Origin: Deferrisoma camini S3R1
Lineage (GTDB): Bacteria > Desulfobacterota > Deferrisomatia > Deferrisomatales > Deferrisomataceae
Assembly (NCBI RefSeq): GCF_000526155.1
Contig: NZ_JAFN01000001.1
Span: forward strand, 2,815,014-2,879,013
Direction of reading: 5' to 3'
DNA: 64,000 nucleotides
How positions within the stretch are numbered: position 1 is the first letter of the stretch; each line of letters starts with the position of its first letter. Shown one piece after another: positions 1-64,000 of the stretch. The position numbers and the translations under genes are program-made. The notes under the pieces are model-generated. The model saw nothing but the letters and a program-made list of their open reading frames with translations, was not told the origin of the DNA and did not search any database.

Positions 1-3000
1 TGAACAGCTGGAACGCGACCCTTCCGTCCAGGCGCACCCGCCAGTCCCGGGTGGGCGGCGCGTCGGGCGGCGGCGGCCGGTGGTCCCCCACGTAGCGGCG
101 GAACGACAGGGCCGTCTCCCCCTCCCGGGCGGTGGCCGCCACCTCGGGGGTGAACGGGATCCCGAGGAACCGCAGGCCCGACCCGGCGGGGGCGATGGGC
201 GGGCTGCCCCGCGGGTCCCGGTCGTACCCGATGTTGCCGTCGGGGTAGATGTCGAGGGTGACCGTGAACGGGTGCTCGGCGCCGTCGGCCCGGAACTCCA
301 CGCCGCCGTACGCGTCGGGCACCGCAAGCGCGAGCCCGGCGTCCTGGATCACGATCCGCCGGCCCGGCCCGTCGAGGACGACGCCCGGCGCCGCCCCGTC
401 GGCGGCGGCCCGGGGGTGCAGCGTGGCCGACCAGTACCGGAGGGGCCAGCCGGCGGACGCGTCCGGGGGCACGAGGCCGTCGGGCCCCACCAGGATCTGG
501 CCCGACGCGTCCACCTCGCCGCGGAACCCGAGGGCCAGGTCCACCGGGTACGGCACCAGCAGGTCGCCTTCCACCAGGCTGCGGGCCACGGCCGAGTCGT
601 CGAACTCCACCACCGCCCCGCCGATGCGCGCCCGGAACCCGGCCACCTCCCGCGCCACGAAGTCCCGCTCCAGCAACCACAGGCCGTCGGCGCCGGACGA
701 GGTGAGCACCACGGCCGCCCGCTGCCCCCACGCCTGGACGACGTCGGACAGGGGGGTGCCGTCCACCTGGATCGCGGCCAGCCCCCCGCCGCCGTCGCCG
801 GCCCCCTCCCGCGGCGCGGGCAGGGGCGGGGCCTCGGGCCACGGCAGGTCCACCCGCCCGCCGGTGAGGTGGAGCCCTCCCCGGCCGGCGAGACCGGCCC
901 GGTACTCGGCGATCCACGCGTCGGCCTCCTCGGCGGACGCCGGCGGCACCAGGGCGCGCCGGGGCGGGCCCGGCCGGAGGTCCCCGGCCGCCGCGGACCG
1001 GCCCCCGGGGATCACCAGCCGGGCCTCGGCCGGGCGGTACGTGAACCCGCCCAGCTGCACCGCGCCGGCCGGCAGGGGCTCGGTCTGGAACCCGCTGCTC
1101 CCGGGCGCGCGGCCGAGGTTCTGGAACCGCACGGGCTGGGCGGCGTACGCGGCCGGCAGACGCACCTCGCCCGCCAGGGAGAGCCCCCCGACCCCGTCGC
1201 CGTCCAGCTCGAACACACCCCCGTCCACCGCCAGCTCGAACCCGGCCGGGTCCTCCAGGCGGAGGGGCTCGGCGGACGGGGCGACGCCGAAGAACGCCGG
1301 CGCCTCGGCCGCCGGCACCACCTCGATCTCGCCGGTGAGGCGTCCGTCCGTGGCCAGCTCGAGGCGGGCGAACCGGCCGTACAGGTACGCGCTCGCCGGG
1401 TCCACGGTCTCGAACAGGCCGGTCCGGGACTCGTCCACCCCCGGGGTCAGGGCCAGGTCCGACCGGGCGTGGACGGCCACCCGCACGTAGCCCCCGGCCA
1501 GGGCCACCCCCTGCCACTCGGGGCCCTGGCCGCCGTGGGTGGCGTACCCCAGGTGGGGGGAGAAGTCCGCCACGATCCGGGCCCCGGCCAGCTTCAACGC
1601 GACGTCGTCCCCGTAGGGCACGAACACCCCGGGCCGCACGTACGGGTGGAGGTCGGGCAGGTCGTCGGGGAACCGGCGCTCGGCCACGAACTCGCCGCCC
1701 GAGACGATCTCGACCCGCTCCAGGGGGAGCACCCCCGGGACGTCCACGGGGCGCACCGCGCCGGGCATCGGGTACCACAGGTCCAGGTCGGCGGTGGCCC
1801 GGGACGCCTCCAGGTCCAGGCGCCGCAGGCTGAACCCGTGCCCGCCCAGGGACAGGGGGACCGGCTCGCCCTGGAGCGAGGCCGTGCCCATGGTGACCCG
1901 GGCCACCAGGGGGTCGGGGGTGGCCTCGACCCTCACCCCCTCGAAGCGCACAGGGACCTCGGCCCCGGAGGTGTCGCCCCGCCACGTGAGGTGGGCGGTG
2001 CCGGACAGCGCCCCGCCGGGCTTGGCGCCGGGATCGTAGGCGTCGACCACCACCTCGAACCCGCCCATGAGCAGGGTGGCGGGCAGCCCGCCGGGGTGGG
2101 TCACCCGGACCTCCGTCCACGGGGCGAACCCCCCGAGGCTGGCCAGGTACAGCCCCGGCTCCTCGGGAGTCCACGGGCCCACCGTGACAGGCCGGTCCCG
2201 GTCCCCGGGCTGCACCCGCACCACGGCGTCGCCGGCCAGCCAGCCGGCCGGTTCGGTGGCCCCGTCGGGCAGCACCCGGTGGATCGCCAGGGGCATGGGG
2301 TAGCCCGGGTACGGGCCCTCGTCGGTCCGCTCGCCGACCACGTCCCGGATCCCCCGGGCCGTGCTGCGCGCCCGGGCGGCCAGGTCCGTGCGCTCAGCCC
2401 GGGTCAGCCTCCCCCCCGCCGCCCGGGACACCGTGCGTTCCAGCCCCCGGCACGTGGCCTCCGCCGGCGGGGGGGGCAGGTCCCGCAGGCGCCCCCTCTC
2501 GAGCCGGTCCGCCAGCTCGTCGGCGTACGCGGCCAGGTCGCGCAGGTTCGCCGTGCACCGGCGGGTCTGGGCCCCGGCCCACGCCGCGTACCCGTTGTCC
2601 GTGACCTCGCCGAGGAACCAGCCCGGCACCCCCGCGTCGGCGTGCAGGGACCCGTCGTCGGCGAGACCGTCGGCGCCGACGGACGACCGGAAGCCGGTGA
2701 TCGCGCCCGTCGGGGGCCCGTCCCCGGAGAACGGTCCGCCCCCGGTCGCTTCGACCCGGTCGCACAGGGTCGGGACCCTGCCGGAGAAGGTGACCCCGCA
2801 CGCGAGGGGCGCACGCGAGAACCCCCGTTCCTCGGGGGCTGGCCGGACCCGCTCGGCGAAGTCGAACCGGCCCACCTGCCGCGACACGCGCACCGTGTAC
2901 GACACCGTGGCGCGGTCCACCTCGCGCCCGTCCCGGAGCAGCCGCACCACCAGGTCGCCGTCGGCGGTGAGGGCCGGGGCCCGCCACGGCAGGGCCACGT

Positions 3001-4153
3001 CCAGGTACGGGCTGGACACCCGTCCCCCGTCCGCGGTGGCCGGGGGCAGGGCCGACAGGAACCGCCGGACCCACGGCACGCCCCCCTGGGCCAGCTCGAG
3101 GACGAGGTCGTCCCGGGTGCGAAACGCGCCGTTCTGGACCCGGGCGACCAGGACGACGTCCCGGTCGGCCTCCACCGTCTCCCGGAGGTGGATCCCCAGG
3201 CTCGCCGAGAGCCGGCCCGGGACCGACCCGGCGCCCAGGGTCACCGGGTCGGCTGCGAGCCGCACCGCCCCGATCACGGCCTTCCCCGGCTCCGGCGGCT
3301 CGTCCAGGGTGAACGCCACCCAGTCGCTCACCACGGGCTCGCGCCCGTCGAAGAACGCGGTCACCCGCCACCGGTGGTCGCCCCCCCGGAACCCCACGGC
3401 GTCGGCCGCGGGCACCGCGTACCGGTCCCCGGCGGTCTCGACCCCCCACACCGGCACCCACGCGTCGGACAGGCCGTCGGCGGCGGTGGCCGCGCGCCAG
3501 CGGGACGCCCGGAGCCCGCCGGTGCCGACGGGGCGGGCCTGGAGTTCCACCCGGTAGCGCTGCGGAACCGCCCGGGAGGCGGCCTTGCCCGTGGCCTGGA
3601 GCCGCCACCGGAACGCCAGGCCGAGCGGGTCGGCCCGGGAGCCCGACGCCGGGGCCACGGGCACCAGGGACGGCGGGAGCGGGGCCGGGTTGGTCACGAA
3701 GTACCGGATCGTCGGTACCGCGATCACCGTCCGGCGCCCGGTGCCGTTGTCCAGGGTCAGGGTGACGGCGTGGGAGCCGGGCTCGTGGGTGGGCAGGGGC
3801 ACCCCGGTCTCGTCGGAGCGCACGGTGAAGTCGGTGCCGTAGGTGAGCGTCCGGCTCATCACCGCGATCGGGTACCCGTCCACCACCCACCGGATGGTCA
3901 GGGGGCCGTTGCCGGCGTACCGCACCCGGGCCTCGGCGTAGAACCCGGCCTCGCCCTGGGGCACGGTCTGGCTGCCCGTGCCGTTGGGGAACGTGATCTG
4001 CACGTAGCTGGGCACCACCACCGGCGACGTGGTGGAGCCCGCACCCGCGCCCTGGACCCCCACCTCCACCTGGACGGCGGCCCGCGCGGGCGCGCCGAGG
4101 AGTCCCGCGAGCAGCGCGACGAGTAGAACCCGACCGATACGATGCGTTCCCAT
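1..4153 (-). CDS. Giant secreted/surface protein, 3' end outside window
   Basis: The minus-strand frame is open from an ATG at 4153 to the left edge, giving at least 1384 codons with no stop. GGGGAG lies 5 nt upstream of the ATG. The N-terminus (MGTHRIGRVLLVALLAGLLG, then APARA-AV) is a signal peptide. Residues about 30-160 form a beta-rich domain ending in VPTIRYFV that resembles almost the whole of the lipoprotein encoded just upstream. The rest looks like beta-sandwich or carbohydrate-binding-like repeats with many DG, GG and W positions; I recognise no catalytic motif. It is the third gene of a cluster with an outer-membrane barrel and that lipoprotein, so a cell-surface role is likely but unproven. 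The long plus-strand open frame over the same DNA is a GC-driven shadow. Confidence 0.8.
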   Translation of the reverse strand, partial: MGTHRIGRVLLVALLAGLLGAPARAAVQVEVGVQGAGAGSTTSPVVVPSYVQITFPNGTGSQTVPQGEAGFYAEARVRYAGNGPLTIRWVVDGYPIAVMSRTLTYGTDFTVRSDETGVPLPTHEPGSHAVTLTLDNGTGRRTVIAVPTIRYFVTNPAPLPPSLVPVAPASGSRADPLGLAFRWRLQATGKAASRAVPQRYRVELQARPVGTGGLRASRWRAATAADGLSDAWVPVWGVETAGDRYAVPAADAVGFRGGDHRWRVTAFFDGREPVVSDWVAFTLDEPPEPGKAVIGAVRLAADPVTLGAGSVPGRLSASLGIHLRETVEADRDVVLVARVQNGAFRTRDDLVLELAQGGVPWVRRFLSALPPATADGGRVSSPYLDVALPWRAPALTADGDLVVRLLRDGREVDRATVSYTVRVSRQVGRFDFAERVRPAPEERGFSRAPLACGVTFSGRVPTLCDRVEATGGGPFSGDGPPTGAITGFRSSVGADGLADDGSLHADAGVPGWFLGEVTDNGYAAWAGAQTRRCTANLRDLAAYADELADRLERGRLRDLPPPPAEATCRGLERTVSRAAGGRLTRAERTDLAARARSTARGIRDVVGERTDEGPYPGYPMPLAIHRVLPDGATEPAGWLAGDAVVRVQPGDRDRPVTVGPWTPEEPGLYLASLGGFAPWTEVRVTHPGGLPATLLMGGFEVVVDAYDPGAKPGGALSGTAHLTWRGDTSGAEVPVRFEGVRVEATPDPLVARVTMGTASLQGEPVPLSLGGHGFSLRRLDLEASRATADLDLWYPMPGAVRPVDVPGVLPLERVEIVSGGEFVAERRFPDDLPDLHPYVRPGVFVPYGDDVALKLAGARIVADFSPHLGYATHGGQGPEWQGVALAGGYVRVAVHARSDLALTPGVDESRTGLFETVDPASAYLYGRFARLELATDGRLTGEIEVVPAAEAPAFFGVAPSAEPLRLEDPAGFELAVDGGVFELDGDGVGGLSLAGEVRLPAAYAAQPVRFQNLGRAPGSSGFQTEPLPAGAVQLGGFTYRPAEARLVIPGGRSAAAGDLRPGPPRRALVPPASAEEADAWIAEYRAGLAGRGGLHLTGGRVDLPWPEAPPLPAPREGAGDGGGGLAAIQVDGTPLSDVVQAWGQRAAVVLTSSGADGLWLLERDFVAREVAGFRARIGGAVVEFDDSAVARSLVEGDLLVPYPVDLALGFRGEVDASGQILVGPDGLVPPDASAGWPLRYWSATLHPRAAADGAAPGVVLDGPGRRIVIQDAGLALAVPDAYGGVEFRADGAEHPFTVTLDIYPDGNIGYDRDPRGSPPIAPAGSGLRFLGIPFTPEVAATAREGETALSFRRYVGDHRPPPPDAPPTRDWRVRLDGRVAFQLF

Positions 4154-4283
4154 GAGGGCTCCCCAGCAAGCGGTCACCGGGCCGCGGGCGCCGGCGCCCC
4201 GATCACGGAAGGCAGGTGCAAGTGCAAGGTCCGAGGTCCAAGGTGCACGGAACCGATCACCGATCACGGATCACTGTTCCCCG
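4154..4283. repeat. Spacer of degenerate short tandem repeats
   Basis: This 130-bp spacer between two surface genes contains runs such as AAGGTCCGAGGTCCAAGGT and CGATCACCGATCACGGATCA, which are imperfect 7-9-nt tandem units. It belongs to the same general class of degenerate spacer repeats seen elsewhere in the window. I see no gene in it. Confidence 0.6.
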
Positions 4284-4727
4284 TCACTTCACGAAATACC
4301 GCACCGCGGGCACCTCGATGTCCCCGGCCGGCTCGTCGATACGAAGGGTCACCCAGTGGGTGCCGGGCTCGAAGGTGGGCAGAGGCGTGTCCTCCCCGGT
4401 CTCCAGAACAAGGGTCGTGCCGTAGGTGACCAGGTGCTGGACCTGCTCCAAGGGCCGGCCGTCCACGAGCCAGGTGGCCCGAAACACCCCGTTGCCCGAG
4501 AGATTGATGACCGCCCGGGCGCGGATCCGGCCGTTGCGCTCCACCGTGGCCGACCCAAACCCGTTGTCGAGGGTGATCTCCACCCGGGTCAGGGTGAGGG
4601 GGCCGGTGGTGGCGCCCCCTGTCACCCGTAACCGCGGGGCAACGGGAGCCGCGGAGTCGGGCCGGGGGCCCCCGGCACACCCCGCGAGGGCGAGCACCAC
4701 CCACCACCCGACCGCTCTCCTCCACAT
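4284..4727 (-). CDS. Small lipoprotein, homologous to the N-terminal domain of the downstream giant protein
   Basis: The product is 147 aa starting at ATG 4727. The N-terminus MWRRAVGWWVVLALAGCAGG is a lipoprotein signal with the lipobox LAGC. The body is predicted beta-rich and contains WLVDGRPLEQVQHLVTYGTT, then PLPTFEPGTHWVTLRI and VPAVRYFVK. The giant protein encoded just downstream has the parallel pieces WVVDGYPI, LTYGTDF, PLPTHEPGSHAVTLTL and VPTIRYFV. The two are therefore paralogous domains, one anchored as a lipoprotein and one at the N-terminus of a large protein. The gene begins 3 nt after the stop of the upstream barrel gene, so the two are co-transcribed. Function is unknown. 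Confidence 0.8.
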   Translation of the reverse strand: MWRRAVGWWVVLALAGCAGGPRPDSAAPVAPRLRVTGGATTGPLTLTRVEITLDNGFGSATVERNGRIRARAVINLSGNGVFRATWLVDGRPLEQVQHLVTYGTTLVLETGEDTPLPTFEPGTHWVTLRIDEPAGDIEVPAVRYFVK

Positions 4728-4729
4728 GG

Positions 4730-6910
4730 TCACCACTCCGTCTCGGCGCCGAAGCGGTACGGGGCGCCGAAGTTGAAGGTGAGGAAGGTCAGGTACTCCT
4801 TGCTGTCGTTGGCGTCGTCGAGCCGGTCGTCCACCCGGTTGTACTCGCCGGTGACCGCCAGCTGCACGTCGACCCAGTCGGCCCCGGCCAGCAGCCGGTC
4901 CACGTTCCACGCCAGCCGTACGCTGCCGCCCGTGGTCACCGTGTCCACCGACCCGTCGCTCGCGTCTGCGAGCTGGTACGACACCTGTCCCGACAGGTCG
5001 ACCCACTCGGGCCACACGGGCACGGCCAGGGTGAGGGAGGCCAGGCGGGACCGGTCGGTCTTGGCGTCGGTGATCGATTGGTTGAACGAGAGGCTGAGGT
5101 TGGCCGAGCCGGCGGAGCCCGACAGCCCGGTGGTCAAGGTGACTGACCGGGTGTCGGTGTCGTTGCCGGCGGCGGAGCGGTCGTCGAGAAAGCCGAGGCT
5201 GCCCCCCACGGCGCCGCTCCACGGCCCGTAGGCGTGGGCCAGGTTCAGGGACACCTGCTGGTTGAGGTTGTCCACCCCCGTGGTCCCGGGAGGCTCGTCT
5301 CGGCTGTCCTGACGAGCGATGCCGTACCCGAGGTTCATCGACACCCCGCGGGTGCCCCGCCAGCCCAGGCTGGTGTTGCCTGACACGCTGCGCACGATGG
5401 GCTTCGAGGCGTCGCGGCCCACGTTGTCTTCGGTGAACGAGCCCGAGACCGCCCACGACGCCGGTCCGATCCGGGTGGAGAATCCGCCGTCGGCCCCCTG
5501 CCGGTCTCCGGTGAAGCTCGGGGCGGCGATGGTGGCGTAGTCGGTGCCGTAACGCAGGTAGCCCAGGTCAAGGGTGCCGAACCCCAGGTCGCTGGTGAGC
5601 CGAATCTCCCAGGCCGCGTCGCCCTTCTTGCCCTCCCCTGCTGAGGTGTCGTCATCGAACCGGCTGTACGCGTACTGGCCGTCGAGACGTACCGGGCCCC
5701 AGGCGCTCTCCACCCGCACACCCACGGTGTCCCCCTCCTGCGGCCCTCCGTTGCTCTGGTCGTACGCGCCCGAGGGGCTCTCGTTGCGGCCCGACAGCGC
5801 CGTGAGGTGGAAGTCCAGATGGCCGTCGGCAAGCAGCGGACCCGCCACCGAGACGCCGTAGGTCTGGCTCTCCCGTCCGGACGAGAACAGCCCCGACTCC
5901 CACCCGTCCACGGTGTCGGTGCGCACGTCGAACGCGCGGACCTCGGCCCGGCCCACCTTCAGGTGGAGCTGGGCTCCCCGGCGGGACAGCCCGGCCACGG
6001 TCAGGGGGGTCTCGTCCACCGTGACGTCCCCGAGCTCGAGCCGCTGCTCGCCGTAGGCGGCTTCGAGCCGGAACCCCGACGAGAGGGTGAACGGGTCGGG
6101 GGCGTCCTTGTCGTACTGGAGGTTCACCCCCGAGAACCGAACCCGAAACTCCCCCTTCTCCGCGTAGGCCTCCACGTTGAGGTTGCCCGACAGGCGGTCG
6201 CCGGAGGCTCCGCCCCGGCTGCGGGCGTTGTAGCCGTAGTTGAACGACAGGCTTCCGTTGAGCCCCAGGACCCCCCGGGGGCCCCCTGCCGGGGTCCCGG
6301 TCACCCGGACCGGCACCTCCACCCGCCGGCCTGCCCTGTCCTCGGCAGCGAACACGTGGGTCCCCGGCTCCAGGTCCGCGGGGGGGGGGTAACGAACGGT
6401 GTCGCCTCGGACCTCCACCGCACCGGTCACCTCGGCACCGTCGAGAAAGTACCGGGTGCCACCCCCGACCGGCCCCGATCGGAACACCAGGGGCTGGCCG
6501 CCGGCGATCGGACCGCTTCCGGCCGGGGCCAGCACCGGAGCGGGGCTGGCAGCCACTTCGAGGCGGTACGGGTTGTAGCGGGGGTGGGAAGGGGGGTCCG
6601 TGACCACCCGGCCGTCGGCGGTGCGTACCTCCAGGTAGTACTCCGTTCCCGGGGGAACGGCGGCGCTCGCCGGCAGATCCACGCGGACCCGTCCCTGCTC
6701 CACCGCCGCCGGCACCGACAGGTACCGCCGGGCTCCCACGGCCCGGTAGTAGACGGTGGCCGAGACGACCCGCGCCACCGGCTCGGCCGTCCACCCGATC
6801 GGCTGCCCGGCCGGGTGCGGTCCGGCCGGAGGCAGCGCGGCCGCTGCGTCGCCGGCTGGGGCGGCCAGCATACACCACACAGACACGAGCACCCCCACCG
6901 CCCTCACCAT
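4730..6910 (-). CDS. Putative outer-membrane beta-barrel protein with N-terminal Ig-like domains
   Basis: The product is 726 aa with a signal peptide (MVRAVGVLVSVWCMLAAPAG) and AAGGAG 6 nt before the ATG. Residues about 40-210 contain two beta-sandwich-like segments (SATVYYRAVGARRYLSVPA and a YFLDGAEVTG/EPGTHVFAAED stretch). From about residue 220 to the end it alternates polar and aromatic residues in amphipathic strands, for example LNGSLSFNYGYNAR and LTFLTFNFGAPYRFG. It ends in an aromatic residue (ETEW), as integral outer-membrane proteins often do. No TonB box or plug is evident. It is first in the surface cluster and probably the membrane anchor or conduit for the two downstream products; that role is inferred. 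Confidence 0.75.
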   Translation of the reverse strand: MVRAVGVLVSVWCMLAAPAGDAAAALPPAGPHPAGQPIGWTAEPVARVVSATVYYRAVGARRYLSVPAAVEQGRVRVDLPASAAVPPGTEYYLEVRTADGRVVTDPPSHPRYNPYRLEVAASPAPVLAPAGSGPIAGGQPLVFRSGPVGGGTRYFLDGAEVTGAVEVRGDTVRYPPPADLEPGTHVFAAEDRAGRRVEVPVRVTGTPAGGPRGVLGLNGSLSFNYGYNARSRGGASGDRLSGNLNVEAYAEKGEFRVRFSGVNLQYDKDAPDPFTLSSGFRLEAAYGEQRLELGDVTVDETPLTVAGLSRRGAQLHLKVGRAEVRAFDVRTDTVDGWESGLFSSGRESQTYGVSVAGPLLADGHLDFHLTALSGRNESPSGAYDQSNGGPQEGDTVGVRVESAWGPVRLDGQYAYSRFDDDTSAGEGKKGDAAWEIRLTSDLGFGTLDLGYLRYGTDYATIAAPSFTGDRQGADGGFSTRIGPASWAVSGSFTEDNVGRDASKPIVRSVSGNTSLGWRGTRGVSMNLGYGIARQDSRDEPPGTTGVDNLNQQVSLNLAHAYGPWSGAVGGSLGFLDDRSAAGNDTDTRSVTLTTGLSGSAGSANLSLSFNQSITDAKTDRSRLASLTLAVPVWPEWVDLSGQVSYQLADASDGSVDTVTTGGSVRLAWNVDRLLAGADWVDVQLAVTGEYNRVDDRLDDANDSKEYLTFLTFNFGAPYRFGAETEW

Positions 6911-7139
6911 GGCAGACTCCTTGCCGACCTCGCCTTCTCAGTAACTTCCGCTAGGACGCTGGGAGGCTTGAAAACCTCCAGATTTCCCACACGTTCCAGG
7001 CAGTACCATGCCTCTTCGCCTCCACCCCATGGTCCGGGGGGGCAGGGGGCCTGGTGCGGCGCCCGCCCGCTTAGCCCGCAGGTGCCCAAAACTTCTAGTT
7101 TCTGGTCTCTAGTTGCTGTTCTCCGGCCCCCACGGGGGA
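6911..7139. repeat. Intergenic repeat segment, related to 56259-56345
   Basis: The stretch about 6963-7048 matches 56259-56345: both have GGAGGCTTGAAA or a close variant, then a CACACGTTC/GCACGTTC block, CCATGCCTC or CCATACCTC, and a GGTCCGGGGGG run leading into a foldback arm. A second part at 7088-7130 is a degenerate tandem run around CTAGTTTCTGGTCTCTAGTT. No ORF is supported here. Confidence 0.6.
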
Positions 7140-7937
7140 TCACGGCTTGGCATCCTTGGCATAGAGCACCCCGTCGAAGTAGTACTCCCGGCCCTCGTAA
7201 GCCGTTCCTCCCTCCCGGTGGACGACGTAGGGCACCACGGTTCGGGTCCCGTCCGGGTACCGGAGCACGAGCTCCCCCTGTTCGAGGGTGCCCCGGACGC
7301 TCCAACGCCCGGAGGAGGTGCTCCTACCGAGGGAGCTGCCGTCCTCGGCGGAGCCCCCAGGCTCCCGACCCGTGGTAAACGTCCCGTCCGCCCGCATGGC
7401 CACGGTGCTTTCGCTGGCGGAGCGCTGGCTCGAGACGCCGTGTTGCTCGAAGTGCCACCACACCCCCACGAAATGGGCCGCAAGATCCTGGTCCGGTGGG
7501 AGGAACCGCAGGCTTTCCACGACCCGCATTACCACCGCCCGGTACGCGGGCCCGTAGCCTTCGGGGGAGGTCAGGGCCAGCACGGTGGCACCGCCGCCTT
7601 CGGGGGCCAGGGCCATGGCGGCCCACCCCAGGAGGGAGGAGCGATCGGCCGTCCCTTCCACGGGGCCGCCCAATGCGTCTTGGGCCAGCTCTTCCGGAGC
7701 GCCTGCCGGCGCGAGCCGCAGGCCTCTTTCGGCAATCCCCGCGGTGAAGACTCGGCGCATCTCTTCCACGGTGCCGGCACCGTGGCCCCACACGAGAATC
7801 ACGCCGGGGATCGTGGCATGGCCCAGGAGCACCCCCCCAAGGGTTGCCCGAGCCGTCCAGCCCGCGGGGGGGCGAAACGCGAAGCCTGCCGAGCGCAGCA
7901 CCACCTCGCGCGGATCGGCCGCGCCGTCCCCGTCCAT
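7140..7937 (-). CDS. Hypothetical protein with lipocalin-like C-terminal half
   Basis: The product is 265 aa from ATG 7937; an in-frame extension to 8030 is possible, but that stretch overlaps a dispersed repeat and looks non-native. Residues about 1-150 contain a FRPPAGWTARATLGGVLLGH segment suggestive of a PsbP/DUF1795-like fold. The C-terminal half (GVWWHFEQHGV..., TVAMRADGTFTTG, SGRWSVRGTLEQGELVLRYP, YYFDGVLYAK) reads like a small barrel domain that reports expression-type text matches in lipocalin-like families. No catalytic residues, signal peptide or membrane segment are obvious from the chosen start. The gene stands alone between repeat-rich spacers. Confidence 0.6.
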   Translation of the reverse strand: MDGDGAADPREVVLRSAGFAFRPPAGWTARATLGGVLLGHATIPGVILVWGHGAGTVEEMRRVFTAGIAERGLRLAPAGAPEELAQDALGGPVEGTADRSSLLGWAAMALAPEGGGATVLALTSPEGYGPAYRAVVMRVVESLRFLPPDQDLAAHFVGVWWHFEQHGVSSQRSASESTVAMRADGTFTTGREPGGSAEDGSSLGRSTSSGRWSVRGTLEQGELVLRYPDGTRTVVPYVVHREGGTAYEGREYYFDGVLYAKDAKP

Positions 7938-8435
7938 GGTCACGGCCGCGCCCCCCAAACGTTTGCAATCCTGTTGAACCTCGCGGCCCCCCGCAGTCCG
8001 GGCCCGAACCGACGGCGCGGGCGACGGCATGCGAGGGCGAAACGATCGGATGCGGCGCTCGCGCCCGGCCGGAACCGGGCGCCCACCCCGTACCCTGGCG
8101 ATACGTGTAAAGGCCTTAGTGACTTTGGTCTTCGGTCGCCAGTCATCGGTCTCCGGTCCCGGGTCTCCGGCCCGCTAAGCGCCCTGGCGGCTCCCGAGCC
8201 CCCTTGGCACCGCCATCGATCCGCGCGCTGGATTGCGCCCCCCTTTCGACCCCCTCCCGGTGACCGCTCCCGCGTTCGGAGGGTGGGGCTCCTCGGCCGG
8301 GCATCCGCCCCGCAGAAAAGCGGTTGGGCCGCCTCGCCACGGGTCTCGGTCTCCATAAAGTACGGGGGGCGGGGTCTCCAGAGGGTAACAGGTTTGGGAA
8401 CGTGTACCGTTTTTTCGAGAAACTTTGAGGGAGGG
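7938..8435. repeat. Repeat-rich spacer with a partial dispersed foldback copy
   Basis: The segment about 7948-8100 aligns with the complement of 53711-53850 and with 34310-34450. Shared blocks are GCGACGGCATGCGAGGGCG, CGATCGGATGCGGCGCTCGC and GCCCGGCCGGAACC. The left terminal arm is not recognisable, so this is a partial copy. From about 8125 to 8175 there is a degenerate tandem run (GGTCTTCGGTCGCCAGTC and following). The rest, to 8435, shows no gene; it is the upstream side of no gene and the downstream flank of the regulator. Confidence 0.65.
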
Positions 8436-10502
8436 TCAGCGGGCGCGCGCTCGCAGGGCGGTCAGCTCGGGACCGGGCTCCGTGTCCAGAATCTCGCGCA
8501 GACATGCCTCGGCCTCGGCGAACACTCGGAGGGCCTCTGCGGGGTACCCCTGGGAGAGGAACAGCTCCATGCGTCGGGCGTACAGGCGCTCGGCCCCGGG
8601 AACGAGGGCGCAGGCACGGGCCAGCAGATCTAAGGGGTCAGGGATGTCAGCGCCCGCCAGGCAGGCCCGACCCAGGGCATCCACGGTTCGAACGTACAGG
8701 TTCCTGAGATCGTTTCTCCGCCGGACGAACGCTCCCCATCCGTCGTCCTGGGGTAGGAAGTCCCCTTGGTACAGCTCGGCGGCCCGAAGCAGCTCGGCCG
8801 GTGCCCCGGAGCGATGCGCGTCCCGGGCGGCGTGCTCGAAGGCCAGCGCGTCCACGGCCACGGTGCCCTGGGCCAGGGAGACCCGGCCCCACCGGAGATG
8901 GATCCAACGGACTCGGCCCTCCGCATCCACCACCCGGCGCAGCCGGGCCAGGGCGGTCTTGAAGTTGGCGTACCCCCGATCCCCCTCGGAGTCGGGCCAA
9001 AGATCGAGGATGAGCTCGGCGGTGGGCACCTTGTGTCCCCCCAAGGCCACGATGAGCTTGAGCAAGGCGAGCGTCCGGCTGGAGCCCCATCGCCGATCAA
9101 ATATCGGACGACCTTCGAACCTCATCTCGAACCGTCCCAGGGTCCGGATCTCCACCGTGGCCTCGCTCTCCCCGGCGGTCCAGGTCTCGGCCCGGGAAGG
9201 TCGCAGCTTCCGGCGCATTGTCTGCTGGAAGACCTCGTCCCGAAAGGGGGTCCAGAGGACCTCCTCCCGCCCGCTTTCGGGCAGCAGCCTTCGCGCGGCT
9301 TCGCTGTTCCCGCGCCCCAGGCTGATGGCCGCGAGCTCCACCTCGGCGGCCCTCGCGAAGAACCCGAACCCCCATTCGCGCGACCGCTGCCGCGTCTCTT
9401 GGAGGTGGGTCTCGGCCTCGGCCGTCTCCCCGAGCTCGGCCAGGGCTTGGCCCCGAAGCACGGCGTTCATGAGCTGGGGGACCCGGCTGTGGCACGCTCG
9501 GGCGAACTCCAGCCCCCGATCCGCGTGGATCAGGGCCCGGTACGGCCGACCCGAGCGGAGGTAGGCCGTGCCGAGGCTGAAGTGGAGGAACGCTCCGTGA
9601 AACCGGTTGTGGAGGGCCAGGCTGAGCTCCCGCACGTGGGTCTCCAGAGTGGGCTCGGGGAGGCCGCCCCGTACGAGTGTCTCTGCCATGAGCTGGTAGC
9701 TCGCCATCTGGAGTCGCATGGACAGCGGCTGCTCCGCCGTGGGGAGCACGGATGCGGCCCGGCCCAGGGTGACGAGAGCCTCTGCGGGCCGGCCCGTACC
9801 GCACTGCAGGATACCTTGGACCATGGGGAAGTACGCCCTGGCGTGGGATCCGGGGGACGCGCCCGCCGCGTGGACCGCGGCGTCGTCCATGACCACCTGC
9901 GCCTCCGTGGGCCGACCGGTCAGGAGAAGGGTGAGGGCCCGAAGAGCCGTGCCGTACAGAACCATCTCCGGGCAGGCCGCCTGGTGGGCGGCCAGCGACT
10001 GAGCCCGAAGGGTCTCCAGGGCACGGGGTGGGTCCCCGTCGCCGAACAGCCGGAAAAGCCCCAGAAAGGCAAGCAGGTGGGCACGGGCCTCGGGGCAGAG
10101 CCCCCGGCTCAGCAGATCCTCGACGCGGGACATCCAAGGGGGTGCCGCGTCGAAGTCGGTGCCGAAGTCCCAGACCCCGGCCAACGCCAGCCCCGCGGCC
10201 ATGGCGGCCCCGTCCCAGTCCCGGGTGGTGTGGAGCAGCCGGTACGCGGCCGCCACCGGGCGAAGGGCCCGCTCCAGGCCCCGCTCGAACGGGGGTGGAG
10301 AGACCGCTCCGGCCAAAAGATGCAGCCGGGGCGAGAGCCCCGGCCCCCCCCAACCTAGATGGGGCTCCAGGTAGTGGGCGATCCGCCGCAGGTCCATCCG
10401 GAACCACCACTGGGGGCCCACGGTGGCAAGCTTCGCGGCGTAGCCGCGCCGGTCCCCCTTTCTCGCGAGCTGCTGGAGCTGGGCCTCGGCGGACAGCGAC
10501 AT
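8436..10502 (-). CDS. BTAD/SARP-type transcriptional regulator with TPR-like N-terminus
   Basis: The product is 688 aa from ATG 10502. Residues about 1-430 are alpha-helical and repeat-like (RPTEAQVVMDDAAVHAAG, GRPAEALVTLGRAASVLP, AELGETAEAETHLQETRQ), as in TPR sensor regions. From about 445 comes a winged-helix OmpR-type domain (LGRFEMRFEGRPIFDRRWGS, LALLKLIVALGGHKVPTAEL, LWPDSEGDRGYANFKTALAR), followed by a bacterial transcriptional activator domain to the C-terminus. This order differs from classic SARPs, where the DNA-binding domain is N-terminal. The gene diverges from the cobalamin operon across a 298-bp spacer, so local control of cbi genes is possible but unproven. The start is not backed by a strong Shine-Dalgarno sequence. 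Confidence 0.8.
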   Translation of the reverse strand: MSLSAEAQLQQLARKGDRRGYAAKLATVGPQWWFRMDLRRIAHYLEPHLGWGGPGLSPRLHLLAGAVSPPPFERGLERALRPVAAAYRLLHTTRDWDGAAMAAGLALAGVWDFGTDFDAAPPWMSRVEDLLSRGLCPEARAHLLAFLGLFRLFGDGDPPRALETLRAQSLAAHQAACPEMVLYGTALRALTLLLTGRPTEAQVVMDDAAVHAAGASPGSHARAYFPMVQGILQCGTGRPAEALVTLGRAASVLPTAEQPLSMRLQMASYQLMAETLVRGGLPEPTLETHVRELSLALHNRFHGAFLHFSLGTAYLRSGRPYRALIHADRGLEFARACHSRVPQLMNAVLRGQALAELGETAEAETHLQETRQRSREWGFGFFARAAEVELAAISLGRGNSEAARRLLPESGREEVLWTPFRDEVFQQTMRRKLRPSRAETWTAGESEATVEIRTLGRFEMRFEGRPIFDRRWGSSRTLALLKLIVALGGHKVPTAELILDLWPDSEGDRGYANFKTALARLRRVVDAEGRVRWIHLRWGRVSLAQGTVAVDALAFEHAARDAHRSGAPAELLRAAELYQGDFLPQDDGWGAFVRRRNDLRNLYVRTVDALGRACLAGADIPDPLDLLARACALVPGAERLYARRMELFLSQGYPAEALRVFAEAEACLREILDTEPGPELTALRARAR

Positions 10503-10800
10503 AGGATGGAGGCCGGGAAGGGCGGGTCCCGGTGCGGATCGGGGAAAAGAAGCCCCACCGGCAGCATCCGGCCTCCGCCCGACCGGACCGTAAGGCGGTG
10601 GAATGAGAAAGGGACGAACAAAAGATGCAAGAACGGCTCCGGGTCTTCTCTCCCCACCGGAGAGGTGAGGGTACCGCACAAACAAGAGAAAAATAGTTCC
10701 ACTAAACGGCACTCTCGTTCCCTTTTGGTTCGCTTGACCGCCGCGGCCGGGTGTGTGAGCATCGGCGCCGGATCGTCCCCCTGATGCCCGGAAGGTCGCC
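10503..10800. other. Divergent spacer between regulator and cobalamin operon
   Basis: This 298-bp region must hold the promoters of both flanking genes. It is less GC-rich around 10610-10710 (GAATGAGAAAGGGACGAAC, AGAGAAAAATAGTTCCACT). I looked on both strands for the conserved B12-box and core of a cobalamin riboswitch and did not find one. No ORF here is convincing. Confidence 0.5.
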
Positions 10801-11841
10801 TTGCCCCACGCCGTATTGTTCCTCGCCCACGGAAGCCGCAGCGCCGATGCCAACCGGTTCGTGCTCGAGCGGGTGACCGAGACGAGGGCCCGCCTGCCGG
10901 GTTGGACGGTGGAGGCGGCGTTCCTGCAGCTGGCCCAACCGGGCCTGGACGAGGCGCTGGGCCGGCTGGCCGGGGCCGGTGCCCACCGGGTGGCGGTGGT
11001 CCCGCTGTTCCTGGCCCCCGGGAACCACGTGTCCCGGGACCTGCCCGCCCGGGTCCGGCGGGCCGCGGCGCGCCATCCCGGCCTGGAGGTCGTGGTCACG
11101 CCGCCGCTCGGCGTCCAGCCCAGGGTCTGGGCGGCGGCGGCCGAACTGGCCCAAAGCGCCTTGACCGATTCCGTTCCCCCTGGAGAGCCGCCCATGCAAC
11201 GATGGGGTTACGACGTCGCCCCCCACGAGATCGAGATCCGAAGCTTCGAGATCATCGAGTCGTTGGCCGACCTCACCCGGTTCGCCCCGGCCGAGAAGGC
11301 CCTGGTGCAGCGGGTGATCCACGCCACCGGGGATCCCTCGTTCGCCGACCTCCTGGCCTGGTCCCCCGGTGCGGTGGAGGCCGGGGTCGAGGCCTTCCGG
11401 GCCGGCGCCCCGGTGGTGACCGACGTGGAGATGGCCCGGGCCGGGGTGAGCAAGGCCCGGGCGACGAAGCTGGGCTCCGAGGTCCACTGCTTCCTGAACG
11501 CCGCGGGGGTGCCCGACGAGGCCCGGCACCGGGGGCTGACCCGCTCCATCGTGGCCACCGAGCGGGCCGCGGCCGCCTGCCCGGATGCGGTGTTCGCGTT
11601 CGGCAACGCGCCCACGGCCCTGTTTCGGCTCCTGGAGCTGGTGGACGAGGGCCGGGCCCGGCCTCGGCTGGTGATCGGGGTGGTGGTGGGGTTCGTGGGC
11701 GCGGCCGAGTCCAAGGAGGCCTTGATGGCCCGGTCCGACCTGGCGTGGATCGCGGTGCGGGGGAACAAGGGCGGCAGCAACGTGGCCGCGGCCTGCGTGA
11801 ACGCCCTGATGAAGACCGCCTTGGAGGGGGCTCCGGCGTGA
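10801..11841 (+). CDS. Fused sirohydrochlorin cobaltochelatase / precorrin-8X methylmutase (CbiX-CbiC)
   Basis: The product is 346 aa with a TTG start at 10801, chosen because GGAAGG lies 5 nt upstream and LFLAHGSRSADANRF must be near the N-terminus. Residues about 1-120 are a short CbiX chelatase (LAHGSR metal-binding His, then VVPLFLAPGNHVSRDLP with a second His), which inserts cobalt into sirohydrochlorin. After a linker near residue 125, residues about 135-346 are CbiC (HEIEIRSFEIIE, VQRVIHATGDPSFADL with the catalytic His, PVVTDVEMARAGVSK, IGVVVGFVGAAESKEAL), which converts cobalt-precorrin-8 to cobyrinic acid. The fusion joins an early and the last ring-contraction-stage step. It is first in the cbi operon and overlaps cbiD by 4 nt. 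Confidence 0.9.
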   Translation: MPHAVLFLAHGSRSADANRFVLERVTETRARLPGWTVEAAFLQLAQPGLDEALGRLAGAGAHRVAVVPLFLAPGNHVSRDLPARVRRAAARHPGLEVVVTPPLGVQPRVWAAAAELAQSALTDSVPPGEPPMQRWGYDVAPHEIEIRSFEIIESLADLTRFAPAEKALVQRVIHATGDPSFADLLAWSPGAVEAGVEAFRAGAPVVTDVEMARAGVSKARATKLGSEVHCFLNAAGVPDEARHRGLTRSIVATERAAAACPDAVFAFGNAPTALFRLLELVDEGRARPRLVIGVVVGFVGAAESKEALMARSDLAWIAVRGNKGGSNVAAACVNALMKTALEGAPA

Positions 11842-12995
11842 GCCGCAGGCTCCGGTCCGGGTTCACCACGGGGGCGTGCGCCGCGGCCGCGGCCAAGGGC
11901 GCGGCGCTCCGGCTGTTCGGACGGGCCGTGGAGGCCGTGGAGCTCCCCCTGCCCTGGGATCGGCCCGAGGCCAGGCCGGTCCGGTTCGCCCTGGTGAACC
12001 CCGAGGCCGGCGAGGGATGGGCGGCCTGCGGGGTGGTGAAGGACGCGGGCGACGATCCCGACGTGACCGACGGCCTGGAGATCCGAGCCACGGTCTCCCT
12101 CGATCCGCTTCCCCCGGGGGTGCGCCGCCACGACCACACCGGCCCGGCCTGCTCCCTGGAGGCCGGAGCGCCGGGGACGGTGGTTCGGATCGACGGCGGC
12201 GAAGGGGTCGGCCGGGTGACCAAACCCGGGCTCGCGGTTCCCGTGGGCCAGGCCGCCATCAACCCGGTGCCCCGGCGGATGATCGAGGCGGCCGTGCGGG
12301 AGGCCCTGGCGACCGCAGGGTTCGAGGGACGGGCCGCGCTCCGGGTGGTGATCCGGGTGCCCCGGGGCGAGGAGGTGGCCCGCAAGACCCTGAACGCCCG
12401 GCTGGGGATCCTGGGCGGGCTCTCCATCCTGGGCACCACCGGGATCGTGGTGCCCATGAGCCACGACGCCTGGCGGGCCACCATCGACGCGGCGCTCGAC
12501 GTGGCCCGGGCCGTTGGGCTCGCCCGGGTGGTGCTGGCCCACGGCCGGTCCAGCGAGAAGGCGGCCCAGGCCCTGTTCGCCGACCTGCCCGAGGAGGCGT
12601 TCGTGCTCATGGGGGATCACGTGGGCTACGGCCTGGACGCGGCCGCCCGCCGGGGCCTGGCCGTGGTGCTGGCCGGACAGTTCGCCAAGTTCTGCAAGGT
12701 GGCGGCCGGGGAGTTCGCCACCCACGTGAAGGACTCGCGCCTCGACAAGGCCCTGATCGCCCGGCTCCTGGCCGAGGCGGGGTTCCCCCCCGACCGGGCC
12801 GAGGCGGCCCGGTCGGCCAACACGGCCCGGGAGGTGTTCGAGCGCCTGGCGGCCGAGGGCGACCGGGGGGTGTTCCGGGCCCTGACCCAACGGGTGGCCC
12901 GCAGGGCCTGGGAGCGGCTGGGCGGCCGGGTGCCGGTGGAGGCCGTGCTGTTCGGCTACGACAAGTCCGTGCTCGCGCGGGAGGGGGCGCCGTGA
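11838..12995 (+). CDS. cbiD: Cobalt-precorrin-5B C1-methyltransferase CbiD
   Basis: The product is 385 aa from GTG 11838, overlapping the stop of the upstream fusion as GTGA. The N-terminus LRSGFTTGACAAAAAKGAA is the CbiD signature. Further family segments are VVKDAGDDPDVTDGLEI, GVGRVTKPGLAVPVGQAAIN and LGILGGLSILGTTGIVVPMS. CbiD methylates C-1 of cobalt-precorrin-5B in the anaerobic corrin pathway, using S-adenosylmethionine in the cytosol. Length is normal for the family. Translational coupling on both sides (GTGA overlaps) indicates one operon. Confidence 0.95.
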   Translation: MSRRLRSGFTTGACAAAAAKGAALRLFGRAVEAVELPLPWDRPEARPVRFALVNPEAGEGWAACGVVKDAGDDPDVTDGLEIRATVSLDPLPPGVRRHDHTGPACSLEAGAPGTVVRIDGGEGVGRVTKPGLAVPVGQAAINPVPRRMIEAAVREALATAGFEGRAALRVVIRVPRGEEVARKTLNARLGILGGLSILGTTGIVVPMSHDAWRATIDAALDVARAVGLARVVLAHGRSSEKAAQALFADLPEEAFVLMGDHVGYGLDAAARRGLAVVLAGQFAKFCKVAAGEFATHVKDSRLDKALIARLLAEAGFPPDRAEAARSANTAREVFERLAAEGDRGVFRALTQRVARRAWERLGGRVPVEAVLFGYDKSVLAREGAP

Positions 12996-14188
12996 GGGTG
13001 CTGGTGGCCGGGGTGGAGCCCGGCGCCCGGGGACTGGCGGCCGAGGTCGCCGAGAGGATCGCCCGGGCCGACCTGCTCGCCGGGTCCCGGCGGCACCTGG
13101 CTCTGGTGCCCGGGTTCCGGGGCGAGATCCTCCCGTTCGAGGATCACCGGGTGACCGACGTGGTGGCCCGGATCGGGGCCGATCCGAACCTGCGGGCGGT
13201 CCTCCTGGCCTCGGGGGATCCCGGTTTCTTCGGCGCGGCGGCCCTGGTGCTCCGGCGGTTCCCCCGGGAAGAGGTGGAGATCGTCCCTGCGGTCTCGTCC
13301 ATGCAGCTCGCGTTCGCCCGGGCCCGGGAGCCCTGGAGCGACGCCCGGTTCGCGAGCCTCCACGGCCGCCCCCTGGAGAACCTGGCCCCGCTTCTGGGGG
13401 AGCGGCGGATCGGGGTGTTCACGGACGCGGAGAACTCCCCGGCCCGGATCGCGTCGTTCCTGGGGGACACGGGGTGGGACGACTACGAGATGGTGGTGGC
13501 CGAGGACCTGGGGCTCGCCACCGAGAGGGTCACCCGCGGCCCGGTGCCGGAGTTCCGGGATTGGACCGGCTCGGACCTGAACGTGGTGCTCCTGCTTCGA
13601 AACGGGGTCCCGGCCCGGCCGTTGGGCCCGGGGGTCCCGGACGGGGCGTTCTCCCACGACCGGGGGCTGATCACCAAGCGGGAGGTCCGGGCCGTGGCCC
13701 TGGGGCTCCTGGACCTGCCCGAGGCCGGGGTGCTGTGGGACGTGGGGGCCGGGTCGGGCTCGGTGGCGGTGGAGGCGTGCCTGCTGCGGCCGGCCCTGCG
13801 CGTGTACGCCGTGGAGAAGACCCCTGAGGGCGTGAGCCACATCCGGGAGAACCGCCGCCGGTTCCGAGCCGCCGGGCTCGTTCCGGTGGAGGGGGAGGCA
13901 CCCGGCGCGCTGGAGGCGCTGCCCGACCCCGACCGGGTGTTCGTGGGCGGAAGCGGCGGCCGGCTCGCGGCCGTGCTGGACGCGGCCTGGGGGCGGCTCC
14001 GGCCCGGCGGGGTGCTCCTGGTGGCGGCCGTGCTCCTGGAGACCCTGGCCGAGGCGCTCGCGTGGACCCGGGCTCGGTCCCTCGAGCCCGAGATCACCGA
14101 GGTGCGCGCCAGCCGCTCCCGCCCCGTGGCCGGCCGACACCGCATGGTGCCGGAGAACCCGGTGTGTTTGGTGAGGCTGGAAGGCTAG
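12992..14188 (+). CDS. cbiET: Fused cobalt-precorrin-7 C5-methyltransferase / C15-methyltransferase-decarboxylase (CbiET)
   Basis: The product is 398 aa from GTG 12992, overlapping cbiD by 4 nt. Residues about 1-200 are CbiE, a tetrapyrrole methylase (LLASGDPGFFGAAALVLRRF is the GDP-type loop). Residues about 205-398 are CbiT, a class-I methyltransferase (DRGLITKREVRAVALGLLDL, then WDVGAGSGSVAVEACLL as the SAM-binding glycine loop, VFVGGSGGRLAAVLDAAW). Together they methylate C-5 and C-15 and decarboxylate the acetate side chain at C-12. The fused form is common and equivalent to aerobic CobL. A repeat run begins within the last codons. Confidence 0.93.
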   Translation: MRVLVAGVEPGARGLAAEVAERIARADLLAGSRRHLALVPGFRGEILPFEDHRVTDVVARIGADPNLRAVLLASGDPGFFGAAALVLRRFPREEVEIVPAVSSMQLAFARAREPWSDARFASLHGRPLENLAPLLGERRIGVFTDAENSPARIASFLGDTGWDDYEMVVAEDLGLATERVTRGPVPEFRDWTGSDLNVVLLLRNGVPARPLGPGVPDGAFSHDRGLITKREVRAVALGLLDLPEAGVLWDVGAGSGSVAVEACLLRPALRVYAVEKTPEGVSHIRENRRRFRAAGLVPVEGEAPGALEALPDPDRVFVGGSGGRLAAVLDAAWGRLRPGGVLLVAAVLLETLAEALAWTRARSLEPEITEVRASRSRPVAGRHRMVPENPVCLVRLEG

Positions 14189-14213
14189 AAAGCTAGAAGG
14201 CTGGAAGCGAAAA
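14180..14213. repeat. AGGCTAGA-type degenerate tandem repeat
   Basis: This is a run of imperfect 8-nt units (GGCTGGAAGGCTAGAAAGCT and onward) at the end of cbiET. The unit AGGCTRGA recurs in many spacers of this window, among them 45850-45920, 49254-49291, 51641-51676, 53608-53642 and 56226-56275. Confidence 0.7.
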
Positions 14214-14216
14214 CCT

Positions 14217-14336
14217 TTTGGCCACAGATGGACACAGATCGACACGGATTTTCTGTTTGGAGTGTAGGGGCGATTCGTGGTGTGCGCTTGCCCAATCCCC
14301 TTCGACCTGTGCCCATCTGTGTAAATCTGTGGCTAA
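14217..14336. repeat. Inverted repeat built on the CCACAGAT motif
   Basis: The left arm at 14217-14248 reads TTTGGCCACAGATGGACACA and continues CAGATCGACAC. The right arm at 14306-14336 reads, on the complement, TTAGCCACAGATTTACACAG and continues ATGGGCACAGG. The two arms face each other across about 57 bp. CCACAGAT...CACAGAT-type repeats are, to my knowledge, scattered in many bacterial genomes. Here the pair fills the spacer before cbiF and leaves that gene with no visible Shine-Dalgarno sequence. Confidence 0.7.
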
Positions 14337-14339
14337 CAA

Positions 14340-15221
14340 ATGACCGACGACCGACGACCGACGACCGAAGTTCCGACCGACGACCGAAGTTCTTCCGCCG
14401 TCCGCCCCGGCGAGGTGGTGTTCGTGGGAGCCGGACCGGGGGACCCCAAGCTGATCACCGTGGCCGGCCGCGAGGCCGTGGAGGCGGCCGACGTGATCCT
14501 GTACGCCGGAAGTCTCGTGAATCCAGCGGTTCTCGCGTGGGCCCGGCCCGGGACCGAAATCCACGACACCGCCCCCCTGGACCTGGACCAGACGACCCGG
14601 ATCTGTCTCGAAGCGGCCCGGGCCGGCCGGCGGGTGGTGCGGCTCCACACCGGCGACCCCTCGCTCTACGGCGCCATCCAGGAGCAGATCGCGCCCCTCG
14701 AGGCCGCGGGAGTCCGCTGTCGGGTGATCCCCGGTGTGAGCTCGGCGTTTGCCTCGGCCGCGGCATTGGGCACCCAGCTCACCCTTCCCGGGGTCAGCCA
14801 GACCGTGGTGTTCACCCGGCTGGCCGGCCGGACCCCGGTGCCCGACGAGGAGTCCCTGGACCGGCTGGCCGCCACCGGGGCCACCCTGTGCGTGTTCCTG
14901 TCGGTGGGCCGGATCGACGAGGTGGTGGAGGCCTGCCTCCGGGGGGGGCGCCCCCCGGAAACCCCGGCGGCCGTGGTCCACCGGGCCTCGTGGCCCGATG
15001 GGTCGTGGGTCACCGGTACGCTCTCGGACATCGCCGAAAAGGTCCGGGAGGCCGGGTTCCGGCGGCAGGCCATGATCCTGGTGGGCGAGGCCCTGCGACC
15101 CCGGCTCCAGGGCTGGGACGGCTTCCCCCGGTCCAAGCTCTACGACCCGGGGTTTCGTCATGGCTTCCGGTGTCAGGGATCAGAGGGCAGAGGACAGAAA
15201 ACAGGGGAAACGGACCCCTGA
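14340..15221 (+). CDS. cbiF: Cobalt-precorrin-4 C11-methyltransferase CbiF, with repeat-derived ends
   Basis: The product is 293 aa from ATG 14340. The conserved core starts at about residue 24 (GEVVFVGAGPGDPKLITVAG) and includes YAGSLVNPAVLAWA, LHTGDPSLYGAIQEQI and RCRVIPGVSSAFASAAALG, all typical of CbiF/CobM. It methylates C-11 of cobalt-precorrin-4. Residues about 1-20 are encoded by tandem GACCGACGA repeats, and about 16 residues after the usual C-terminal KLYDPGFRHGFR are encoded by GATCAGAGG-type repeats, so both tails look like captured spacer DNA. An alternative start at the GTG codons of GEVV cannot be excluded because no clear ribosome site precedes 14340. Confidence 0.9.
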   Translation: MTDDRRPTTEVPTDDRSSSAVRPGEVVFVGAGPGDPKLITVAGREAVEAADVILYAGSLVNPAVLAWARPGTEIHDTAPLDLDQTTRICLEAARAGRRVVRLHTGDPSLYGAIQEQIAPLEAAGVRCRVIPGVSSAFASAAALGTQLTLPGVSQTVVFTRLAGRTPVPDEESLDRLAATGATLCVFLSVGRIDEVVEACLRGGRPPETPAAVVHRASWPDGSWVTGTLSDIAEKVREAGFRRQAMILVGEALRPRLQGWDGFPRSKLYDPGFRHGFRCQGSEGRGQKTGETDP

Positions 15222-15247
15222 CAGGCTCCCCGGGCAAAGGGCACCGA

Positions 15248-16354
15248 ATGTCCACACAGCTTCACGCCGTCGCCCTCACGCGGGCCGGGGCGGACACGGC
15301 CCGGCGCCTGGCCGAGGGGCTGCCCGGGTGCCGGGCCTGGGTGCCGGAGCGGTATGCCCGGGAAGGGGACGAACCCCTCCGGGAGCCGGTCGCGACGCTC
15401 CTGGCCCGGCTCTGGAAGGAGGCGGAGGGGTTTTTCCTGGTCATGGCGGCCGGCATCGCGGTTCGCGCCATTGCGAGTCTTCTGGAGGACAAGACCCGGG
15501 ACCCGGCCGTGGTGGTGCTCGATCCCGACGGCCGATTCGCCGTGCCGATCCTCTCGGGTCACCTGGGCGGGGCCAACAACCTGGCCCGCCGGGCGGCCCG
15601 GGTTCTCGGCGGGACGCCGGTCATCACCACGGCCACCGATGCCCTCGGAAAGCCGGCGATCGAGGTCTGGGCCGAGGAGCGGGGGTTCCGGTGGGAGCCC
15701 CGGCAGGGGCTCACGACCGTGAACGCGGCCCTGGCGAACGGGGAGCCCCTGGGGGCCTGGGCCGATCCCGTTGCCGGGGGGCTTCCCCTCCTGGACGGGA
15801 TCGGGGACCATCTGGACCGGGCCACCGAGAGCGAGGAGGAGGCGCGGGGGTTCCCCGGGGTGCTCCTGGCGGTGTCCCCCCGGCTGCGGCCCGAGCTGGG
15901 GGCGGCACTGTACCTCCGGCCCCCGTGCCTCGTGGCCGGGGTGGGGTGCCGCCGGGAGGCCGACCCCGGCGAGGTCGTGGAGGGGATCCGCGCGGCGCTC
16001 GACCGGGCCGGCTGGAGCGAGCTGAGCCTCGCGGCCGTGGCCACGGTGGACGCCAAGGCCGACGAGCCCGCCCTCCACCGCCTGTCGGAGGAGCTGGGGG
16101 TACCGCTTCGGGTGTTTCCGGCCGAGGTGCTGGAGGCGGTGGAGGTGCCGACCCCTTCCGAGCGGGTCCGCCGGGCCGTGGGCACCCCCAGCGTGGCCGA
16201 GGCCGCGGCCTTGGCCGCGAGCCCCGGCGGCCGGCTGGCGCTCCCCAAGGTCAAGGGTTCCACCTGGACCCTGGCCCTGGCGGTCCAACCCACACACGGG
16301 AGCTCATCAAGCGGGGCGGGGCGAAAGGCCACCAGACATGAATGCCGCGATTGA
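15248..16354 (+). CDS. cbiG: Cobalt-precorrin-5A hydrolase CbiG
   Basis: The product is 368 aa from ATG 15248 with AAAGGG upstream. The N-terminal and central part carries CbiG marks (FFLVMAAGIAVRAIASLLED, PAVVVLDPDGRFAVPILSGH, LGGANNLARRAARVLGG, ITTATDALGKPAIEVWAEE). The C-terminal domain has ...LVAGVGCRREADPGEVVEGI and AVATVDAKADEPALHRLSEE. CbiG opens the delta-lactone of cobalt-precorrin-5A and releases acetaldehyde, the ring-contraction hallmark of the anaerobic route. The last 17 nt overlap the next gene's start. Confidence 0.93.
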   Translation: MSTQLHAVALTRAGADTARRLAEGLPGCRAWVPERYAREGDEPLREPVATLLARLWKEAEGFFLVMAAGIAVRAIASLLEDKTRDPAVVVLDPDGRFAVPILSGHLGGANNLARRAARVLGGTPVITTATDALGKPAIEVWAEERGFRWEPRQGLTTVNAALANGEPLGAWADPVAGGLPLLDGIGDHLDRATESEEEARGFPGVLLAVSPRLRPELGAALYLRPPCLVAGVGCRREADPGEVVEGIRAALDRAGWSELSLAAVATVDAKADEPALHRLSEELGVPLRVFPAEVLEAVEVPTPSERVRRAVGTPSVAEAAALAASPGGRLALPKVKGSTWTLALAVQPTHGSSSSGAGRKATRHECRD

Positions 16355-17402
16355 TCGGTTTCGGCCGGGCCCTTACCAATGGAAAGGGTGGGCGATCGGG
16401 GCGGCCGGCGCGATGGTCGCGCTGGTCTGGCTCAGCCGGGTCAACTACCTGCTGTTCCACAGCCTGGTCGAGCTGTTCGCCGTGGTGGTGGGCACCTGCC
16501 TGTTCCTGATCGCCTGGCACTCCCGGCACCGGATCCAGAACGGGTATCTTCTGTTCGTGGGGATGGCCTACCTGTGGGTGAGCCTGATCGACCTCGTGCA
16601 CACCCTGGCCTACTCCGGCATGGGGGTGTTCCCGAAAGCGGGAGCAAACCTCCCCACTCAACTGTGGATCGCCGCGCGCACAACCGAGGCATCGGCTCTC
16701 GTTGGCGGGGCGTTTTTTGCTGACACCCGCCGGGTGCGCCCCGGGCTCGTTTTCATGGGGTACGGGATCGCCACAGCCGTTCTGCTGTTCCTGATTGCCA
16801 TCGGTGAGTTCCCCGATTGCTACCTTGAAGACCGGGGCCTCACGCCTTTCAAGAAGTCCATGGAGTACCTGATCAGCGGGGTCCTGGCAGCCGCAGTGGG
16901 GCTTCTATGGAAGCGGAGTTCGTCTTTTTCCCGCTTTTCGTTTCGTTTGGTCCTGTGGTCGATCGTCCTGACGATCTTTGCCGAGATATCGTTCACGTTC
17001 TACATCTCCGTTTTCGGCTTCTCGAACCTCGTGGGCCACATCTTCAAATTCGCCTCCTTCTTCTTGATCTATCTCGCCCTGGTGCGGACGGCTTTCGAGG
17101 AGCCGGTAAAAATCCTCTTCGCGGAATTGAAACGCCGGGAGGAAGACCTTTCGGCCGAACGTGACCGCCTGCAGGAGGCGTTGTCCCAGGTGCGCACCCT
17201 GGAGGGGCTGATCCCGATCTGCGCGGGGTGCAAGAGGATCCGGTGCGACGAGGGGTACTGGCAGGAGGTGGAGGTGTACGTGCGGGACCGGACGCCGGCC
17301 GACTTCACCCACAGCCTCTGCCCCGACTGCGCCGCGCGGCTGTACCCAGAGCTCCATCTGGACCGTTCGAACCGAACCGACCCCGAGAAGGGAGAGAGCT
17401 GA
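16338..17402 (+). CDS. MASE3-like membrane sensor with C-terminal CxxC...CxxC tail, no kinase
   Basis: The product is 354 aa. Residues about 18-250 contain seven or so hydrophobic segments with MASE3-like features (LLFHSLVELFAVVVGTCLFL, LFVGMAYLWVSLIDLVHTLA, FPDCYLEDRGLTPFKKSMEY). A short coiled coil follows (LKRREEDLSAERDRLQEALS). The tail LIPICAGCKRIRCDEGYWQE...LCPDCAARLYPEL has two Cys pairs and looks metal-binding. There is no histidine kinase, GGDEF or PAS domain, although MASE3 normally fronts such outputs. It overlaps cbiG and is followed 1 nt later by cbiH, so it is transcribed with the cobalamin genes. The same tail occurs in the response regulator at 25857-26453. Confidence 0.8.
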   Translation: MNAAIDRFRPGPYQWKGWAIGAAGAMVALVWLSRVNYLLFHSLVELFAVVVGTCLFLIAWHSRHRIQNGYLLFVGMAYLWVSLIDLVHTLAYSGMGVFPKAGANLPTQLWIAARTTEASALVGGAFFADTRRVRPGLVFMGYGIATAVLLFLIAIGEFPDCYLEDRGLTPFKKSMEYLISGVLAAAVGLLWKRSSSFSRFSFRLVLWSIVLTIFAEISFTFYISVFGFSNLVGHIFKFASFFLIYLALVRTAFEEPVKILFAELKRREEDLSAERDRLQEALSQVRTLEGLIPICAGCKRIRCDEGYWQEVEVYVRDRTPADFTHSLCPDCAARLYPELHLDRSNRTDPEKGES

Positions 17403-17403
17403 G

Positions 17404-18147
17404 GTGCTGTTCATCGTGGGCATCGGCCCGGGCGGCCGCGACCACATGACCCTTCGGGCCCTGGAGGCGGTGGGGTCGGCCGAGGTCGTGGTGGGCTACA
17501 CCAAGTACATCGACCTGCTGGGCGACCTGGCCTCGGGCAAGGACGTGGTGGCCACCGGCATGACCCGGGAGGCCGAACGGTGCCGGGCCGCGGTGGAGGC
17601 CGCACTGGCGGGCCGGCGGGTGGCCGTGGTATGCACCGGCGATCCCGGCGTGTACGCCATGGCGGGGCTCGTGTTGGAGCTGCTGGAGCGCCTGGACCCC
17701 GGGGGCTCGGTGCCGGTGGAGATCGTGCCCGGGGTCACCGCGGTGAGCGCGGCGGCGAGCCTGCTGGGCGCGCCCCTGATGACCGATTTCGCGGTGGTGA
17801 GCCTGTCGGACCTGCTGACCCCTTGGGAGGCGATCGAGCGGCGGCTGGAGGCGGCAGCGGCGGCCGACTTCGTGGTGGCCCTGTACAACCCCCGCAGCCG
17901 CAAGCGGGTGCGCCACCTGGAGCGGGCGTGCGAGATCCTCGCCTCCCACCGTGGCCCCGACACCCCGGCCGGCATCGTGCGGCACGCCCTGCGGCCGGGC
18001 CAGGAGGTGCGGCTCACCACCCTCGGTGAGGTGCCCGGGGAGGCGGTGGACATGATGAGCGTGGTGATCGTGGGCAACCGCTCCACCCGGCGTTGGCGAG
18101 ACTGGCTGATCACCCCCCGGGGCTACGAGCTCGAACAAGGGACGTGA
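17404..18147 (+). CDS. cbiH: Precorrin-3B C17-methyltransferase CbiH
   Basis: The product is 247 aa from GTG 17404; GAAGGGAGAG lies just upstream. It is a tetrapyrrole methylase with LFIVGIGPGGRDHMTLRALE, VVVGYTKYIDLL (a CbiH/CobJ signature), VAVVCTGDPGVYAMAGLVLE and VALYNPRSRKRVRHLERACE. It methylates C-17 and drives ring contraction to cobalt-precorrin-4. It is the last cbi gene here; cbiL, cbiJ, cbiA, cbiP and cbiB are not in the window, so the pathway is completed elsewhere. Confidence 0.94.
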   Translation: MLFIVGIGPGGRDHMTLRALEAVGSAEVVVGYTKYIDLLGDLASGKDVVATGMTREAERCRAAVEAALAGRRVAVVCTGDPGVYAMAGLVLELLERLDPGGSVPVEIVPGVTAVSAAASLLGAPLMTDFAVVSLSDLLTPWEAIERRLEAAAAADFVVALYNPRSRKRVRHLERACEILASHRGPDTPAGIVRHALRPGQEVRLTTLGEVPGEAVDMMSVVIVGNRSTRRWRDWLITPRGYELEQGT

Positions 18148-18518
18148 CCGCCCCCCGGGCCGAGGGGCGCGAGGGGCCCTCGGCGTCCGGCCGGCGGCAA
18201 CAACAGGGTCGGAAGGCCCGGAAACGATTCAAGGCCTTCTAGCTTTCTCGTGTCGTGGTTCGCAAGTTCGTGCATTCCCGGGGGCGGTGGGGCTGGGGCC
18301 CCTCCTTCGCTGAACGGCCTCGCAGGGGCCGCCTCGGCGCGGTCCGCTGCGGCGCGTGAGAGCACGCGCCGCAGCCGCTCCCCTGGCGCCGGGCGGCCCG
18401 AGCTGCTCGGCCGTCGCGCTTCGTCGGAGCCCCCAGCCCCACCGCCGGAATGGATATGCTTTGTTGTGGAACGGAACACCAGCTTCCAGCTTTCCAGCCG
18501 TTCTCAGGAGTGACCCCC
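18148..18518. repeat. Spacer with a foldback element (18283-18446)
   Basis: A 16-bp perfect terminal inverted repeat, GGCGGTGGGGCTGGGG at 18283-18298 and its complement at 18431-18446, bounds a 164-bp element. The arms extend imperfectly outward (CATTCC on both sides). The interior is GC-rich and itself partly palindromic (GCGGCGCGTGAGAGCACGCG). Degenerate AGGCTAGA-type units lie at 18212-18245 and 18480-18503. No gene is present. The layout matches other foldback elements in the window. Confidence 0.65.
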
Positions 18519-18797
18519 ATGGCCCGCAAGATCGTGGTGACCGTGCTCGGCAGGGACCAGGTGGGCATCGTGGCCAAGGTGGCCACCGCCCTGGCCGAGG
18601 CCACGGTGAACATCGAGGACATCAACCAGAAGATCCTCGGCGGAGACATCTTCGCCATGACGCTCCTGGCCGACATGGAGAAGAGCCCCTTGAGCCTGGC
18701 AGAGCTGTCCCGCGCCCTGGAGGAGGCCCTGGAGGGCATGGGGCTCAAGGTCATGGTGCAGGATGCCGAGGTGTTCCGCTACATGCACCGGGTGTAG
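18519..18797 (+). CDS. ACT domain protein (UPF0237 family)
   Basis: The product is 92 aa from ATG 18519, with CAGGAG 8 nt upstream. The whole protein is one ACT domain (KIVVTVLGRDQVGIVAKVAT, VNIEDINQKILGGDIFAMTL). ACT domains bind small ligands, often amino acids, and this stand-alone family resembles GcvR-type regulators. It sits 204 bp upstream of a UPF0210 gene; the two families are frequently adjacent in bacteria, which suggests a shared but undefined role. Confidence 0.88.
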   Translation: MARKIVVTVLGRDQVGIVAKVATALAEATVNIEDINQKILGGDIFAMTLLADMEKSPLSLAELSRALEEALEGMGLKVMVQDAEVFRYMHRV

Positions 18798-18827
18798 GGG
18801 AGCCAGGGATCAGAGGACAGAATTCAG

Positions 18828-18948
18828 GCATAGGGCGGCCCGTGGCCGCCGGACACGTGCCGATCCGGGCCCGACGGGTGCCCCCCGCCGGCGGAGCCGC
18901 CGCCCTGAAGGCCGTAGGTCCGGCGCGCGCGGCGCGCCCTATGCGCTG
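18828..18948. repeat. Imperfect foldback element in spacer
   Basis: Facing arms CAGGCATAGGGCGGCC (left, 18825-18840) and CAGCGCATAGGGCGCGCC (complement of 18931-18948) bound about 120 bp of GC-rich DNA. A GATCAGAGGACAGAATTCAG run immediately precedes the left arm. No gene is seen. It is a different sequence from the other foldbacks but has the same architecture. Confidence 0.5.
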
Positions 18949-19001
18949 GAATCAGGAGGTTTTCGGCCTCCTAGCCTCCCAGCCTTACCAAAGGAACCCG
19001 C

Positions 19002-20366
19002 ATGCGCTTTTCGAGCGAGGAGATCCTCGAAACCATCGGCATGATCGCCGAGGACCGGCTGGACGTGCGCACGGTCACCCTCGGCATCTCGCTGTGGGAC
19101 TGCTCCGACCCCGATCCCCGGGCGTGCGGCCGCAAGGTGGCCGACAAGATCCGGGCCCGGGCCGGCCGGCTCGGGGAGGTGGCGACCGTTCTCGAGGCCG
19201 AGTTCGGGATCCCCATCGTGAACACCCGGGTGAGCCTGACCCCTCTGGCCTGGGTGGTGCCCCGGGCCGAGCCCGAGGCGTTCCTGGAGGTGGCCCGGGC
19301 CGTGGACGAGGCCGGTGCGGACGTGGGGGTGAACTTCGTGGGCGGGTTCTCGGCCCTGGTCCACAAGGGCGCCACTGAAGTGGACCAGGCCCTGATCCGG
19401 GCCGTTCCCCGGGTGCTCGCGGAGACCGAGCGGCTGTGCTCCTCGGTGGTCCTGGCCAGCACCCGCACCGGCATCAACATGGACGCCTGCCTCGAGATGG
19501 GCCGGATCGTCCGGGAGACGGCCCGGCTCACGGCCGACCGGGACGGGATCGGTTGCGCCAAGCTGGTGGTGTTCGCGAACCCGGTGGAGGACAACCCGTT
19601 CATGGCGGGGGCGTTCCTGGGCCCGGGCGAGCCCGAGGCCACGGTGCTCGTGGGGGTGAGCGGGCCGGGCGCGGTGCGCCGGGCCCTGGAGGGGCTCGCT
19701 CCGGACGCGGACCTGGGGCAGGTGGCCGAGACCATCAAGAAGACCGCGTTCAAGATCACCCGCATGGGGGAGCTGGTGGGGCGGGAGGTGGCCCGCCGGC
19801 TGGGGGCCCGGTTCGGCATCCTGGACCTGTCGCTGGCGCCCACCCCGGCGGAGGGGGACAGCGTGGCCCGGATCCTCGAGGCCATGGGCCTGGCCCGGGC
19901 CGGGGCGCCGGGGTCCACCGCGGCCGTGATGATGCTCAACGACGCCGTGAAGAAGGGGGGCGTGTTCGCCTCGTCCTCGGTCGGGGGGCTCTCGGGAGCG
20001 TTCATCCCGGTCAGCGAGGACGCGGGCATGATCCAGGCGGCGGCCGAAGGGGTGCTGACCCTGGAGAAGCTCGAGGCCATGACCGCGGTGTGCTCGGTGG
20101 GGCTCGACATGGTGGCCGTTCCGGGCGACACCTCCGCCGAGACCCTGGCCGGGATCATCGCCGACGAGATGGCGATCGGCGTGGCCAACGGCAAGACCAC
20201 GGCCGTGCGGATCATCCCGGCTCCGGGCAAGGTCGCGGGCGACCGGGTCCGGTTCGGGGGGCTGCTGGGCGAGGCGCCGGTGATGCCGGTGAACCCCACC
20301 TCCTGCGCCGGGTTCGTGCGGAGGGGCGGCAGGATTCCGGCTCCCATCCAGGGGTTCCGGAACTGA
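19002..20366 (+). CDS. UPF0210 / PFL family protein (DUF711)
   Basis: The product is 454 aa from ATG 19002, full length for the family. Recognisable segments are [20 protein letters not shown] near the start, [52 protein letters not shown] and [20 protein letters not shown]. Structures of this family adopt a formate-lyase-like fold, but no biochemical role is established to my knowledge. It follows the ACT gene in the same direction. Confidence 0.88.
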
Positions 20367-20412
20367 GGGCCGGCGTGGCATCCGCGACCCGCCGCCATCG
20401 GCCGGAGATGCC

Positions 20413-20826
20413 GTGAGAGCCGTGCGCTGGATCCTGTACGGGCTGGCGGCGGCGGCGCTCGCGGCCGCGCTGTGGCTCGCGGCCTCCACGATCCGGTTCG
20501 TGGTCGGGTCGCAGCCGGTCACGGGCACGGTGGTGGCCCGGGAGAAGGTGGGGATGCGGTCCTGGGCCGTGGTGGTGGAGTACCCCTCCCCCGGGGGAGG
20601 ATCGGCCCGAACCACGCTGGAGGGGTACTACAACGACGCCGCCCACGCCCCCGGCGCCCGGGTGGCCCTGCGGGTGGCCGGGGCTGACGCCCGGCCCGCG
20701 GCATGGGAGGACCTGGCGATCCCGCCGATGATCGCCGGCCTGCTGGCGGGCGTGCTGGCCTGGCTGGCCGCCCTGCTCCGTCCGGCTCCGAAGGGGTCAC
20801 GCGCCTCCGAAGAGCCACACGAGTAG
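20413..20826 (+). CDS. DUF3592-like small membrane protein
   Basis: The product is 137 aa from GTG 20413; the ATG at 20408 is followed directly by a stop. It has an N-terminal membrane segment (ILYGLAAAALAAALWLAAST), a central beta-rich part (VTGTVVAREKVGMRSWAVVV, TLEGYYNDAAHAPGARVAL) and a C-terminal membrane segment (MIAGLLAGVLAWLAALL). This is the DUF3592 layout; function is unknown. Its 3' end overlaps the convergent YIP1 gene by 30 nt. Confidence 0.7.
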   Translation: MRAVRWILYGLAAAALAAALWLAASTIRFVVGSQPVTGTVVAREKVGMRSWAVVVEYPSPGGGSARTTLEGYYNDAAHAPGARVALRVAGADARPAAWEDLAIPPMIAGLLAGVLAWLAALLRPAPKGSRASEEPHE

Positions 20827-21312
20827 CCCCACCGCAAACCCCTGCACCACCCACGCCAGCAGGCTCACGCCCGCGGCCCGGGCCGTGCTCTTGTAGTCCA
20901 GGGCCTGCCGCACGGCCACCACCATCGCCGCGATGGTCCACACCCCCGCCACCAGGTGCATCACCCACTGGAGCGCCGGAACCACCCCCACCACCCGGAT
21001 CAACCCGGGGGAGGCCGCAAACCCCACCGTGCGCAGCAGCTCGCCGTGGTCGGCCCGGGTCTCGGCCTCGGGGAACAGACGGGTCCCGATCCAGTACGCC
21101 AGGTACGCCCACACGTACCATCCGGCCAAGGCGGCCAGGGTGCCGCCCAGGAGGCCGAGCTGGCCGTACCCCCCGATCCCCCCGGCCAGGCTCGAAAGGA
21201 CCACCACGCCCACGGCCTGGCCCACGGCCGAGCGGTCGGCCTCCACCTCCTCGTACAGGTTCGGGTCCAGCTTGGCCGCCCGCACCACGCGGCTCAGAAA
21301 GGTGCTCGGCAT
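20797..21312 (-). CDS. YIP1 family membrane protein
   Basis: The product is 171 aa from ATG 21312, preceded by AGGGAGGGAG. It has about five hydrophobic segments (VGVVVLSSLAGGIGGYGQLG, LAGWYVWAYLAYWIGTRLFP, LLRTVGFAASPGLIRVVGVV, VAGVWTIAAMVVAVRQAL, VSLLAWVVQGFAVGLLVWLF). LRTVGFAASPG and VWTIAAMVVAVRQALDY are typical of bacterial YIP1-domain proteins. Role unknown. A composite inverted-repeat element starts 14 nt upstream of its start codon and may affect its promoter. Confidence 0.82.
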   Translation of the reverse strand: MPSTFLSRVVRAAKLDPNLYEEVEADRSAVGQAVGVVVLSSLAGGIGGYGQLGLLGGTLAALAGWYVWAYLAYWIGTRLFPEAETRADHGELLRTVGFAASPGLIRVVGVVPALQWVMHLVAGVWTIAAMVVAVRQALDYKSTARAAGVSLLAWVVQGFAVGLLVWLFGGA

Positions 21313-21325
21313 CGGATCTCCCTCC

Positions 21326-21616
21326 TTATACCAAGTTGCGTTCAAAGCAAGATCCATCCCGGGGGGGCCGGGGCAAGGAGCCTGGTTCCGGCCGTGCGTG
21401 AGTGCAGCATCCGACTTACGCCGCACCCGGCACTCAGCCCTATGCTCCTTGGACGCTGGGAAAACGAACGTTGACAAGGCATGTTCGGGATTGTCGCGAG
21501 GCAAACATCGGCTGAGAGCCGGGTGCGGCGACTGTAGGAGCCACGCCCGGCGCTCCACCAGGCTCCTTGCCCCGCCGGTTCAGGGGTCTGATGGCTTTGA
21601 ACGCAACTTGGTATTA
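21326..21616. mobile_element. MITE-like composite element: outer 19-bp inverted repeat around an inner foldback
   Basis: The outer arms are ATACCAAGTTGCGTTCAAA at 21328-21346 and its complement (one mismatch near the tip) at 21596-21614. Inside, GGGGCAAGGAGCCTGGT at 21370-21386 and its perfect complement at 21557-21573 form a second inverted repeat of 204 bp. There is no transposase ORF. A short version of the same element, with the centre deleted, lies at 56134-56215. The family is therefore dispersed and non-autonomous. Confidence 0.75.
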
Positions 21617-21771
21617 CTCCCCGCGCCCGGAACCACCACCGGAAGCCGGTATGTTGGGTGCCTGGCTCCTTGCCGTCAAGCCGCCCGCGCGGCGATCGTT
21701 GAGCGGGGGGCCGGGAAGGTGGTAAACGGGGGTGCCCCTCCGAAGCCCGCTCGATCGGAAGGATGGATCCG

Positions 21772-22236
21772 ATGGCCACGACCCCTGCGATCCGGTTCCT
21801 GAGGCAGAAGAAGATCCCCCACGAGGCCCGGGAGTACGACCACCGGGTCAAGGGAGCCGAGTACGCGGCCGAGGCCCTGGGCTGGCCGGTGGAGGCCATG
21901 GCCAAGACCCTGGTGGTAGCCCTGGGCGACCGCCGGTTCTGCCAGTGCCTGCTCCCGGGTCACCGGGAGCTCTCGCTCAAAAAGCTCGCCCGCCTGGCCG
22001 GGGTGAAGTCGGCCCGCATGGCCACGGTGGACGAGGCCGAGAGGCTCACCGGGTATCGGGTGGGGGGCATCAGCCCGTTCGGGGTGAGAAAACCCGTGCC
22101 GGTGTGGGTCCACGGCTCCCTGATGGAGTGCGAGACCATCGGGGTCAACGGGGGCCGCAGGGGGCTGATCGTGTTCCTCTCGCCCCATGACCTCGTGTCC
22201 GCGCTCTCGGCCCGGATGGCCGATCTGGCGACGTGA
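21772..22236 (+). CDS. ybaK: YbaK-type aminoacyl-tRNA deacylase
   Basis: The product is 154 aa. ATG 21772 is preferred over ATG 21763 because GGAAGG lies 9 nt before it. The protein has the YbaK/EbsC fold marks: HEAREYDHRVKGAEYAAEAL, VAKTLV-like MAKTLVVALGDRRFCQCLLP, LSLKKLARLAGVKSARMATV, and YRVGGISPFGVRKPVPVWV, where GGISPFG is the family signature. The enzyme hydrolyses misacylated Cys-tRNA(Pro) in the cytosol. It overlaps a small downstream gene by 4 nt. Confidence 0.9.
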   Translation: MATTPAIRFLRQKKIPHEAREYDHRVKGAEYAAEALGWPVEAMAKTLVVALGDRRFCQCLLPGHRELSLKKLARLAGVKSARMATVDEAERLTGYRVGGISPFGVRKPVPVWVHGSLMECETIGVNGGRRGLIVFLSPHDLVSALSARMADLAT

Positions 22237-22430
22237 CCATGGCGAACCCACGGGCCGAGGAGGTCCGCCTGAGGTACCTCTACCGCTCGCTGATCCTGAG
22301 GGGAAGGCTCCGGCTCCCGCCCAAAGCGGCCCGGCCGTTGGTGGGCCCGGACTGCGCCTACCACCTCTACCGGTACGAGACGGGCCGGAGGCCCGACCGG
22401 CCTTCCGAAGAAGAACGCGGGAGGAAGTAA
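22233..22430 (+). CDS. Small basic hypothetical protein
   Basis: The product is 65 aa from GTG 22233, which overlaps the ybaK stop; an ATG two codons later is an alternative. It is rich in Arg, Leu and Tyr (VRLRYLYRSLILRGRLRLPP, CAYHLYRYETGRR) with no membrane segment or known motif. The overlap suggests translational coupling to ybaK. The function is unknown and the gene is only moderately supported. Confidence 0.45.
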   Translation: MTMANPRAEEVRLRYLYRSLILRGRLRLPPKAARPLVGPDCAYHLYRYETGRRPDRPSEEERGRK

Positions 22431-22472
22431 CGCCCGGTCGTGCAGGACCCGAGCGGAGCCTCACCGGCCCCC

Positions 22473-22808
22473 TTATTCCTCCCCCCGTCGCATCGCCTTC
22501 TTGCGGCTGTGCAGGCGCTTCTCGCGCAGACGACGCTCCCTTGCCGCCCGGCCCGGCCGGGTAGGAATGCGGCGCTTTCGCCTCCTGCGGCGTCGACGGA
22601 GGGCCTCGGCCAGGCGCTCCAACGCGATCCGGCGGTTCTCGGCCTGGCTGCGGCGCTCGGTGGCCGTGACCACGATGCCCGTGGGGAGGTGCCGGATCCG
22701 CACCCCGGTCTCCCGGGTGTTCCGGTGCTGCCCGCCGGGGCCCGAGGCCCGGAAGAACGTGATCTCCAGGTCCTCCTCCCGGAGCAGGGGGCGATCGGGA
22801 TCGGCCAT
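22473..22808 (-). CDS. Peptide chain release factor-like protein (GGQ domain only)
   Basis: The product is 111 aa from ATG 22808. It contains the class-I release-factor catalytic loop in [20 protein letters not shown], where GGQ triggers peptidyl-tRNA hydrolysis. A very basic tail follows ([20 protein letters not shown], then [17 protein letters not shown]). There is no codon-recognition domain, so it resembles ArfB/YaeJ or the RF-like C12orf65 group that rescues stalled ribosomes. The cognate loop is followed by [20 protein letters not shown], typical of RFs. It overlaps the upstream cyclase gene by one base (TGATG). Confidence 0.88.
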
Positions 22809-23386
22809 CAGGTACCCTCGGGCCGCCACAGGGCCCGCACCGGCGCGCCGTCGCCCCCGGCCACGGCCAGGGGCAGGCAGTACAGGGTTCCGGGCCCGGC
22901 CGGGGCGCCCTGGAGCCGCAGGTTCTCCACCACGGCGAGCCCCGCGCCCAGCAGGATCCGGTGGGCCGGAAGCTCCGCGGCGCCCACCGGGTCCACGCTG
23001 GGCCCGTCCACGCCCACCAGTCCCACTCCGGCCTCCACGAGGAGCCTCGCCTCGTCGGGTGTGAGCCCCCCCTCCCCCACCCCGCGGACCAACACCCGGG
23101 GCGGCAGATGGGCGGCGGCGCCGAGCTCCCCCCGCTCCACGAGCACGGCCGGCCCCACCCACAGGTCCAGCGGCAGCCGGTCCAGGGTGGTCCCCTCCGG
23201 CATCAGGTGGGCCGGGGCGTCCACGTGGGTGCCGGAGTGGGTGCCCAGGTCGAGGCGCCGGGCCCGGTAGCCCTCGGACTCCAGGGAGGCCACGAGCCTC
23301 ACCCCCACGGGCCGGTCGCCCGGGTACACCGGAGTCTGGGGTGAAAGGGGGTGGGTCAGGTCGTAGAGGGGTGCCGGCCGGTCCAT
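22808..23386 (-). CDS. Cyclase / kynurenine formamidase-like metal hydrolase
   Basis: The product is 192 aa from ATG 23386. [20 protein letters not shown] at the start and [20 protein letters not shown] with the HxGTHxDxPxH metal-binding motif identify the cyclase family (PF04199). These zinc or manganese enzymes hydrolyse amide bonds, for example N-formylkynurenine. The nearby trp genes here are biosynthetic, not catabolic, so a kynurenine role is not supported by context. The conserved GVDGPSVDP segment is present. Confidence 0.82.
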
Positions 23387-23391
23387 GGACC

Positions 23392-24255
23392 TTAGTATAT
23401 CGTGGTGTAGCCGGAGAACACGATCTCCAGGGTCTCGTCGAACCGGTCCTCGGCCTCCGGCAGCAGGGCCGTCAGCTCCTCGTGGGTCAGCCCGGCCGCT
23501 GCCCAGGCCTCCGGCAGCACGGGGAACGCCTCCCCCGGCTCCACGCACAGGATGCCCGGCTGGCGCACGCTGGCCGCCGCGTTGGCGATGTGGACCCGGG
23601 CGGCGTCGGCCGCATGGGCCTCGGCGAGATGGGGCTCGTGGTGGAACGCCACGGGCTCCCACAGGCTCTGGGGGAGCCCCCAGTCCGACAACAGCCGCGC
23701 CCCCACGTCCGCGTGGGTGAAGCCGAGCACCTCCTTCTCCACCTGATGGAGCCGCTCCCACCCCTCCCCGTCCGCCTCGAGCACGGCCCGGGCCCGTTCC
23801 GGCTCCAGGTGCAGGAGCACCAGCCAGCCCACGTCGTGGAGCAGACCGGACAGGAGCAGCCGCTCCCGGCCGGTGCGGCGGGAGCCGGGGGCCAGCGTGG
23901 CCGCCACGGCTGCCGCGTACACGCTGTGGCGCCAGAACGAGTCCATGCTCACGTCGGCAGCGGGCACGTTCCGGAACGTCTCGGCCGCGGCCGTGGCCAC
24001 GGCCAGGGCCCGGACCTCCTCCCGGCCCAGCAGCGCCACCGCGTGGGTCACGGTCTCCACCCGGCGGGGCAGGCCGTAGAAGGCGCTGTTCACCAGCTTG
24101 AGCACCCGGGCCGCCAGGGCGGGGTCCGCCCGGAGGGTCTCGGCCACGTCCTCGGCCGTGGCCCGGTCGTCGGAGATCACGTCGTTCAGGCGCAGGCACA
24201 CCTCGGGCAGCGACACCAGCCCGCCGGCTCGCTCCACGAGTTCGTCCAGGGTCAT
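23392..24255 (-). CDS. HDOD domain signalling protein
   Basis: The product is 287 aa from ATG 24255, chosen because GAGGTG lies 5 nt upstream. It is a single HDOD domain: [60 protein letters not shown] and [20 protein letters not shown]. The HD pair is kept in LLHDVG, and a further H is in VAFHHEPH, though HDOD proteins are often not active hydrolases. The domain occurs in regulators of motility and stress. It stands alone, just upstream of the cyclase gene. Confidence 0.87.
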
Positions 24256-24472
24256 GGCGGCACCTCGGTAACTTCGGTCGTCGGTCAAAAGGCCGTGGGT
24301 CGTCCGGGGCCATCCGGGTCTCTTTTCGGCTCGTGGGCGCCCCGGCTCAAGGTGGCGACGGTGGGGTTCCTGCGGTTCAACAAAGAAAGCGGCACCGGTC
24401 TGGCAATGCTTTCGCCAGGATCGGTATCATCGGTCGGCGCGGAGGATCGCGACGGAGAAAGGAGGCAGGTCC

Positions 24473-25855
24473 ATGGGCGAGGCGGGTCCGGTCCTGGAAC
24501 GGTTGGAGGCAAGACGCCAGGAACTCCTCGAGGAGCTTTCCGAGTTCCTGCGCATCCCCTCGATCAGCGCCGACCCCGAGCGAGCGGCCGATGTGGCCCG
24601 GGCCGCCGAGTGGCTCGCGGCCCGCCTGGCCCGGGCCGGCTTCGAGGCCCGAGCCGAGCCCACCGGCGGTCACCCGGCCGTGGTGGCCGAGTGGCGGGGA
24701 GCTCCGGGCAGGCCCACCATCCTGCTCTACGGCCACTACGACGTGCAGCCGGCCGATCCGGCCGACGGATGGACCTCGGACCCGTTCGAGCCCACGGTGC
24801 GCGACGGCTGCCTCGTGGCGCGCGGAGCCACCGACGACAAGGGCCAGCTATTCTGCCACCTGGCCGCCCTGCGGGCCCACCTGGAGCTCTACGGGCGGCT
24901 CCCCGTCAACCTGGTGGTGCTGTTCGAGGGCGAGGAGGAGGCCGGCAGCGAGCACCTGGAGCCGTTCCTGGAGGAGAATCGGCAACGGTTCGCGTGCGAC
25001 GCGGTGGTGGTGAGCGACTCCGGCCGACTCGACCCGGCGGTGCCGGCGATCACCTACGGGCTGCGGGGCCTGGTGTACCTGGAGGTGATCCTCCGGGGCC
25101 CCAACCGGGACCTTCACTCCGGCACCTTCGGCGGGGCCGTGGCGAACCCGGCCAACGCCCTGGCCCGGCTCGTGGCCTCGCTCCAGGACGACCGCGGCCG
25201 GGTGACGGTGCCCGGGTTCTACGACCGGGTGCGGCCCCTGGAGCCGTGGGAGCGGGACGCGTTCGCCCGCCTGCCCTTCGACGAGGCCGCCCTCTGCCGC
25301 GACCTGGGGGTGGACTCCCTGCCCGGGGAGGAGGGCTTCTCGGTGCTGGAGCGGGTCTGGGCCCGGCCCACCCTGGACGTGAACGGCCTCGTGGCCGGGT
25401 ACACCGGAGAGGGGGCGAAAACCGTGATCCCGGCCGAGGCCCGGGCCAAGGTCTCGTGCCGATTGGTGCCCGACCAGGATCCGGAGGAGATCGCCGATCT
25501 GCTGGAAGCGTGGCTGAGGGAACGCGCCCCGCAGGGGTGCCGGGTCGAGGTTCGGCGCCTCCACGGCGCCCGGCCGGTGCTCGTGCCGGTCCGAGGCCGG
25601 TTCATGGACGCGGCTCGGAAGGCCTTAGCCCGGGGGTTCGGGGCCGAGCCGGTGCTCATCCGGGAGGGGGGCTCCATCCCCGTTGTGGAGACGTTCCAGC
25701 GGCTCCTGGGGGTGCCGGTGCTGCTCCTGGGGTTCGGCCGGCCCGACGACCGCGCCCACGGCCCCGACGAGCGGTTCCACCTCTCCGACCTGTGGGCGGG
25801 CATGCGCACCAGCGCCTGGCTGTGGCACCTGCTGGCGGAGGGAGGGGCCGAGTGA
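24473..25855 (+). CDS. M20 family metallopeptidase (dipeptidase-like)
   Basis: The product is 460 aa from ATG 24473 with AAAGGAGG upstream. Metal ligands are visible in LLYGHYDVQPADPADGW (His, Asp), ARGATDDKGQLFCHLAALRA (second Asp) and FEGEEEAGSEHLEPFL (catalytic Glu and ligand Glu). DLHSGTFGGAVANPANAL marks the dimerisation domain, and a C-terminal His occurs in GPDERFHLSDLW. This matches the CNDP/ArgE-like dipeptidases that cleave short peptides with two metal ions. It is monocistronic and convergent with the response-regulator gene (1-nt gap). Confidence 0.93.
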   Translation: MGEAGPVLERLEARRQELLEELSEFLRIPSISADPERAADVARAAEWLAARLARAGFEARAEPTGGHPAVVAEWRGAPGRPTILLYGHYDVQPADPADGWTSDPFEPTVRDGCLVARGATDDKGQLFCHLAALRAHLELYGRLPVNLVVLFEGEEEAGSEHLEPFLEENRQRFACDAVVVSDSGRLDPAVPAITYGLRGLVYLEVILRGPNRDLHSGTFGGAVANPANALARLVASLQDDRGRVTVPGFYDRVRPLEPWERDAFARLPFDEAALCRDLGVDSLPGEEGFSVLERVWARPTLDVNGLVAGYTGEGAKTVIPAEARAKVSCRLVPDQDPEEIADLLEAWLRERAPQGCRVEVRRLHGARPVLVPVRGRFMDAARKALARGFGAEPVLIREGGSIPVVETFQRLLGVPVLLLGFGRPDDRAHGPDERFHLSDLWAGMRTSAWLWHLLAEGGAE

Positions 25856-25856
25856 G

Positions 25857-26453
25857 CTAGCCGAGCCCGTTCTCCTCCTTCCAGCGCTCGGCGCAGTCGG
25901 GGCACATGCCGTGGGTGAACTCCAGGCCGGCGTGGGTCTTCAGGTAGAACTCGAGCTGGTGCCAGTAGTTCTTGTCGTCGCGGATCTTGTGGCAGACCAT
26001 GCAGATGGGCAGGAGCCCCCTCAACCGCCGCACCTCGTCCAGGGCCTCCTCCAGCCGATGGATGCGGTCCTCGAGCCGGTCGTGGAGCTCGACCATCCGC
26101 TGGCCGGCACGGATCCGGGCCAGGAGCTCCTCGGGCCGGAACGGCTTGGTCAGGTAGTCGTCCGCGCCGGCGTCCAAAGCCTGGACAAGGTCGGGGAGGG
26201 CCTCCTTCACGGTGAGCATGATGAGGTACGCGTAGGGCCGGTCCGGGTCGGACCTGACCCGCTCCACCAGCTCCAACCCCGACAGCCGGGGCATCAGCCA
26301 GTCGGTGAGGACGATGCGGTGGTGGGTGGCCTCCAGGGCGTCCCAGGCCGCCTCCCCGTCAGGGGCCAGGTCCACCTCGTATCCGGCGGCCAGCAGGGTG
26401 TGTTCCACGATCTGCAGGGTGGTGGGATCGTCGTCCACGATGAGTACGCGCAT
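25857..26453 (-). CDS. Response regulator with CxxC...CxxC tail
   Basis: The product is 198 aa from ATG 26453, with GGAGGG 7 nt upstream. Residues about 1-120 are a receiver domain (RVLIVDDDPTTLQIVEHTLL, LTDWLMPRLSGLELVERV with the phospho-acceptor Asp, LTVKEALPDLVQALDAGADD, YLTKPF with the conserved Lys). A coiled-coil linker (LHDRLEDRIHRLEEALDEVR) leads to a tail LRGLLPICMVCHKIRDDKNY...MCPDCAERW. The tail has two Cys pairs and matches that of the membrane sensor in the cbi operon. There is no DNA-binding or enzymatic output domain and no adjacent kinase. Confidence 0.88.
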   Translation of the reverse strand: MRVLIVDDDPTTLQIVEHTLLAAGYEVDLAPDGEAAWDALEATHHRIVLTDWLMPRLSGLELVERVRSDPDRPYAYLIMLTVKEALPDLVQALDAGADDYLTKPFRPEELLARIRAGQRMVELHDRLEDRIHRLEEALDEVRRLRGLLPICMVCHKIRDDKNYWHQLEFYLKTHAGLEFTHGMCPDCAERWKEENGLG

Positions 26454-26534
26454 CGGGCAACCCTCCGCACAGGAGTTGGGCTTTCCGATCGACCTCGCCC
26501 GGGCCAAACTTGAGCGGAAAGGGCGCGTCGGGCA

Positions 26535-26563
26535 TTGACACCCCCTGCCGGGTCTGGTAAAAA
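26535..26563 (+). promoter_or_regulatory. Probable sigma70 promoter of tRNA-Ala
   Basis: A perfect -35 box TTGACA lies at 26535-26540. With a 17-bp spacer the -10 region is TAAAAA at 26558-26563. The tRNA 5' end is 15 nt further on. Confidence 0.7.
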
Positions 26564-26577
26564 GCCGATTCTCTCGT

Positions 26578-26653
<76 letters not shown>

Positions 26654-26663
26654 TGAGCGAACG

Positions 26664-26697
26664 AAGGGCCAGGCGGAAACGCCTGGCCCTTTTTTCT
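26664..26697 (+). terminator. Rho-independent terminator after tRNA-Ala
   Basis: A 10-bp stem GGGCCAGGCG / CGCCTGGCCC with a GAAA loop is followed by six T residues. It starts 13 nt after the tRNA 3' end and, with the promoter, makes the tRNA a single-gene unit. Confidence 0.92.
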
Positions 26698-26733
26698 CGC
26701 TCGTGCCCGCCCGACAAACACGGCCCACCACCG

Positions 26734-29700
26734 TCACGAGGGGGCGGCCCCTCCCCGCAGACGCCGGGCCACGGCGTGCCGACCTTGCTCCACCAGGGAG
26801 TACACGATCGGCACGTACACCATGGTGAGGAAGGTGGCCACCCCCAGCCCGCCCACGGCCACCACGGCCAGGGGGGACAGCCGCTCCAGGCCCACCGCCC
26901 ACTCGGCCGCGATCGGGATCATGCCGACGATGGTGGACAGGGCGGTCATCAGGATCGGCCGCATCCGCACCCCCACGGCCTCGACCAGGGCGTCGTCCAG
27001 GCCGGCGCCCCGGTCCCGGGCGGCCCGGGCGAAGTCCAGGAGCAGGATCGAGTTGTTCACCACCACCCCGCCCAGCAGGATCATCCCCATCATGGCGGGC
27101 ATGCACGCGTGGCGGCCCGTGATCAGCAGCATCCACGCCGCGCCGATCAGCCCCAAGGGAATCACCGACATGATGGTGATGGGGTGGAGCCACGACCGGA
27201 AAGTGGGCACCAGCGAGAAGAACAGCAGGAGCAAGCTCAGGGCCAGGGCGTTGCCCAGGTTGCCGAACGACTCGTTCATCTGGGCGATCTCGCCCCGATG
27301 GGACAAGGTGTAGCCCGGGGGCAGCTCCAGCCCCTCCAACGCCGCCAGCACGTCCTCCTGCAGGTGCGAGATCGCCCGGGTCCGGCGGAACGCCGTCACG
27401 TCCAGCGTCCGCTCCAGCCCCTCGTGGGTGATCATCTGGGCCGTCGGCTGCCTCTCGATGGTGCCCAACTGGGCCAGGGGCACCGGCCCATCGGGGGTGA
27501 GGATCGGGAACGCCTCGAGCGCGGCCAGGCGGGCCCGCTGGCCGGCCGGAAGCTGGACCCAGATGGGGTGGCCGTCCTGGTTGGGCACCCGTAGGATCGA
27601 GGCGGGCACGCCTGCGACGGCACCCGCCAGCTGGGCGGTCACCGCCCGGGGGGAGACCCGGTACCTGGCGAGCCGGCCCGGCTCGAGCCGGAGCACGGCC
27701 TCTTCTGCGTCGAGCCGCCACGACCGGCCGATGGAGGTGGCGCCCCGCAGGTGTGCCCGGAGCCGCCGCTCCACCTCGGCGCCGATCGCGTCGAGCACCT
27801 CCAGGTCCGGCCCGGAGATCATCACGTCCACCGGCGCCTTGATGGTCGAGAGCGGGGTGGCCCCGAAGTCGTACACGTCCACCCGGGCGAGGCCCGGCAG
27901 CCCCTGGAACGCCCGGCGCAGGGCGTCCTCGATCTCCCAGATGCTCCGCTCCCGCTCGAACCGGTTCACCAGATTCACGGTGACCGCGCCCTGTCGGGGA
28001 GTCCGGCCGGACCCGAACGAGATCACGTCGGCCTCGGCCCCGATCACCGCCGAGGTGGAGGTGACCTCGGGATAGGTGGACAGGATCGCCTCCATCCGCC
28101 CCAGCAGGGCCTCGGTCGCCCCCAGGGAGGTGCCCGCGTCGGCCTCGAAGTCGATCTTGACGATCCCGGCGTCCATGGACGGCATCAGGTCTCGGCCCGC
28201 CAGGGGCAGCTGGCGTCCGGCCACGACGAGCATCGCGGCCGCGGCCACGAGAAACAGCAGCCGGTGGGCCAGGGCGGTGCGCACCACCCCCTGGTAGAAC
28301 CCGCGCAGCCGACCCAGCACGGCGTCCGCCAGCCGGGCCGTGAGCCGCTCGGGCAGGGTGCCCCGGCCACCGCCCCCTTTCCGGAGGACCCAGGGCGCGA
28401 GCAGCGGGATGATCGTCACCGAGATCACGAACGACGACAGGAGCGCGATGATCAGGGTCAGGGCCAGGGGCTGCATCACCTGCTGGACGTACCCGCCCAC
28501 GAACACGATCGGGGTCAGGGCCAGCACCGTGGTGGCGGTGCCGGCGAAGTCGGCGAGCAGGATCTCCTTGGTGCCGTCCACCACGGCCGCGCCCACCGGC
28601 TTGCCCAGCTCGTCCAGGTGCCGCTGGATGTTCTCGACCACCACGATCGAGTCGTCCACCAGCATGCCCACGGCCAGGGTGATGGCGGTCAGGGTGACCA
28701 CGTTGAGCTCCATGCCGCCGAGCCACATCACGCCGAAGGTCAGCAGGAACGTCATGGGCAGGGACACGCCCACCAGGGCCAGGCTGCGGCCGCTCGCGAG
28801 GAACAGGAACAGCACGGCCAGCGTCATCAGGATCGAGCTCTTGAGCGCGTCCTTCATGTTGGACACCGACAGGGTGATGATCTCCTTCTGGGAGTCGGGC
28901 ACGCTGAACGCGATCTCCGGGAACTCCCGCTCCAGCTCGACCAGCAGCCCCTCCACGGCCGTGATCGTCTCGAGCACGTTGCCGTCCTCCTGCCGCTGGA
29001 CGTTCAGGGCGACGGCGGGCCGGCCGTTGGCGTGGAACGCGCTCTTGGGCTCGGCCACACCGCGGCGCACCTCGGCCACGTCGCCCACCCGGACGATCCC
29101 CGGCCCCCGGTCCGTGAGCACCACCCGGGCCACGTCCGCTACCCCGGCCAGGGCGCCCCGCCGCTTGAGCACGATCTGGGACCCGTCGCCGATCACCAGA
29201 CCCGCGGGCTGATTGGCGTTGGCCGCGGCCAGGGCGGCCGCCACGTCCGCCGCGGTCAGGCGGTAGCGCTCCAGCCGGTCCCGGTCCGGGGTGACGAGGA
29301 TCACCGGCTGGTGACCTCCGAACACCTCCACGTTTGCCACCTCGGGCAGCTGCAGCAGGCGGTCCCGGATCGGGTTCTCGGCGATCTGGCGCACCATGGA
29401 CAGGTCCAGGTGCGATCCGTCCTTCGGGTGCAGGGCCACGGTCATCACCGCGGCCGTGGCCGACGACACCCGGAACAGGATCGGCGGCCGGGTGCCCGGG
29501 GGGAACCGGGGCCGGATCTTCTCGATGGCGTTGGCCACGTCGGTGGCAGCGCTCGACAGGTCCCGGCCGTACCGGAACTCCACCGTCACCGCGGACACCT
29601 CGTCCCGGCTGGTGGACCGGACCGCCCGCACCTGGTCCAGGCCCGAGAGCTCCCGCTCGATGGGGCGGGTCAGGTCGCTCTCCACGTCCGTGGCCGACGC

Positions 29701-29859
29701 CCCGGGCAGCACGGTCACCACGGCCACCTGGGGCCGCTCGGTGTCCGGGAACAGCTTGAACGGAAGGCGGTTGTAGCCGATGACGCCGAGCCCCGCGGCC
29801 AGCATCAAGAGCGCCGACACCAGGTGAGGCCGCCTCAGGTAGCCCTCCACGAAGCTCAT
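26734..29859 (-). CDS. RND efflux transporter, inner-membrane pump
   Basis: The product is 1041 aa from ATG 29859, normal for the AcrB/MexB superfamily. It has the N-terminal TM1 (LVSALLMLAAGLGVIGYNRL), the periplasmic porter halves, and the TM4 proton-relay motif VGMLVDDSIVVVENI with the paired Asp residues. The second half repeats the layout, including PAMMGMILLGGVVVNNSILL. VMTVALHP and DQVRAVRSTSRDE fit RND pumps. Substrate cannot be told from sequence; heavy-metal (CusA) motifs were not evident. ATGA overlap with the adaptor gene upstream shows translational coupling. Confidence 0.95.
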   Translation of the reverse strand: MSFVEGYLRRPHLVSALLMLAAGLGVIGYNRLPFKLFPDTERPQVAVVTVLPGASATDVESDLTRPIERELSGLDQVRAVRSTSRDEVSAVTVEFRYGRDLSSAATDVANAIEKIRPRFPPGTRPPILFRVSSATAAVMTVALHPKDGSHLDLSMVRQIAENPIRDRLLQLPEVANVEVFGGHQPVILVTPDRDRLERYRLTAADVAAALAAANANQPAGLVIGDGSQIVLKRRGALAGVADVARVVLTDRGPGIVRVGDVAEVRRGVAEPKSAFHANGRPAVALNVQRQEDGNVLETITAVEGLLVELEREFPEIAFSVPDSQKEIITLSVSNMKDALKSSILMTLAVLFLFLASGRSLALVGVSLPMTFLLTFGVMWLGGMELNVVTLTAITLAVGMLVDDSIVVVENIQRHLDELGKPVGAAVVDGTKEILLADFAGTATTVLALTPIVFVGGYVQQVMQPLALTLIIALLSSFVISVTIIPLLAPWVLRKGGGGRGTLPERLTARLADAVLGRLRGFYQGVVRTALAHRLLFLVAAAAMLVVAGRQLPLAGRDLMPSMDAGIVKIDFEADAGTSLGATEALLGRMEAILSTYPEVTSTSAVIGAEADVISFGSGRTPRQGAVTVNLVNRFERERSIWEIEDALRRAFQGLPGLARVDVYDFGATPLSTIKAPVDVMISGPDLEVLDAIGAEVERRLRAHLRGATSIGRSWRLDAEEAVLRLEPGRLARYRVSPRAVTAQLAGAVAGVPASILRVPNQDGHPIWVQLPAGQRARLAALEAFPILTPDGPVPLAQLGTIERQPTAQMITHEGLERTLDVTAFRRTRAISHLQEDVLAALEGLELPPGYTLSHRGEIAQMNESFGNLGNALALSLLLLFFSLVPTFRSWLHPITIMSVIPLGLIGAAWMLLITGRHACMPAMMGMILLGGVVVNNSILLLDFARAARDRGAGLDDALVEAVGVRMRPILMTALSTIVGMIPIAAEWAVGLERLSPLAVVAVGGLGVATFLTMVYVPIVYSLVEQGRHAVARRLRGGAAPS

Positions 29860-31046
29860 TCGGCAGCCCCCGGACCCGGCGCCGAGCCCCGGCGGACGAA
29901 CGCCGCGGTCATGCCGTCGTACAGGGTCATCAAACGGGCCGGCTGCGCCACGACGACCCGGTCCCCCTCGGCCAGGGGCCCGTCCACCACGGCCCGGTCC
30001 GCGGATCGCTGCACCACGTCCACCCGTGCCGCCCGGATCGTCCCCCGACGCGTCCCTGCCGGCCCCGGCCCGGCCGGTTCCACCACGAACACCCAGGTGC
30101 CGCGCTCGCCGTCGAGCAGGGCGTCCAGGGGAACCACCAAACCCCTCGCCCCGGCGAGCGTGACATCCACGCTCACCGAGGCGCCTGGCAGGAATGTTTT
30201 TGGAGCCTTCGGCAGGTCCGCCTCGAACACGGCAAGCCCCGACGGACCGGCCGTGGGCACGATGCGGGACACCCTGGCAGCCACCGTGCCGGCTCCGGTG
30301 CCCACGGTCACCCGCTGCCCCACCGACAGGACCGCCAGGTCCTCCACCGGAAGCTGGGCCCGCACCCGGAGGTTTCCGCTGCGGGCTACCGCCAGAATCG
30401 GCTTGCCCGGCACGGCCAGGTCGCCCGGGTCGGCCCACCGCGCCGCCACCACCCCGTCGAACGGGGCCTCGAGGCGCGCGTACCCCCGCCGGATCCGGGC
30501 CTGGTCCCGCCGCTTCTCGGCCCTTCGGAGCTCGGCCCGGGCGGTCTCGAGCCGCGCCGCCGCCGAGCGCAGGGCGGTCTGGGACCGCTCCCACTGCTCG
30601 TCCGAGATCGCGCCCGCCTCATGGAGCACCCGGTCCCGCTCCGTGGTGGACCGCTGGGCCTCCCACGCCGCCTGGGCCGCAGCCACCGCCCCCCTTGCAG
30701 CCGACAGCCCGGCGCCGGCCTGGGCGACGGCGTCCTCCAACTCCCGGGCGTCGAGCACGGCCAGCACCTGGCCCTTGTGCACCGACTCGCCCTCGCGGAC
30801 GCGCACCTCCAGCAGCCGGGCCATGATCATCGGGGCGACCCGGGCCTCCTCGGCCGCGACCACGGTGCCGGTGACGTGCCGCACCCGGGCCACCCGTCCC
30901 GAACGAACCGACACCACCTCCACCACCGGCACCGGCCGCCGGACCAGGGGGGCCGCCTCCTTCTGCTCGAGCCGTTTGGCCCGGACAGCCACCAGCCCGG
31001 CCGCGACCCCGGCTGCGATCACGAGCCATACGAGCTTCTTGATCAT
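29856..31046 (-). CDS. RND periplasmic adaptor (membrane fusion protein)
   Basis: The product is 396 aa. An N-terminal signal-anchor (KKLVWLVIAAGVAAGLVAVR) precedes a lipoyl-like half (RHVTGTVVAAEEARVAPMIM), a long alpha-hairpin with coiled-coil pattern (residues about 100-190), the second lipoyl half (ARLEAPFDGVVAARWADPGD) and beta-barrel segments (VGQRVTVGTGAGTVAARVSR). It links the pump to the outer-membrane channel. It overlaps the tolC-like gene upstream and the pump downstream by 4 nt each. Confidence 0.93.
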   Translation of the reverse strand: MIKKLVWLVIAAGVAAGLVAVRAKRLEQKEAAPLVRRPVPVVEVVSVRSGRVARVRHVTGTVVAAEEARVAPMIMARLLEVRVREGESVHKGQVLAVLDARELEDAVAQAGAGLSAARGAVAAAQAAWEAQRSTTERDRVLHEAGAISDEQWERSQTALRSAAARLETARAELRRAEKRRDQARIRRGYARLEAPFDGVVAARWADPGDLAVPGKPILAVARSGNLRVRAQLPVEDLAVLSVGQRVTVGTGAGTVAARVSRIVPTAGPSGLAVFEADLPKAPKTFLPGASVSVDVTLAGARGLVVPLDALLDGERGTWVFVVEPAGPGPAGTRRGTIRAARVDVVQRSADRAVVDGPLAEGDRVVVAQPARLMTLYDGMTAAFVRRGSAPGPGAAE

Positions 31047-32398
31047 CGGACCACGTCCTCTTCCACGATGCTGTTGATCCGCTCGGCCGCGGTGACCACG
31101 GCCCCCAGGGCCTTCGCCAGGGAGGCGCGGGCGCTCGCCCTGCGCGCCTGGGCCCGCAGCAGGTCTTCGATCGTCCCGGCCCCGGCCTCGTACCGGATCT
31201 GCTCGATCCGGGCGGCCTCGGCAGCGGCAGCCACCCGGGCCCGGGCCGCCGCCAGCTCGGCCCGGGCCGACCGGAACCGGGCCAGGGCGTCCTGCAGGTC
31301 GGCCGCCACGGTCAGCCGGGCCTGCTCGATCCCGTACTCGGCGGCTCTCTCCCTCTCCCTGGCCGCCTCCAGGGCGGCGAAACGGGAGCCGCCGCGGAAC
31401 AGGGGCACCTTGACGCTGACGATCACCTGCCAGGTGTCGAGGGGGTCACCCACGGACGGCGCGTCGTTGCGGGTGTAGTTGCCCTCGGCCACCACCGACG
31501 GCAGGAAGCTCGCGGTCGCCAGGGCGACGTTCCGGCGGCGTTGCTCGGCAGCGATGCGCGCCTGCCGGACCCGGGAGGTCCTGCCGAGCCGGGCCGCCAG
31601 CTCCCGGGGATCCCGTTCCAGCTCCGGCACCCGCCCCTCCTGGGGGTCCACCGCGACCCGGCGGGACGGGTCGCGGCCCAACAGGGCCAGGAGCATGGCG
31701 CCCACCCGGGCGCGGTCGGCCCGCACCGCCTCCCGCTGGGCCTTGGCGTCCTCCAGCTGCTCCACCACCTTGAGCCGGTCCAGCTTGGGCCTCTTGCCCA
31801 GCCGCACCATCAGCTCGAGCCGCTCCCGGGTCTTCTCGAGGGATGCCACCAGCTCGTCGAACCCGGCCACCACGGCGTCCAGGGCCTGGGCCGCGGTGTA
31901 CAGGGAGACGGCGTTGAACCGAACCTGCCAGCGCGTACCCTCCAACAGCGCGGCGGCCCCCTCGGTCTCGAGCCGGGAGAGCTCGGTCTTGTTGGAGAGC
32001 CGGCCACCCAGGTACAGGGGGAGCTGGAACGACATGCCGTAGTGCTGCTGGTTGCGGTCCCAGGGGAGGGCGCCGAACCCTCCGGCGTCGCCCAGGATCT
32101 CCTCGGACATCGGCCGCACGACCCACGCGTCGTTGGTTCGGGAGTAGCTGAAGAACGCGTCGACCTGCCCCCAGCGCTCCCGGGAGACCGCCTCGGCCGA
32201 CCGTTCGGCGGCCACGCTGCGGTGCGACAGCACCTTGAGACCCGGGTTGGCCTCGAGGGCCTCGGCCACGGCCTGAGCCAGCGTGAGTCGCAGCGGCCCC
32301 GCGCCGCCCTCCCCCGCCGCCCGGGCCGGCGGTTGGACCGCCCCCCAAACCAGGGCCGCCGCCACGGCCGATGCCACCGCAACGATCCTCGCTGCCAT
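31043..32398 (-). CDS. TolC-family outer-membrane efflux protein
   Basis: The product is 451 aa with a signal peptide (VASAVAAALVWGAVQPPARA). Two outer-membrane-efflux repeats are visible: LTLAQAVAEALEANPGLKVL begins the first, and the second includes KVPLFRGGSRFAALEAARER. Long helical stretches rich in Ala, Arg and Glu form the periplasmic tunnel. It supplies the exit duct for the pump encoded downstream. It overlaps the tetR-type gene by 1 nt (TGATG) and the adaptor by 4 nt. Confidence 0.93.
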   Translation of the reverse strand: MAARIVAVASAVAAALVWGAVQPPARAAGEGGAGPLRLTLAQAVAEALEANPGLKVLSHRSVAAERSAEAVSRERWGQVDAFFSYSRTNDAWVVRPMSEEILGDAGGFGALPWDRNQQHYGMSFQLPLYLGGRLSNKTELSRLETEGAAALLEGTRWQVRFNAVSLYTAAQALDAVVAGFDELVASLEKTRERLELMVRLGKRPKLDRLKVVEQLEDAKAQREAVRADRARVGAMLLALLGRDPSRRVAVDPQEGRVPELERDPRELAARLGRTSRVRQARIAAEQRRRNVALATASFLPSVVAEGNYTRNDAPSVGDPLDTWQVIVSVKVPLFRGGSRFAALEAARERERAAEYGIEQARLTVAADLQDALARFRSARAELAAARARVAAAAEAARIEQIRYEAGAGTIEDLLRAQARRASARASLAKALGAVVTAAERINSIVEEDVVR

Positions 32399-33021
32399 CA
32401 GGGGCCGTCCTTCCCCTCGCCGCTCCGAAGTGCGTCCACCAGGAACGGCACCAGCGTCTCGCCGAACCGGTCCTCTGCCTCGACGTCCGGCAGCAGCCGC
32501 AGCCGGATCGCCAGGGCGGCCGGGGGGCCCACCAGCATCAGGGCCAGGGCGTCGGGGGACGGCGTTGGCACCAGATCCCCACCGGCCTGTCCCTGTCGGA
32601 TCAGACGTTCCAGCACCGAAAGGTAGCCCCGGAAGATGGAACGCATCCGGCCGATCAGGGCCTCGTCGTTCGAGACGGACGCCTCGGCCAGGAGCAGGAT
32701 CGGCAGCCCCTTGTGCGCGCGGATGATCTCGGTGTGGTGCCGCACGATCCGCCGGAGCCGCTCGGCCACGCAGAGCCCCTCGTCCTGGGCGATCTCGCCG
32801 ACCGGTTCCAGGAGCATTGTCCCGATGCGGTCCATCAGGCCGAGGATCAGCGCCTGCTTGCTGGGGAAATGGCGGTAGATCGCCGCCTCGGTAAAGCCCA
32901 CCCGCTCCGCGAGACGCTTGGTGGTCAGGGCCGGGAAGCCGCCGTCCCGGACCAGGGCCAGGGCGTGGTCGAGCAGCTCGTTTTGTCGGGGGGTGTACGG
33001 TCGGTCTCCGTGTGGGGTCAT
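32398..33021 (-). CDS. TetR/AcrR family repressor of the efflux operon
   Basis: The product is 207 aa. The N-terminal helix-turn-helix is RQNELLDHALALVRDGGFPA, LTTKRLAERVGFTEAAIYRH, FPSKQALILGLMDRIG, a classic TetR pattern. The C-terminal ligand domain ends in FGETLVPFLVDALRSG. It is the first gene of the four-gene efflux operon, so it probably represses its own transcription and that of tolC, the adaptor and the pump until an inducer binds. A palindrome lies 16 nt upstream of the start. Confidence 0.92.
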   Translation of the reverse strand: MTPHGDRPYTPRQNELLDHALALVRDGGFPALTTKRLAERVGFTEAAIYRHFPSKQALILGLMDRIGTMLLEPVGEIAQDEGLCVAERLRRIVRHHTEIIRAHKGLPILLLAEASVSNDEALIGRMRSIFRGYLSVLERLIRQGQAGGDLVPTPSPDALALMLVGPPAALAIRLRLLPDVEAEDRFGETLVPFLVDALRSGEGKDGP

Positions 33022-33036
33022 GGATGCATCCCGGAT

Positions 33037-33056
33037 GTAAGTGAATATTTACTAAC
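33037..33056 (-). promoter_or_regulatory. Candidate TetR operator
   Basis: An AT-rich imperfect palindrome, GTAAGTGAATATTTACTAAC, lies between the repressor gene and the NUDIX gene in otherwise GC-rich DNA. The core AGTGAATATTTACT has one mismatched pair. On the minus strand it reads TTAGTAAATATTCACTTA, like known TetR-family sites of the AcrR/FadR type. Its position suits autorepression. Confidence 0.7.
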
Positions 33057-33114
33057 TTGCCCGACCATACACCTCTCCCTTCCAGGAATCAAGCCCGCAG
33101 CAACGAAGGGGGGA

Positions 33115-33552
33115 TCAGGGTGGAACGGGGCCGGACCCGGCCGTGACCAGCCCGTGGGCCCAGTCCAGAACCGGCCGGACCCGATCGGCCAGGAGCCGCC
33201 GGGCGTCCTCGTAACCCAGCCACCGGTACTCGTGGTGCTCGGGCCGGCCCAGATCGGGGTTCACCCCCAGCCGGACCTCCCCCGCCCCGGCCTCGGCCAC
33301 GTAGTACCGGGCCACCTTTCCCCGGCCGTAAGGCGGGGTCTCCCGCCACTGCGTGCCCCACCGGAACCGGAACTCCCGGAGGCCGGTCTCCTCGCGGGCC
33401 TCCCGCAGGGCCGCGTCGAGCGGCTCCTCCCCCGGCTCCACCTCCCCCTTGGGGAAGTCCCAGCACCGGTACGCCCGGAGCACGAGAAACCTCGGCCCCT
33501 CCGGGGTCAGGCGCACCGGAACGATCCCTGCGGACAGCACCCTCTTCTCCAC
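33115..33552 (-). CDS. NUDIX hydrolase
   Basis: The product is 145 aa from GTG 33552, with GGGAGGAA upstream. The Nudix box is complete: GEVEPGEEPLDAALREAREE followed by TGL (GX5EX7REUXEEXGU). The N-terminus KRVLSAGIVPVRL and CWDFPKGEVEPGE fit diadenosine-tetraphosphate hydrolase-type members that cleave nucleoside diphosphates linked to X. It is a single gene; substrate is inferred only from the family. Confidence 0.9.
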   Translation of the reverse strand: MEKRVLSAGIVPVRLTPEGPRFLVLRAYRCWDFPKGEVEPGEEPLDAALREAREETGLREFRFRWGTQWRETPPYGRGKVARYYVAEAGAGEVRLGVNPDLGRPEHHEYRWLGYEDARRLLADRVRPVLDWAHGLVTAGSGPVPP

Positions 33553-33711
33553 GATCTTCCTCCCACCTCGGCTCCTGACGACCGGCCGTTTTTCAAGCCG
33601 GCGGCCGCCGCGAACGCCGTCGCCGCGCCAACGTTGTTTGAGCGCAGCTCCCCATCAGAGGCTCCATGGTGGCGATCTGCGTGCATAGGAGGCTGCGTCA
33701 CGTGCAACCGG

Positions 33712-34170
33712 CTACGGCTCCCAGGCCTGCAGCTCGATCCCGTTGCCCTCGGGGTCGGTCACGTAGCACCAGCGGACCCGGGCGCCGTTCGCCGCCCGCA
33801 GCCTCACCACCTCGCCCACGGCGCGGCCGCCGGCATCCAGGACCGCCTGCCGGGCCGCCTCCACGTCCTCCACCGCGAAGGCGATGTGCCCGAACCCCGG
33901 CCGGTTCACGGCGGTCTGCCCCCGCTCCGCAGAGGGATCGTAGCTGAAGATCTCGAGCGTGGGGCCGTTCTCTCCCCACCCGGGCAGCCGCAGGTGCACG
34001 CCGGTCAGACGGGCCCCCCGTAGCCCCGTGCCCGCGTCCAACGCCTCGCCGGCATAGTCGCGCTCCGGCGGCACCGGCACGCACCCGAAGACCCTCTCGT
34101 AGAATGCAGCCAGGGCGCGCCAGTCTTCCGCAACCAGGTTCGTGTGCACATATCTCGCAGGAACCGACAT
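33712..34170 (-). CDS. VOC (glyoxalase/bleomycin-resistance fold) protein
   Basis: The product is 152 aa from ATG 34170, with GGAGG 5 nt upstream. Paired beta-alpha-beta modules are seen in ARYVHTNLVAEDWRALAAFY...VFGCVP and FGHIAFAVEDVEAARQAVLD. Metal-ligand candidates are His in YVHTNLV, His in GFGHIAF and Glu in GNGIELQAW. It could be a lactoylglutathione-lyase-like or other VOC enzyme; nothing nearby fixes the substrate. It is followed upstream by a long repeat-filled spacer. Confidence 0.82.
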   Translation of the reverse strand: MSVPARYVHTNLVAEDWRALAAFYERVFGCVPVPPERDYAGEALDAGTGLRGARLTGVHLRLPGWGENGPTLEIFSYDPSAERGQTAVNRPGFGHIAFAVEDVEAARQAVLDAGGRAVGEVVRLRAANGARVRWCYVTDPEGNGIELQAWEP

Positions 34171-34787
34171 CGTTGCCTCCGCACGTGATCTGCTACGAAT
34201 CGCAACGGAAGAATTGCCAGACTCGTGGGTTTTCCCTTTGCGGAGCCCAGGCTGGGAGGGGTGGAGTGCCGGGGGCACAGCCCTTTGGCTCGCCGCCGCC
34301 TCCGGCTGTTCGGATCGCCACGGATTTCCGGGGCTCCGCTATCGGCCCCCGGACCGACGGGCAGGCAACGGCATGAGAAGGCGCGACGATCGGATGGCTC
34401 ACACGCACCCGGACGGAACCAGACCCCAACCCCGTACCACGGCAATACTCTTAGCTCGGCGGATAAACAGGCGCTATCGCTCCCTGCTCGGAGGGGCAAG
34501 GGGCCTGCCGGAGAGCCGGGCGCGGCCCTTTAGCTCGCCGCGCAGCGTCTCTGACGCTCGGACCGCGAAATAGTTCGGATTCCATCGAGTTGTCGTGTAA
34601 CCAGCTCTTCGGTCCTGTGCCTGCGCGGCGAATCTCATGCTCGGCTTCGCGCCCGGCCGGAGGCAGGTGCCTTGCCCCACCCTCCGAGGTGACGCGCCTA
34701 ATCTGTCGCCGGGTTAATAGTAGCAGTAAGCGGGGTCGTCCCCTTCGAGGGAGCCGAGGTTGCCGGCGGAGACCCGGCGCCAGCGGC
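34171..34787. repeat. 617-bp spacer holding two dispersed foldback copies
   Basis: Copy one is about 34243-34440 and has degenerate arms; it shares GGCAACGGCATGAGAAGGCG and CGACGATCGGATG with 8020-8060 and with the complement of 53740-53790. Copy two is 34493-34678, with arms GGGGCAAGGGGCCTGCC and, on the complement, GGGGCAAGGCACCTGCC; its interior includes GAGAGCCGGGCGCGGCCCTT and CGCGCCCGGCCGGAGGCAGG. No protein-coding gene is supported in this spacer. Confidence 0.7.
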
Positions 34788-36104
34788 TCAGTCCAGATCG
34801 AACTGCTTCTCCAGCATGATCCGGAGGATGGTGTGGTCGGTCTCGATCATGCCGACGCAGCTCAGGGTGCCCAGGTTCTGCATGGTCTGCTCGGGCGAGG
34901 CGCCCACGATGCCGTCGGTGGCCTGCACGTTGACCCCGTGCAGCGAGAACAGGGCGGCCTGCACGGCCGTGCCCGCGGCCGTGGCCAGCTTGAAGGCGCA
35001 CCCGGCCTTGGCGCCGTCGCAGATCACGCCGGCCAGGTCGCCCACCAGGTTCTTGATGGCGCCCGCGATGTGGTGGTGGTTGCCGCCCAGCAGGTAGGTC
35101 ACCCCGGCCGTGGCACCGGCACCGGCCGCCACAGAGCAGCCGCACACCGCCGACAGCCGGCCCGTGTGGGCCTTGACGTAGGCCGTGACCAGGTGGCTCA
35201 GGGCGATGGCCTCGAGCACCTCGCGCTTGCTCTGGTGGGCCACGAAGTCCTTGACCGCCCAGATGGGCAGGATGGCGGTGAGCCCGTGGTTGCCGCTGCC
35301 CCCGGAACTCATGGCCGGAAGCTTCACCCCCGACATCCGGGCGTCGGCCGCCGACGAGGTCAGGATTTTGGCCTCGAGCACCATGTCCCGCTGGAGCAGC
35401 CGCTCGCGCACCAGCCGGTCGAGCCCCAGGCCGATGCCCAGGCCGGGGCCGTACTTGCGGCCGTGCTCAGCCAGCCGGAGGTTGTACTCCACCCCCTGCT
35501 CCAGGAACGCCAGGTCGTCCTCGTCCAGGTCGTCGAGGAGGTCGAGCAGATCCTGGAGGCTCAGGGTGCGCAGCCACTCCTCCAGCTCCTGGAGGCTCTC
35601 CTGCTCGCCCGAGGTACGCCTCAGTAGGGGATGGTCCGGCAGCTCCTCGCCGTCCAGCGTCAGGCGGGTGATGCCGTCGTGCACCCCTTGGATGGTGCAC
35701 TCGGCCGTGCGACCCGCGGCCGACACCCGGGCCCGCACGTACAGGCCCTGCCGGTCGTCCACCAGGTGCACGCTGACCGCGCCGGCCCGCACGAACCGCT
35801 TGCTCGTGGCCAGGGCCTGGTCGTCCACGGTGTCGAGCACCTCGAGCTTGCGGTAGGGATCGCCGCCGAACACCCCCAGGGCCGCGGCCAGGTCGAGCCC
35901 GGACGCGCCCCGGGCCCCGGGGATCGACACGGCCAGGCCGTTCTTGTACACGTTGGGGTCCACCCACACCTCGATCGCCTCGGCCGTCTCCCCCTCCAAC
36001 AAGGAGGCCGCGGCGGCCGCCGCCAGGGCGATGGCCGAGGGCTCGGTGCACCCCAGGGCCGGGGCCACCTCCATGCGCAACACGTCCTTCACGCCGTAAC
36101 CCAT
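34788..36104 (-). CDS. cyuA: L-cysteine desulfidase-like protein (CyuA/YhaM, serine dehydratase alpha-like)
   Basis: The product is 438 aa from ATG 36104. Family segments are [80 protein letters not shown], and GVICDGAKAGCAFKLATAAG. The Cys residues (in ALGCTEP, CGCS, CDGAKAGC) can hold an iron-sulfur cluster as in the CyuA group, which degrades cysteine to pyruvate, sulfide and ammonia. It is monocistronic. Codons about 4-75 are duplicated at 44861-45076. Confidence 0.87.
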   Translation of the reverse strand: MGYGVKDVLRMEVAPALGCTEPSAIALAAAAAASLLEGETAEAIEVWVDPNVYKNGLAVSIPGARGASGLDLAAALGVFGGDPYRKLEVLDTVDDQALATSKRFVRAGAVSVHLVDDRQGLYVRARVSAAGRTAECTIQGVHDGITRLTLDGEELPDHPLLRRTSGEQESLQELEEWLRTLSLQDLLDLLDDLDEDDLAFLEQGVEYNLRLAEHGRKYGPGLGIGLGLDRLVRERLLQRDMVLEAKILTSSAADARMSGVKLPAMSSGGSGNHGLTAILPIWAVKDFVAHQSKREVLEAIALSHLVTAYVKAHTGRLSAVCGCSVAAGAGATAGVTYLLGGNHHHIAGAIKNLVGDLAGVICDGAKAGCAFKLATAAGTAVQAALFSLHGVNVQATDGIVGASPEQTMQNLGTLSCVGMIETDHTILRIMLEKQFDLD

Positions 36105-36286
36105 CCGTTCGTCTCCGTGCCCGACCCCCACAGAGGAAACGCGTTGGAGAACGATACGCCGGGGAAAGGCACGGTTCAAGCCGGGATATCCCGCCCGGGC
36201 GCCGGGCGCCCTGGGGCCGCCGTGGTTGACGGTTGCCGGAACCGGGGCAAAATGGTCGAGTCGGGGGATTTCCGAAGGAGTATCCC

Positions 36287-37006
36287 ATGAAGATCGCCGC
36301 AGCCGTGACCGCAGCCGCCCTCCTCACACCCGCTGTCGTCCGGGCGGCCGAGGGCTGGAAGAACCGGGCCGAGCTCTCCTACACCCGCACCTCGGGCAAC
36401 ACCGAGACCGAGGCCCTGGCCGGAACCCTGGAGACCGGGCTGGATGCGGGAACCCACCGTTTTGCCGCCACGGCCACGGGCCTGTACGGCAAGACGGAGA
36501 GCGAGCCGACCGCCAGCCGCTGGAGCGCCGAGGGCCGGTACGAACGGCTCCTGACCGAGCGGCTGTTCGGGTTCGTGTCGGTGGGCTATCTCAAGGACAC
36601 CTTCTCCGGGTACGACGCCCGTCTGGAGGTGGGGCCCGGCGTGGGGTACGACGTGGTGAAAAGCGAGGCCCACGAACTAAAGGCGCGCCTGGGGGTGCTG
36701 TGGAACTACGACAACTTCGCAGCCGGGCCCGAGGCCTCCGACACCTACGCCTCGGGCAAGGCGGCCGCCGACTACGAGTGGCGCATCTCCGACACGGTCA
36801 CCTTCCAGCAGGCCCTGGACTACTCGATCTCGTTCGACGACACCGACGTCTACTTCCTGAACTCCACCTCGGGCCTGGTCGTGGCCCTGGCCGGAAACCT
36901 CTCGCTCGGCCTGAGCTACACCGTGAACTACCAGAACGCCCTGCCCGCGCCCGACGCCGAGCACGTGGACACGAAGTTCCTGACCTCGCTGGTGGTGGAC
37001 TTCTGA
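36287..37006 (+). CDS. DUF481 outer-membrane protein
   Basis: The product is 239 aa from ATG 36287 with GAAGGAG 6 nt upstream. It has a signal peptide (MKIAAAVTAAALLTPAVVRA) and a DUF481 barrel (LSYTRTSGNTETEALAGTLE, SRWSAEGRYERLLTERLFGF, YDARLEVGPGVGYDVV, KARLGVLWNYDNFA). It ends LTSLVVDF with a C-terminal aromatic residue, as barrel proteins do. The family includes YdiY of E. coli (salt-induced); the role is unknown. Confidence 0.87.
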   Translation: MKIAAAVTAAALLTPAVVRAAEGWKNRAELSYTRTSGNTETEALAGTLETGLDAGTHRFAATATGLYGKTESEPTASRWSAEGRYERLLTERLFGFVSVGYLKDTFSGYDARLEVGPGVGYDVVKSEAHELKARLGVLWNYDNFAAGPEASDTYASGKAAADYEWRISDTVTFQQALDYSISFDDTDVYFLNSTSGLVVALAGNLSLGLSYTVNYQNALPAPDAEHVDTKFLTSLVVDF

Positions 37007-37178
37007 CCCTGCCGCTCCCCCAACTCCGCCGCTTCCCCACCGAAGGGCGATCCGACTGCGGGCATCCTGGCACGGGAGGGCCACGGCCGCCTCTGCTCCC
37101 GGGCTTGAGTCGGCCGGGCGGTTTGCCTACACTCGGCCCGGTTCGCGTTTCCCCTGTCTCTTGCCGGGAGGAGATCCC

Positions 37179-37577
37179 ATGCGGTTCGCACGCTCTTGGA
37201 AGACGCCCACGGCCCTGATCCTGTTGTTCTCGTTCCTTTGCCTCTCGCTGCCCACCTCGCCGGCCGTGGCCGGATGGATCCCGACCCGCCGGGTGCTCTC
37301 GCCCCAGGAGCGGCTGGCCACGGCGCTGGAGCGCCAGGAGATCGCCGACGCGCTGCGGCAACTCGGGATCGACCCGGCCGAGGCCCACCGCCGGGCCCTG
37401 GGGCTCTCGGACGCCGAGGCCCGGGAGGCCCTGGAGCGGCTCGACACCCTGCCGGCCGGCGGCGACCCCCTCGTGGCCATCGTGACAACTGCGGCCTTCG
37501 TGTTCGTGGTGCTCCTGATCACGGACATCCTCGGGTACACGGACGTGTTCCCCTTTGTGAAGCGCACGGTCCGGTGA
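37179..37577 (+). CDS. PA2779-type small secreted/membrane protein
   Basis: The product is 132 aa from ATG 37179, with GGGAGGAG 5 nt upstream; a start at 37161 is less likely. A signal peptide (ALILLFSFLCLSLPTSPAVA) is followed by an acidic helical part (SPQERLATALERQEIADALR, LGLSDAEAREALERLDTLPA) and a C-terminal membrane segment (VAIVTTAAFVFVVLLITDIL). This matches the PA2779 family (DUF6627), normally encoded next to a PA2778-type peptidase, as here. The function is unknown. Confidence 0.8.
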   Translation: MRFARSWKTPTALILLFSFLCLSLPTSPAVAGWIPTRRVLSPQERLATALERQEIADALRQLGIDPAEAHRRALGLSDAEAREALERLDTLPAGGDPLVAIVTTAAFVFVVLLITDILGYTDVFPFVKRTVR

Positions 37578-37611
37578 GGGGCCGCGCGGCGAACGCCGTG
37601 AGCCGCCCGCC

Positions 37612-38583
37612 GTGGGGGTGACGGGCCAGGCCCCCTTCCTCCACCCCGTGTCCTGGCGGCCTCGGCCGGTCGTTTCGGCCCTCCTCGCGCTCGCCCTGGT
37701 CGCGGCCGGGTGCGCGCCCCGGCTGGCCCTGCGCCGGGCCGGGCTGCCCGAGGCCGCCCGGGTGGAGGGGGTGCCGGTGATCCGGCAGACCCGCAACCAC
37801 TGCGGCCCGGCCGCCTTGGCCATGGTCCTGGCCTGGGCCGGCCGCCCGGCCGACCCGGCCGACCTCGGCCCCCTGGTGTACACCCCGGCCCGCAAGGGCA
37901 CGTTCCCCTCTGACCTGGCCCGCGAGGCCCGCGGCCGGGGCCTCCTGGCCTGGAGAGTCCCCCCCCAGCCGGAAAGTCTGTTCGCCGAGGTGGCCGCCGG
38001 CCACCCCGTGCTGGTGCTGGAGAACCGGGGCCTGTCGTGGGCCCCGGTGTACCACTACTCGGTGCTGGTGGGGTACGGCCCGGGCGGGGTGATCCTGCAC
38101 GCGGGCGGCGAGCTTCCCGAGGAGGTGGCCACCGGCACGTTCGTGCGCACCTGGCTCCGGGCCGGCGGGTTCGGCCTGGTGGTGCTGCCGCCCGGGGAGC
38201 TGCCGGCCACGGCAGGCCCGGAGGACGTCCTCGACGCCCTGGCCGACCTGGAGGAGGCCGGCCGCACCGCCGAGGCGGCCCGGGGGTACCGGGCCTTTCT
38301 CGCGCGCTGGCCCGAGGACTGGCGGGGAGCGTTCGGATGGGGCAACGCGCTGTGGGCGGCGGGCGACCTGGCCGGCGCCGAGGCCGCGCTGCGCCGAGCC
38401 CACGCCACGGCACCCGAACGGCCCGAGCCCCTGAACAACCTGGCCCTGGTTCTGGCCCGGTTGGGCCGCCGCGACGAGGCCCGGGCGGTGGCCCGCATGG
38501 CGGTGGAGGCGGCCGAGCGGCTGGGGCTTGACCCCGGACCGTACCGGGAGACGGAGAGGCAGGCTGGGACGGTAGGACGGTAG
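37612..38583 (+). CDS. PA2778-type C39-like cysteine peptidase lipoprotein with TPR
   Basis: The product is 323 aa from GTG 37612 (GTG 37618 is possible). A lipobox is seen in LALALVAAGCAPR. The peptidase-C39-like core is IRQTRNHCGPAALAMVLAWA with the catalytic Cys, and VYHYSVLVGYGPGGVILHAG with the His. Residues about 220-310 are TPR-like (AARGYRAFLARWPEDWRGAF, GDLAGAEAALRRAHATAPER, LNNLALVLARLGRRDEARAV). It is paired with the PA2779-type gene 34 nt upstream. Members are exported, and a processing or cross-link role at the envelope is plausible. The 3' end runs into GGACGGTAG-type repeats. Confidence 0.85.
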   Translation: MGVTGQAPFLHPVSWRPRPVVSALLALALVAAGCAPRLALRRAGLPEAARVEGVPVIRQTRNHCGPAALAMVLAWAGRPADPADLGPLVYTPARKGTFPSDLAREARGRGLLAWRVPPQPESLFAEVAAGHPVLVLENRGLSWAPVYHYSVLVGYGPGGVILHAGGELPEEVATGTFVRTWLRAGGFGLVVLPPGELPATAGPEDVLDALADLEEAGRTAEAARGYRAFLARWPEDWRGAFGWGNALWAAGDLAGAEAALRRAHATAPERPEPLNNLALVLARLGRRDEARAVARMAVEAAERLGLDPGPYRETERQAGTVGR

Positions 38584-38684
38584 GACGTTGGGACGCTGGA
38601 GCGGCGGCGATGGGGCGTCACACGAGTTGCGAGAGGAACGTGGCCGCAGGCACCATGAGACCGGATGGAGACCGGATGGGACGT
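38584..38684. repeat. Short-repeat spacer leading into element A1
   Basis: GGACGGTAGGACGGTAGGAC begins just inside the previous gene and continues GTTGGGACGCTGG. Two close GACCGGATGG units lie at 38659-38680. No gene is seen. Confidence 0.5.
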
Positions 38685-38942
38685 TGACAGGTTATAAAGT
38701 TGTTCTCACCCTCCCTCCGTCAACCGGACCATTTGCCACACCGACGCCTGCGTCCGCCCCGTTCGCTGGGCCAACGTGTCGAACGTCGTCCCCGCCTCCT
38801 GCCGCGCCCGCCGGGCGCAGGCCACCTTCCGCTCCCGGCTCGGGCCCGTGATCGCCGCTACATCCACTCCGAGGTCCCTGGCCACATCCCCAGCGACCAC
38901 CCAACTCCGGTGGCCCCCTTACAACAACTAAATAACCTGTCA
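38685..38942 (-). mobile_element. Element A copy 1: 258-bp inverted-repeat element with HTH ORF
   Basis: The ends are TGACAGGTTATAAAGTTGTT and, on the complement of the right end, TGACAGGTTATTTAGTTGTT (18 of 20 match). The minus strand encodes a 64-aa ORF at 38706-38900 (LGVDVAAITGPSRERKVACA, TFDTLAQRTGRTQASVWQMV). It resembles the DnaA domain-IV-like helix-turn-helix found at the C-terminus of REP-associated Y1 transposases. It is probably a decayed or non-autonomous element. Copies 2 and 3 are at 42681-42936 and 45089-45308. Confidence 0.7.
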
Positions 38943-39090
38943 GCGTTATCATTGCTTGAGAGCTTGAGGAAAGAAAGGTTCAGGGGGCACATCGTAAAGA
39001 ATCAGAAGACAAAAAGGAATCTATACAAAAAGAGGCCCTCCTGGCACAAGGTTTCCACCCAGAAACCCCTGCACACAGGAGGACCTCAAG

Positions 39091-40389
39091 ATGAGTAGCG
39101 ATGTCAAACGTCTGGAGTGGTTCCGTCAGTTCCGGTCCAAAGTCCGGGGCTCCAACGATTACCTCGTCATCGGGATCGACGTGGCTAAAGAGAAGCACCA
39201 CGCGTTCTTCGGTACCTCTGGCGGCACCACCCTTTACAAGCGATTCGTGTTTGCCAATACCCGAGAAGGGTTCGAACGTCTGCGCGAGTTGGCCCGGGAT
39301 CTCCAGCAGCGCCACGGCCTTTCGGAGCGGGTGTTCGGGCTGGAGCCCACGGGAGTGTACCACAAGCCGCTGCTGGCGTACCTCATCGAGCGGGGCGAGT
39401 GCGTGGTGCAGGTGTCCAACGTGGCGGTCCAACGCAATCGGGAGCTTTTGGACGGTCGCTGGGACAAGAACGACGCAGCCGACACAGCGAACGTGGCCGA
39501 CCTGGTGGGCCAGGGGCGGGTGCTGTTCCCCGATGCTCCTGGAGAGCCGCTGCGGGAGTTGCGCAACCTGGTGCGGGCACGGGTGCGGCTCAAGAAGCGA
39601 GAGCACGCCCTTCGGATGCGGATTCGCAATCACCTGGTGGCCCAGTTCTTCCCCGAGTTGGAGCGGGCCTACGGCCGGGGGATTGCCGACCGGGTGGTGC
39701 TCCAGGTGATCCGACACGGCATGGATCCGCGCGAGATCGCCCAGATGGAGTTCGAGGCGTTTTGGAACCGCATCGCCCTTCCGAGGTGGAACATCCGCCA
39801 GGAGCGGAAGGTGCGCGAGGTCTGGGAGGCCGCGAAGACGTCGATCGGGTGCCCGATGGACGAGACCATCCGGTGGGAGGCCAAACGCCTCGTCGAGGAA
39901 CTGGACCTCGTGCGAACGCACTTGGTCGAGGTGGAGCAGCAGATGCGCGAGAGCCTCTTGGGATTTCCCGAGGCCCGGAGCCTCCTGTCCATCCCGGGCG
40001 TCGGCCCGGTGTTGGCCGCCATGGTGCTGGCCGCCATCGGCGATCCCCACCGGTTCCAGCACCGACGGCAGGTCGTTCGCTTGGCCGGACTGGATCTGTG
40101 TGCGAGCCGCAGCGGGAAGACGAGCGATCGGGCTGTGCCCAAGATCTCCAAGCAGGGTAAGGGGGCGTTACGCTACGCCCTGGTCCATGCGGCCATCATC
40201 GCAGCCCACCAGAACCCGGCAATCCGGGCGTACTTCACCCGGTGCCTGGAGGGGCGCCAGCATGAGCGGGGCATCCGGCAGAAGATGTACGTCAAACTGG
40301 CCGCCAAGCTCCTGGTGGTGGCCTGGCACCTGATGAAGACCCGGTCGGTGTTCGACCCGGAGCGGTTCCTGGCGGGGCAGACCGGGTAG
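39091..40389 (+). CDS. IS110-family transposase (DEDD recombinase)
   Basis: The product is 432 aa from ATG 39091, with ACACAGGAGGACCTCAAG just upstream. The N-terminal RuvC-like domain has the DEDD residues: VIGIDVAKEKHHAFF (Asp), VFGLEPTGVYHKPLL (Glu), DKNDAADTANVADLV (two Asp). A helical middle follows, then the Tnp20 domain LLSIPGVGPVLAAMVLAAIG / DPHRFQHRRQVVRLAGLD with the SGK-type SRSGKTSDRA serine region. IS110 enzymes recombine a circular intermediate into DNA guided, in studied members, by a bridge RNA from the element's non-coding part. The gene appears intact. Confidence 0.95.
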   Translation: MSSDVKRLEWFRQFRSKVRGSNDYLVIGIDVAKEKHHAFFGTSGGTTLYKRFVFANTREGFERLRELARDLQQRHGLSERVFGLEPTGVYHKPLLAYLIERGECVVQVSNVAVQRNRELLDGRWDKNDAADTANVADLVGQGRVLFPDAPGEPLRELRNLVRARVRLKKREHALRMRIRNHLVAQFFPELERAYGRGIADRVVLQVIRHGMDPREIAQMEFEAFWNRIALPRWNIRQERKVREVWEAAKTSIGCPMDETIRWEAKRLVEELDLVRTHLVEVEQQMRESLLGFPEARSLLSIPGVGPVLAAMVLAAIGDPHRFQHRRQVVRLAGLDLCASRSGKTSDRAVPKISKQGKGALRYALVHAAIIAAHQNPAIRAYFTRCLEGRQHERGIRQKMYVKLAAKLLVVAWHLMKTRSVFDPERFLAGQTG

Positions 40390-40479
40390 CGGTCCACCGA
40401 CTCCGACAACTTGGTTCGGCGGGAGAGCCCGATTAGCAACGTAGAGGCAGAAGACCTCGGGCGGGACAATCCTGGGCCT

Positions 40480-40595
40480 CTCTGCCGGATCTGCGAACCT
40501 GGATGAGGAGTGGTGGACGCTGCGGTACCAGACAGGAGGGCCGCGGACGTCGGGTTGCCCGATAACGGTGAGGTTGCAGATCCGCCGAGGCAGAG
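40480..40595 (+). ncRNA. Candidate structured RNA in the IS110 3' region
   Basis: A 20-nt left arm CTCTGCCGGATCTGCGAACC at 40480-40499 can pair with GGTTGCAGATCCGCCGAGGC, continuing AGAG, at 40572-40595, leaving a 4-nt bulge and one unpaired base. The loop contains further local symmetry. A smaller GGCAGA/TCTGCC pairing lies just 5' (40446-40486). In IS1111-type members of the IS110 family the guide RNA is encoded downstream of the transposase. This is the best candidate here, but transcription is not shown. Confidence 0.45.
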
Positions 40596-40673
40596 ACGTC
40601 GCCGACGTGATCCGATCGGGGGTGGGGTGTACCCGAAAACCATGGGTTCGCTCAACCACTTGTTATCACAGCA

Positions 40674-40712
40674 TAAATTTTTTGCTTGACGGAGGGACTA
40701 TAGAGTGTCCCC
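40674..40712. repeat. Repeat B copy 1
   Basis: This 39-bp segment, containing GCTTGACGGAGGGACTATAG and then AGTGTCCCC, is repeated almost exactly at 45322-45359. It contains a small GGGAC/GTCCC palindrome. It does not have normal promoter spacing. Confidence 0.8.
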
Positions 40713-40819
40713 CACCCCCACACCGGGATCAGCTCGGCCGCCGGCCGTGCTTGGTGGATCACGAACCGCTCCGTAGACCGGCGCATGCACCCAGCAAGTC
40801 TTGACGCGGCTCCCCTGCG

Positions 40820-40843
40820 TTGCTTTACTGCAACGTAAAGCAA
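40820..40843. promoter_or_regulatory. Operator/promoter of the AbrB-VapC pair
   Basis: A perfect inverted repeat TTGCTTTAC-6 nt-GTAAAGCAA precedes the antitoxin start by 17 nt. TTGACG at 40801-40806 is a possible -35, and TTTACT at 40824-40829 within the palindrome a possible -10 (17-bp spacer). This fits autorepression by the AbrB-type antitoxin. Confidence 0.75.
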
Positions 40844-40860
40844 AAACGGGAGGCGCCCTC

Positions 40861-41091
40861 ATGCCAGTGGCTCGTCTGAGCAGCAAGTCCCAGATCGTGA
40901 TACCGGCCGCCATCCGCCGTCGCCTCGGCCTGAAGGCCGGCGACCTTCTGGAGATCCGGCAAGAGGGGAATTCCGTCGTCGTCCGGAAGGCCGAGCGGTC
41001 CGCTCTCGACGAACTCGAAAGAATCGGGGGCGATCTGTGGCGGGGCTCCGCGGAGGCCCTGAAGAAGGAGCGGGAGGAATGGGACGGGTGA
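40861..41091 (+). CDS. AbrB/MazE-type antitoxin (VapB)
   Basis: The product is 76 aa from ATG 40861, with GGGAGG 8 nt upstream. It is a swapped-hairpin AbrB domain (ARLSSKSQIVIPAAIRRRLG, LKAGDLLEIRQEGNSVVVRK) plus a C-terminal helix (LDELERIGGDLWRGSAEALK) that normally wraps the toxin. It overlaps the toxin start by 13 nt and should neutralise it and repress the operon with it. Confidence 0.92.
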   Translation: MPVARLSSKSQIVIPAAIRRRLGLKAGDLLEIRQEGNSVVVRKAERSALDELERIGGDLWRGSAEALKKEREEWDG

Positions 41092-41573
41092 CTCCCGAAG
41101 ACATCCCCCCGGGCTCGACCGTTGGCATCGACACGGTGGCGTGGATCTACCTCCTCGAGCGCCATCCTGTTCACTACCCGACGGCACGGCGGTTTTTCGC
41201 ACGCCTGGAGGCCGGGGAACTCCAAGGCGTGGCTGCAAGCCTCGTGTTCACGGAACTCTTGGTCCCGGCCTATCGGGCAGGAGAACCCCGCCGCGCCCGG
41301 GAACTCGCAAGAATCCTAGAAAACTTCCCGCACCTTCGGATTCTGGACCTCACCCCGTCCATCGCGTTGCGCGCGGCAGACCTGCGCGCCCGGTACGGGC
41401 TCCGCACCCCGGACGCGATCCACTGCGCCACGGCGACGGCCGCCCGGTGCGACGCCGTGCTCACAAACGACGCGGCGTTCCTGCGCATATCCTCGGAACT
41501 CACCGTGTACCTCTTCGAGGCTCCCAGCCAAGATCCCTGGCTGGAGGCAGTGCCATCCTTCCCAACCGAATAA
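41079..41573 (+). CDS. PIN-domain toxin VapC
   Basis: The product is 164 aa from ATG 41079; a GTG start at 41088, overlapping the antitoxin stop as GTGA, is an alternative. The PIN active-site acids are present: VGIDTVAWIYLLE (Asp), VFTELLVPAYRAGE (Glu), LRTPDAIHCATATAARCDAV (Asp) and LTNDAAF (Asp). VapC toxins are Mg-dependent RNases that cut tRNA or rRNA. The upstream gene encodes its antitoxin. Confidence 0.92.
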   Translation: MGRVTPEDIPPGSTVGIDTVAWIYLLERHPVHYPTARRFFARLEAGELQGVAASLVFTELLVPAYRAGEPRRARELARILENFPHLRILDLTPSIALRAADLRARYGLRTPDAIHCATATAARCDAVLTNDAAFLRISSELTVYLFEAPSQDPWLEAVPSFPTE

Positions 41574-41672
41574 CCGAACAACGTTCCCCCTCTGGGACGC
41601 AACTTATTAACCTTGCAGCGGCCATCCCCCATGGGCCTACGTCAAGCACGCCCTGCACGAACGCCCCCAAAG

Positions 41673-42092
41673 TCACCCCGGAACGAACAGCGGCACACCG
41701 GAGTTCTCGGCCGCCTTCTTCAGGTCCCGATCGAGCGTGGCCAGGGGCAGCCCCCTGCGGATGGCGAGGTCCAGGTAGGCCGCGTCGTAGGACGACAGGC
41801 CGTGGGTGCGCCCGAGCGCGTGCACCCGTGTCCAGGTCTCGTTGCCCGCAGGCGTCTCGATCTGGATCGGCAGTGCGAGGAGGCGGTCCAGGAACTGGGT
41901 CGCCTGCGCTTCAGAGATCCTCTTTCGGCGCTCGGCAACGAGGAGAACGTTTGCGGCCTCCAGCGGCCACAGGCAAGGGACAACCGCTCCTCCGGCCACC
42001 ACAGCGTCCAAAACGGCCTCGGTGAACTCCGTGGTTTCGTCCTCGAAACACCACGCCAAGGCCACGGAGCAGTCGACAACCACAGTGCTCAC
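41673..42092 (-). CDS. PIN-domain toxin VapC (second system)
   Basis: The product is 139 aa from GTG 42092, overlapping the antitoxin stop (GTGA). PIN residues are VVVDCSVALAWCFEDETTEF (Asp), LWPLEAANVLL (Glu), LSSYDAAYLDLAIRRGLPLA (Asp) and TLDRDL (Asp). It belongs to a different PIN subgroup from the neighbour at 41079-41573, so the two pairs were acquired separately rather than duplicated. Confidence 0.92.
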   Translation of the reverse strand: MSTVVVDCSVALAWCFEDETTEFTEAVLDAVVAGGAVVPCLWPLEAANVLLVAERRKRISEAQATQFLDRLLALPIQIETPAGNETWTRVHALGRTHGLSSYDAAYLDLAIRRGLPLATLDRDLKKAAENSGVPLFVPG

Positions 42093-42325
42093 CGCCGGCC
42101 TTCCTCGATCATCTCGCGGATCGTCAGGCCGTCGAGTCGGGCCCCCCGCCGCAGGCGCCTGAGGTCGGCCGCCGCAGAGGTTGCGTCCCGGACCCCGTCC
42201 GGGACCGGCGTCAGGACGGCGACGGGAACCCCTCTGCGCGTAATGGTGATGCGCTCGCCCGAGGCCACCCGGTCGAGCAGCGCCGAGAGGTGTGTCTTCG
42301 CCTCGTAGGCCCCGATCGTTTCCAT
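42089..42325 (-). CDS. Phd/YefM-type antitoxin
   Basis: The product is 78 aa from ATG 42325. METIGAYEAKTHLSALLDRV and GERITITRRGVPVAVLTPVP are the Phd/YefM DNA-binding core. The C-terminal helix GLTIREMIEEGRR binds toxin. A GGAGGGAG-like sequence precedes the start, and the palindromic operator lies 18 nt upstream. Confidence 0.92.
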   Translation of the reverse strand: METIGAYEAKTHLSALLDRVASGERITITRRGVPVAVLTPVPDGVRDATSAAADLRRLRRGARLDGLTIREMIEEGRR

Positions 42326-42342
42326 TGCATCTCCCTCCTTCC

Positions 42343-42362
42343 GACTAGTTTGCAGACTAGTC
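42343..42362. promoter_or_regulatory. Operator of the Phd-VapC pair
   Basis: A perfect inverted repeat GACTAGT-TTGCAG-ACTAGTC lies just upstream of the antitoxin start. It has the same 6-nt spacer as the other toxin-antitoxin operator at 40820-40843 but an unrelated arm sequence. It is the likely autoregulatory site. Confidence 0.75.
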
Positions 42363-42680
42363 TATCCGGGCCACGGCGGCTCCGCAAGCCCCGGGCCGGC
42401 AGAGGGGGCCGACACCGTGCGTGACGAGCCCAGGGGACTCTTTTTGGGGTCTGGTCGGGATGTGGGAACGCCGGTGATGAACCGACTGCGGACCGGCTAC
42501 GCCGTGACCTTCGACTGCCGCCACCGCCGTGCCGGCCGGTTGTGTTCGTGGCGAGGAAGTAGGCCGAGGAGATCGTGATCTACGGCGAGATTCTGAAGAC
42601 GCAGCCGAGCCGGCGCGGGAACCGAAGCCCAAGCCGAAGGCCCCCCTCTACGACCCCCAACAGGAGACCGGAGGGGACGT
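42363..42680. other. Gene-poor stretch, possibly decayed coding DNA
   Basis: No intact gene is present over about 320 bp. Around 42565-42660 on the plus strand, one frame reads EEIVIYGEILK and the next frame reads PKPKPKAPLYDPQQETGG, as if a reading frame had been broken by a frameshift. I cannot assign the source gene. Confidence 0.35.
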
Positions 42681-42936
42681 TGACAGGTTATAAAGTTGTT
42701 CTCACCCTCCCTCCGTCAACCGGACCATTTGCCACACCGACGCCTGCGTCCGCCCCGTTCGCCGGGCCAACGCGTCAAACGTCGTCCCCGCCTCCTGCCG
42801 CGCCCGCCGGGCGCAGGCCACCTTTCGCTCCCGGATCGGGCCCGTGATCGCCGCTACATCCACTCCGAGGTCCCTGGCCACCTCCCCAGCGACCACCCAA
42901 CTCCGGTGCCCCCCTTACAATAACTAAATAACCTGT
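42681..42936 (-). mobile_element. Element A copy 2
   Basis: The left end is TGACAGGTTATAAAGTTGTT; the right end lacks the last two bases of the repeat (CCTGTCCC instead of CCTGTCAG). The 64-aa minus-strand HTH ORF is intact at 42702-42896 and differs from copy 1 at four residues. Homology extends a few bases left of the element (GGAGACCGG and GGGACG), as in copy 1. Repeat B is absent on its right. Confidence 0.7.
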
Positions 42937-43103
42937 CCCCACCCCCCAGCGTAGGGCTTCCGGTTCCGAGGCATCCACCCGCACCTCCAGCTCGGCACCA
43001 CCTGCCACCGGCATGCGGGCCACCGGCATGCGGGGTGGCCTCGGGCAGATCGACTCGCCCGAGTGCTACGCCGGCCGGATCATCCCTAGCACCACCGCCA
43101 ACG

Positions 43104-44750
43104 TCAAAACTCCGGCTGGCAGGCAAGCTCCACGGTGTAGCTGCCGGTGGTGCCCAGCGACACGTCTTCGAGCCGTTCGCCGTCCCGGAGCGGGAGGGTG
43201 ACGGACGCGCTGAACGAGAGGGGGAGCCAGGCGCCGCACCCCTCTTCCGAGGATACCTGGCCGGTCTGTTCGTGCGACACGGTGAGCGCTGCAGTGGGAG
43301 GGCTGTCGCCCGTCCCGGGCTGCACGGCGCCGGCCACCGTGACCCGGTCGGTACCGTCGATAGTCCAGGAGCATCCGGTTCCGTCCGCCGACAGGAACTG
43401 CCCCGCCCCGGTCAGGGGCAGGTCCGCCTGTCCGCTCACCGGGTGGGCCGGATCGTCGAGATCGATCTTCACCTCCACCTCGCCGTCCACCTCGACCCAG
43501 CTGGCGTATCCGCCCCCGCTCTGGTCCGTACGCCATTCGTAGCGCAGCACGAACGCGTCGCACGACTCGTGCCACGACACCACCACCGGCGCGGTGCCGG
43601 CGTAGATGCGCGGGGGCACGAACGCCAGGAGCTGGGGGCTGGTGATGCCGGCCGCCTGGAGGGCCGGCTTTACGTCCACCCAGGCCCCCACCGCGCCGAC
43701 CTCTTCCACGTAGGTGCCGTTTCCGCCGGCCTCCTCCGCCACGGCCTGGAGCTGGAGTTCGGCCTTGCCGTCCGCGTCCGTCACCCCGTCCTGGCCGATC
43801 ATCGTCGCGTGCTCGTCGAACACCACGGGCACGTCCCACGACACCAGGGCGTTCCAGAGCCCGCCCTGGAGGGGCTTCCAGGCGACGTCCGTCAGCACCC
43901 CGCACCCCACGTCGAACGTCGCGTCGGGGACGTAGTCGGCCTCCACGGTGACGCTGTAGGTGACGGTGTCGCCCGGTCCGTCGTGGCCCTCGTGGATCTC
44001 CGTGGTCGATGCCTCGATCCGCGCCGTGGCCGCCTGCGCGAGCACGGCCCCGTGGATCGCGAGATACGCCTGGTATCCGGACAGGACCAGGGTCGTCTCG
44101 CTGCCAGCCAGCCCCCAGAACGAGACCAGGTTCCCGCCGATGATCGTGCCCCCGCACCCCGTTTGCGCGACGGAACGCCCGCCGCGCCGGGAGGCGGCCT
44201 GGCCGTTGGGGGGCACGAAAGTGTCCAGAAGGAGGAGCCACTGCTGGAGCGGGGTGAGTCGGGGCGCGTCGTCGAAGTCCAGGCCCGTGGCGGCCAGCAG
44301 TTTCACGAAGGGGTGGTCCGGGTGGGCGGCGTAGACCGCCCGGTACACCGACTGCAGCTCCTCGGCCGTGCCGGTGTAGCCGTGTGCCTGCACCACCTCG
44401 GCGTACGCGTCGAACGGGGCCGCCGCTCCGCCGGCCATGGCCGCGAGCATCGGGACCTCGAAGTCGTACAGCCAGAAATCCTCCTCGCTCTGTTCGGAGC
44501 CGGCCAGCACCTGCTGGCCGTCCGGGGTGTACACCCCGATCCCCAGCAACGCGAGCATCTGCCAGACGCCCTGTTCGGCCCGGTCCGGGTCGGCCAGGCT
44601 CTCCGCGACGTTCTGAGCCGGATCGGTTTCGGCCGGGGGCGTGTCCCCTCCGGCCGAGCCGCCACCGCCCCCACACCCGGCGACCCAGCCGCCGGCGAGA
44701 GCAAAGACCGCGCACAGGGCGTAGATCCGAGTTCGCAACGGGCGACGCAC
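43104..44750 (-). CDS. Large lipoprotein of unknown function
   Basis: The product is 548 aa from GTG 44750 with GGGAG upstream. The N-terminus [20 protein letters not shown] is a lipoprotein signal followed by a Gly-rich linker. The body is acidic and beta-rich ([80 protein letters not shown]) with several Cys residues that could form disulfides. I recognise no family. It lies between element A2 and a duplicated cyuA fragment, so it may be acquired DNA. Confidence 0.75.
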
Positions 44751-44860
44751 GCGATTTCTCCCTTCTTTTGAGATGCACCGATGGAAAAGGCCTTTGCAAA
44801 CTCCTTAATTTTAGAGACAAAAACCATACCCCATCCTCCCTCCCGCCGGCAACCGCCAGG

Positions 44861-45076
44861 GCCACGGCCAGGTCGAGCCCGGACGCGCCCCGGGCCCCGG
44901 GGATCGACACGGCCAGGCCGTTCTTGTACACGTTGGGGTCCACCCACACCTCGATCGCCTCGGCCGTCTCCCCCTCCAACAAAGAGGCCGCGGCGGCCGC
45001 CGCCAGGGCGATGGCCGAGGGCTCGGTGCACCCCAGGGCCGGGGCCACCTCCATGCGCAGCACGTCCTTTACGCCG
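44861..45076 (-). pseudogene. Duplicated 5' fragment of the cyuA-like gene
   Basis: These 216 bp match 35881-36096 with no gaps and four mismatches by my count. The fragment keeps the codons from about [12 protein letters not shown] to [10 protein letters not shown] in frame, then runs into unrelated sequence. It lacks the real start context and about 85 percent of the gene. It directly precedes element A3, so the duplication may have accompanied movement of that element. Confidence 0.9.
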
Positions 45077-45088
45077 GGGAGGGAGGGT

Positions 45089-45308
45089 TGACAGGTTATA
45101 AAGTTGTTCTCACCCTCCCTCCGTCAACCGGACCATTTGCCACACCGACGCCTGCGTCCGCCCCGTTCGCCGGGCCAACGCGTCAAACGTCGTCCCCGCC
45201 TCCTGCCGCGCCCGCCGGGCGCAGGCCACCCGCTCCCGGCTCGGGCCCGTGATCGCCAGAGACCACCCAACTCCGGTGGCCTCCTTACAATAACTAAATA
45301 ACCTGTCA
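45089..45308 (-). mobile_element. Element A copy 3, internally deleted
   Basis: Both ends are intact (TGACAGGTTATAAAGTTGTT on the left; on the right complement TGACAGGTTATTTAGTTATT). About 36 bp are missing relative to copies 1 and 2 near the 5' end of the HTH ORF, which is therefore broken. Repeat B2 lies 13 bp to the right. Confidence 0.7.
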
Positions 45309-45321
45309 GCCCCACCCCCCG

Positions 45322-45359
45322 TAAATTTTTGCTTGACGGAGGGACTATAGAGTGTCCCC
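45322..45359. repeat. Repeat B copy 2
   Basis: This matches 40674-40712 except for one fewer T in the T-run. It lies directly right of element A3, in the same order and orientation as A1 and B1, which are now split by the IS110 insertion. Confidence 0.8.
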
Positions 45360-45421
45360 TCCCATGTCAGTTGGAAGGGGGGGTTGGAAGCCGGCCGCCC
45401 GGCGGGCCGAAGGCCCGAAGA

Positions 45422-45838
45422 TCAGGCCTTGTGGAAGCGCACCGGCAGGCCGGCCGCGCGGAAGGCCTTGAACCGCTGCCGGGCCGGGCCGACCCGGTCG
45501 GGCAGGTCCACCGGGGCGAAGTCCACCACCCGGTCGAACCCCTGGATCTCGTCCGGACGGGCGTCCCGGGCCAGCACCAGGCACCGGGCGCCGTTGGGGT
45601 TGCCCGGCATCCAGCCCACGGCCACGGGGTCGTCGATGCCGTCCCCGCCCTGCCACAGGCCGTGGGGCACGAACGAGTCCTCCCGGAACTCCCACAGCAG
45701 GTCGTCCAGGTGCCGGGCGTCGGCCTGGGACTCGGCCCACACGTACACACGGAGCCCCGCGGCGTAGGCCTGCTCCACCCTCTCGCACAGGGCCAGGTCC
45801 CACCGGGGGCCTTTCACCTCGAAAAAGTCGATGCGCAT
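45422..45838 (-). CDS. holC: DNA polymerase III chi subunit (HolC)
   Basis: The product is 138 aa from ATG 45838. MRIDFFEVKGPRWDLALCER, YAAGLRVYVWAESQADARHL and DDLLWEFREDSFVPHGLWQG are typical HolC segments, and length fits. Chi links the clamp loader to SSB. In many bacteria holC lies between pepA and valS; here it is isolated next to the accessory patch, with repeats on both sides. Confidence 0.85.
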   Translation of the reverse strand: MRIDFFEVKGPRWDLALCERVEQAYAAGLRVYVWAESQADARHLDDLLWEFREDSFVPHGLWQGGDGIDDPVAVGWMPGNPNGARCLVLARDARPDEIQGFDRVVDFAPVDLPDRVGPARQRFKAFRAAGLPVRFHKA

Positions 45839-45849
45839 GGGGTTTCACC

Positions 45850-45962
45850 TGCTAGGAGGCTGGAAGGCTAGGATGCTAGGATGCTAGGAGGCTGGAAAGC
45901 TAGAAAGCTGTAAGGCTCCCCCCCCTCACCCCGGCCCTCTCCCCCCGTTGGGGGGAGAGGGC
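45850..45962. repeat. AGGCTAGA-type tandem run and a GC-rich hairpin
   Basis: 45850-45920 is a clear degenerate tandem array (GGCTGGAAGGCTAGGATGCT and onward). It is followed at 45934-45962 by a perfect 13-bp stem GCCCTCTCCCCCC / GGGGGGAGAGGGC with a GTT loop. The hairpin has no T-run, so it is a repeat-type palindrome rather than a clear terminator. It separates the radical SAM gene end from holC. Confidence 0.7.
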
Positions 45963-46077
45963 GATCGTTTCACCTGCCCCTCGGGTTGGGCGAAAACCGC
46001 GACGTTACGGCGCGGCCACGGACGAGGGACGCCTCGTAGCCGCCCAGCCGCCAGGCTACCTCGCCGCCCAGCCTTCC

Positions 46078-47214
46078 TCACACAAACCGCAGCATCATGT
46101 CCCGGCAGGCCTCTTCGATGCGGTCCGGGCCGTAGGAGCGGGCCACCTCGGCCAGCAGGGACTCGGCCCGGGCCCGCACCTCGGGGATCTCCAGGTCGGA
46201 GAGCCCGTTCACCAGGCCGGCCCGCCGGGCCACCTGGTAGAGCCGCTGCTCCCCCGCATCCAGGGAGAGGAACGCGTCGCACCGGTCGAGCAGGGCCTGC
46301 TTCTCGTCGGGCAGCCGGCCCTCCAGGTCGCCCAGCAGGTTCATGATGTGGTCGCTCACCAGCCGGCTGTGGATGCCGTCGAGGGCCTCGATGAACCGCC
46401 GGATCTCGGCCACGATCTCGGCGTCGGTCTGGCGGGTGAGCCGGGCCTCGGGCCCGTGGAACTCGGACCAAAGGTCCACCTTGGGCCCCAGGGTCAGGGT
46501 GCGCAGCCGGATGAAGTCCGGGTCGATGGCGTTGAGCACCCGGGCCGAGTCCAGGGCATGGCCCTCACTCATCTCCCGGCCGCCCAGGCCTGGGATGATG
46601 TACTCGCTCAGCTCCAGGCCCGCCTCCTTGACCTTGCGGCCCGCCTTGATGTGGATCTCGGCCGTGGCCCCCTTCTTGATGAGCTCCAGAAGGGGGTCGT
46701 GGCCGGTCTCCATGCCGATGTGGATCCGGGTGAGGCCCAGCTCGCCGTAGGTCCGCAGCACCTCCACCGGCAGCCGGGCCACGGTGCGGGACCGGGCGTA
46801 GGTGGTGATCCGCTCCACCTCGGGGAACCGCTCCCGGAACCGGACGAGCACCCGTTTCAGGTTCTCGGGCTTCATGACCAGGGAGTCCGCGTCCTGGAGG
46901 AACGCGGTGCGGCCCCCATTGGCCAGGGCGTTGGCCACCATCCACTCGGCCTCGGTGGTCACCAGGCCCCGGGCCACCAGGGCGCGGGGCCCGTCGGAGC
47001 CCCCCTCGGCCCGCAGCCGGTCGCGGATGCGGGCCATCTCGTCGATCTGGGCCTCGATCTCCTCCACCGGCCTCAGGCTGAACCGGTGGCGCTTGTAGGT
47101 GCGGCAGAACCGGCACCGGTTCCAGGGGCAGTTGCGGGTCAGCCGCAGCAGGTAGCTACCCGCCTCGCTGGGGGGCCGAATCGGCCCGATCTCGAACTCC
47201 ACCGCTTCGCTCAT
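46078..47214 (-). CDS. Radical SAM protein with CX4CX2C cluster motif
   Basis: The product is 378 aa from ATG 47214, overlapping the activase gene (ATGA). The cluster motif reads LRLTRNCPWNRCRFCRTYKR, that is Cys-X4-Cys-X2-Cys, one residue longer than the canonical spacing. Other radical-SAM features are TAFLQDADSLVMKPENLKRV, ITTYARSRTVARLPVEVLRT, IHIGMETGHDPLLELIKKGA and SEYIIPGLGGREMSEGHALD. The C-terminal region is helical with no added domain. Its fixed coupling to a 2-hydroxyacyl-CoA dehydratase-type activase suggests a linked role that I cannot name. Confidence 0.87.
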   Translation of the reverse strand: MSEAVEFEIGPIRPPSEAGSYLLRLTRNCPWNRCRFCRTYKRHRFSLRPVEEIEAQIDEMARIRDRLRAEGGSDGPRALVARGLVTTEAEWMVANALANGGRTAFLQDADSLVMKPENLKRVLVRFRERFPEVERITTYARSRTVARLPVEVLRTYGELGLTRIHIGMETGHDPLLELIKKGATAEIHIKAGRKVKEAGLELSEYIIPGLGGREMSEGHALDSARVLNAIDPDFIRLRTLTLGPKVDLWSEFHGPEARLTRQTDAEIVAEIRRFIEALDGIHSRLVSDHIMNLLGDLEGRLPDEKQALLDRCDAFLSLDAGEQRLYQVARRAGLVNGLSDLEIPEVRARAESLLAEVARSYGPDRIEEACRDMMLRFV

Positions 47215-47990
47215 GGGTCTGCGCCCAACTCCTCCCGGGCCACCAGCGCGGCTCCGAACGCCCCCAGGAACTGGGGATCGGGGGGCACCTCCACGGCCGC
47301 GCCGGTGCGCTCGGCCATGATCTTGGCCACGATGGGAAACGCGGCCACCACGCCCCCGCTCATGACGATGAACTCGCCCAACGGGCCCATCTCCACCACC
47401 CGGGCGATCACCGAGTTGAAGATGCCCCGGCAGAGGTTCTCGGGCTCCTCGCCCTCGCGGATCAGCTTGATCACCTCGGTGGCCGAGAACACGGTGCAGA
47501 ACGACGACAGGGTGATCTCGCGGGTGGCGCCCTCGGCCAGGGCCTCGATCCGCTCCAGGGGGATGTCGAGCCGGTGGGCGATCTCCTCCACGAACGCGCC
47601 GGTTCCGGCCGCACACTTGCGGTTCATCAGGAAGTTGGCCACCGTGCCGTCCCGGCGCACGTGGATGATCTTGTTGTCCTGGCCGCCGATGTCCACCACG
47701 TCCATCTCGCGGGGGAAAAAGTGGTAGGCGCCCTTGGCGTGGCACGAGATCTCGGTGCGCCGGGCGTCCGCGAACGGAACGTTGCGCCGGCCGTAGCCCG
47801 TGGCCACGGTGCACCCCACCCGGTCCACGCCGGCCGCGGACAGCACCTCGTCGCGCAGGTCGCGGGCCGCGTCCTCGAACCGGATGCCGGTGCGGCGCAG
47901 GGCCCGGCCGGCCACCCGGCCGTCCGGATCGAGCAGCACCGCCTTGGACCACGAGGAGCCCAGGTCGAGCCCCAGCACGTGGGCGGCCAC
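47211..47990 (-). CDS. Acyl-CoA dehydratase / benzoyl-CoA reductase activase (BadF/BcrA/HgdC type)
   Basis: The product is 259 aa. Acetate-kinase-fold ATPase marks are LGLDLGSSWSKAVLLDPDGR and VVDIGGQDNKIIHVRRDGTV. The Cys ligands of the subunit-bridging [4Fe-4S] cluster are in LMNRKCAAGTGAFVEEIAHR and ITLSSFCTVFSATEVIKLIR. Such homodimers use ATP hydrolysis to push an electron to a low-potential partner, here presumably the BcrB-like protein encoded 4 nt upstream. It overlaps the radical SAM gene downstream. Confidence 0.93.
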   Translation of the reverse strand: MAAHVLGLDLGSSWSKAVLLDPDGRVAGRALRRTGIRFEDAARDLRDEVLSAAGVDRVGCTVATGYGRRNVPFADARRTEISCHAKGAYHFFPREMDVVDIGGQDNKIIHVRRDGTVANFLMNRKCAAGTGAFVEEIAHRLDIPLERIEALAEGATREITLSSFCTVFSATEVIKLIREGEEPENLCRGIFNSVIARVVEMGPLGEFIVMSGGVVAAFPIVAKIMAERTGAAVEVPPDPQFLGAFGAALVAREELGADP

Positions 47991-47994
47991 GGCC

Positions 47995-49239
47995 CTACCC
48001 TCCGGCCGCGGCCCGGCCGGGCCCCAGCTGCTCGACGAAGGCCTCGATGTTGGTCTTGGCCTGCTCCTCCGAGAAGCACCGCAGATCGTTCAGGTCGCCG
48101 TAGATCACGATGAACGGCACCCCGGTCCTCTCCTTGAGCCGCTGGGGCAGGCCGTAGCGGGTGTTGGAGTTGTGGGGGCAGGTCTTGGCGTCGTGGTACA
48201 CCACCCCGTCAACCTGGAACTCCTCGATCAGCCGGGCCATGATCCGCTCCTTGGCGTCGTCGGAGCGCACGATGAACAGCTCCAGGTACGCCCGGGCCAT
48301 GCTCTCGAACGGCTCGGCCGGGTCGAAGGCGTCGAACACCCAGGAGTTGCAGTAGGTGCTCACCACCACCGCGGTCCGGAGCTCCTGGAAGAACAGGGCC
48401 AGGTCCCGGAGCTTGCCCCACACCGGCATGCCCTCCCAGTACACCCGGTGCCGCTCGCCCTCCACCGCGGCCACCCCGCCGTCCACCCGCTCCTTGAGCT
48501 CGGCCAGCAGCTCCTTGTAGAACGCCACGGCCTCGGGCGTTCCCCGCAGCACCACGGCCGGGCCCATCAGGATGCAGGCGTCGAAGAACGTGAGCGGGGC
48601 GGGCCGGTGGCTCGCCTGCCACAGGCACTCCTTCCACAGGTCCGAGGTTTCGGCCGAGAGCCCCATGACCTCCCGGAACCGGTCCGGGTCGAACCGGCGG
48701 CCCGACACCTCCTCCAGGGTGGGGATGAGGGCCTGGAACTGGGCCACCATGGCGTCCACGTGGGCCTGGGTCACCTCGGAGATGCCGGTGGGCGAGTTCA
48801 CCCCGATCACCGGAACCCCGAACCTGCGGCCGTAGAACGAGAACCAGTCCTTCACGTCCCGGCACTGGTTGGTGTTGTACACGAGCACGTCGGGCCGGGG
48901 CACGCCCTCCAGGCCGTAGGCCCGCTGGAGCGGGGTCTCCCCGGCCAGGAACGCGCCGATGTCCGAGGTGAGGTAGCTGCAGATGTCGGGGCTGTACCCC
49001 AGGGCGTTGGCCAGGGGGATGTACTTCTCGGCCGACCGGGTGGCCCCCAGCATGGCCCCGTGGTTCTCGGGGTAGTACACCTCGAACCCGAAGCTGTGCA
49101 GGAGCTCGGCCGGACCCACGCTGGTGCACCACGCCACCTTCCGGTCGGGGTCCTTGGCGGCGGCGTCCACTCCGCGGAAGTGCGCCGCCATCAGTTCCTT
49201 CATGCGCTTCTGGGCGCGAAACGGCTTGATCTCGGGCAT
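47995..49239 (-). CDS. BcrB/HgdB-like 2-hydroxyacyl-CoA dehydratase family protein
   Basis: The product is 414 aa. It resembles benzoyl-CoA reductase subunit B more than the C subunit: VAWCTSVGPAELLHSFGFEV, YSPDICSYLTSDIGAFLAGE, VLVYNTNQCRDVKDWFSFYG, LIPTLEEVSGRRFDPDRFRE and YHDAKTCPHNSNTRYGLPQR. The conserved Cys at about 38, 126 and in KTCPHN can bind an iron-sulfur cluster. A partner subunit of the BcrC/HgdA type is missing here, so it could be a homodimer like the double-cubane-cluster proteins. The substrate is unknown. Confidence 0.88.
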   Translation of the reverse strand: MPEIKPFRAQKRMKELMAAHFRGVDAAAKDPDRKVAWCTSVGPAELLHSFGFEVYYPENHGAMLGATRSAEKYIPLANALGYSPDICSYLTSDIGAFLAGETPLQRAYGLEGVPRPDVLVYNTNQCRDVKDWFSFYGRRFGVPVIGVNSPTGISEVTQAHVDAMVAQFQALIPTLEEVSGRRFDPDRFREVMGLSAETSDLWKECLWQASHRPAPLTFFDACILMGPAVVLRGTPEAVAFYKELLAELKERVDGGVAAVEGERHRVYWEGMPVWGKLRDLALFFQELRTAVVVSTYCNSWVFDAFDPAEPFESMARAYLELFIVRSDDAKERIMARLIEEFQVDGVVYHDAKTCPHNSNTRYGLPQRLKERTGVPFIVIYGDLNDLRCFSEEQAKTNIEAFVEQLGPGRAAAGG

Positions 49240-49253
49240 GGTTCTCTCGGCTC

Positions 49254-49315
49254 GAAAGCTAGAAGGCTAGAAAGCTGGAAAGCTGGAAGGCCGTGGGTCG
49301 TTCGTCGTGGGTGCT
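49254..49315. repeat. AGGCTAGA- and GGTCGT-type tandem repeats
   Basis: CTCGAAAGCTAGAAGGCTAG starts a run of 8-nt units to about 49291, followed by GTGGGTCGTTCGTCGTGGG. The run sits between the crotonase stop and the BcrB-like start on the minus strand. No gene is present. Confidence 0.65.
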
Positions 49316-49347
49316 GCGAGCGGTCCACGGTGCGCGGCCGCCCCCTT

Positions 49348-50292
49348 TTACTCGCCCTTGAACGCGGGGCGGGACTTCTCGATCACGCTCTTCAGGCCCA
49401 CCAGGGCGTCCTGGGTGGAGAAGATCTCGCCCAGGTTGGCGAGCTCCAGCTCCAGGGCGTCGTCGAGGCTCTTCTGGAACCCCTCGTCGATGATCCGGTT
49501 CGCCACCTTCAGGGCCAGCGGCGCCTTTCGGCCGACGGCCTTCACCGCGGCGGCCACCCGCGGGTCGTCGTTGGGCGCGGTGCCGGCCAGCACCTCCTGG
49601 ACGTGGGCGTCGGAGAACGCCTCCACCACCGGCTCCCACCCGGCCGGGGTGGGCTTGGGCGCGTACTTGTCGCGGAACTCGCCCCGGGCCACCAGGTCGC
49701 GGATGAAGCCGTCCACGTCGTCGGCCGCCAGGTAGCCGGCCAGGCCGATCTCGTGGGCGGTCTTGCCGTCGAGGATCTGGCCGGTGAACACCAGGTACTT
49801 CCCGAGCTCCTTGCCCACCACCCGGGCCGTGCGCTGGGTACCGCCCAGGCCCGGAAAGATGCCGATGCCGGTCTCGGGCAGGCCCACGCCCGCCTTGTCG
49901 GTGACCACGATCGCGGTGCAGGCCAGGGCCAGCTCCAGCCCGCCGCCCAGGGCCAGCCCGTCCACCTTAGCGATCACGGGTTTGGGGCTCTTCTCGATCT
50001 TCCGGAGCACCTTCTGGCCCCGCCGGGCGAAGGCCACGATGTCGCCCACCCGGTCGGCCTCGATGTTGTCGATGAAGAACTTGATGTCCGCGCCGGCAAC
50101 GAACGCCTTGTCGCCCGCCCCCTGGATCACCAGGGCCTTCACGTCGGGCCGGGCCACCGCTTCGTCGAAGGCGGCCTCCAGGTCGGCGACCACCGCCCCG
50201 TTCAGGGCGTTCAGGGCCTTGGGCCGGTCGATGGTCAGCGTGGCGATGCCATCGTTCACGTCCACCACGACCTTTCTCGCCTGGTCAGCCAT
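49348..50292 (-). CDS. Enoyl-CoA hydratase/isomerase (crotonase) family protein
   Basis: The product is 314 aa from ATG 50292, with AAAGGGAGG upstream; this is about 50 residues longer than usual. The oxyanion-hole and catalytic segments are intact: ALVIQGAGDKAFVAGADIKF, KVDGLALGGGLELALACTAI (Glu) and GLPETGIGIFPGLGGTQRTA (Glu). The extra length lies in the C-terminal part (FRDKYAPKPTPAGWEPVVEA, VQEVLAGTAPNDDPRVAAAV). Crotonases hydrate or isomerise acyl-CoA double bonds. It is upstream of, and in line with, the BcrB-like, activase and radical SAM genes (108-bp gap). Confidence 0.9.
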   Translation of the reverse strand: MADQARKVVVDVNDGIATLTIDRPKALNALNGAVVADLEAAFDEAVARPDVKALVIQGAGDKAFVAGADIKFFIDNIEADRVGDIVAFARRGQKVLRKIEKSPKPVIAKVDGLALGGGLELALACTAIVVTDKAGVGLPETGIGIFPGLGGTQRTARVVGKELGKYLVFTGQILDGKTAHEIGLAGYLAADDVDGFIRDLVARGEFRDKYAPKPTPAGWEPVVEAFSDAHVQEVLAGTAPNDDPRVAAAVKAVGRKAPLALKVANRIIDEGFQKSLDDALELELANLGEIFSTQDALVGLKSVIEKSRPAFKGE

Positions 50293-50437
50293 TCCCGTTC
50301 CTCCCTTTTTCATTCCGTGGTTGAAACAGACCGCGTTATGGTGAACACTCACCGTTCAGGCACCGGAGATTCCGGGGCGAGCGTCCCGGGAGACGGTAGG
50401 ATACAAGATGCGTGCCCTTTTTCCCAAGGAGGTTCCC

Positions 50438-50998
50438 ATGAGACGCGCGCTTCCGTTGTTGGTGCTCTTCCTGTTCGTGGCCGCGGGCGCGGCCTCCGCG
50501 GCCGAGCTGGCCGGGGTGCGGGTGCCCGACACGGTCACCGTGGAGGGCCACACCCTGCGGCTCCAGGGGCTCGGGCTCCGCAAGAAGTTCTTCTTCAAGG
50601 TGTACGTGGGCGCCCTGTACCTCACCACCCCCACCTCGGACGGGGCCGCGGCCATCCGGGCCGACGAGCCCAAGCGGATCTCCATGTACTTCCTGCGCGA
50701 CGTGGGCGGCGACAAGCTGCGCGACGCGTTCGAGGAGGGGTTCTTCAAGGCGGCCCAGGAGCGGCTCGACGCGCTTCGGGCCCGGATCGACCGGTTCCTG
50801 GCCCTGTTCCCCGACGAGGTGGAGGACGGCCAGGTGGTCACCCTCACCTACCTGCCCGGCCAGGGCACCGAGGTGGCCATCGCCGGCCAGGTGAAGGGCG
50901 TGATCGAGGGCAAGGACTTCATGGAGGCCCTGTGGGGCATCTGGCTCGGGGAGGTACCGGCCGACTCGCGGCTCAAGAAGGGGATGCTGGGGGGGTAG
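50438..50998 (+). CDS. Chalcone isomerase-like periplasmic protein
   Basis: The product is 186 aa from ATG 50438, with AAGGAGG 6 nt upstream. It has a signal peptide (LLVLFLFVAAGAASA) and the chalcone-isomerase-like fold marks LAGVRVPDTVTVEGHTLRLQ, GLGLRKKFFFKVYVGALYLT, ISMYFLRDVGGDKLRDAFEE, VTLTYLPGQGTEVAIAGQVK and EALWGIWLGEVPADSRLKKG. Bacterial members are exported and their function is not established. The gene is convergent with trpF and overlaps its 3' end by 26 nt. Confidence 0.87.
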   Translation: MRRALPLLVLFLFVAAGAASAAELAGVRVPDTVTVEGHTLRLQGLGLRKKFFFKVYVGALYLTTPTSDGAAAIRADEPKRISMYFLRDVGGDKLRDAFEEGFFKAAQERLDALRARIDRFLALFPDEVEDGQVVTLTYLPGQGTEVAIAGQVKGVIEGKDFMEALWGIWLGEVPADSRLKKGMLGG

Positions 50999-51614
50999 GG
51001 CAGCCGGCGTCCGCCGCCCGGACCGCCTCCAGGAACCGCCGGAGCCGGTCCGGGTCCTTCACGCCGGGCCGTGCTTCGGTGCCCGAGGCCGCGTCCACCG
51101 CCCAGGGCCGCACGGTGCGGATCGCCTCGGCCACGTTTTCCGGGGTGAGCCCTCCGGCCAGAACGATCCGGCCGTAGCGCCGGGCCTCCCGGGCCAGGCC
51201 CCAGTCGATGGTCCGGCCGGTCCCGCCGCCCGGCGCGTCGAGCAGGAACGCCGAGAGCCCCGGGTAGCGGCTCAACCGGTCCAGGTCGGCCGGGCCGGCG
51301 ATGCCCACCGCCTTGAGCACCGGCAGGCCCAGGGCCCGGATGTAGGCGGGATCCTCGTCGCCGTGGAGCTGGGCCAGGTGGAGCCCGCAGCCGCGAACCA
51401 GCCGGCGCACCTCGTCCACGGGCTGGTTCCGGAACACCCCCACGGCCGCCACGAACGGCGGCAGCTCCTCCACCACCCGGGCCACCACCTCGGGGTCGGC
51501 CGGCCGCTTCGTGCCCGGCGCGAACACGAACCCCAGGGCGTCGACTCCCAGGTCGGCCGCCAGCAGGGCGTCGTCCCGCCGGGTGAGGCCGCACACCTTG
51601 ACCCGGGTCCTCAT
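50973..51614 (-). CDS. trpF: Phosphoribosylanthranilate isomerase TrpF
   Basis: The product is 213 aa. RVKVCGLTRRDDALLAADLG carries the catalytic Cys, and FAPGTKRPADPEVV, GLHLAQLHGDEDPAYIRALG, FLLDAPGGGTGRTIDWGLAR with the catalytic Asp, and ILAGGLTPE-like IVLAGGLTPENVAEAIRTVR complete the barrel. It isomerises phosphoribosyl anthranilate. It is the last trp gene present, 139 bp after trpC across a repeat-bearing spacer; trpB and trpA are absent. Confidence 0.95.
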   Translation of the reverse strand: MRTRVKVCGLTRRDDALLAADLGVDALGFVFAPGTKRPADPEVVARVVEELPPFVAAVGVFRNQPVDEVRRLVRGCGLHLAQLHGDEDPAYIRALGLPVLKAVGIAGPADLDRLSRYPGLSAFLLDAPGGGTGRTIDWGLAREARRYGRIVLAGGLTPENVAEAIRTVRPWAVDAASGTEARPGVKDPDRLRRFLEAVRAADAGCPTPPASPS

Positions 51615-51640
51615 GGTTCACGGCCCCCGTGGGGCCGCGG

Positions 51641-51676
51641 GCTAGAAGGCTGGAACGCTAGAACGCTGGAAAGCCG
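51641..51676. repeat. AGGCTAGA-type tandem repeat between trpC and trpF
   Basis: CTAGAAGGCTGGAACGCTAG and following units form a degenerate 8-nt array in the 139-bp trpC-trpF spacer. The array may act in spacing or RNA structure; nothing else recognisable lies in the spacer. Confidence 0.65.
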
Positions 51677-51753
51677 GACCCGCGCGTGCCCCAGCCTCTT
51701 CCGCCCTCCCGCCCGGGGGATGGGCCGGACTCTGACGGGATCCGGGGTCGGCC

Positions 51754-52542
51754 TCATGGCCCGCGCTCCACGAGCGCGCGCAGGGCCGCGCCCGGGTCGG
51801 GCGCGGTCACCAGGGCCTCGCCGATCAGGAACGCCCGCGCGCCCTCGGCTTCCAGCAGGTCCAGGTCCCGGGCCGAGCCGAGCCCGCTCTCGCTCACCAC
51901 CACCCGGTCGGCCGGGATCCGGGGCAGGAGCCGTCGGGTCACCTCGATGCTCACCTCGAAGGTGGCCAGGTTCCGGTTGTTGATGCCCACGAACCGGGCC
52001 CCCGCGGCCAGGGCCGCGTCCAGCTCGTCGCCGTCGTGGACCTCCACCAGGGGCTCCACCCCCACCAGCCGGCACAGCTCCACGAACTCGCCCAGGCGCG
52101 GGCCCAGCACCGCCGCGATCAGGAGCACCAGGTCCGCGCCCCAGGCCCGGGCCTCCCACACCTGGTAGGGGTCGATCACGAAGTCCTTCCGGAGCACCGG
52201 AAGGTCCACGGCCCCGCGCACGGCGCGCAGGTCCTCGAGGCTGCCCCCGAAGAAGTCGGGCTCGGTCAGCACCGACACGGCGAACGCGCCGGCCTCGGCA
52301 TAGGCCCGGGCCAGGCCGGCCGGGTCCAGGTCGGGGCGCAGGTCGCCCTTGGACGGGCTGCGGCGCTTCACCTCGGCGATCACGGCCCGGCGGTCGGGGG
52401 GCCAGGATGCCAGCCGCTCCAGGGGGTCGGCCCCCCGGCGGCGGGGCCCGCACCGGTCCCACAGGAACTCCAAGGGCACCTTCTCCTGGGCCTCGTCCAC
52501 CCGCCGGCGGCGGGCCGCCACAATGCGGTCAAGGATCGTCAT
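51754..52542 (-). CDS. trpC: Indole-3-glycerol-phosphate synthase TrpC
   Basis: The product is 262 aa from ATG 52542. [20 protein letters not shown] holds the catalytic Lys, followed by [80 protein letters not shown] and [17 protein letters not shown]. It closes the indole ring. Its ATG overlaps the trpD stop (ATGA). Confidence 0.96.
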
Positions 52543-53597
52543 CGGTTCGTGATCTCCACGAGCTGCTCCAGCTTCTGGAGGGCCCGGCCCGAGTCGATGG
52601 CGTCCTGGGCCATGCGGATGCCCCACATCAGGTCCTTGGTGGCCCCGGCCACCAGCAGGGCCGCGCCCGCGTTCAGCAGCACCACGTCGCGGCGGGGCCC
52701 CTTCTCTCCCTCCAGGATCGACCGGACGATCCGGGCGTTCTCCTCGGCGTTGCCGCCGTGGATCGCCTCGGGGGGCGCGGTGCGAAGCCCCAGCTCCTCG
52801 GGGTGCAGGTCGAACTCCTCCACCGAGCCGTTGCGGAGTTCGGCCACGTGGGTGGGCCCGGTGATCGTGATCTCGTCGAGCCCGTCCGACCCGTGGACCA
52901 CGAACGCCCGCTCGCTCCCCAGCCGCTGGAGCACCCGGGCCAGCTTGCCGGTGAGGTCCCTCCGGTAGACCCCGAGCACCTGGCGGCTGGCCCCGGCCGG
53001 GTTCGTGAGGGGGCCCAGCACGTTGAACACGGTGCGGATCCCCATCTCCCGGCGCACCGGGGCCACGTGACGCATGGCCGAGTGGAGGAGCGGCGCGTAC
53101 AGGAACCCGATGCCGATCTCCCGGATGCAGGTCTCCACCACCTCGGGGGTCACGTCCAGGTTCACGCCCAGGGCCTCCAGCACGTCGGCGCTGCCGCACC
53201 GGCTCGACACGGCCCGGTTGCCGTGCTTGGCCACCCGAACCCCGGCCGCGGCCACCACCAGGGCCGTGGTGGTGGAGATGTTGAAGGTGTTGGTGTCGTC
53301 GCCGCCGGTGCCGCAGGTGTCCAGGATGGACTCGTACTCCACGTTGATCTCGTCCCGGTCGAGGGTCAGCACCTCCTTGCGGGGCTCCACCCGGATGGGG
53401 GTGGCGTGCTCCCGCATCACCCGGGCGGCACCGGTGATCTCCTCCACGGTCTCGCCCTTGATCCGCAGGGCGGTCAGGAACGCGGCCATCTGGGCGTGGG
53501 TGGCCTCGCCCCCCATGATGGCCTCCATGGCCTCGATCATCTCCCCCTCGGTCAGGTCGCGGCCCTCGACGAGCTTGTGGATCAGTTCCTTGAACAT
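52539..53597 (-). CDS. trpD: Anthranilate phosphoribosyltransferase TrpD
   Basis: The product is 352 aa. [20 protein letters not shown] is the phosphoribosyl-pyrophosphate loop, followed by [20 protein letters not shown] and [20 protein letters not shown]. It joins phosphoribose to anthranilate. No glutaminase domain is fused; that activity is the separate TrpG. It overlaps trpC by 4 nt and is separated from trpG by a 414-bp repeat-filled spacer. Confidence 0.96.
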
Positions 53598-54011
53598 GAG
53601 ATCTCTCCTGTGAAGGCTTGAAGGCTAGGAGGCTGGAAAGCTCCATCAGACCCCTGGGGGCCCTAAACGGGAAGGGCAACTTTCGTTGGTCCGGGCCCAT
53701 TGCCGGCGGCGGGGCATGGGGCCTGCTTCCGGCCGGGCGCGAGTGCAGCATCCGATCGCCGCGCCTTCGCATGCCGTCGCCGAAGCGGCTTGTTCGGGCG
53801 ACGACAGCGGAGGGCCCTGGAATTCGACAAAGCTACGGATGTTCGGGGGGCGCGGCGAGCCAAGGAGCCGCGCCCGGCGCTCCAGCAGGCCCCATGCCCC
53901 CCCGAGACCCTGAGGTGACGCTAAAGAGGTGTACCCATGCTTGGAACGCTGGGAGATCACGGAGGTTTTCAAGCGTCCTAGCGTCCCAGCCTTCCGGCCT
54001 CCCAGCCGATC
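53598..54011. repeat. 414-bp trpG-trpD spacer with a 190-bp foldback element (53711-53900)
   Basis: A perfect 16-bp terminal inverted repeat GGGGCATGGGGCCTGC bounds 53711-53900; similarity of the two ends continues for about 15 more bases (GGCCGGGCGCG and, on the other side, GCGCCGGGCGCG). AGGCTAGA-type units flank it at 53608-53642 and 53960-54003. Outside the left arm, GGAAGGGCAACTTTCGTTGG matches the complement of the sequence right of 56473. No gene is present, so it interrupts an otherwise compact operon. Confidence 0.75.
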
Positions 54012-54581
<570 letters not shown>

Positions 54582-54588
54582 GGGAGGA

Positions 54589-54638
54589 ATCCGGTTGTTG
54601 GTTGTTGGTCGTTAGTCGTCGGTCGTTGGTCGTAACCC
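54589..54638. repeat. GGTCGT-type tandem repeat between trpE and trpG
   Basis: GGTTGTTGGTTGTTGGTCGT and then TAGTCGTCGGTCGTTGGTCG form a degenerate 7-8-nt tandem array in the 57-bp spacer. The trpG Shine-Dalgarno (GGAGG) lies at its edge. Confidence 0.7.
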
Positions 54639-56114
54639 TCACTCCGGCTCCAGGCCGCGGGCCGCGAGCTCCAGGGCCCGGCGGAGCGCGGCGGACTTGT
54701 GGAGCGTCTCCTCGTACTCGAACGCCGGGTCCGAGTCGGCCACGATGCCGGCCCCGGCCTGGGCCACCACCCGCCCGCCCCGGAACGCCAGGGTGCGGAT
54801 CGTGATGCAGGTGTCCATGTTGCCGTCGAACCCCAGGTAGCCCACGGCCCCGGCGTACACCCCCCGCTCCCGGGGCTCGAGCCGGGCGATCCACTCCATG
54901 GCGCGCACCTTGGGCGCGCCCGACACCGTGCCGGCCGGGAACGTGGCGGCCAACACGTCCAGGGCGTCCACCCCGGCCCCCAGCTCGGCCGACACCGTGG
55001 ACACGATGTGCATCACGTGGGAGTAGCGCTCCACCACGAACGACTCCTCCAACCGCACCCCTCCGGGCGCGGCCACCCGCCCCAGGTCGTTTCGGCCCAG
55101 GTCCACCAACATCAGGTGCTCGGCCCGCTCCTTCTCGTCGGCCAGCAGCTCCCGTTCCAGGGCCCGGTCCTCCTCGGGCGTGGCGCCCCGGGGCCGGGTG
55201 CCGGCGATGGGCCGTACCAGGGCCCGGTTCCCCTCCTTCCGAACCATCACCTCCGGGCTCGCCCCCACCAGGACCTCCTCGCCCAGGGCCAGGTGGAACA
55301 GGTACGGGCTGGGGTTCAGGGCCCGCAGGGCTCGGTAGGCCGTGAACGGATCGACCCCGCACGGCCCCTCGAACGGCTGGGACAGCACCACCTGGATCGC
55401 CTCGCCGGCGTGGATCGCCTCGCGAACCCGGACCACCATGGCCTCGAACCGCTCCCGGGGGATCACCGGTTCGAGCTCCGGCGGGGGCACCGCCTCCGGG
55501 TACACCCGGGCCTCGTCCAGGGGGATGCGCAGCCGGCCGAGCAGGTCCCCGATCCGGCCGAGGCCGTCGTCGTACCCCTCGCCCCGGCCGGGCCGCACCA
55601 GCACGATCACGTCCAGGGTCTTTCGCACGTTGTCGAAGGCCAGGAGGCTGCGGGGGGCGAACAGCCGCAGGTCCGGCAGGCCCATGGGCTCGGGCTCGCC
55701 GGCCGGGATCCGCTCGAACAGCCGGGCCGCGCCGTACCCCACGTACCCCACCAGCCCCCCGGCGAAGCGGGGGAGCCCCTCCACCCGGGGCATCCGGTGG
55801 TCCGCCAGCACCTGCCGGAGCAGGTCCAGCGTGGGCCCCTCGGTGCGGCCGTGGCAGCCGTCCTCCACCCACGAGCGTTCCCCCCTCGCCTCGAACCGCA
55901 GGAACGGGTCCAGGCCCACCAGGGAGTACCGGCCCCACCGGCTTCCGCCCTCCACGCTCTCCAGCAGGAACGACCAGGGCCCGTCCGCCACCTTCAGGTA
56001 CGTGCTCACAGGGGTCTCGGTGTCGGCCGGAAGCCGCGCCGCCACCGGCACCACCGGGTGGCTGCGGGCCATGCGGTCGAACTGGGATCGCTCCACCAGA
56101 ATTCGTGCGGCCAT
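54639..56114 (-). CDS. trpE: Anthranilate synthase component I TrpE
   Basis: The product is 491 aa from ATG 56114, with CTGGAGAAACGATCC before it. The N-terminal region contains SFLLESVEGGSRWGRYSLVG, the LLES motif of tryptophan feedback sites. The chorismate-binding domain carries GEAIQVVLSQPFEGPCGVDP, EVLVGASPEVMVRKEGNRAL, RPIAGTRPRGATPEEDRALE, MLVDLGRNDLGRVAAPGGVR, FPAGTVSGAPKVRAMEWIAR and GAGIVADSDPAFEYEETLHK. With TrpG it forms anthranilate from chorismate. The spacer upstream of it contains a MITE-like element starting 20 nt before the start codon. Confidence 0.96.
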   Translation of the reverse strand: MAARILVERSQFDRMARSHPVVPVAARLPADTETPVSTYLKVADGPWSFLLESVEGGSRWGRYSLVGLDPFLRFEARGERSWVEDGCHGRTEGPTLDLLRQVLADHRMPRVEGLPRFAGGLVGYVGYGAARLFERIPAGEPEPMGLPDLRLFAPRSLLAFDNVRKTLDVIVLVRPGRGEGYDDGLGRIGDLLGRLRIPLDEARVYPEAVPPPELEPVIPRERFEAMVVRVREAIHAGEAIQVVLSQPFEGPCGVDPFTAYRALRALNPSPYLFHLALGEEVLVGASPEVMVRKEGNRALVRPIAGTRPRGATPEEDRALERELLADEKERAEHLMLVDLGRNDLGRVAAPGGVRLEESFVVERYSHVMHIVSTVSAELGAGVDALDVLAATFPAGTVSGAPKVRAMEWIARLEPRERGVYAGAVGYLGFDGNMDTCITIRTLAFRGGRVVAQAGAGIVADSDPAFEYEETLHKSAALRRALELAARGLEPE

Positions 56115-56133
56115 GGATCGTTTCTCCAGCGAG

Positions 56134-56215
56134 TTATACCAAGTTGCGTTCAAAGCCGTCAGGCCCCTTGCCCCGGCCGCCGGATGGATCTTGGTTTGAA
56201 CGCAACTTGGCATTA
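56134..56215. mobile_element. MITE-like element, short version
   Basis: Arms ATACCAAGTTGCGTTCAAA at 56136-56154 and its near-perfect complement at 56195-56213 flank 40 bp. Read on the complement, the interior (AAGATCCATCCGGCGGCCGG, then GGCAAGGGGCCTGACGGC) matches the left and right borders of the interior at 21347-21595, with the centre missing. It sits between the trp attenuator and trpE. Confidence 0.75.
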
Positions 56216-56225
56216 CCGCTTGACG

Positions 56226-56600
56226 GCGGGAAGGCCAGAAGGCTGGAAGGCCAGGAGGCTAGAAGGCTTGAAAGCCTCCCGGATTCCCGCACGTTCTAGG
56301 AACCACCATACCTCGTCGCCTCCACCTCACGGTCCGGGGGGCATGGGGATCAGGGGTCAGAGGACAGATGTCAGTGGACGGGTCGTGGTCCCACGACGCC
56401 GCTGTAGCCACAACGTCTTTGCCTTTCTTTTGGCTCCTGTCCCCTGAATTCTGGCTCCTGAAACCCATGCCCCGCCGCCGGCAATGAGCCCCGGACCCAC
56501 GCAAGTTACCCTTCCCGTCGTTGTAGGGTCCCGCAGGGACCAGAAGGGGCTTCCCACCGGCAGGTTGGAAGGCTGCCGTCTCCGCTTCGGCCCAACGCAA
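56226..56600. repeat. Repeat-filled trp leader distal region with a foldback (56337-56473)
   Basis: 56226-56275 is an AGGCTAGA-type array. 56276-56345 matches 6975-7045. 56337-56473 is a foldback with arms GGGGCATGGGGATCAGG and, on the complement, GGGGCATGGGTTTCAGG; its interior has GATCAGGGGTCAGAGGACAG and, inverted, CCTGTCCCCTGAATTCTGGC. 56474-56525 matches the complement of 53660-53710. No coding gene is seen. The region would be transcribed as part of the trpE 5' leader. Confidence 0.65.
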
Positions 56601-56672
56601 CGAGGGCCGCGGTCTCCCGCGGCCCTCGTCCGATACGAAAGCGCCGCGGGCAGCTCGGGCTGCCCGCGGCGC
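56601..56672 (-). terminator. trp attenuator hairpins
   Basis: On the transcript, a 13-bp perfect stem GCGCCGCGGGCAG / CTGCCCGCGGCGC (56641-56672) is followed after 12 nt by a 12-bp stem CGAGGGCCGCGG / CCGCGGCCCTCG with a GAGA loop (56601-56628). The 3' arm of the first (CCCGCGGC) can instead pair with the 5' arm of the second (GCCGCGGG). That is the antiterminator/terminator choice expected of attenuation. The second stem lacks a clear U-run (TTGCGTTG follows), which is odd. Confidence 0.7.
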
Positions 56673-56701
56673 GCTCTACCCACTGGGGAAAACGGCGGCG
56701 G

Positions 56702-56764
56702 TCAGCCCCGGTTCACGGGCCACCACCACCAGCCGGTCGTCCGAATCGTCGTCACCTGCGCCAT
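56702..56764 (-). CDS. trpL: trp leader peptide TrpL
   Basis: The product is 20 aa, MAQVTTIRTTGWWWWPVNRG, with four consecutive Trp codons (UGG). A GGGGAGAGAG ribosome site lies 4-13 nt upstream of ATG 56764. The stop codon is 29 nt before the first hairpin of the attenuator. Ribosome stalling at the Trp run when charged tRNA-Trp is scarce would favour transcription into trpE. The length, codon run and position are those of classical leader peptides. Confidence 0.9.
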   Translation of the reverse strand: MAQVTTIRTTGWWWWPVNRG

Positions 56765-56789
56765 GCGTCTCTCTCCCCGTTGCCGGCCG

Positions 56790-56818
56790 ACCCTACCAGC
56801 GAGCCGGGTCCCCGTCAA
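56790..56818 (-). promoter_or_regulatory. trp operon promoter
   Basis: On the minus strand TTGACG (56818-56813) and TAGGGT (56795-56790) are separated by 17 bp. The predicted start is near 56783, about 20 nt upstream of the trpL ATG. The promoter lies in the 56-bp gap after nuoN, starting 3 nt from the nuoN stop. No TrpR-like operator palindrome is evident. Confidence 0.7.
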
Positions 56819-56820
56819 GG

Positions 56821-58275
56821 CTACACCAGGTAGCGCAGGGCCTGCTCGGCCAGGTCCACCAGGCCGCCCGGCACGATGCCGAAGTACAGCACCCCCAGGC
56901 CGGCCAGGATCGTGGCCACCGCCATGGACGGGCCGGCGCGCAGGGCCTCGACCACGGGCGTGTCCGGCTCGGGCTTGAAGTACATCGTCACGATCACCCG
57001 CAGGTAGTAGTACACGCTGGCCGCCGAGTTCAGCACACCGAAGATCGTGAGCCAGTAGTACCCCTGGTGCACGGCGGCCTTGAAGATCAGGAACTTGCCG
57101 ATGAACCCGGCCGTGGGCGGGATGCCGGCCATGGAGAACATGAACAGGCTCATCGCGAGCCCCAGGGCCGGGAACTTGAAGCCCAGCCCGGCGAACGCGT
57201 CCAGCTCGGTGTTCTCGTGGCCCTTGCGGCCCACCATGACCAGGCAGGCGAACGCGCCGATGTTCATGAAGGCGTAGGCCAGCAGGTAGTACAGGATGCC
57301 GGCCCCGGCCTCGGGCGTGCCCGCCACCACGCCCACCAGGATGTACCCGGCGTGGGCGATGGACGAGTAGGCGAGCATGCGCTTCACGTCGGTCTGGGCG
57401 ATGGCCGTCAGGTTGCCCAGGGTCATGGTCAGCAGCGCCAGCACCCACAGTACCCCGCTCCAGTCCACGTGCAGGGTCTGGAACGCCACGAAGAACACCC
57501 GCAGCACGGCGGCGAACGCAGCGGCCTTCACCCCGGTGGCCATGAACGCCGTCACCGAGGTGGGCGCGCCCTGGTACGCGTCGGGGGTCCACATGTGGAA
57601 CGGCACCGCGGCCACCTTGAACGCGAACCCCACGGTCACCAGGCCCACCCCGGCCAGGGCCATGGGCGACCCGGCCAGGGCCCGGTTCGAGGCGAACGCG
57701 TCCAGGATGCCCTGGATCTCGGTGGTGCCGCAGGCACCGTACAGCAGCGCGATGCCGTACAGCAGGAACCCGCTCGAGAACGCCCCCAGGATGAAGTACT
57801 TGAAGCTGGCCTCGGCCGAGCGCTCGTCCCGGAAGAACCCGGCCAGGGCGTAGATGGCGATGCTCATGGTCTCCAGGGCCAGGAACACGCTCATCAGGTG
57901 GGTGGCCCCGGCCATCAGCATCATGCCCACCAAGGCCAGCAGCACCAGGGCGTAGTACTCGGCGTGGTCTCGCCCCTCGTCCCGCAGGTACGCGTCGCTC
58001 ACCAGCAGGGTCAGGGCGCCGACCGCGTACAGGATGAAGTACACGAACGCGGCGAACGCGTCGCCCGCCAGCATGCCGGAGAACCCGCTGCGAGCCGGCC
58101 CGAACAGCCCCGGCGTGGTGAACGCGGCCACCACGATCCCCGCGATGCCCAGGTACGGCAGGTACCCCTTGCGCCGGCCCGGGCTCACCGCCTCGGCGAG
58201 CAGCACCAGCAGGGCCGCCGCCGTGATCACCAGGTGCGGCGTCAGCAGTCGCATGTCGGCCATGGAGAACGTCAT
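56821..58275 (-). CDS. nuoN: NADH-quinone oxidoreductase subunit N
   Basis: The product is 484 aa from ATG 58275, with AGAAGAGGTG upstream. It is an antiporter-like subunit with about 14 membrane helices; conserved charged segments include MSVFLALETMSIAIYALAGF (Glu in TM5), VGFAFKVAAVPFHMWTPDAY (Lys in TM7) and TDVKRMLAYSSIAHAGYILV. It is one of the proton-pumping membrane subunits of complex I. It is the last nuo gene; the trp promoter begins right after it. Confidence 0.96.
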   Translation of the reverse strand: MTFSMADMRLLTPHLVITAAALLVLLAEAVSPGRRKGYLPYLGIAGIVVAAFTTPGLFGPARSGFSGMLAGDAFAAFVYFILYAVGALTLLVSDAYLRDEGRDHAEYYALVLLALVGMMLMAGATHLMSVFLALETMSIAIYALAGFFRDERSAEASFKYFILGAFSSGFLLYGIALLYGACGTTEIQGILDAFASNRALAGSPMALAGVGLVTVGFAFKVAAVPFHMWTPDAYQGAPTSVTAFMATGVKAAAFAAVLRVFFVAFQTLHVDWSGVLWVLALLTMTLGNLTAIAQTDVKRMLAYSSIAHAGYILVGVVAGTPEAGAGILYYLLAYAFMNIGAFACLVMVGRKGHENTELDAFAGLGFKFPALGLAMSLFMFSMAGIPPTAGFIGKFLIFKAAVHQGYYWLTIFGVLNSAASVYYYLRVIVTMYFKPEPDTPVVEALRAGPSMAVATILAGLGVLYFGIVPGGLVDLAEQALRYLV

Positions 58276-58302
58276 CGGCTCACCTCTTCTCGGGCAGCGC
58301 GG

Positions 58303-59877
58303 TTAGTCCGCGTGGGATCCGGGGAACACCAGGTTCAGGCCGTCCTGAAGCCACGCCAGGGCGCCCGGGGACTCCAGGCTGCGGCAGGCCTCCTTCTTGG
58401 CCTCGAATCGCTCCAGCCACAGCTCCAGGGTGGCGTCGGTCTTGCGCAGGAACGTGCCCGGGTAGATCCCCATCCAGAAGGCCATCACGACCATGGGGAT
58501 CAGGTAGCCCCACTCGAGGCCGGTCAGGTCCGCCAGGCCCTGGTTCTCCTCCTTGTCCAGGGGCCCGAAGAACACCCGCTTCACCATCCACAGCATGTAG
58601 CCCGCGGCCAGGATCACACCCGTGGCCGCGAACACGGCCGCGGTCTTGGACGTGAGGAACGCGCCGAGCATGATCAGGAACTCGCCCACGAACCCGTTGA
58701 GGCCGGGCAGCCCGATGGAGCTCATGGTGATGATTAGGAACACCACGGCGTAGTTGGGCATGGACTTGGCGAGGCCGCCGAAGTCCGCGATGGCCCGGGT
58801 GTGGCGCCGCTCGTAGATCACGCCCACCAGCAGGAACAGGGCGCCGGTGGAGATGCCGTGGTTCAGGCTCTGGTACAGGCCGCCCTGGACCCCCTGCATG
58901 TTCAGGGCGAACAGCCCCAGCATCACGAACCCCAGGTGGGACACGGACGAGTAGGCCACCAGCTTCTTCACGTCGTCCTGCACCATGGCCACCAGCGCGC
59001 CGTAGATGATGCCGATCACGGCCACCACCATCATGAACGGGGCCCAGGCCTCCACCGCGTTGGGAAACAGCGGCATGGCGAACCGCAGGAACCCGTAGGT
59101 GCCCATCTTCAGGAGCACCCCGGCCAGGATCACGGAGCCGGCCGTGGGCGCCTGGGTGTGGGCGTCGGGCAGCCAGGTGTGCAGGGGCCACATGGGCACC
59201 TTGATGGCGAACGCCAGGCAGAACGCCGCGAACATCCAGAACTGCACGTTGGGCGCCAGGTTCAGCTCGTAGAGCTTCAGCAGGTCGAAGGTGGGCGCGT
59301 TGCCGGCCCGGATGTTCAGGTAGTACAGGGCCAGGATCGCCACCAGCATGAGCAGCGACCCCACCATGGTGTAGATGAAGAACTTGATCGCCGCGTAGAT
59401 CCGGTCGGTGCCGCCCCACACCCCGATCAGGAAGTACATGGGGATCAGCATGGCCTCCCAGAAGATGTAGAACAGCACCAGGTCCAGCGAGATCAGGGCG
59501 CCGAGCATGCCGGTCTCGAGCAGCAGGAAGAACAGCATGTACTCCTTGACCCGCTTGGCGATGCCCCAGCTCGACAGCACGCAGATCACGCTGAGGAACG
59601 TGGTCAGGAGCACCAGCCACAGGCTGATGCCGTCGATGCCCACGTAGTACGAGATGCCCAGGGACTCGATCCACGCCTTGCGCTCCACGAACTGCATGCC
59701 CCCCTGGGTCGGGTCGAACCGCACCCACAGGGCCAGGCTGATCACAAAGGTGACCGCCGTGACCGCCAGGGTCCAAGCCCGGATCCCTCCCTCGCTCCGG
59801 CGAGGGATCAAGAGGAGCACCAGGGCCCCCAGCAGGGGGAGGAACGTGATCGTGCTCAGGTACGGAAAGTGGCTCAT
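58303..59877 (-). CDS. nuoM: NADH-quinone oxidoreductase subunit M
   Basis: The product is 524 aa from ATG 59877 with a GGAGAGG site. It is an antiporter-like subunit: MYFLIGVWGGTDRIYAAIKF, FAIKVPMWPLHTWLPDAHTQ with the key Lys and His, DDVKKLVAYSSVSHLGFVML, and LPGLNGFVGEFLIMLGAFLT. VLFYIFWEAMLIPMYFLIGV holds the TM5 Glu. It pumps protons in the complex I membrane arm. Confidence 0.96.
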   Translation of the reverse strand: MSHFPYLSTITFLPLLGALVLLLIPRRSEGGIRAWTLAVTAVTFVISLALWVRFDPTQGGMQFVERKAWIESLGISYYVGIDGISLWLVLLTTFLSVICVLSSWGIAKRVKEYMLFFLLLETGMLGALISLDLVLFYIFWEAMLIPMYFLIGVWGGTDRIYAAIKFFIYTMVGSLLMLVAILALYYLNIRAGNAPTFDLLKLYELNLAPNVQFWMFAAFCLAFAIKVPMWPLHTWLPDAHTQAPTAGSVILAGVLLKMGTYGFLRFAMPLFPNAVEAWAPFMMVVAVIGIIYGALVAMVQDDVKKLVAYSSVSHLGFVMLGLFALNMQGVQGGLYQSLNHGISTGALFLLVGVIYERRHTRAIADFGGLAKSMPNYAVVFLIITMSSIGLPGLNGFVGEFLIMLGAFLTSKTAAVFAATGVILAAGYMLWMVKRVFFGPLDKEENQGLADLTGLEWGYLIPMVVMAFWMGIYPGTFLRKTDATLELWLERFEAKKEACRSLESPGALAWLQDGLNLVFPGSHAD

Positions 59878-59899
59878 CCCAACCTCTCCTCCACCCCTC

Positions 59900-61903
<2,004 letters not shown>

Positions 61904-61928
61904 GGGAAGCCTCCCTCAGGCAACCGGT

Positions 61929-62231
61929 TCAGCCCTTGAGCAGGCTGATCTCGTCGGCGTGGACGGCCCGGCGGGCCCGGTACAGGGACACCACGATGGC
62001 CAGCCCCACCGCGGCCTCGGCCGCGGCCACGGTCATCACGAAGAACACGTACAGCAGCCCCTCGACGCTGTTGAGGTGGTCGGCCACCGTGACGAAGGCC
62101 AGGTTCACGGCGTTGAGCATGAGCTCCACGCACATGAGCAGCACGATCACGTTTCGCCGCACCAGCACCCCCACCACGCCGAGCCCGAACAGCACGGCCG
62201 AAAGCCCCATGGAATACTCGAACGGAATCAT
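61929..62231 (-). CDS. nuoK: NADH-quinone oxidoreductase subunit K
   Basis: The product is 100 aa from ATG 62231 with GGAGGACGAGGG before it. Three membrane helices are visible (YSMGLSAVLFGLGVVGVLVR, VIVLLMCVELMLNAVNLAFV, LLYVFFVMTVAAAEAAVGLA), with the two conserved Glu in MCVELMLNAV and AAAEAAVGLA that belong to the proton path. Confidence 0.96.
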   Translation of the reverse strand: MIPFEYSMGLSAVLFGLGVVGVLVRRNVIVLLMCVELMLNAVNLAFVTVADHLNSVEGLLYVFFVMTVAAAEAAVGLAIVVSLYRARRAVHADEISLLKG

Positions 62232-62279
62232 CCCTCGTCCTCCACCGCTTCGGGGCCGGGTCCGGCCCGCGGTCCGGAA

Positions 62280-62786
62280 CTAGAGCCGCTTCTTCGCCAG
62301 CGCCACGGCCCCCACCAGCCCCACCAGCAGGAGCACCGAGGCGATCTCGAACGGCAGCAGGTAGGTCGTGAACAGCTTCTCCGACAGGAACTCCACGCTG
62401 CCCACCCGGGCCAACACCTCTTCCGTCATGCCGCCGGCCTTCCCGGTGAGCCCCGCCCCCAGGGGCACCAGCAGCACCACCACCATCAGGCCGGCCATCA
62501 CCATGCCGAACACCTTTGCGAAGCCCAGGCGCTCGGTCTCGGCCTCCTCGTGGCGCACGTCGAGCAGCATGATCACGAACACGATCAGGGTCATGATCGC
62601 GCCGGCGTAGACCATGAGCTGGATCGCGAAGATGAACTCGGCGTGGTGCAGCAGGTAGATCCCGGCCAGGCTCACCATGGTGCCCACCAGGCTCAGGGCG
62701 CTGTGGATCGGGTTGCGGGCCAGGAGCACCCCGATCCCGCCCAGCACGGCAAAGGCGGCGAACACGAAGAAGATCGCTAGCGTCAT
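62280..62786 (-). CDS. nuoJ: NADH-quinone oxidoreductase subunit J
   Basis: The product is 168 aa from ATG 62786. It has five membrane helices; VLLARNPIHSALSLVGTMVS, AGIYLLHHAEFIFAIQLMVY and AGAIMTLIVFVIMLLDVRHE are the conserved NuoJ core. The gap to nuoK is 48 nt and to nuoI 13 nt. Confidence 0.95.
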   Translation of the reverse strand: MTLAIFFVFAAFAVLGGIGVLLARNPIHSALSLVGTMVSLAGIYLLHHAEFIFAIQLMVYAGAIMTLIVFVIMLLDVRHEEAETERLGFAKVFGMVMAGLMVVVLLVPLGAGLTGKAGGMTEEVLARVGSVEFLSEKLFTTYLLPFEIASVLLLVGLVGAVALAKKRL

Positions 62787-62799
62787 CGGACGCCCTCCG

Positions 62800-63201
62800 T
62801 CAGTTGCGGGCCAGAACGTCCCGGGTCATGTGGAACTCCTCCCGGGTGTATCCGCAGAACTCGTAGTTGCGGGTCAGCTCGATCGCGTCCTTGGGACACG
62901 CCTCCTGGCAGTACCCGCAGAAGATGCACCGGGTCACCTCCACCACGAACCGGTTGGGGAACCGCCGGCCGTCCGGGGTCTCCTTGGCCTCGACCGTGAT
63001 GACCTTGGCCGGGCACACGGCCTCGCACAGGCCGCAGGCCACGCACTTGAGCTGGCCGTTCTCGGTCTTGAGCCGGTGCAGGCCCCGCCAGCGCTCGGAC
63101 GGTTCGCGCTTCTGCTCGGGGTACTGGTAGGTGATCGGCTTCGAGAAGAACCGCTTCAGGGTGAACGCGAGCCCCTTGAGGAGCGGGGTGATGACGGCCA
63201 T
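62800..63201 (-). CDS. nuoI: NADH-quinone oxidoreductase subunit I
   Basis: The product is 133 aa from ATG 63201; an upstream in-frame extension would overlap nuoH, and AAGGAG lies 8 nt before this ATG. Two [4Fe-4S] motifs are seen: CVACGLCEAVCP and CIFCGYCQEACP. It carries clusters N6a and N6b that pass electrons towards quinone. Segment ITYQYPEQKREPSERWRGLH is typical of the family. Confidence 0.95.
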   Translation of the reverse strand: MAVITPLLKGLAFTLKRFFSKPITYQYPEQKREPSERWRGLHRLKTENGQLKCVACGLCEAVCPAKVITVEAKETPDGRRFPNRFVVEVTRCIFCGYCQEACPKDAIELTRNYEFCGYTREEFHMTRDVLARN

Positions 63202-63223
63202 GGGCTTGACTCCTTGTCCGAGC

Positions 63224-64000
63224 TTAGGCCACCGCCGTGACCACCACACCGGTCACGAAGATGTTGGCCAGGGCCAGGGGCATGAGCCACTTCCACCCCA
63301 GGCGCATGATCTGGTCGTACCGGAGCCGGGGAAACGTGCCCCGCTCCCAGATGAAGAAGAACACCAGCACGAACACCTTGGCCAGGAACACCGGGAACTT
63401 CAGCAGCCCCGGGGTGGGGATGCCGAACGGCAGGTACCAGCCGCCCAGGAACAGGCAGGTGATGATCATGGCCAGGGAGATCAGGTGGGCGTACTCGGCC
63501 ATGAAGAACATGGCGAACTTCATGCTGGAGTACTCGATGTTGAACCCGCAGGCCAGCTCGGCCTCGGCCTCGGGCATGTCGAACGGGGTCCGGTTGATCT
63601 CGGCCAGCCCGCAGATGAGGAACAGGAAGAACGCCAGCGGCTGCTTGAAGGCGTTCCACCACACGGTCTGGGTGTTCACGATCTCCACCAGCGACAGGCT
63701 GCCGCTCACCATGATCACGCTGATCAGCGTGAGCCCCAGCGCCAGCTCGTAGCTGATCATCTGGGCCGCGGTGCGCAGCGACCCCAGGAGCCCGTAGCGG
63801 TTGTTCGAGGCCCACCCGCCCAGCATGACCCCGTACTCCCCGAGGCCGGCCAGCCCCAGGATGTACAGCAGGGCCACGTTCACGTCGGTGATCCGCATGG
63901 TGATCTCCCGGCCGAACAGCTGGAACGAGTCGCCGAACGGGATCACGGCCACGATCATCAGGGCCGGCACGATCGACAGGACCGGGGCCAGCACGTACAC
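63224..64000 (-). CDS. nuoH: NADH-quinone oxidoreductase subunit H, 5' end outside window
   Basis: 258 residues are visible and the frame is open to the right edge, where the GTG at 64000 is internal, so about 70-80 residues are missing. LAGLGEYGVMLGGWASNNRY, LGSLRTAAQMISYELALGLT, GLAEINRTPFDMPEAEAELA and GFNIEYSSMKFAMFFMAEYA are NuoH hallmarks of the quinone-site region. It joins the membrane arm to the peripheral arm. It ends 22 nt before nuoI. Confidence 0.95.
   Translation of the reverse strand: MYVLAPVLSIVPALMIVAVIPFGDSFQLFGREITMRITDVNVALLYILGLAGLGEYGVMLGGWASNNRYGLLGSLRTAAQMISYELALGLTLISVIMVSGSLSLVEIVNTQTVWWNAFKQPLAFFLFLICGLAEINRTPFDMPEAEAELACGFNIEYSSMKFAMFFMAEYAHLISLAMIITCLFLGGWYLPFGIPTPGLLKFPVFLAKVFVLVFFFIWERGTFPRLRYDQIMRLGWKWLMPLALANIFVTGVVVTAVA

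Follow-up and report, generated by a model that had tools for sequence, protein, structure and literature searches.

The window, a stretch of 64,000 nucleotides from Deferrisoma camini S3R1, carries a trp gene cluster on its minus strand, and the stretch of interest lies between nuoN (56821-58275) and trpE (start at 56114). An earlier note on this DNA described here a promoter-like TTGACG-17-TAGGGT, a ribosome site, a 20-codon ORF with four consecutive UGG codons and two strong GC stems, all upstream of a trp operon. Each of these elements is found again in our analysis, and the identities of trpE, trpG, trpD, trpC and trpF were checked with NCBIfam models. The trpA gene is about 1.4 Mb distant from the trpEGDCF cluster.

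50973..54581, minus strand: trpG, trpD, trpC and trpF (NCBIfam)
54639..56114, minus strand: trpE, first structural gene of trpEGDCF (NCBIfam TIGR00564, 514.7 bits, cut-off 517.7)
56702..56764, minus strand: predicted trpL leader peptide MAQVTTIRTTGWWWWPVNRG, 20 codons and stop, read from the sequence; the closest genome (G001) has an identical peptide, and leaders with WW/WWW occur in the order and the wider phylum
56773..56778, minus strand: Shine-Dalgarno-like GGGGAG, 8 nt 5' of the leader ATG
56790..56818, minus strand: predicted leader promoter, with TTGACG at 56818-56813, a 17-nt spacer and TAGGGT at 56795-56790

Transcription from the predicted promoter would be expected to start at about 56783. 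The TAGGGT hexamer has three of six matches, and a promoter scan with a 9/12 cut-off did not call the leader promoter. Because the scan called nothing, the evidence for this promoter is its conservation: TTGAC-N17/18-TAnnnT is also legible at the equivalent place in six relatives from the same order (L004-L009). The four consecutive TGG codons lie at 56731-56720. The leader ORF forms the 3' end of a 296-amino-acid shadow frame on the same strand, which the earlier note inaccurately called antisense to nothing annotated; the frame overlaps nuoN in another reading frame.

Paired segments of the trp leader

The leader can be divided into six segments, listed here in the direction of transcription.

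56717..56730, minus strand: segment 1, includes the UGG run; partner is segment 2 (protector hairpin 1:2)
56694..56708, minus strand: segment 2, with the leader stop codon inside it; partner is segment 3 (antiterminator 2:3)
56659..56672, minus strand: segment 3, left arm of hairpin A; the 2:3 pairing also takes in part of the loop, to 56657
56641..56654, minus strand: segment 4, forms the right arm of hairpin A; the weak U-tract UUUCGUAU comes next, and 56650-56643 can bind segment 5
56617..56629, minus strand: segment 5, forms the left arm of hairpin B; partner of segment 4 through 56623-56616
56600..56612, minus strand: segment 6, forms the right arm of hairpin B; its tail is no real U-tract in the genus of the window but is one in most relatives

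Hairpin A (3:4) is a perfect 14-bp stem (56672-56641, -33.7 kcal/mol) and hairpin B (5:6) is a perfect 13-bp stem (56629-56600, -30.3 kcal/mol). They are two of only eight perfect stems of at least 10 bp in the 64-kb window, and the 225-nt leader folds with z = -4.3 (0 of 200 shuffles equally stable). Segment 2 (56708-56695, GGGCTGACCGCCGC) is 86% complementary to segment 3 (56670-56657) over 14 nt, and the 2:3 pairing folded alone reaches -33.0 kcal/mol, about equal to hairpin A. The 1:2 hairpin is made by the UGG run itself (-27.6 kcal/mol). The alternative pairing proposed in the earlier note, between CCCGCGGC (56650-56643) and GCCGCGGG (56623-56616), also exists and joins hairpin A to hairpin B. 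However, it is the second switch (4:5); the main antiterminator 2:3 and the 1:2 hairpin had been missed. The 4:5 stretch folds at -23.5 kcal/mol versus -30.3 kcal/mol for hairpin B. The leader, both hairpins, the 2:3 pairing and the conservation of these elements are established by the sequence and its comparison with relatives.

The 1:2, 2:3 and 3:4 pairings are mutually exclusive, as in a leader-peptide attenuator, and the window also holds the pairing set of a his-type attenuator (A:B, C:D and E:F versus B:C and D:E). The six segments would adopt two exclusive states, 1:2 with 3:4 and 5:6 (OFF) or 2:3 with 4:5 (ON). When Trp-tRNA is ample, the ribosome would read the four UGG codons, arrive at the stop codon inside segment 2 and block 2:3; hairpins 3:4 and then 5:6 would form, and transcription would stop before trpE. 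When Trp-tRNA is scarce, the ribosome would stall on the UGG run and cover segment 1, leaving segment 2 to pair with segment 3. Segment 4 would then be released and catch segment 5 as the latter emerges, hairpin B would be prevented as well, and with both hairpins avoided RNA polymerase would continue into trpE. In our model of the window, a ribosome placed on the fourth Trp codon still leaves segment 2 fully free. Equilibrium folds with a stalled ribosome favor hairpins A and B at every modelled ribosome position, so antitermination would have to be kinetic. Ribosome stalling, the order of events and actual termination at the two hairpins in D. camini are what we infer from these pairings.

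Attenuation of trpEGDCF by ribosomes translating Trp codons is strongly supported by these features. We further consider it likely that the attenuator works through the six-segment relay, and the two linked hairpins probably switch the trp genes off when tryptophan is plentiful. The control by charged tRNA-Trp claimed in the earlier note is supported as far as the Trp-codon attenuator is concerned; its mechanism had been read incompletely, with a his-type relay in place of the usual trp layout.

Relatives, terminator tails and the spacer to trpE

In the closest genome, which belongs to the same genus (G001), the leader peptide is identical to that of the window. At least three Trp codons are clustered in each of eight further order members whose leader could be read (L004-L011). 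The UGG run, whose loss in close relatives the earlier note had set against its own reading, is kept wherever the leader of a close relative could be read. Both hairpins are also kept in most of the order relatives with a readable leader. Some relatives (L013, L014 and L020) have a single hairpin only. Hairpin B lacks a U-tract in L004, L007 and the window and has a good one in L006 and L008-L011, and the 4:5 pairing is almost absent in L009 and L010. In L004, L005 and L007, the leader ATG lies just 7-8 nt past the predicted -10 box, so that translation of these peptides may begin on leaderless transcripts.

The hairpins of the window have strong stems and weak U-tracts (UUUCGU after hairpin A and UUGCGUUG after hairpin B), and most relatives have good U-tracts. 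Termination at either hairpin in this genome, where the tails are weak, is here presumed. Another strong hairpin of the window, at 26664-26691, has a T run directly after it. The distance from the leader stop codon to the trpE start is 584 nt in the window and 836 nt in G001, versus 139-157 nt in L004-L007, and the longer distance in the genus of the window lies in DNA that carries dispersed repeats. These differences could mean that the element is decaying in this genus, with weak U-tracts and 480-830 nt of repeat-bearing DNA before trpE, which may use another promoter. Both the weak tails and the long spacers favor such decay; however, the peptide is identical in two species and all the pairings are intact despite the length divergence of the adjoining spacer, and we regard decay as improbable.

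Two repeats were noted in the spacer. An inverted pair of TTTGAACGCAACTTGGTATAA lies at 56133-56216, immediately upstream of trpE. This 21-mer has 54 copies in the genome (at most 2 mismatches), many of them as inverted pairs 60-270 bp apart, an arrangement suggestive of a small inverted-repeat mobile element that entered the DNA between the attenuator and trpE. A second dispersed repeat, CTTCTAGCCTCCTGGCCTTCC, lies at 56229-56265 and has 58 genome copies (at most 3 mismatches). Where other genes of the trp cluster adjoin, ORF translations contain text that resembles CTTCTAGCCTCCTGGCCTTCC.

The two-hairpin element across the phylum

TrpE was searched in 297 genomes, 122 upstream regions were read and 58 were inspected as leader candidates. 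Most of the 58 have a dense Trp run, and more than 30 have two tandem hairpins, both with the core GCCGTGG or GCCGCGG (GCCGYGG). Terminators with the GCCGTG core are rare in the eight genomes searched, with few sites per genome apart from trpE. Eight of the nine non-trpE sites that were fetched have an amino-acid-rich leader upstream or an amino-acid gene downstream. Among these sites, the gene for 2-amino-3,7-dideoxy-D-threo-hept-6-ulosonate (ADH) synthase follows a Phe/Tyr leader, that for DAHP synthase a Tyr/Phe/Trp leader, that for a TrpB-like enzyme a tandem element, and leuA follows Leu-rich leaders.

The stems covary strongly, a property that the earlier note had named as a check on its reading. 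In a 28-sequence alignment of hairpins A and B, 94.4% of cells are paired and 12 of the 20 pairs have changed on both sides (0 of 500 shuffles). A covariance model of the two-hairpin element built from this alignment matches 123 of 198 genomes in this phylum (taken to be Desulfobacterota = Thermodesulfobacteriota) at E ≤ 1e-4, often with 2-7 matches per genome; at E ≤ 1e-8, about 80 genomes have a match, as counted from the table. The element in the window is the sole match in its own genome. Desulfatibacillum alkenivorans has six matches, some of them weak, with the same coordinates as in the phylum genome G046. No match reaches 1e-8 in 23 outgroup genomes (those of 40 reached through named records, their outgroup status judged from record titles), where the best lie at 1e-5 to 1e-4.

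At 84 of the 90 family matches read, W, F/Y/W or I/L/V residues are densely clustered in a short upstream ORF, versus 4.2% in dinucleotide shuffles, and two of the remaining six are Leu-rich leaders marginally below the threshold. The genes that follow family elements are mostly trp, DAHP-synthase, ADH-synthase, aminotransferase, leu or ilv genes. Representatives identified with NCBIfam include both DAHP synthase types, ADH synthase, a TrpB-like enzyme, a PLP aminotransferase, acetolactate synthase, 2-isopropylmalate synthase and 3-isopropylmalate dehydrogenase; periplasmic binding proteins were found downstream with Pfam. The type of leader agrees with the gene: W runs precede trpE, trpB-like genes and some DAHP synthases, F/Y runs precede ADH synthase, DAHP synthase and aminotransferase, L runs precede leuA and leuB, and I/V runs precede ilvB.

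Some further elements were noted beside these. Five of them (L299, L324, L323, L328 and L347) have F/Y or I runs before transport- or catabolic-type genes, namely periplasmic binding proteins, acyl-CoA dehydrogenase, and metallo-beta-lactamase-fold and phenylacetate-CoA-ligase-like proteins, the last two judged by eye; transport or catabolic genes may be attenuated there. Leader peptides of the trp loci L079 (G076), L125 (G040), L131 (G252), L119 (G137), L016 and L074 have C-terminal patterns in common, e.g., NNWWWWNLxGRxxRR, or GEVRPP in others; the probable reason is that the coding region contains segment 2. The Leu-rich leaders before leuA in L239 and L240 have one GCCGTGGG-core hairpin and represent a one-hairpin relative of the family. 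Core variants occur in L274, L263 and L280, with CCGCAGG in place of CCGTGG, and in L274 both hairpins are changed together. Two Granulosicoccaceae MAGs (L172 and L174) have short WRW leaders before trpE with no terminator visible.

The core is very alike across operons for different amino acids, beyond the needs of pairing. A protein, either NusA or a specific RNA-binding regulator, might recognize the GCCGYGG hairpins and set termination, with a minor role for the leader peptide. In some Gammaproteobacteria, the rimP leader has tandem hairpins with a conserved motif, and NusA was suggested as the factor (PMC2965389). That leader resembles the element described here in having two tandem terminators with related motifs and differs in having no leader peptide and in the suggested role of NusA. 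Recognition by a protein seems very improbable for the present family, given the cognate leader codons in 84 of 90 matches and the concerted core changes (CCGCAGG in both hairpins of L274), which fit pairing and misfit a fixed binding site.

The 2:3 pairing is specific to the individual element: among 118 elements it has a mean of -24.1, and permuted partners give -17.4 ± 0.3 (0 of 2000), a comparison confounded by GC content and relatedness. For the 4:5 pairing, the mirror pairing 3:6 serves as the control: if the two hairpins merely shared a core, 4:5 and 3:6 would be equally good. Among 123 elements, the mean is -16.3 kcal/mol for 4:5 and -14.5 kcal/mol for 3:6, and 4:5 is better in 77 elements versus 32 for 3:6 (p = 2.6e-7), where the elements are related and the arms were delimited by an algorithm. 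Clustering at 62% identity lumped nearly all elements into one group, so averages per taxonomic family were used instead, and these also favor 4:5 (26 vs 7, p = 0.001). In 45 mostly trp leaders, 4:5 is no better than 3:6 (Wilcoxon p = 0.41), and the asymmetry emerged only in the larger set of 123. The direction of core-to-core transitions does not separate the two pairings (16 vs 8, p = 0.15), nor do the core columns of the seed alignment (93.9% vs 96.4%). Individual elements also bear on this comparison. Hairpin A has a mismatch in L289, L327 and L290, and hairpin B has one in L281 and L300, with 4:5 intact in all five. In D. alkenivorans, the Phe leader L347 has differing cores; 4:5 persists there via G-U pairs, and 3:6 would break. 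Hairpin A lacks any U-tract in the Phe/Tyr group before ADH synthase (L237, L238, L268, L270 and L273), which rules it out as a terminator there; a link between the leader and terminator B could then be made by 4:5 alone. Statistical support for selection on the 4:5 pairing comes from the RNA family as a whole. Since the trp subset alone shows no asymmetry, the relay in the window is proposed from the family together with the pairing potential of the window itself.

The trp subset also leaves room for a plain four-segment trp attenuator, in which A is the sole switch and B a backup that terminates without regulation and with a constant leak; the core would then be shared through common descent or because such a terminator sequence is preferred. 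Several relatives have hairpin A alone, and in the window the stability of B exceeds that of 4:5; both points favor this layout. The bias to 4:5 over 3:6 across the family speaks against it, as do the single cases in which A or B is broken and 4:5 is intact, the ADH-synthase group, where A without a U-tract cannot be the switch, and the rarity of the GCCGTG core in eight genomes, with eight of nine non-trpE sites at a leader or an amino-acid gene. We therefore judge the four-segment layout unlikely and retain the six-segment relay as the preferred reading.

No regulatory family reaches the Rfam gathering score in 40 family loci. In the window stretch, searched at E up to 10, Rfam gives only chance matches, without Trp_leader RF00513, His_leader RF00514 or T-box. 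Vitreschak and Lyubetsky have reportedly carried out comparative studies of proteobacterial attenuators. In the literature outside subscription papers, we met no published account of this RNA family, and searches on deltaproteobacterial attenuators or on tandem leader terminators returned nothing that bore on it. We lean, with some reserve, to the view that the elements form one phylum-wide RNA family that is in none of the RNA libraries checked. A single relay cassette, with two GCCGYGG-core hairpins, would couple Trp, Phe/Tyr, Leu and Ile/Val leaders to at least eight kinds of genes, and specificity would shift when the leader ORF and segment 2 are exchanged next to a constant 3-4-5-6 relay.

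Known attenuators and implications

Like the E. coli trpL attenuator, the leader in the window lies upstream of trpE and combines a Trp-codon leader peptide with a 1:2 protector, a 2:3 antiterminator and a predicted 3:4 terminator. E. coli trpL has two UGG codons, whereas the window has four adjacent ones, a stop codon inside segment 2 and an extra hairpin 5:6 linked by 4:5. The trp attenuators of Actinobacteria have UGG repeats, GC-rich terminators and a conserved complementary triple common to antiterminator and terminator (Seliverstov et al. 2005, PMC1262725). UGG repeats, GC-rich terminator stems and complementary segments are shared with the window, but theirs is a triple (2-3-4) with one terminator, whereas the window has a chain through six segments.

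The closest likeness in logic is with the Salmonella his attenuator (segments A-F), in which a stalled ribosome permits B:C and D:E and the terminator E:F is blocked (PMC4046918); the trp leader of the window would follow the same relay. It differs in the amino acid and the operon, in the middle hairpin, which often has its own U-tract and so gives two terminators in series, in the GCCGYGG core shared by both hairpins, and in having no sequence match to Rfam His_leader. In a his-type attenuator only the last hairpin terminates. This is the arrangement of the ADH-synthase group and not that of most members, where, as in the window, hairpin A has a (weak) U-tract as well.

By itself, the trp attenuator of D. 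camini would be an ordinary new member of its class. The two-hairpin relay, in contrast, occurs in most of the searched genomes of a large and ecologically important phylum; many amino-acid operons there are preceded by it, and Rfam lacks it. If this reading is true, it would allow the prediction, in one step, of dozens of leader peptides that lack annotation and of the regulation tied to them in sulfate- and metal-reducing bacteria. The his-type relay, a single case in textbooks, would then appear as a reusable cassette, which would make the evolution of attenuator specificity testable.
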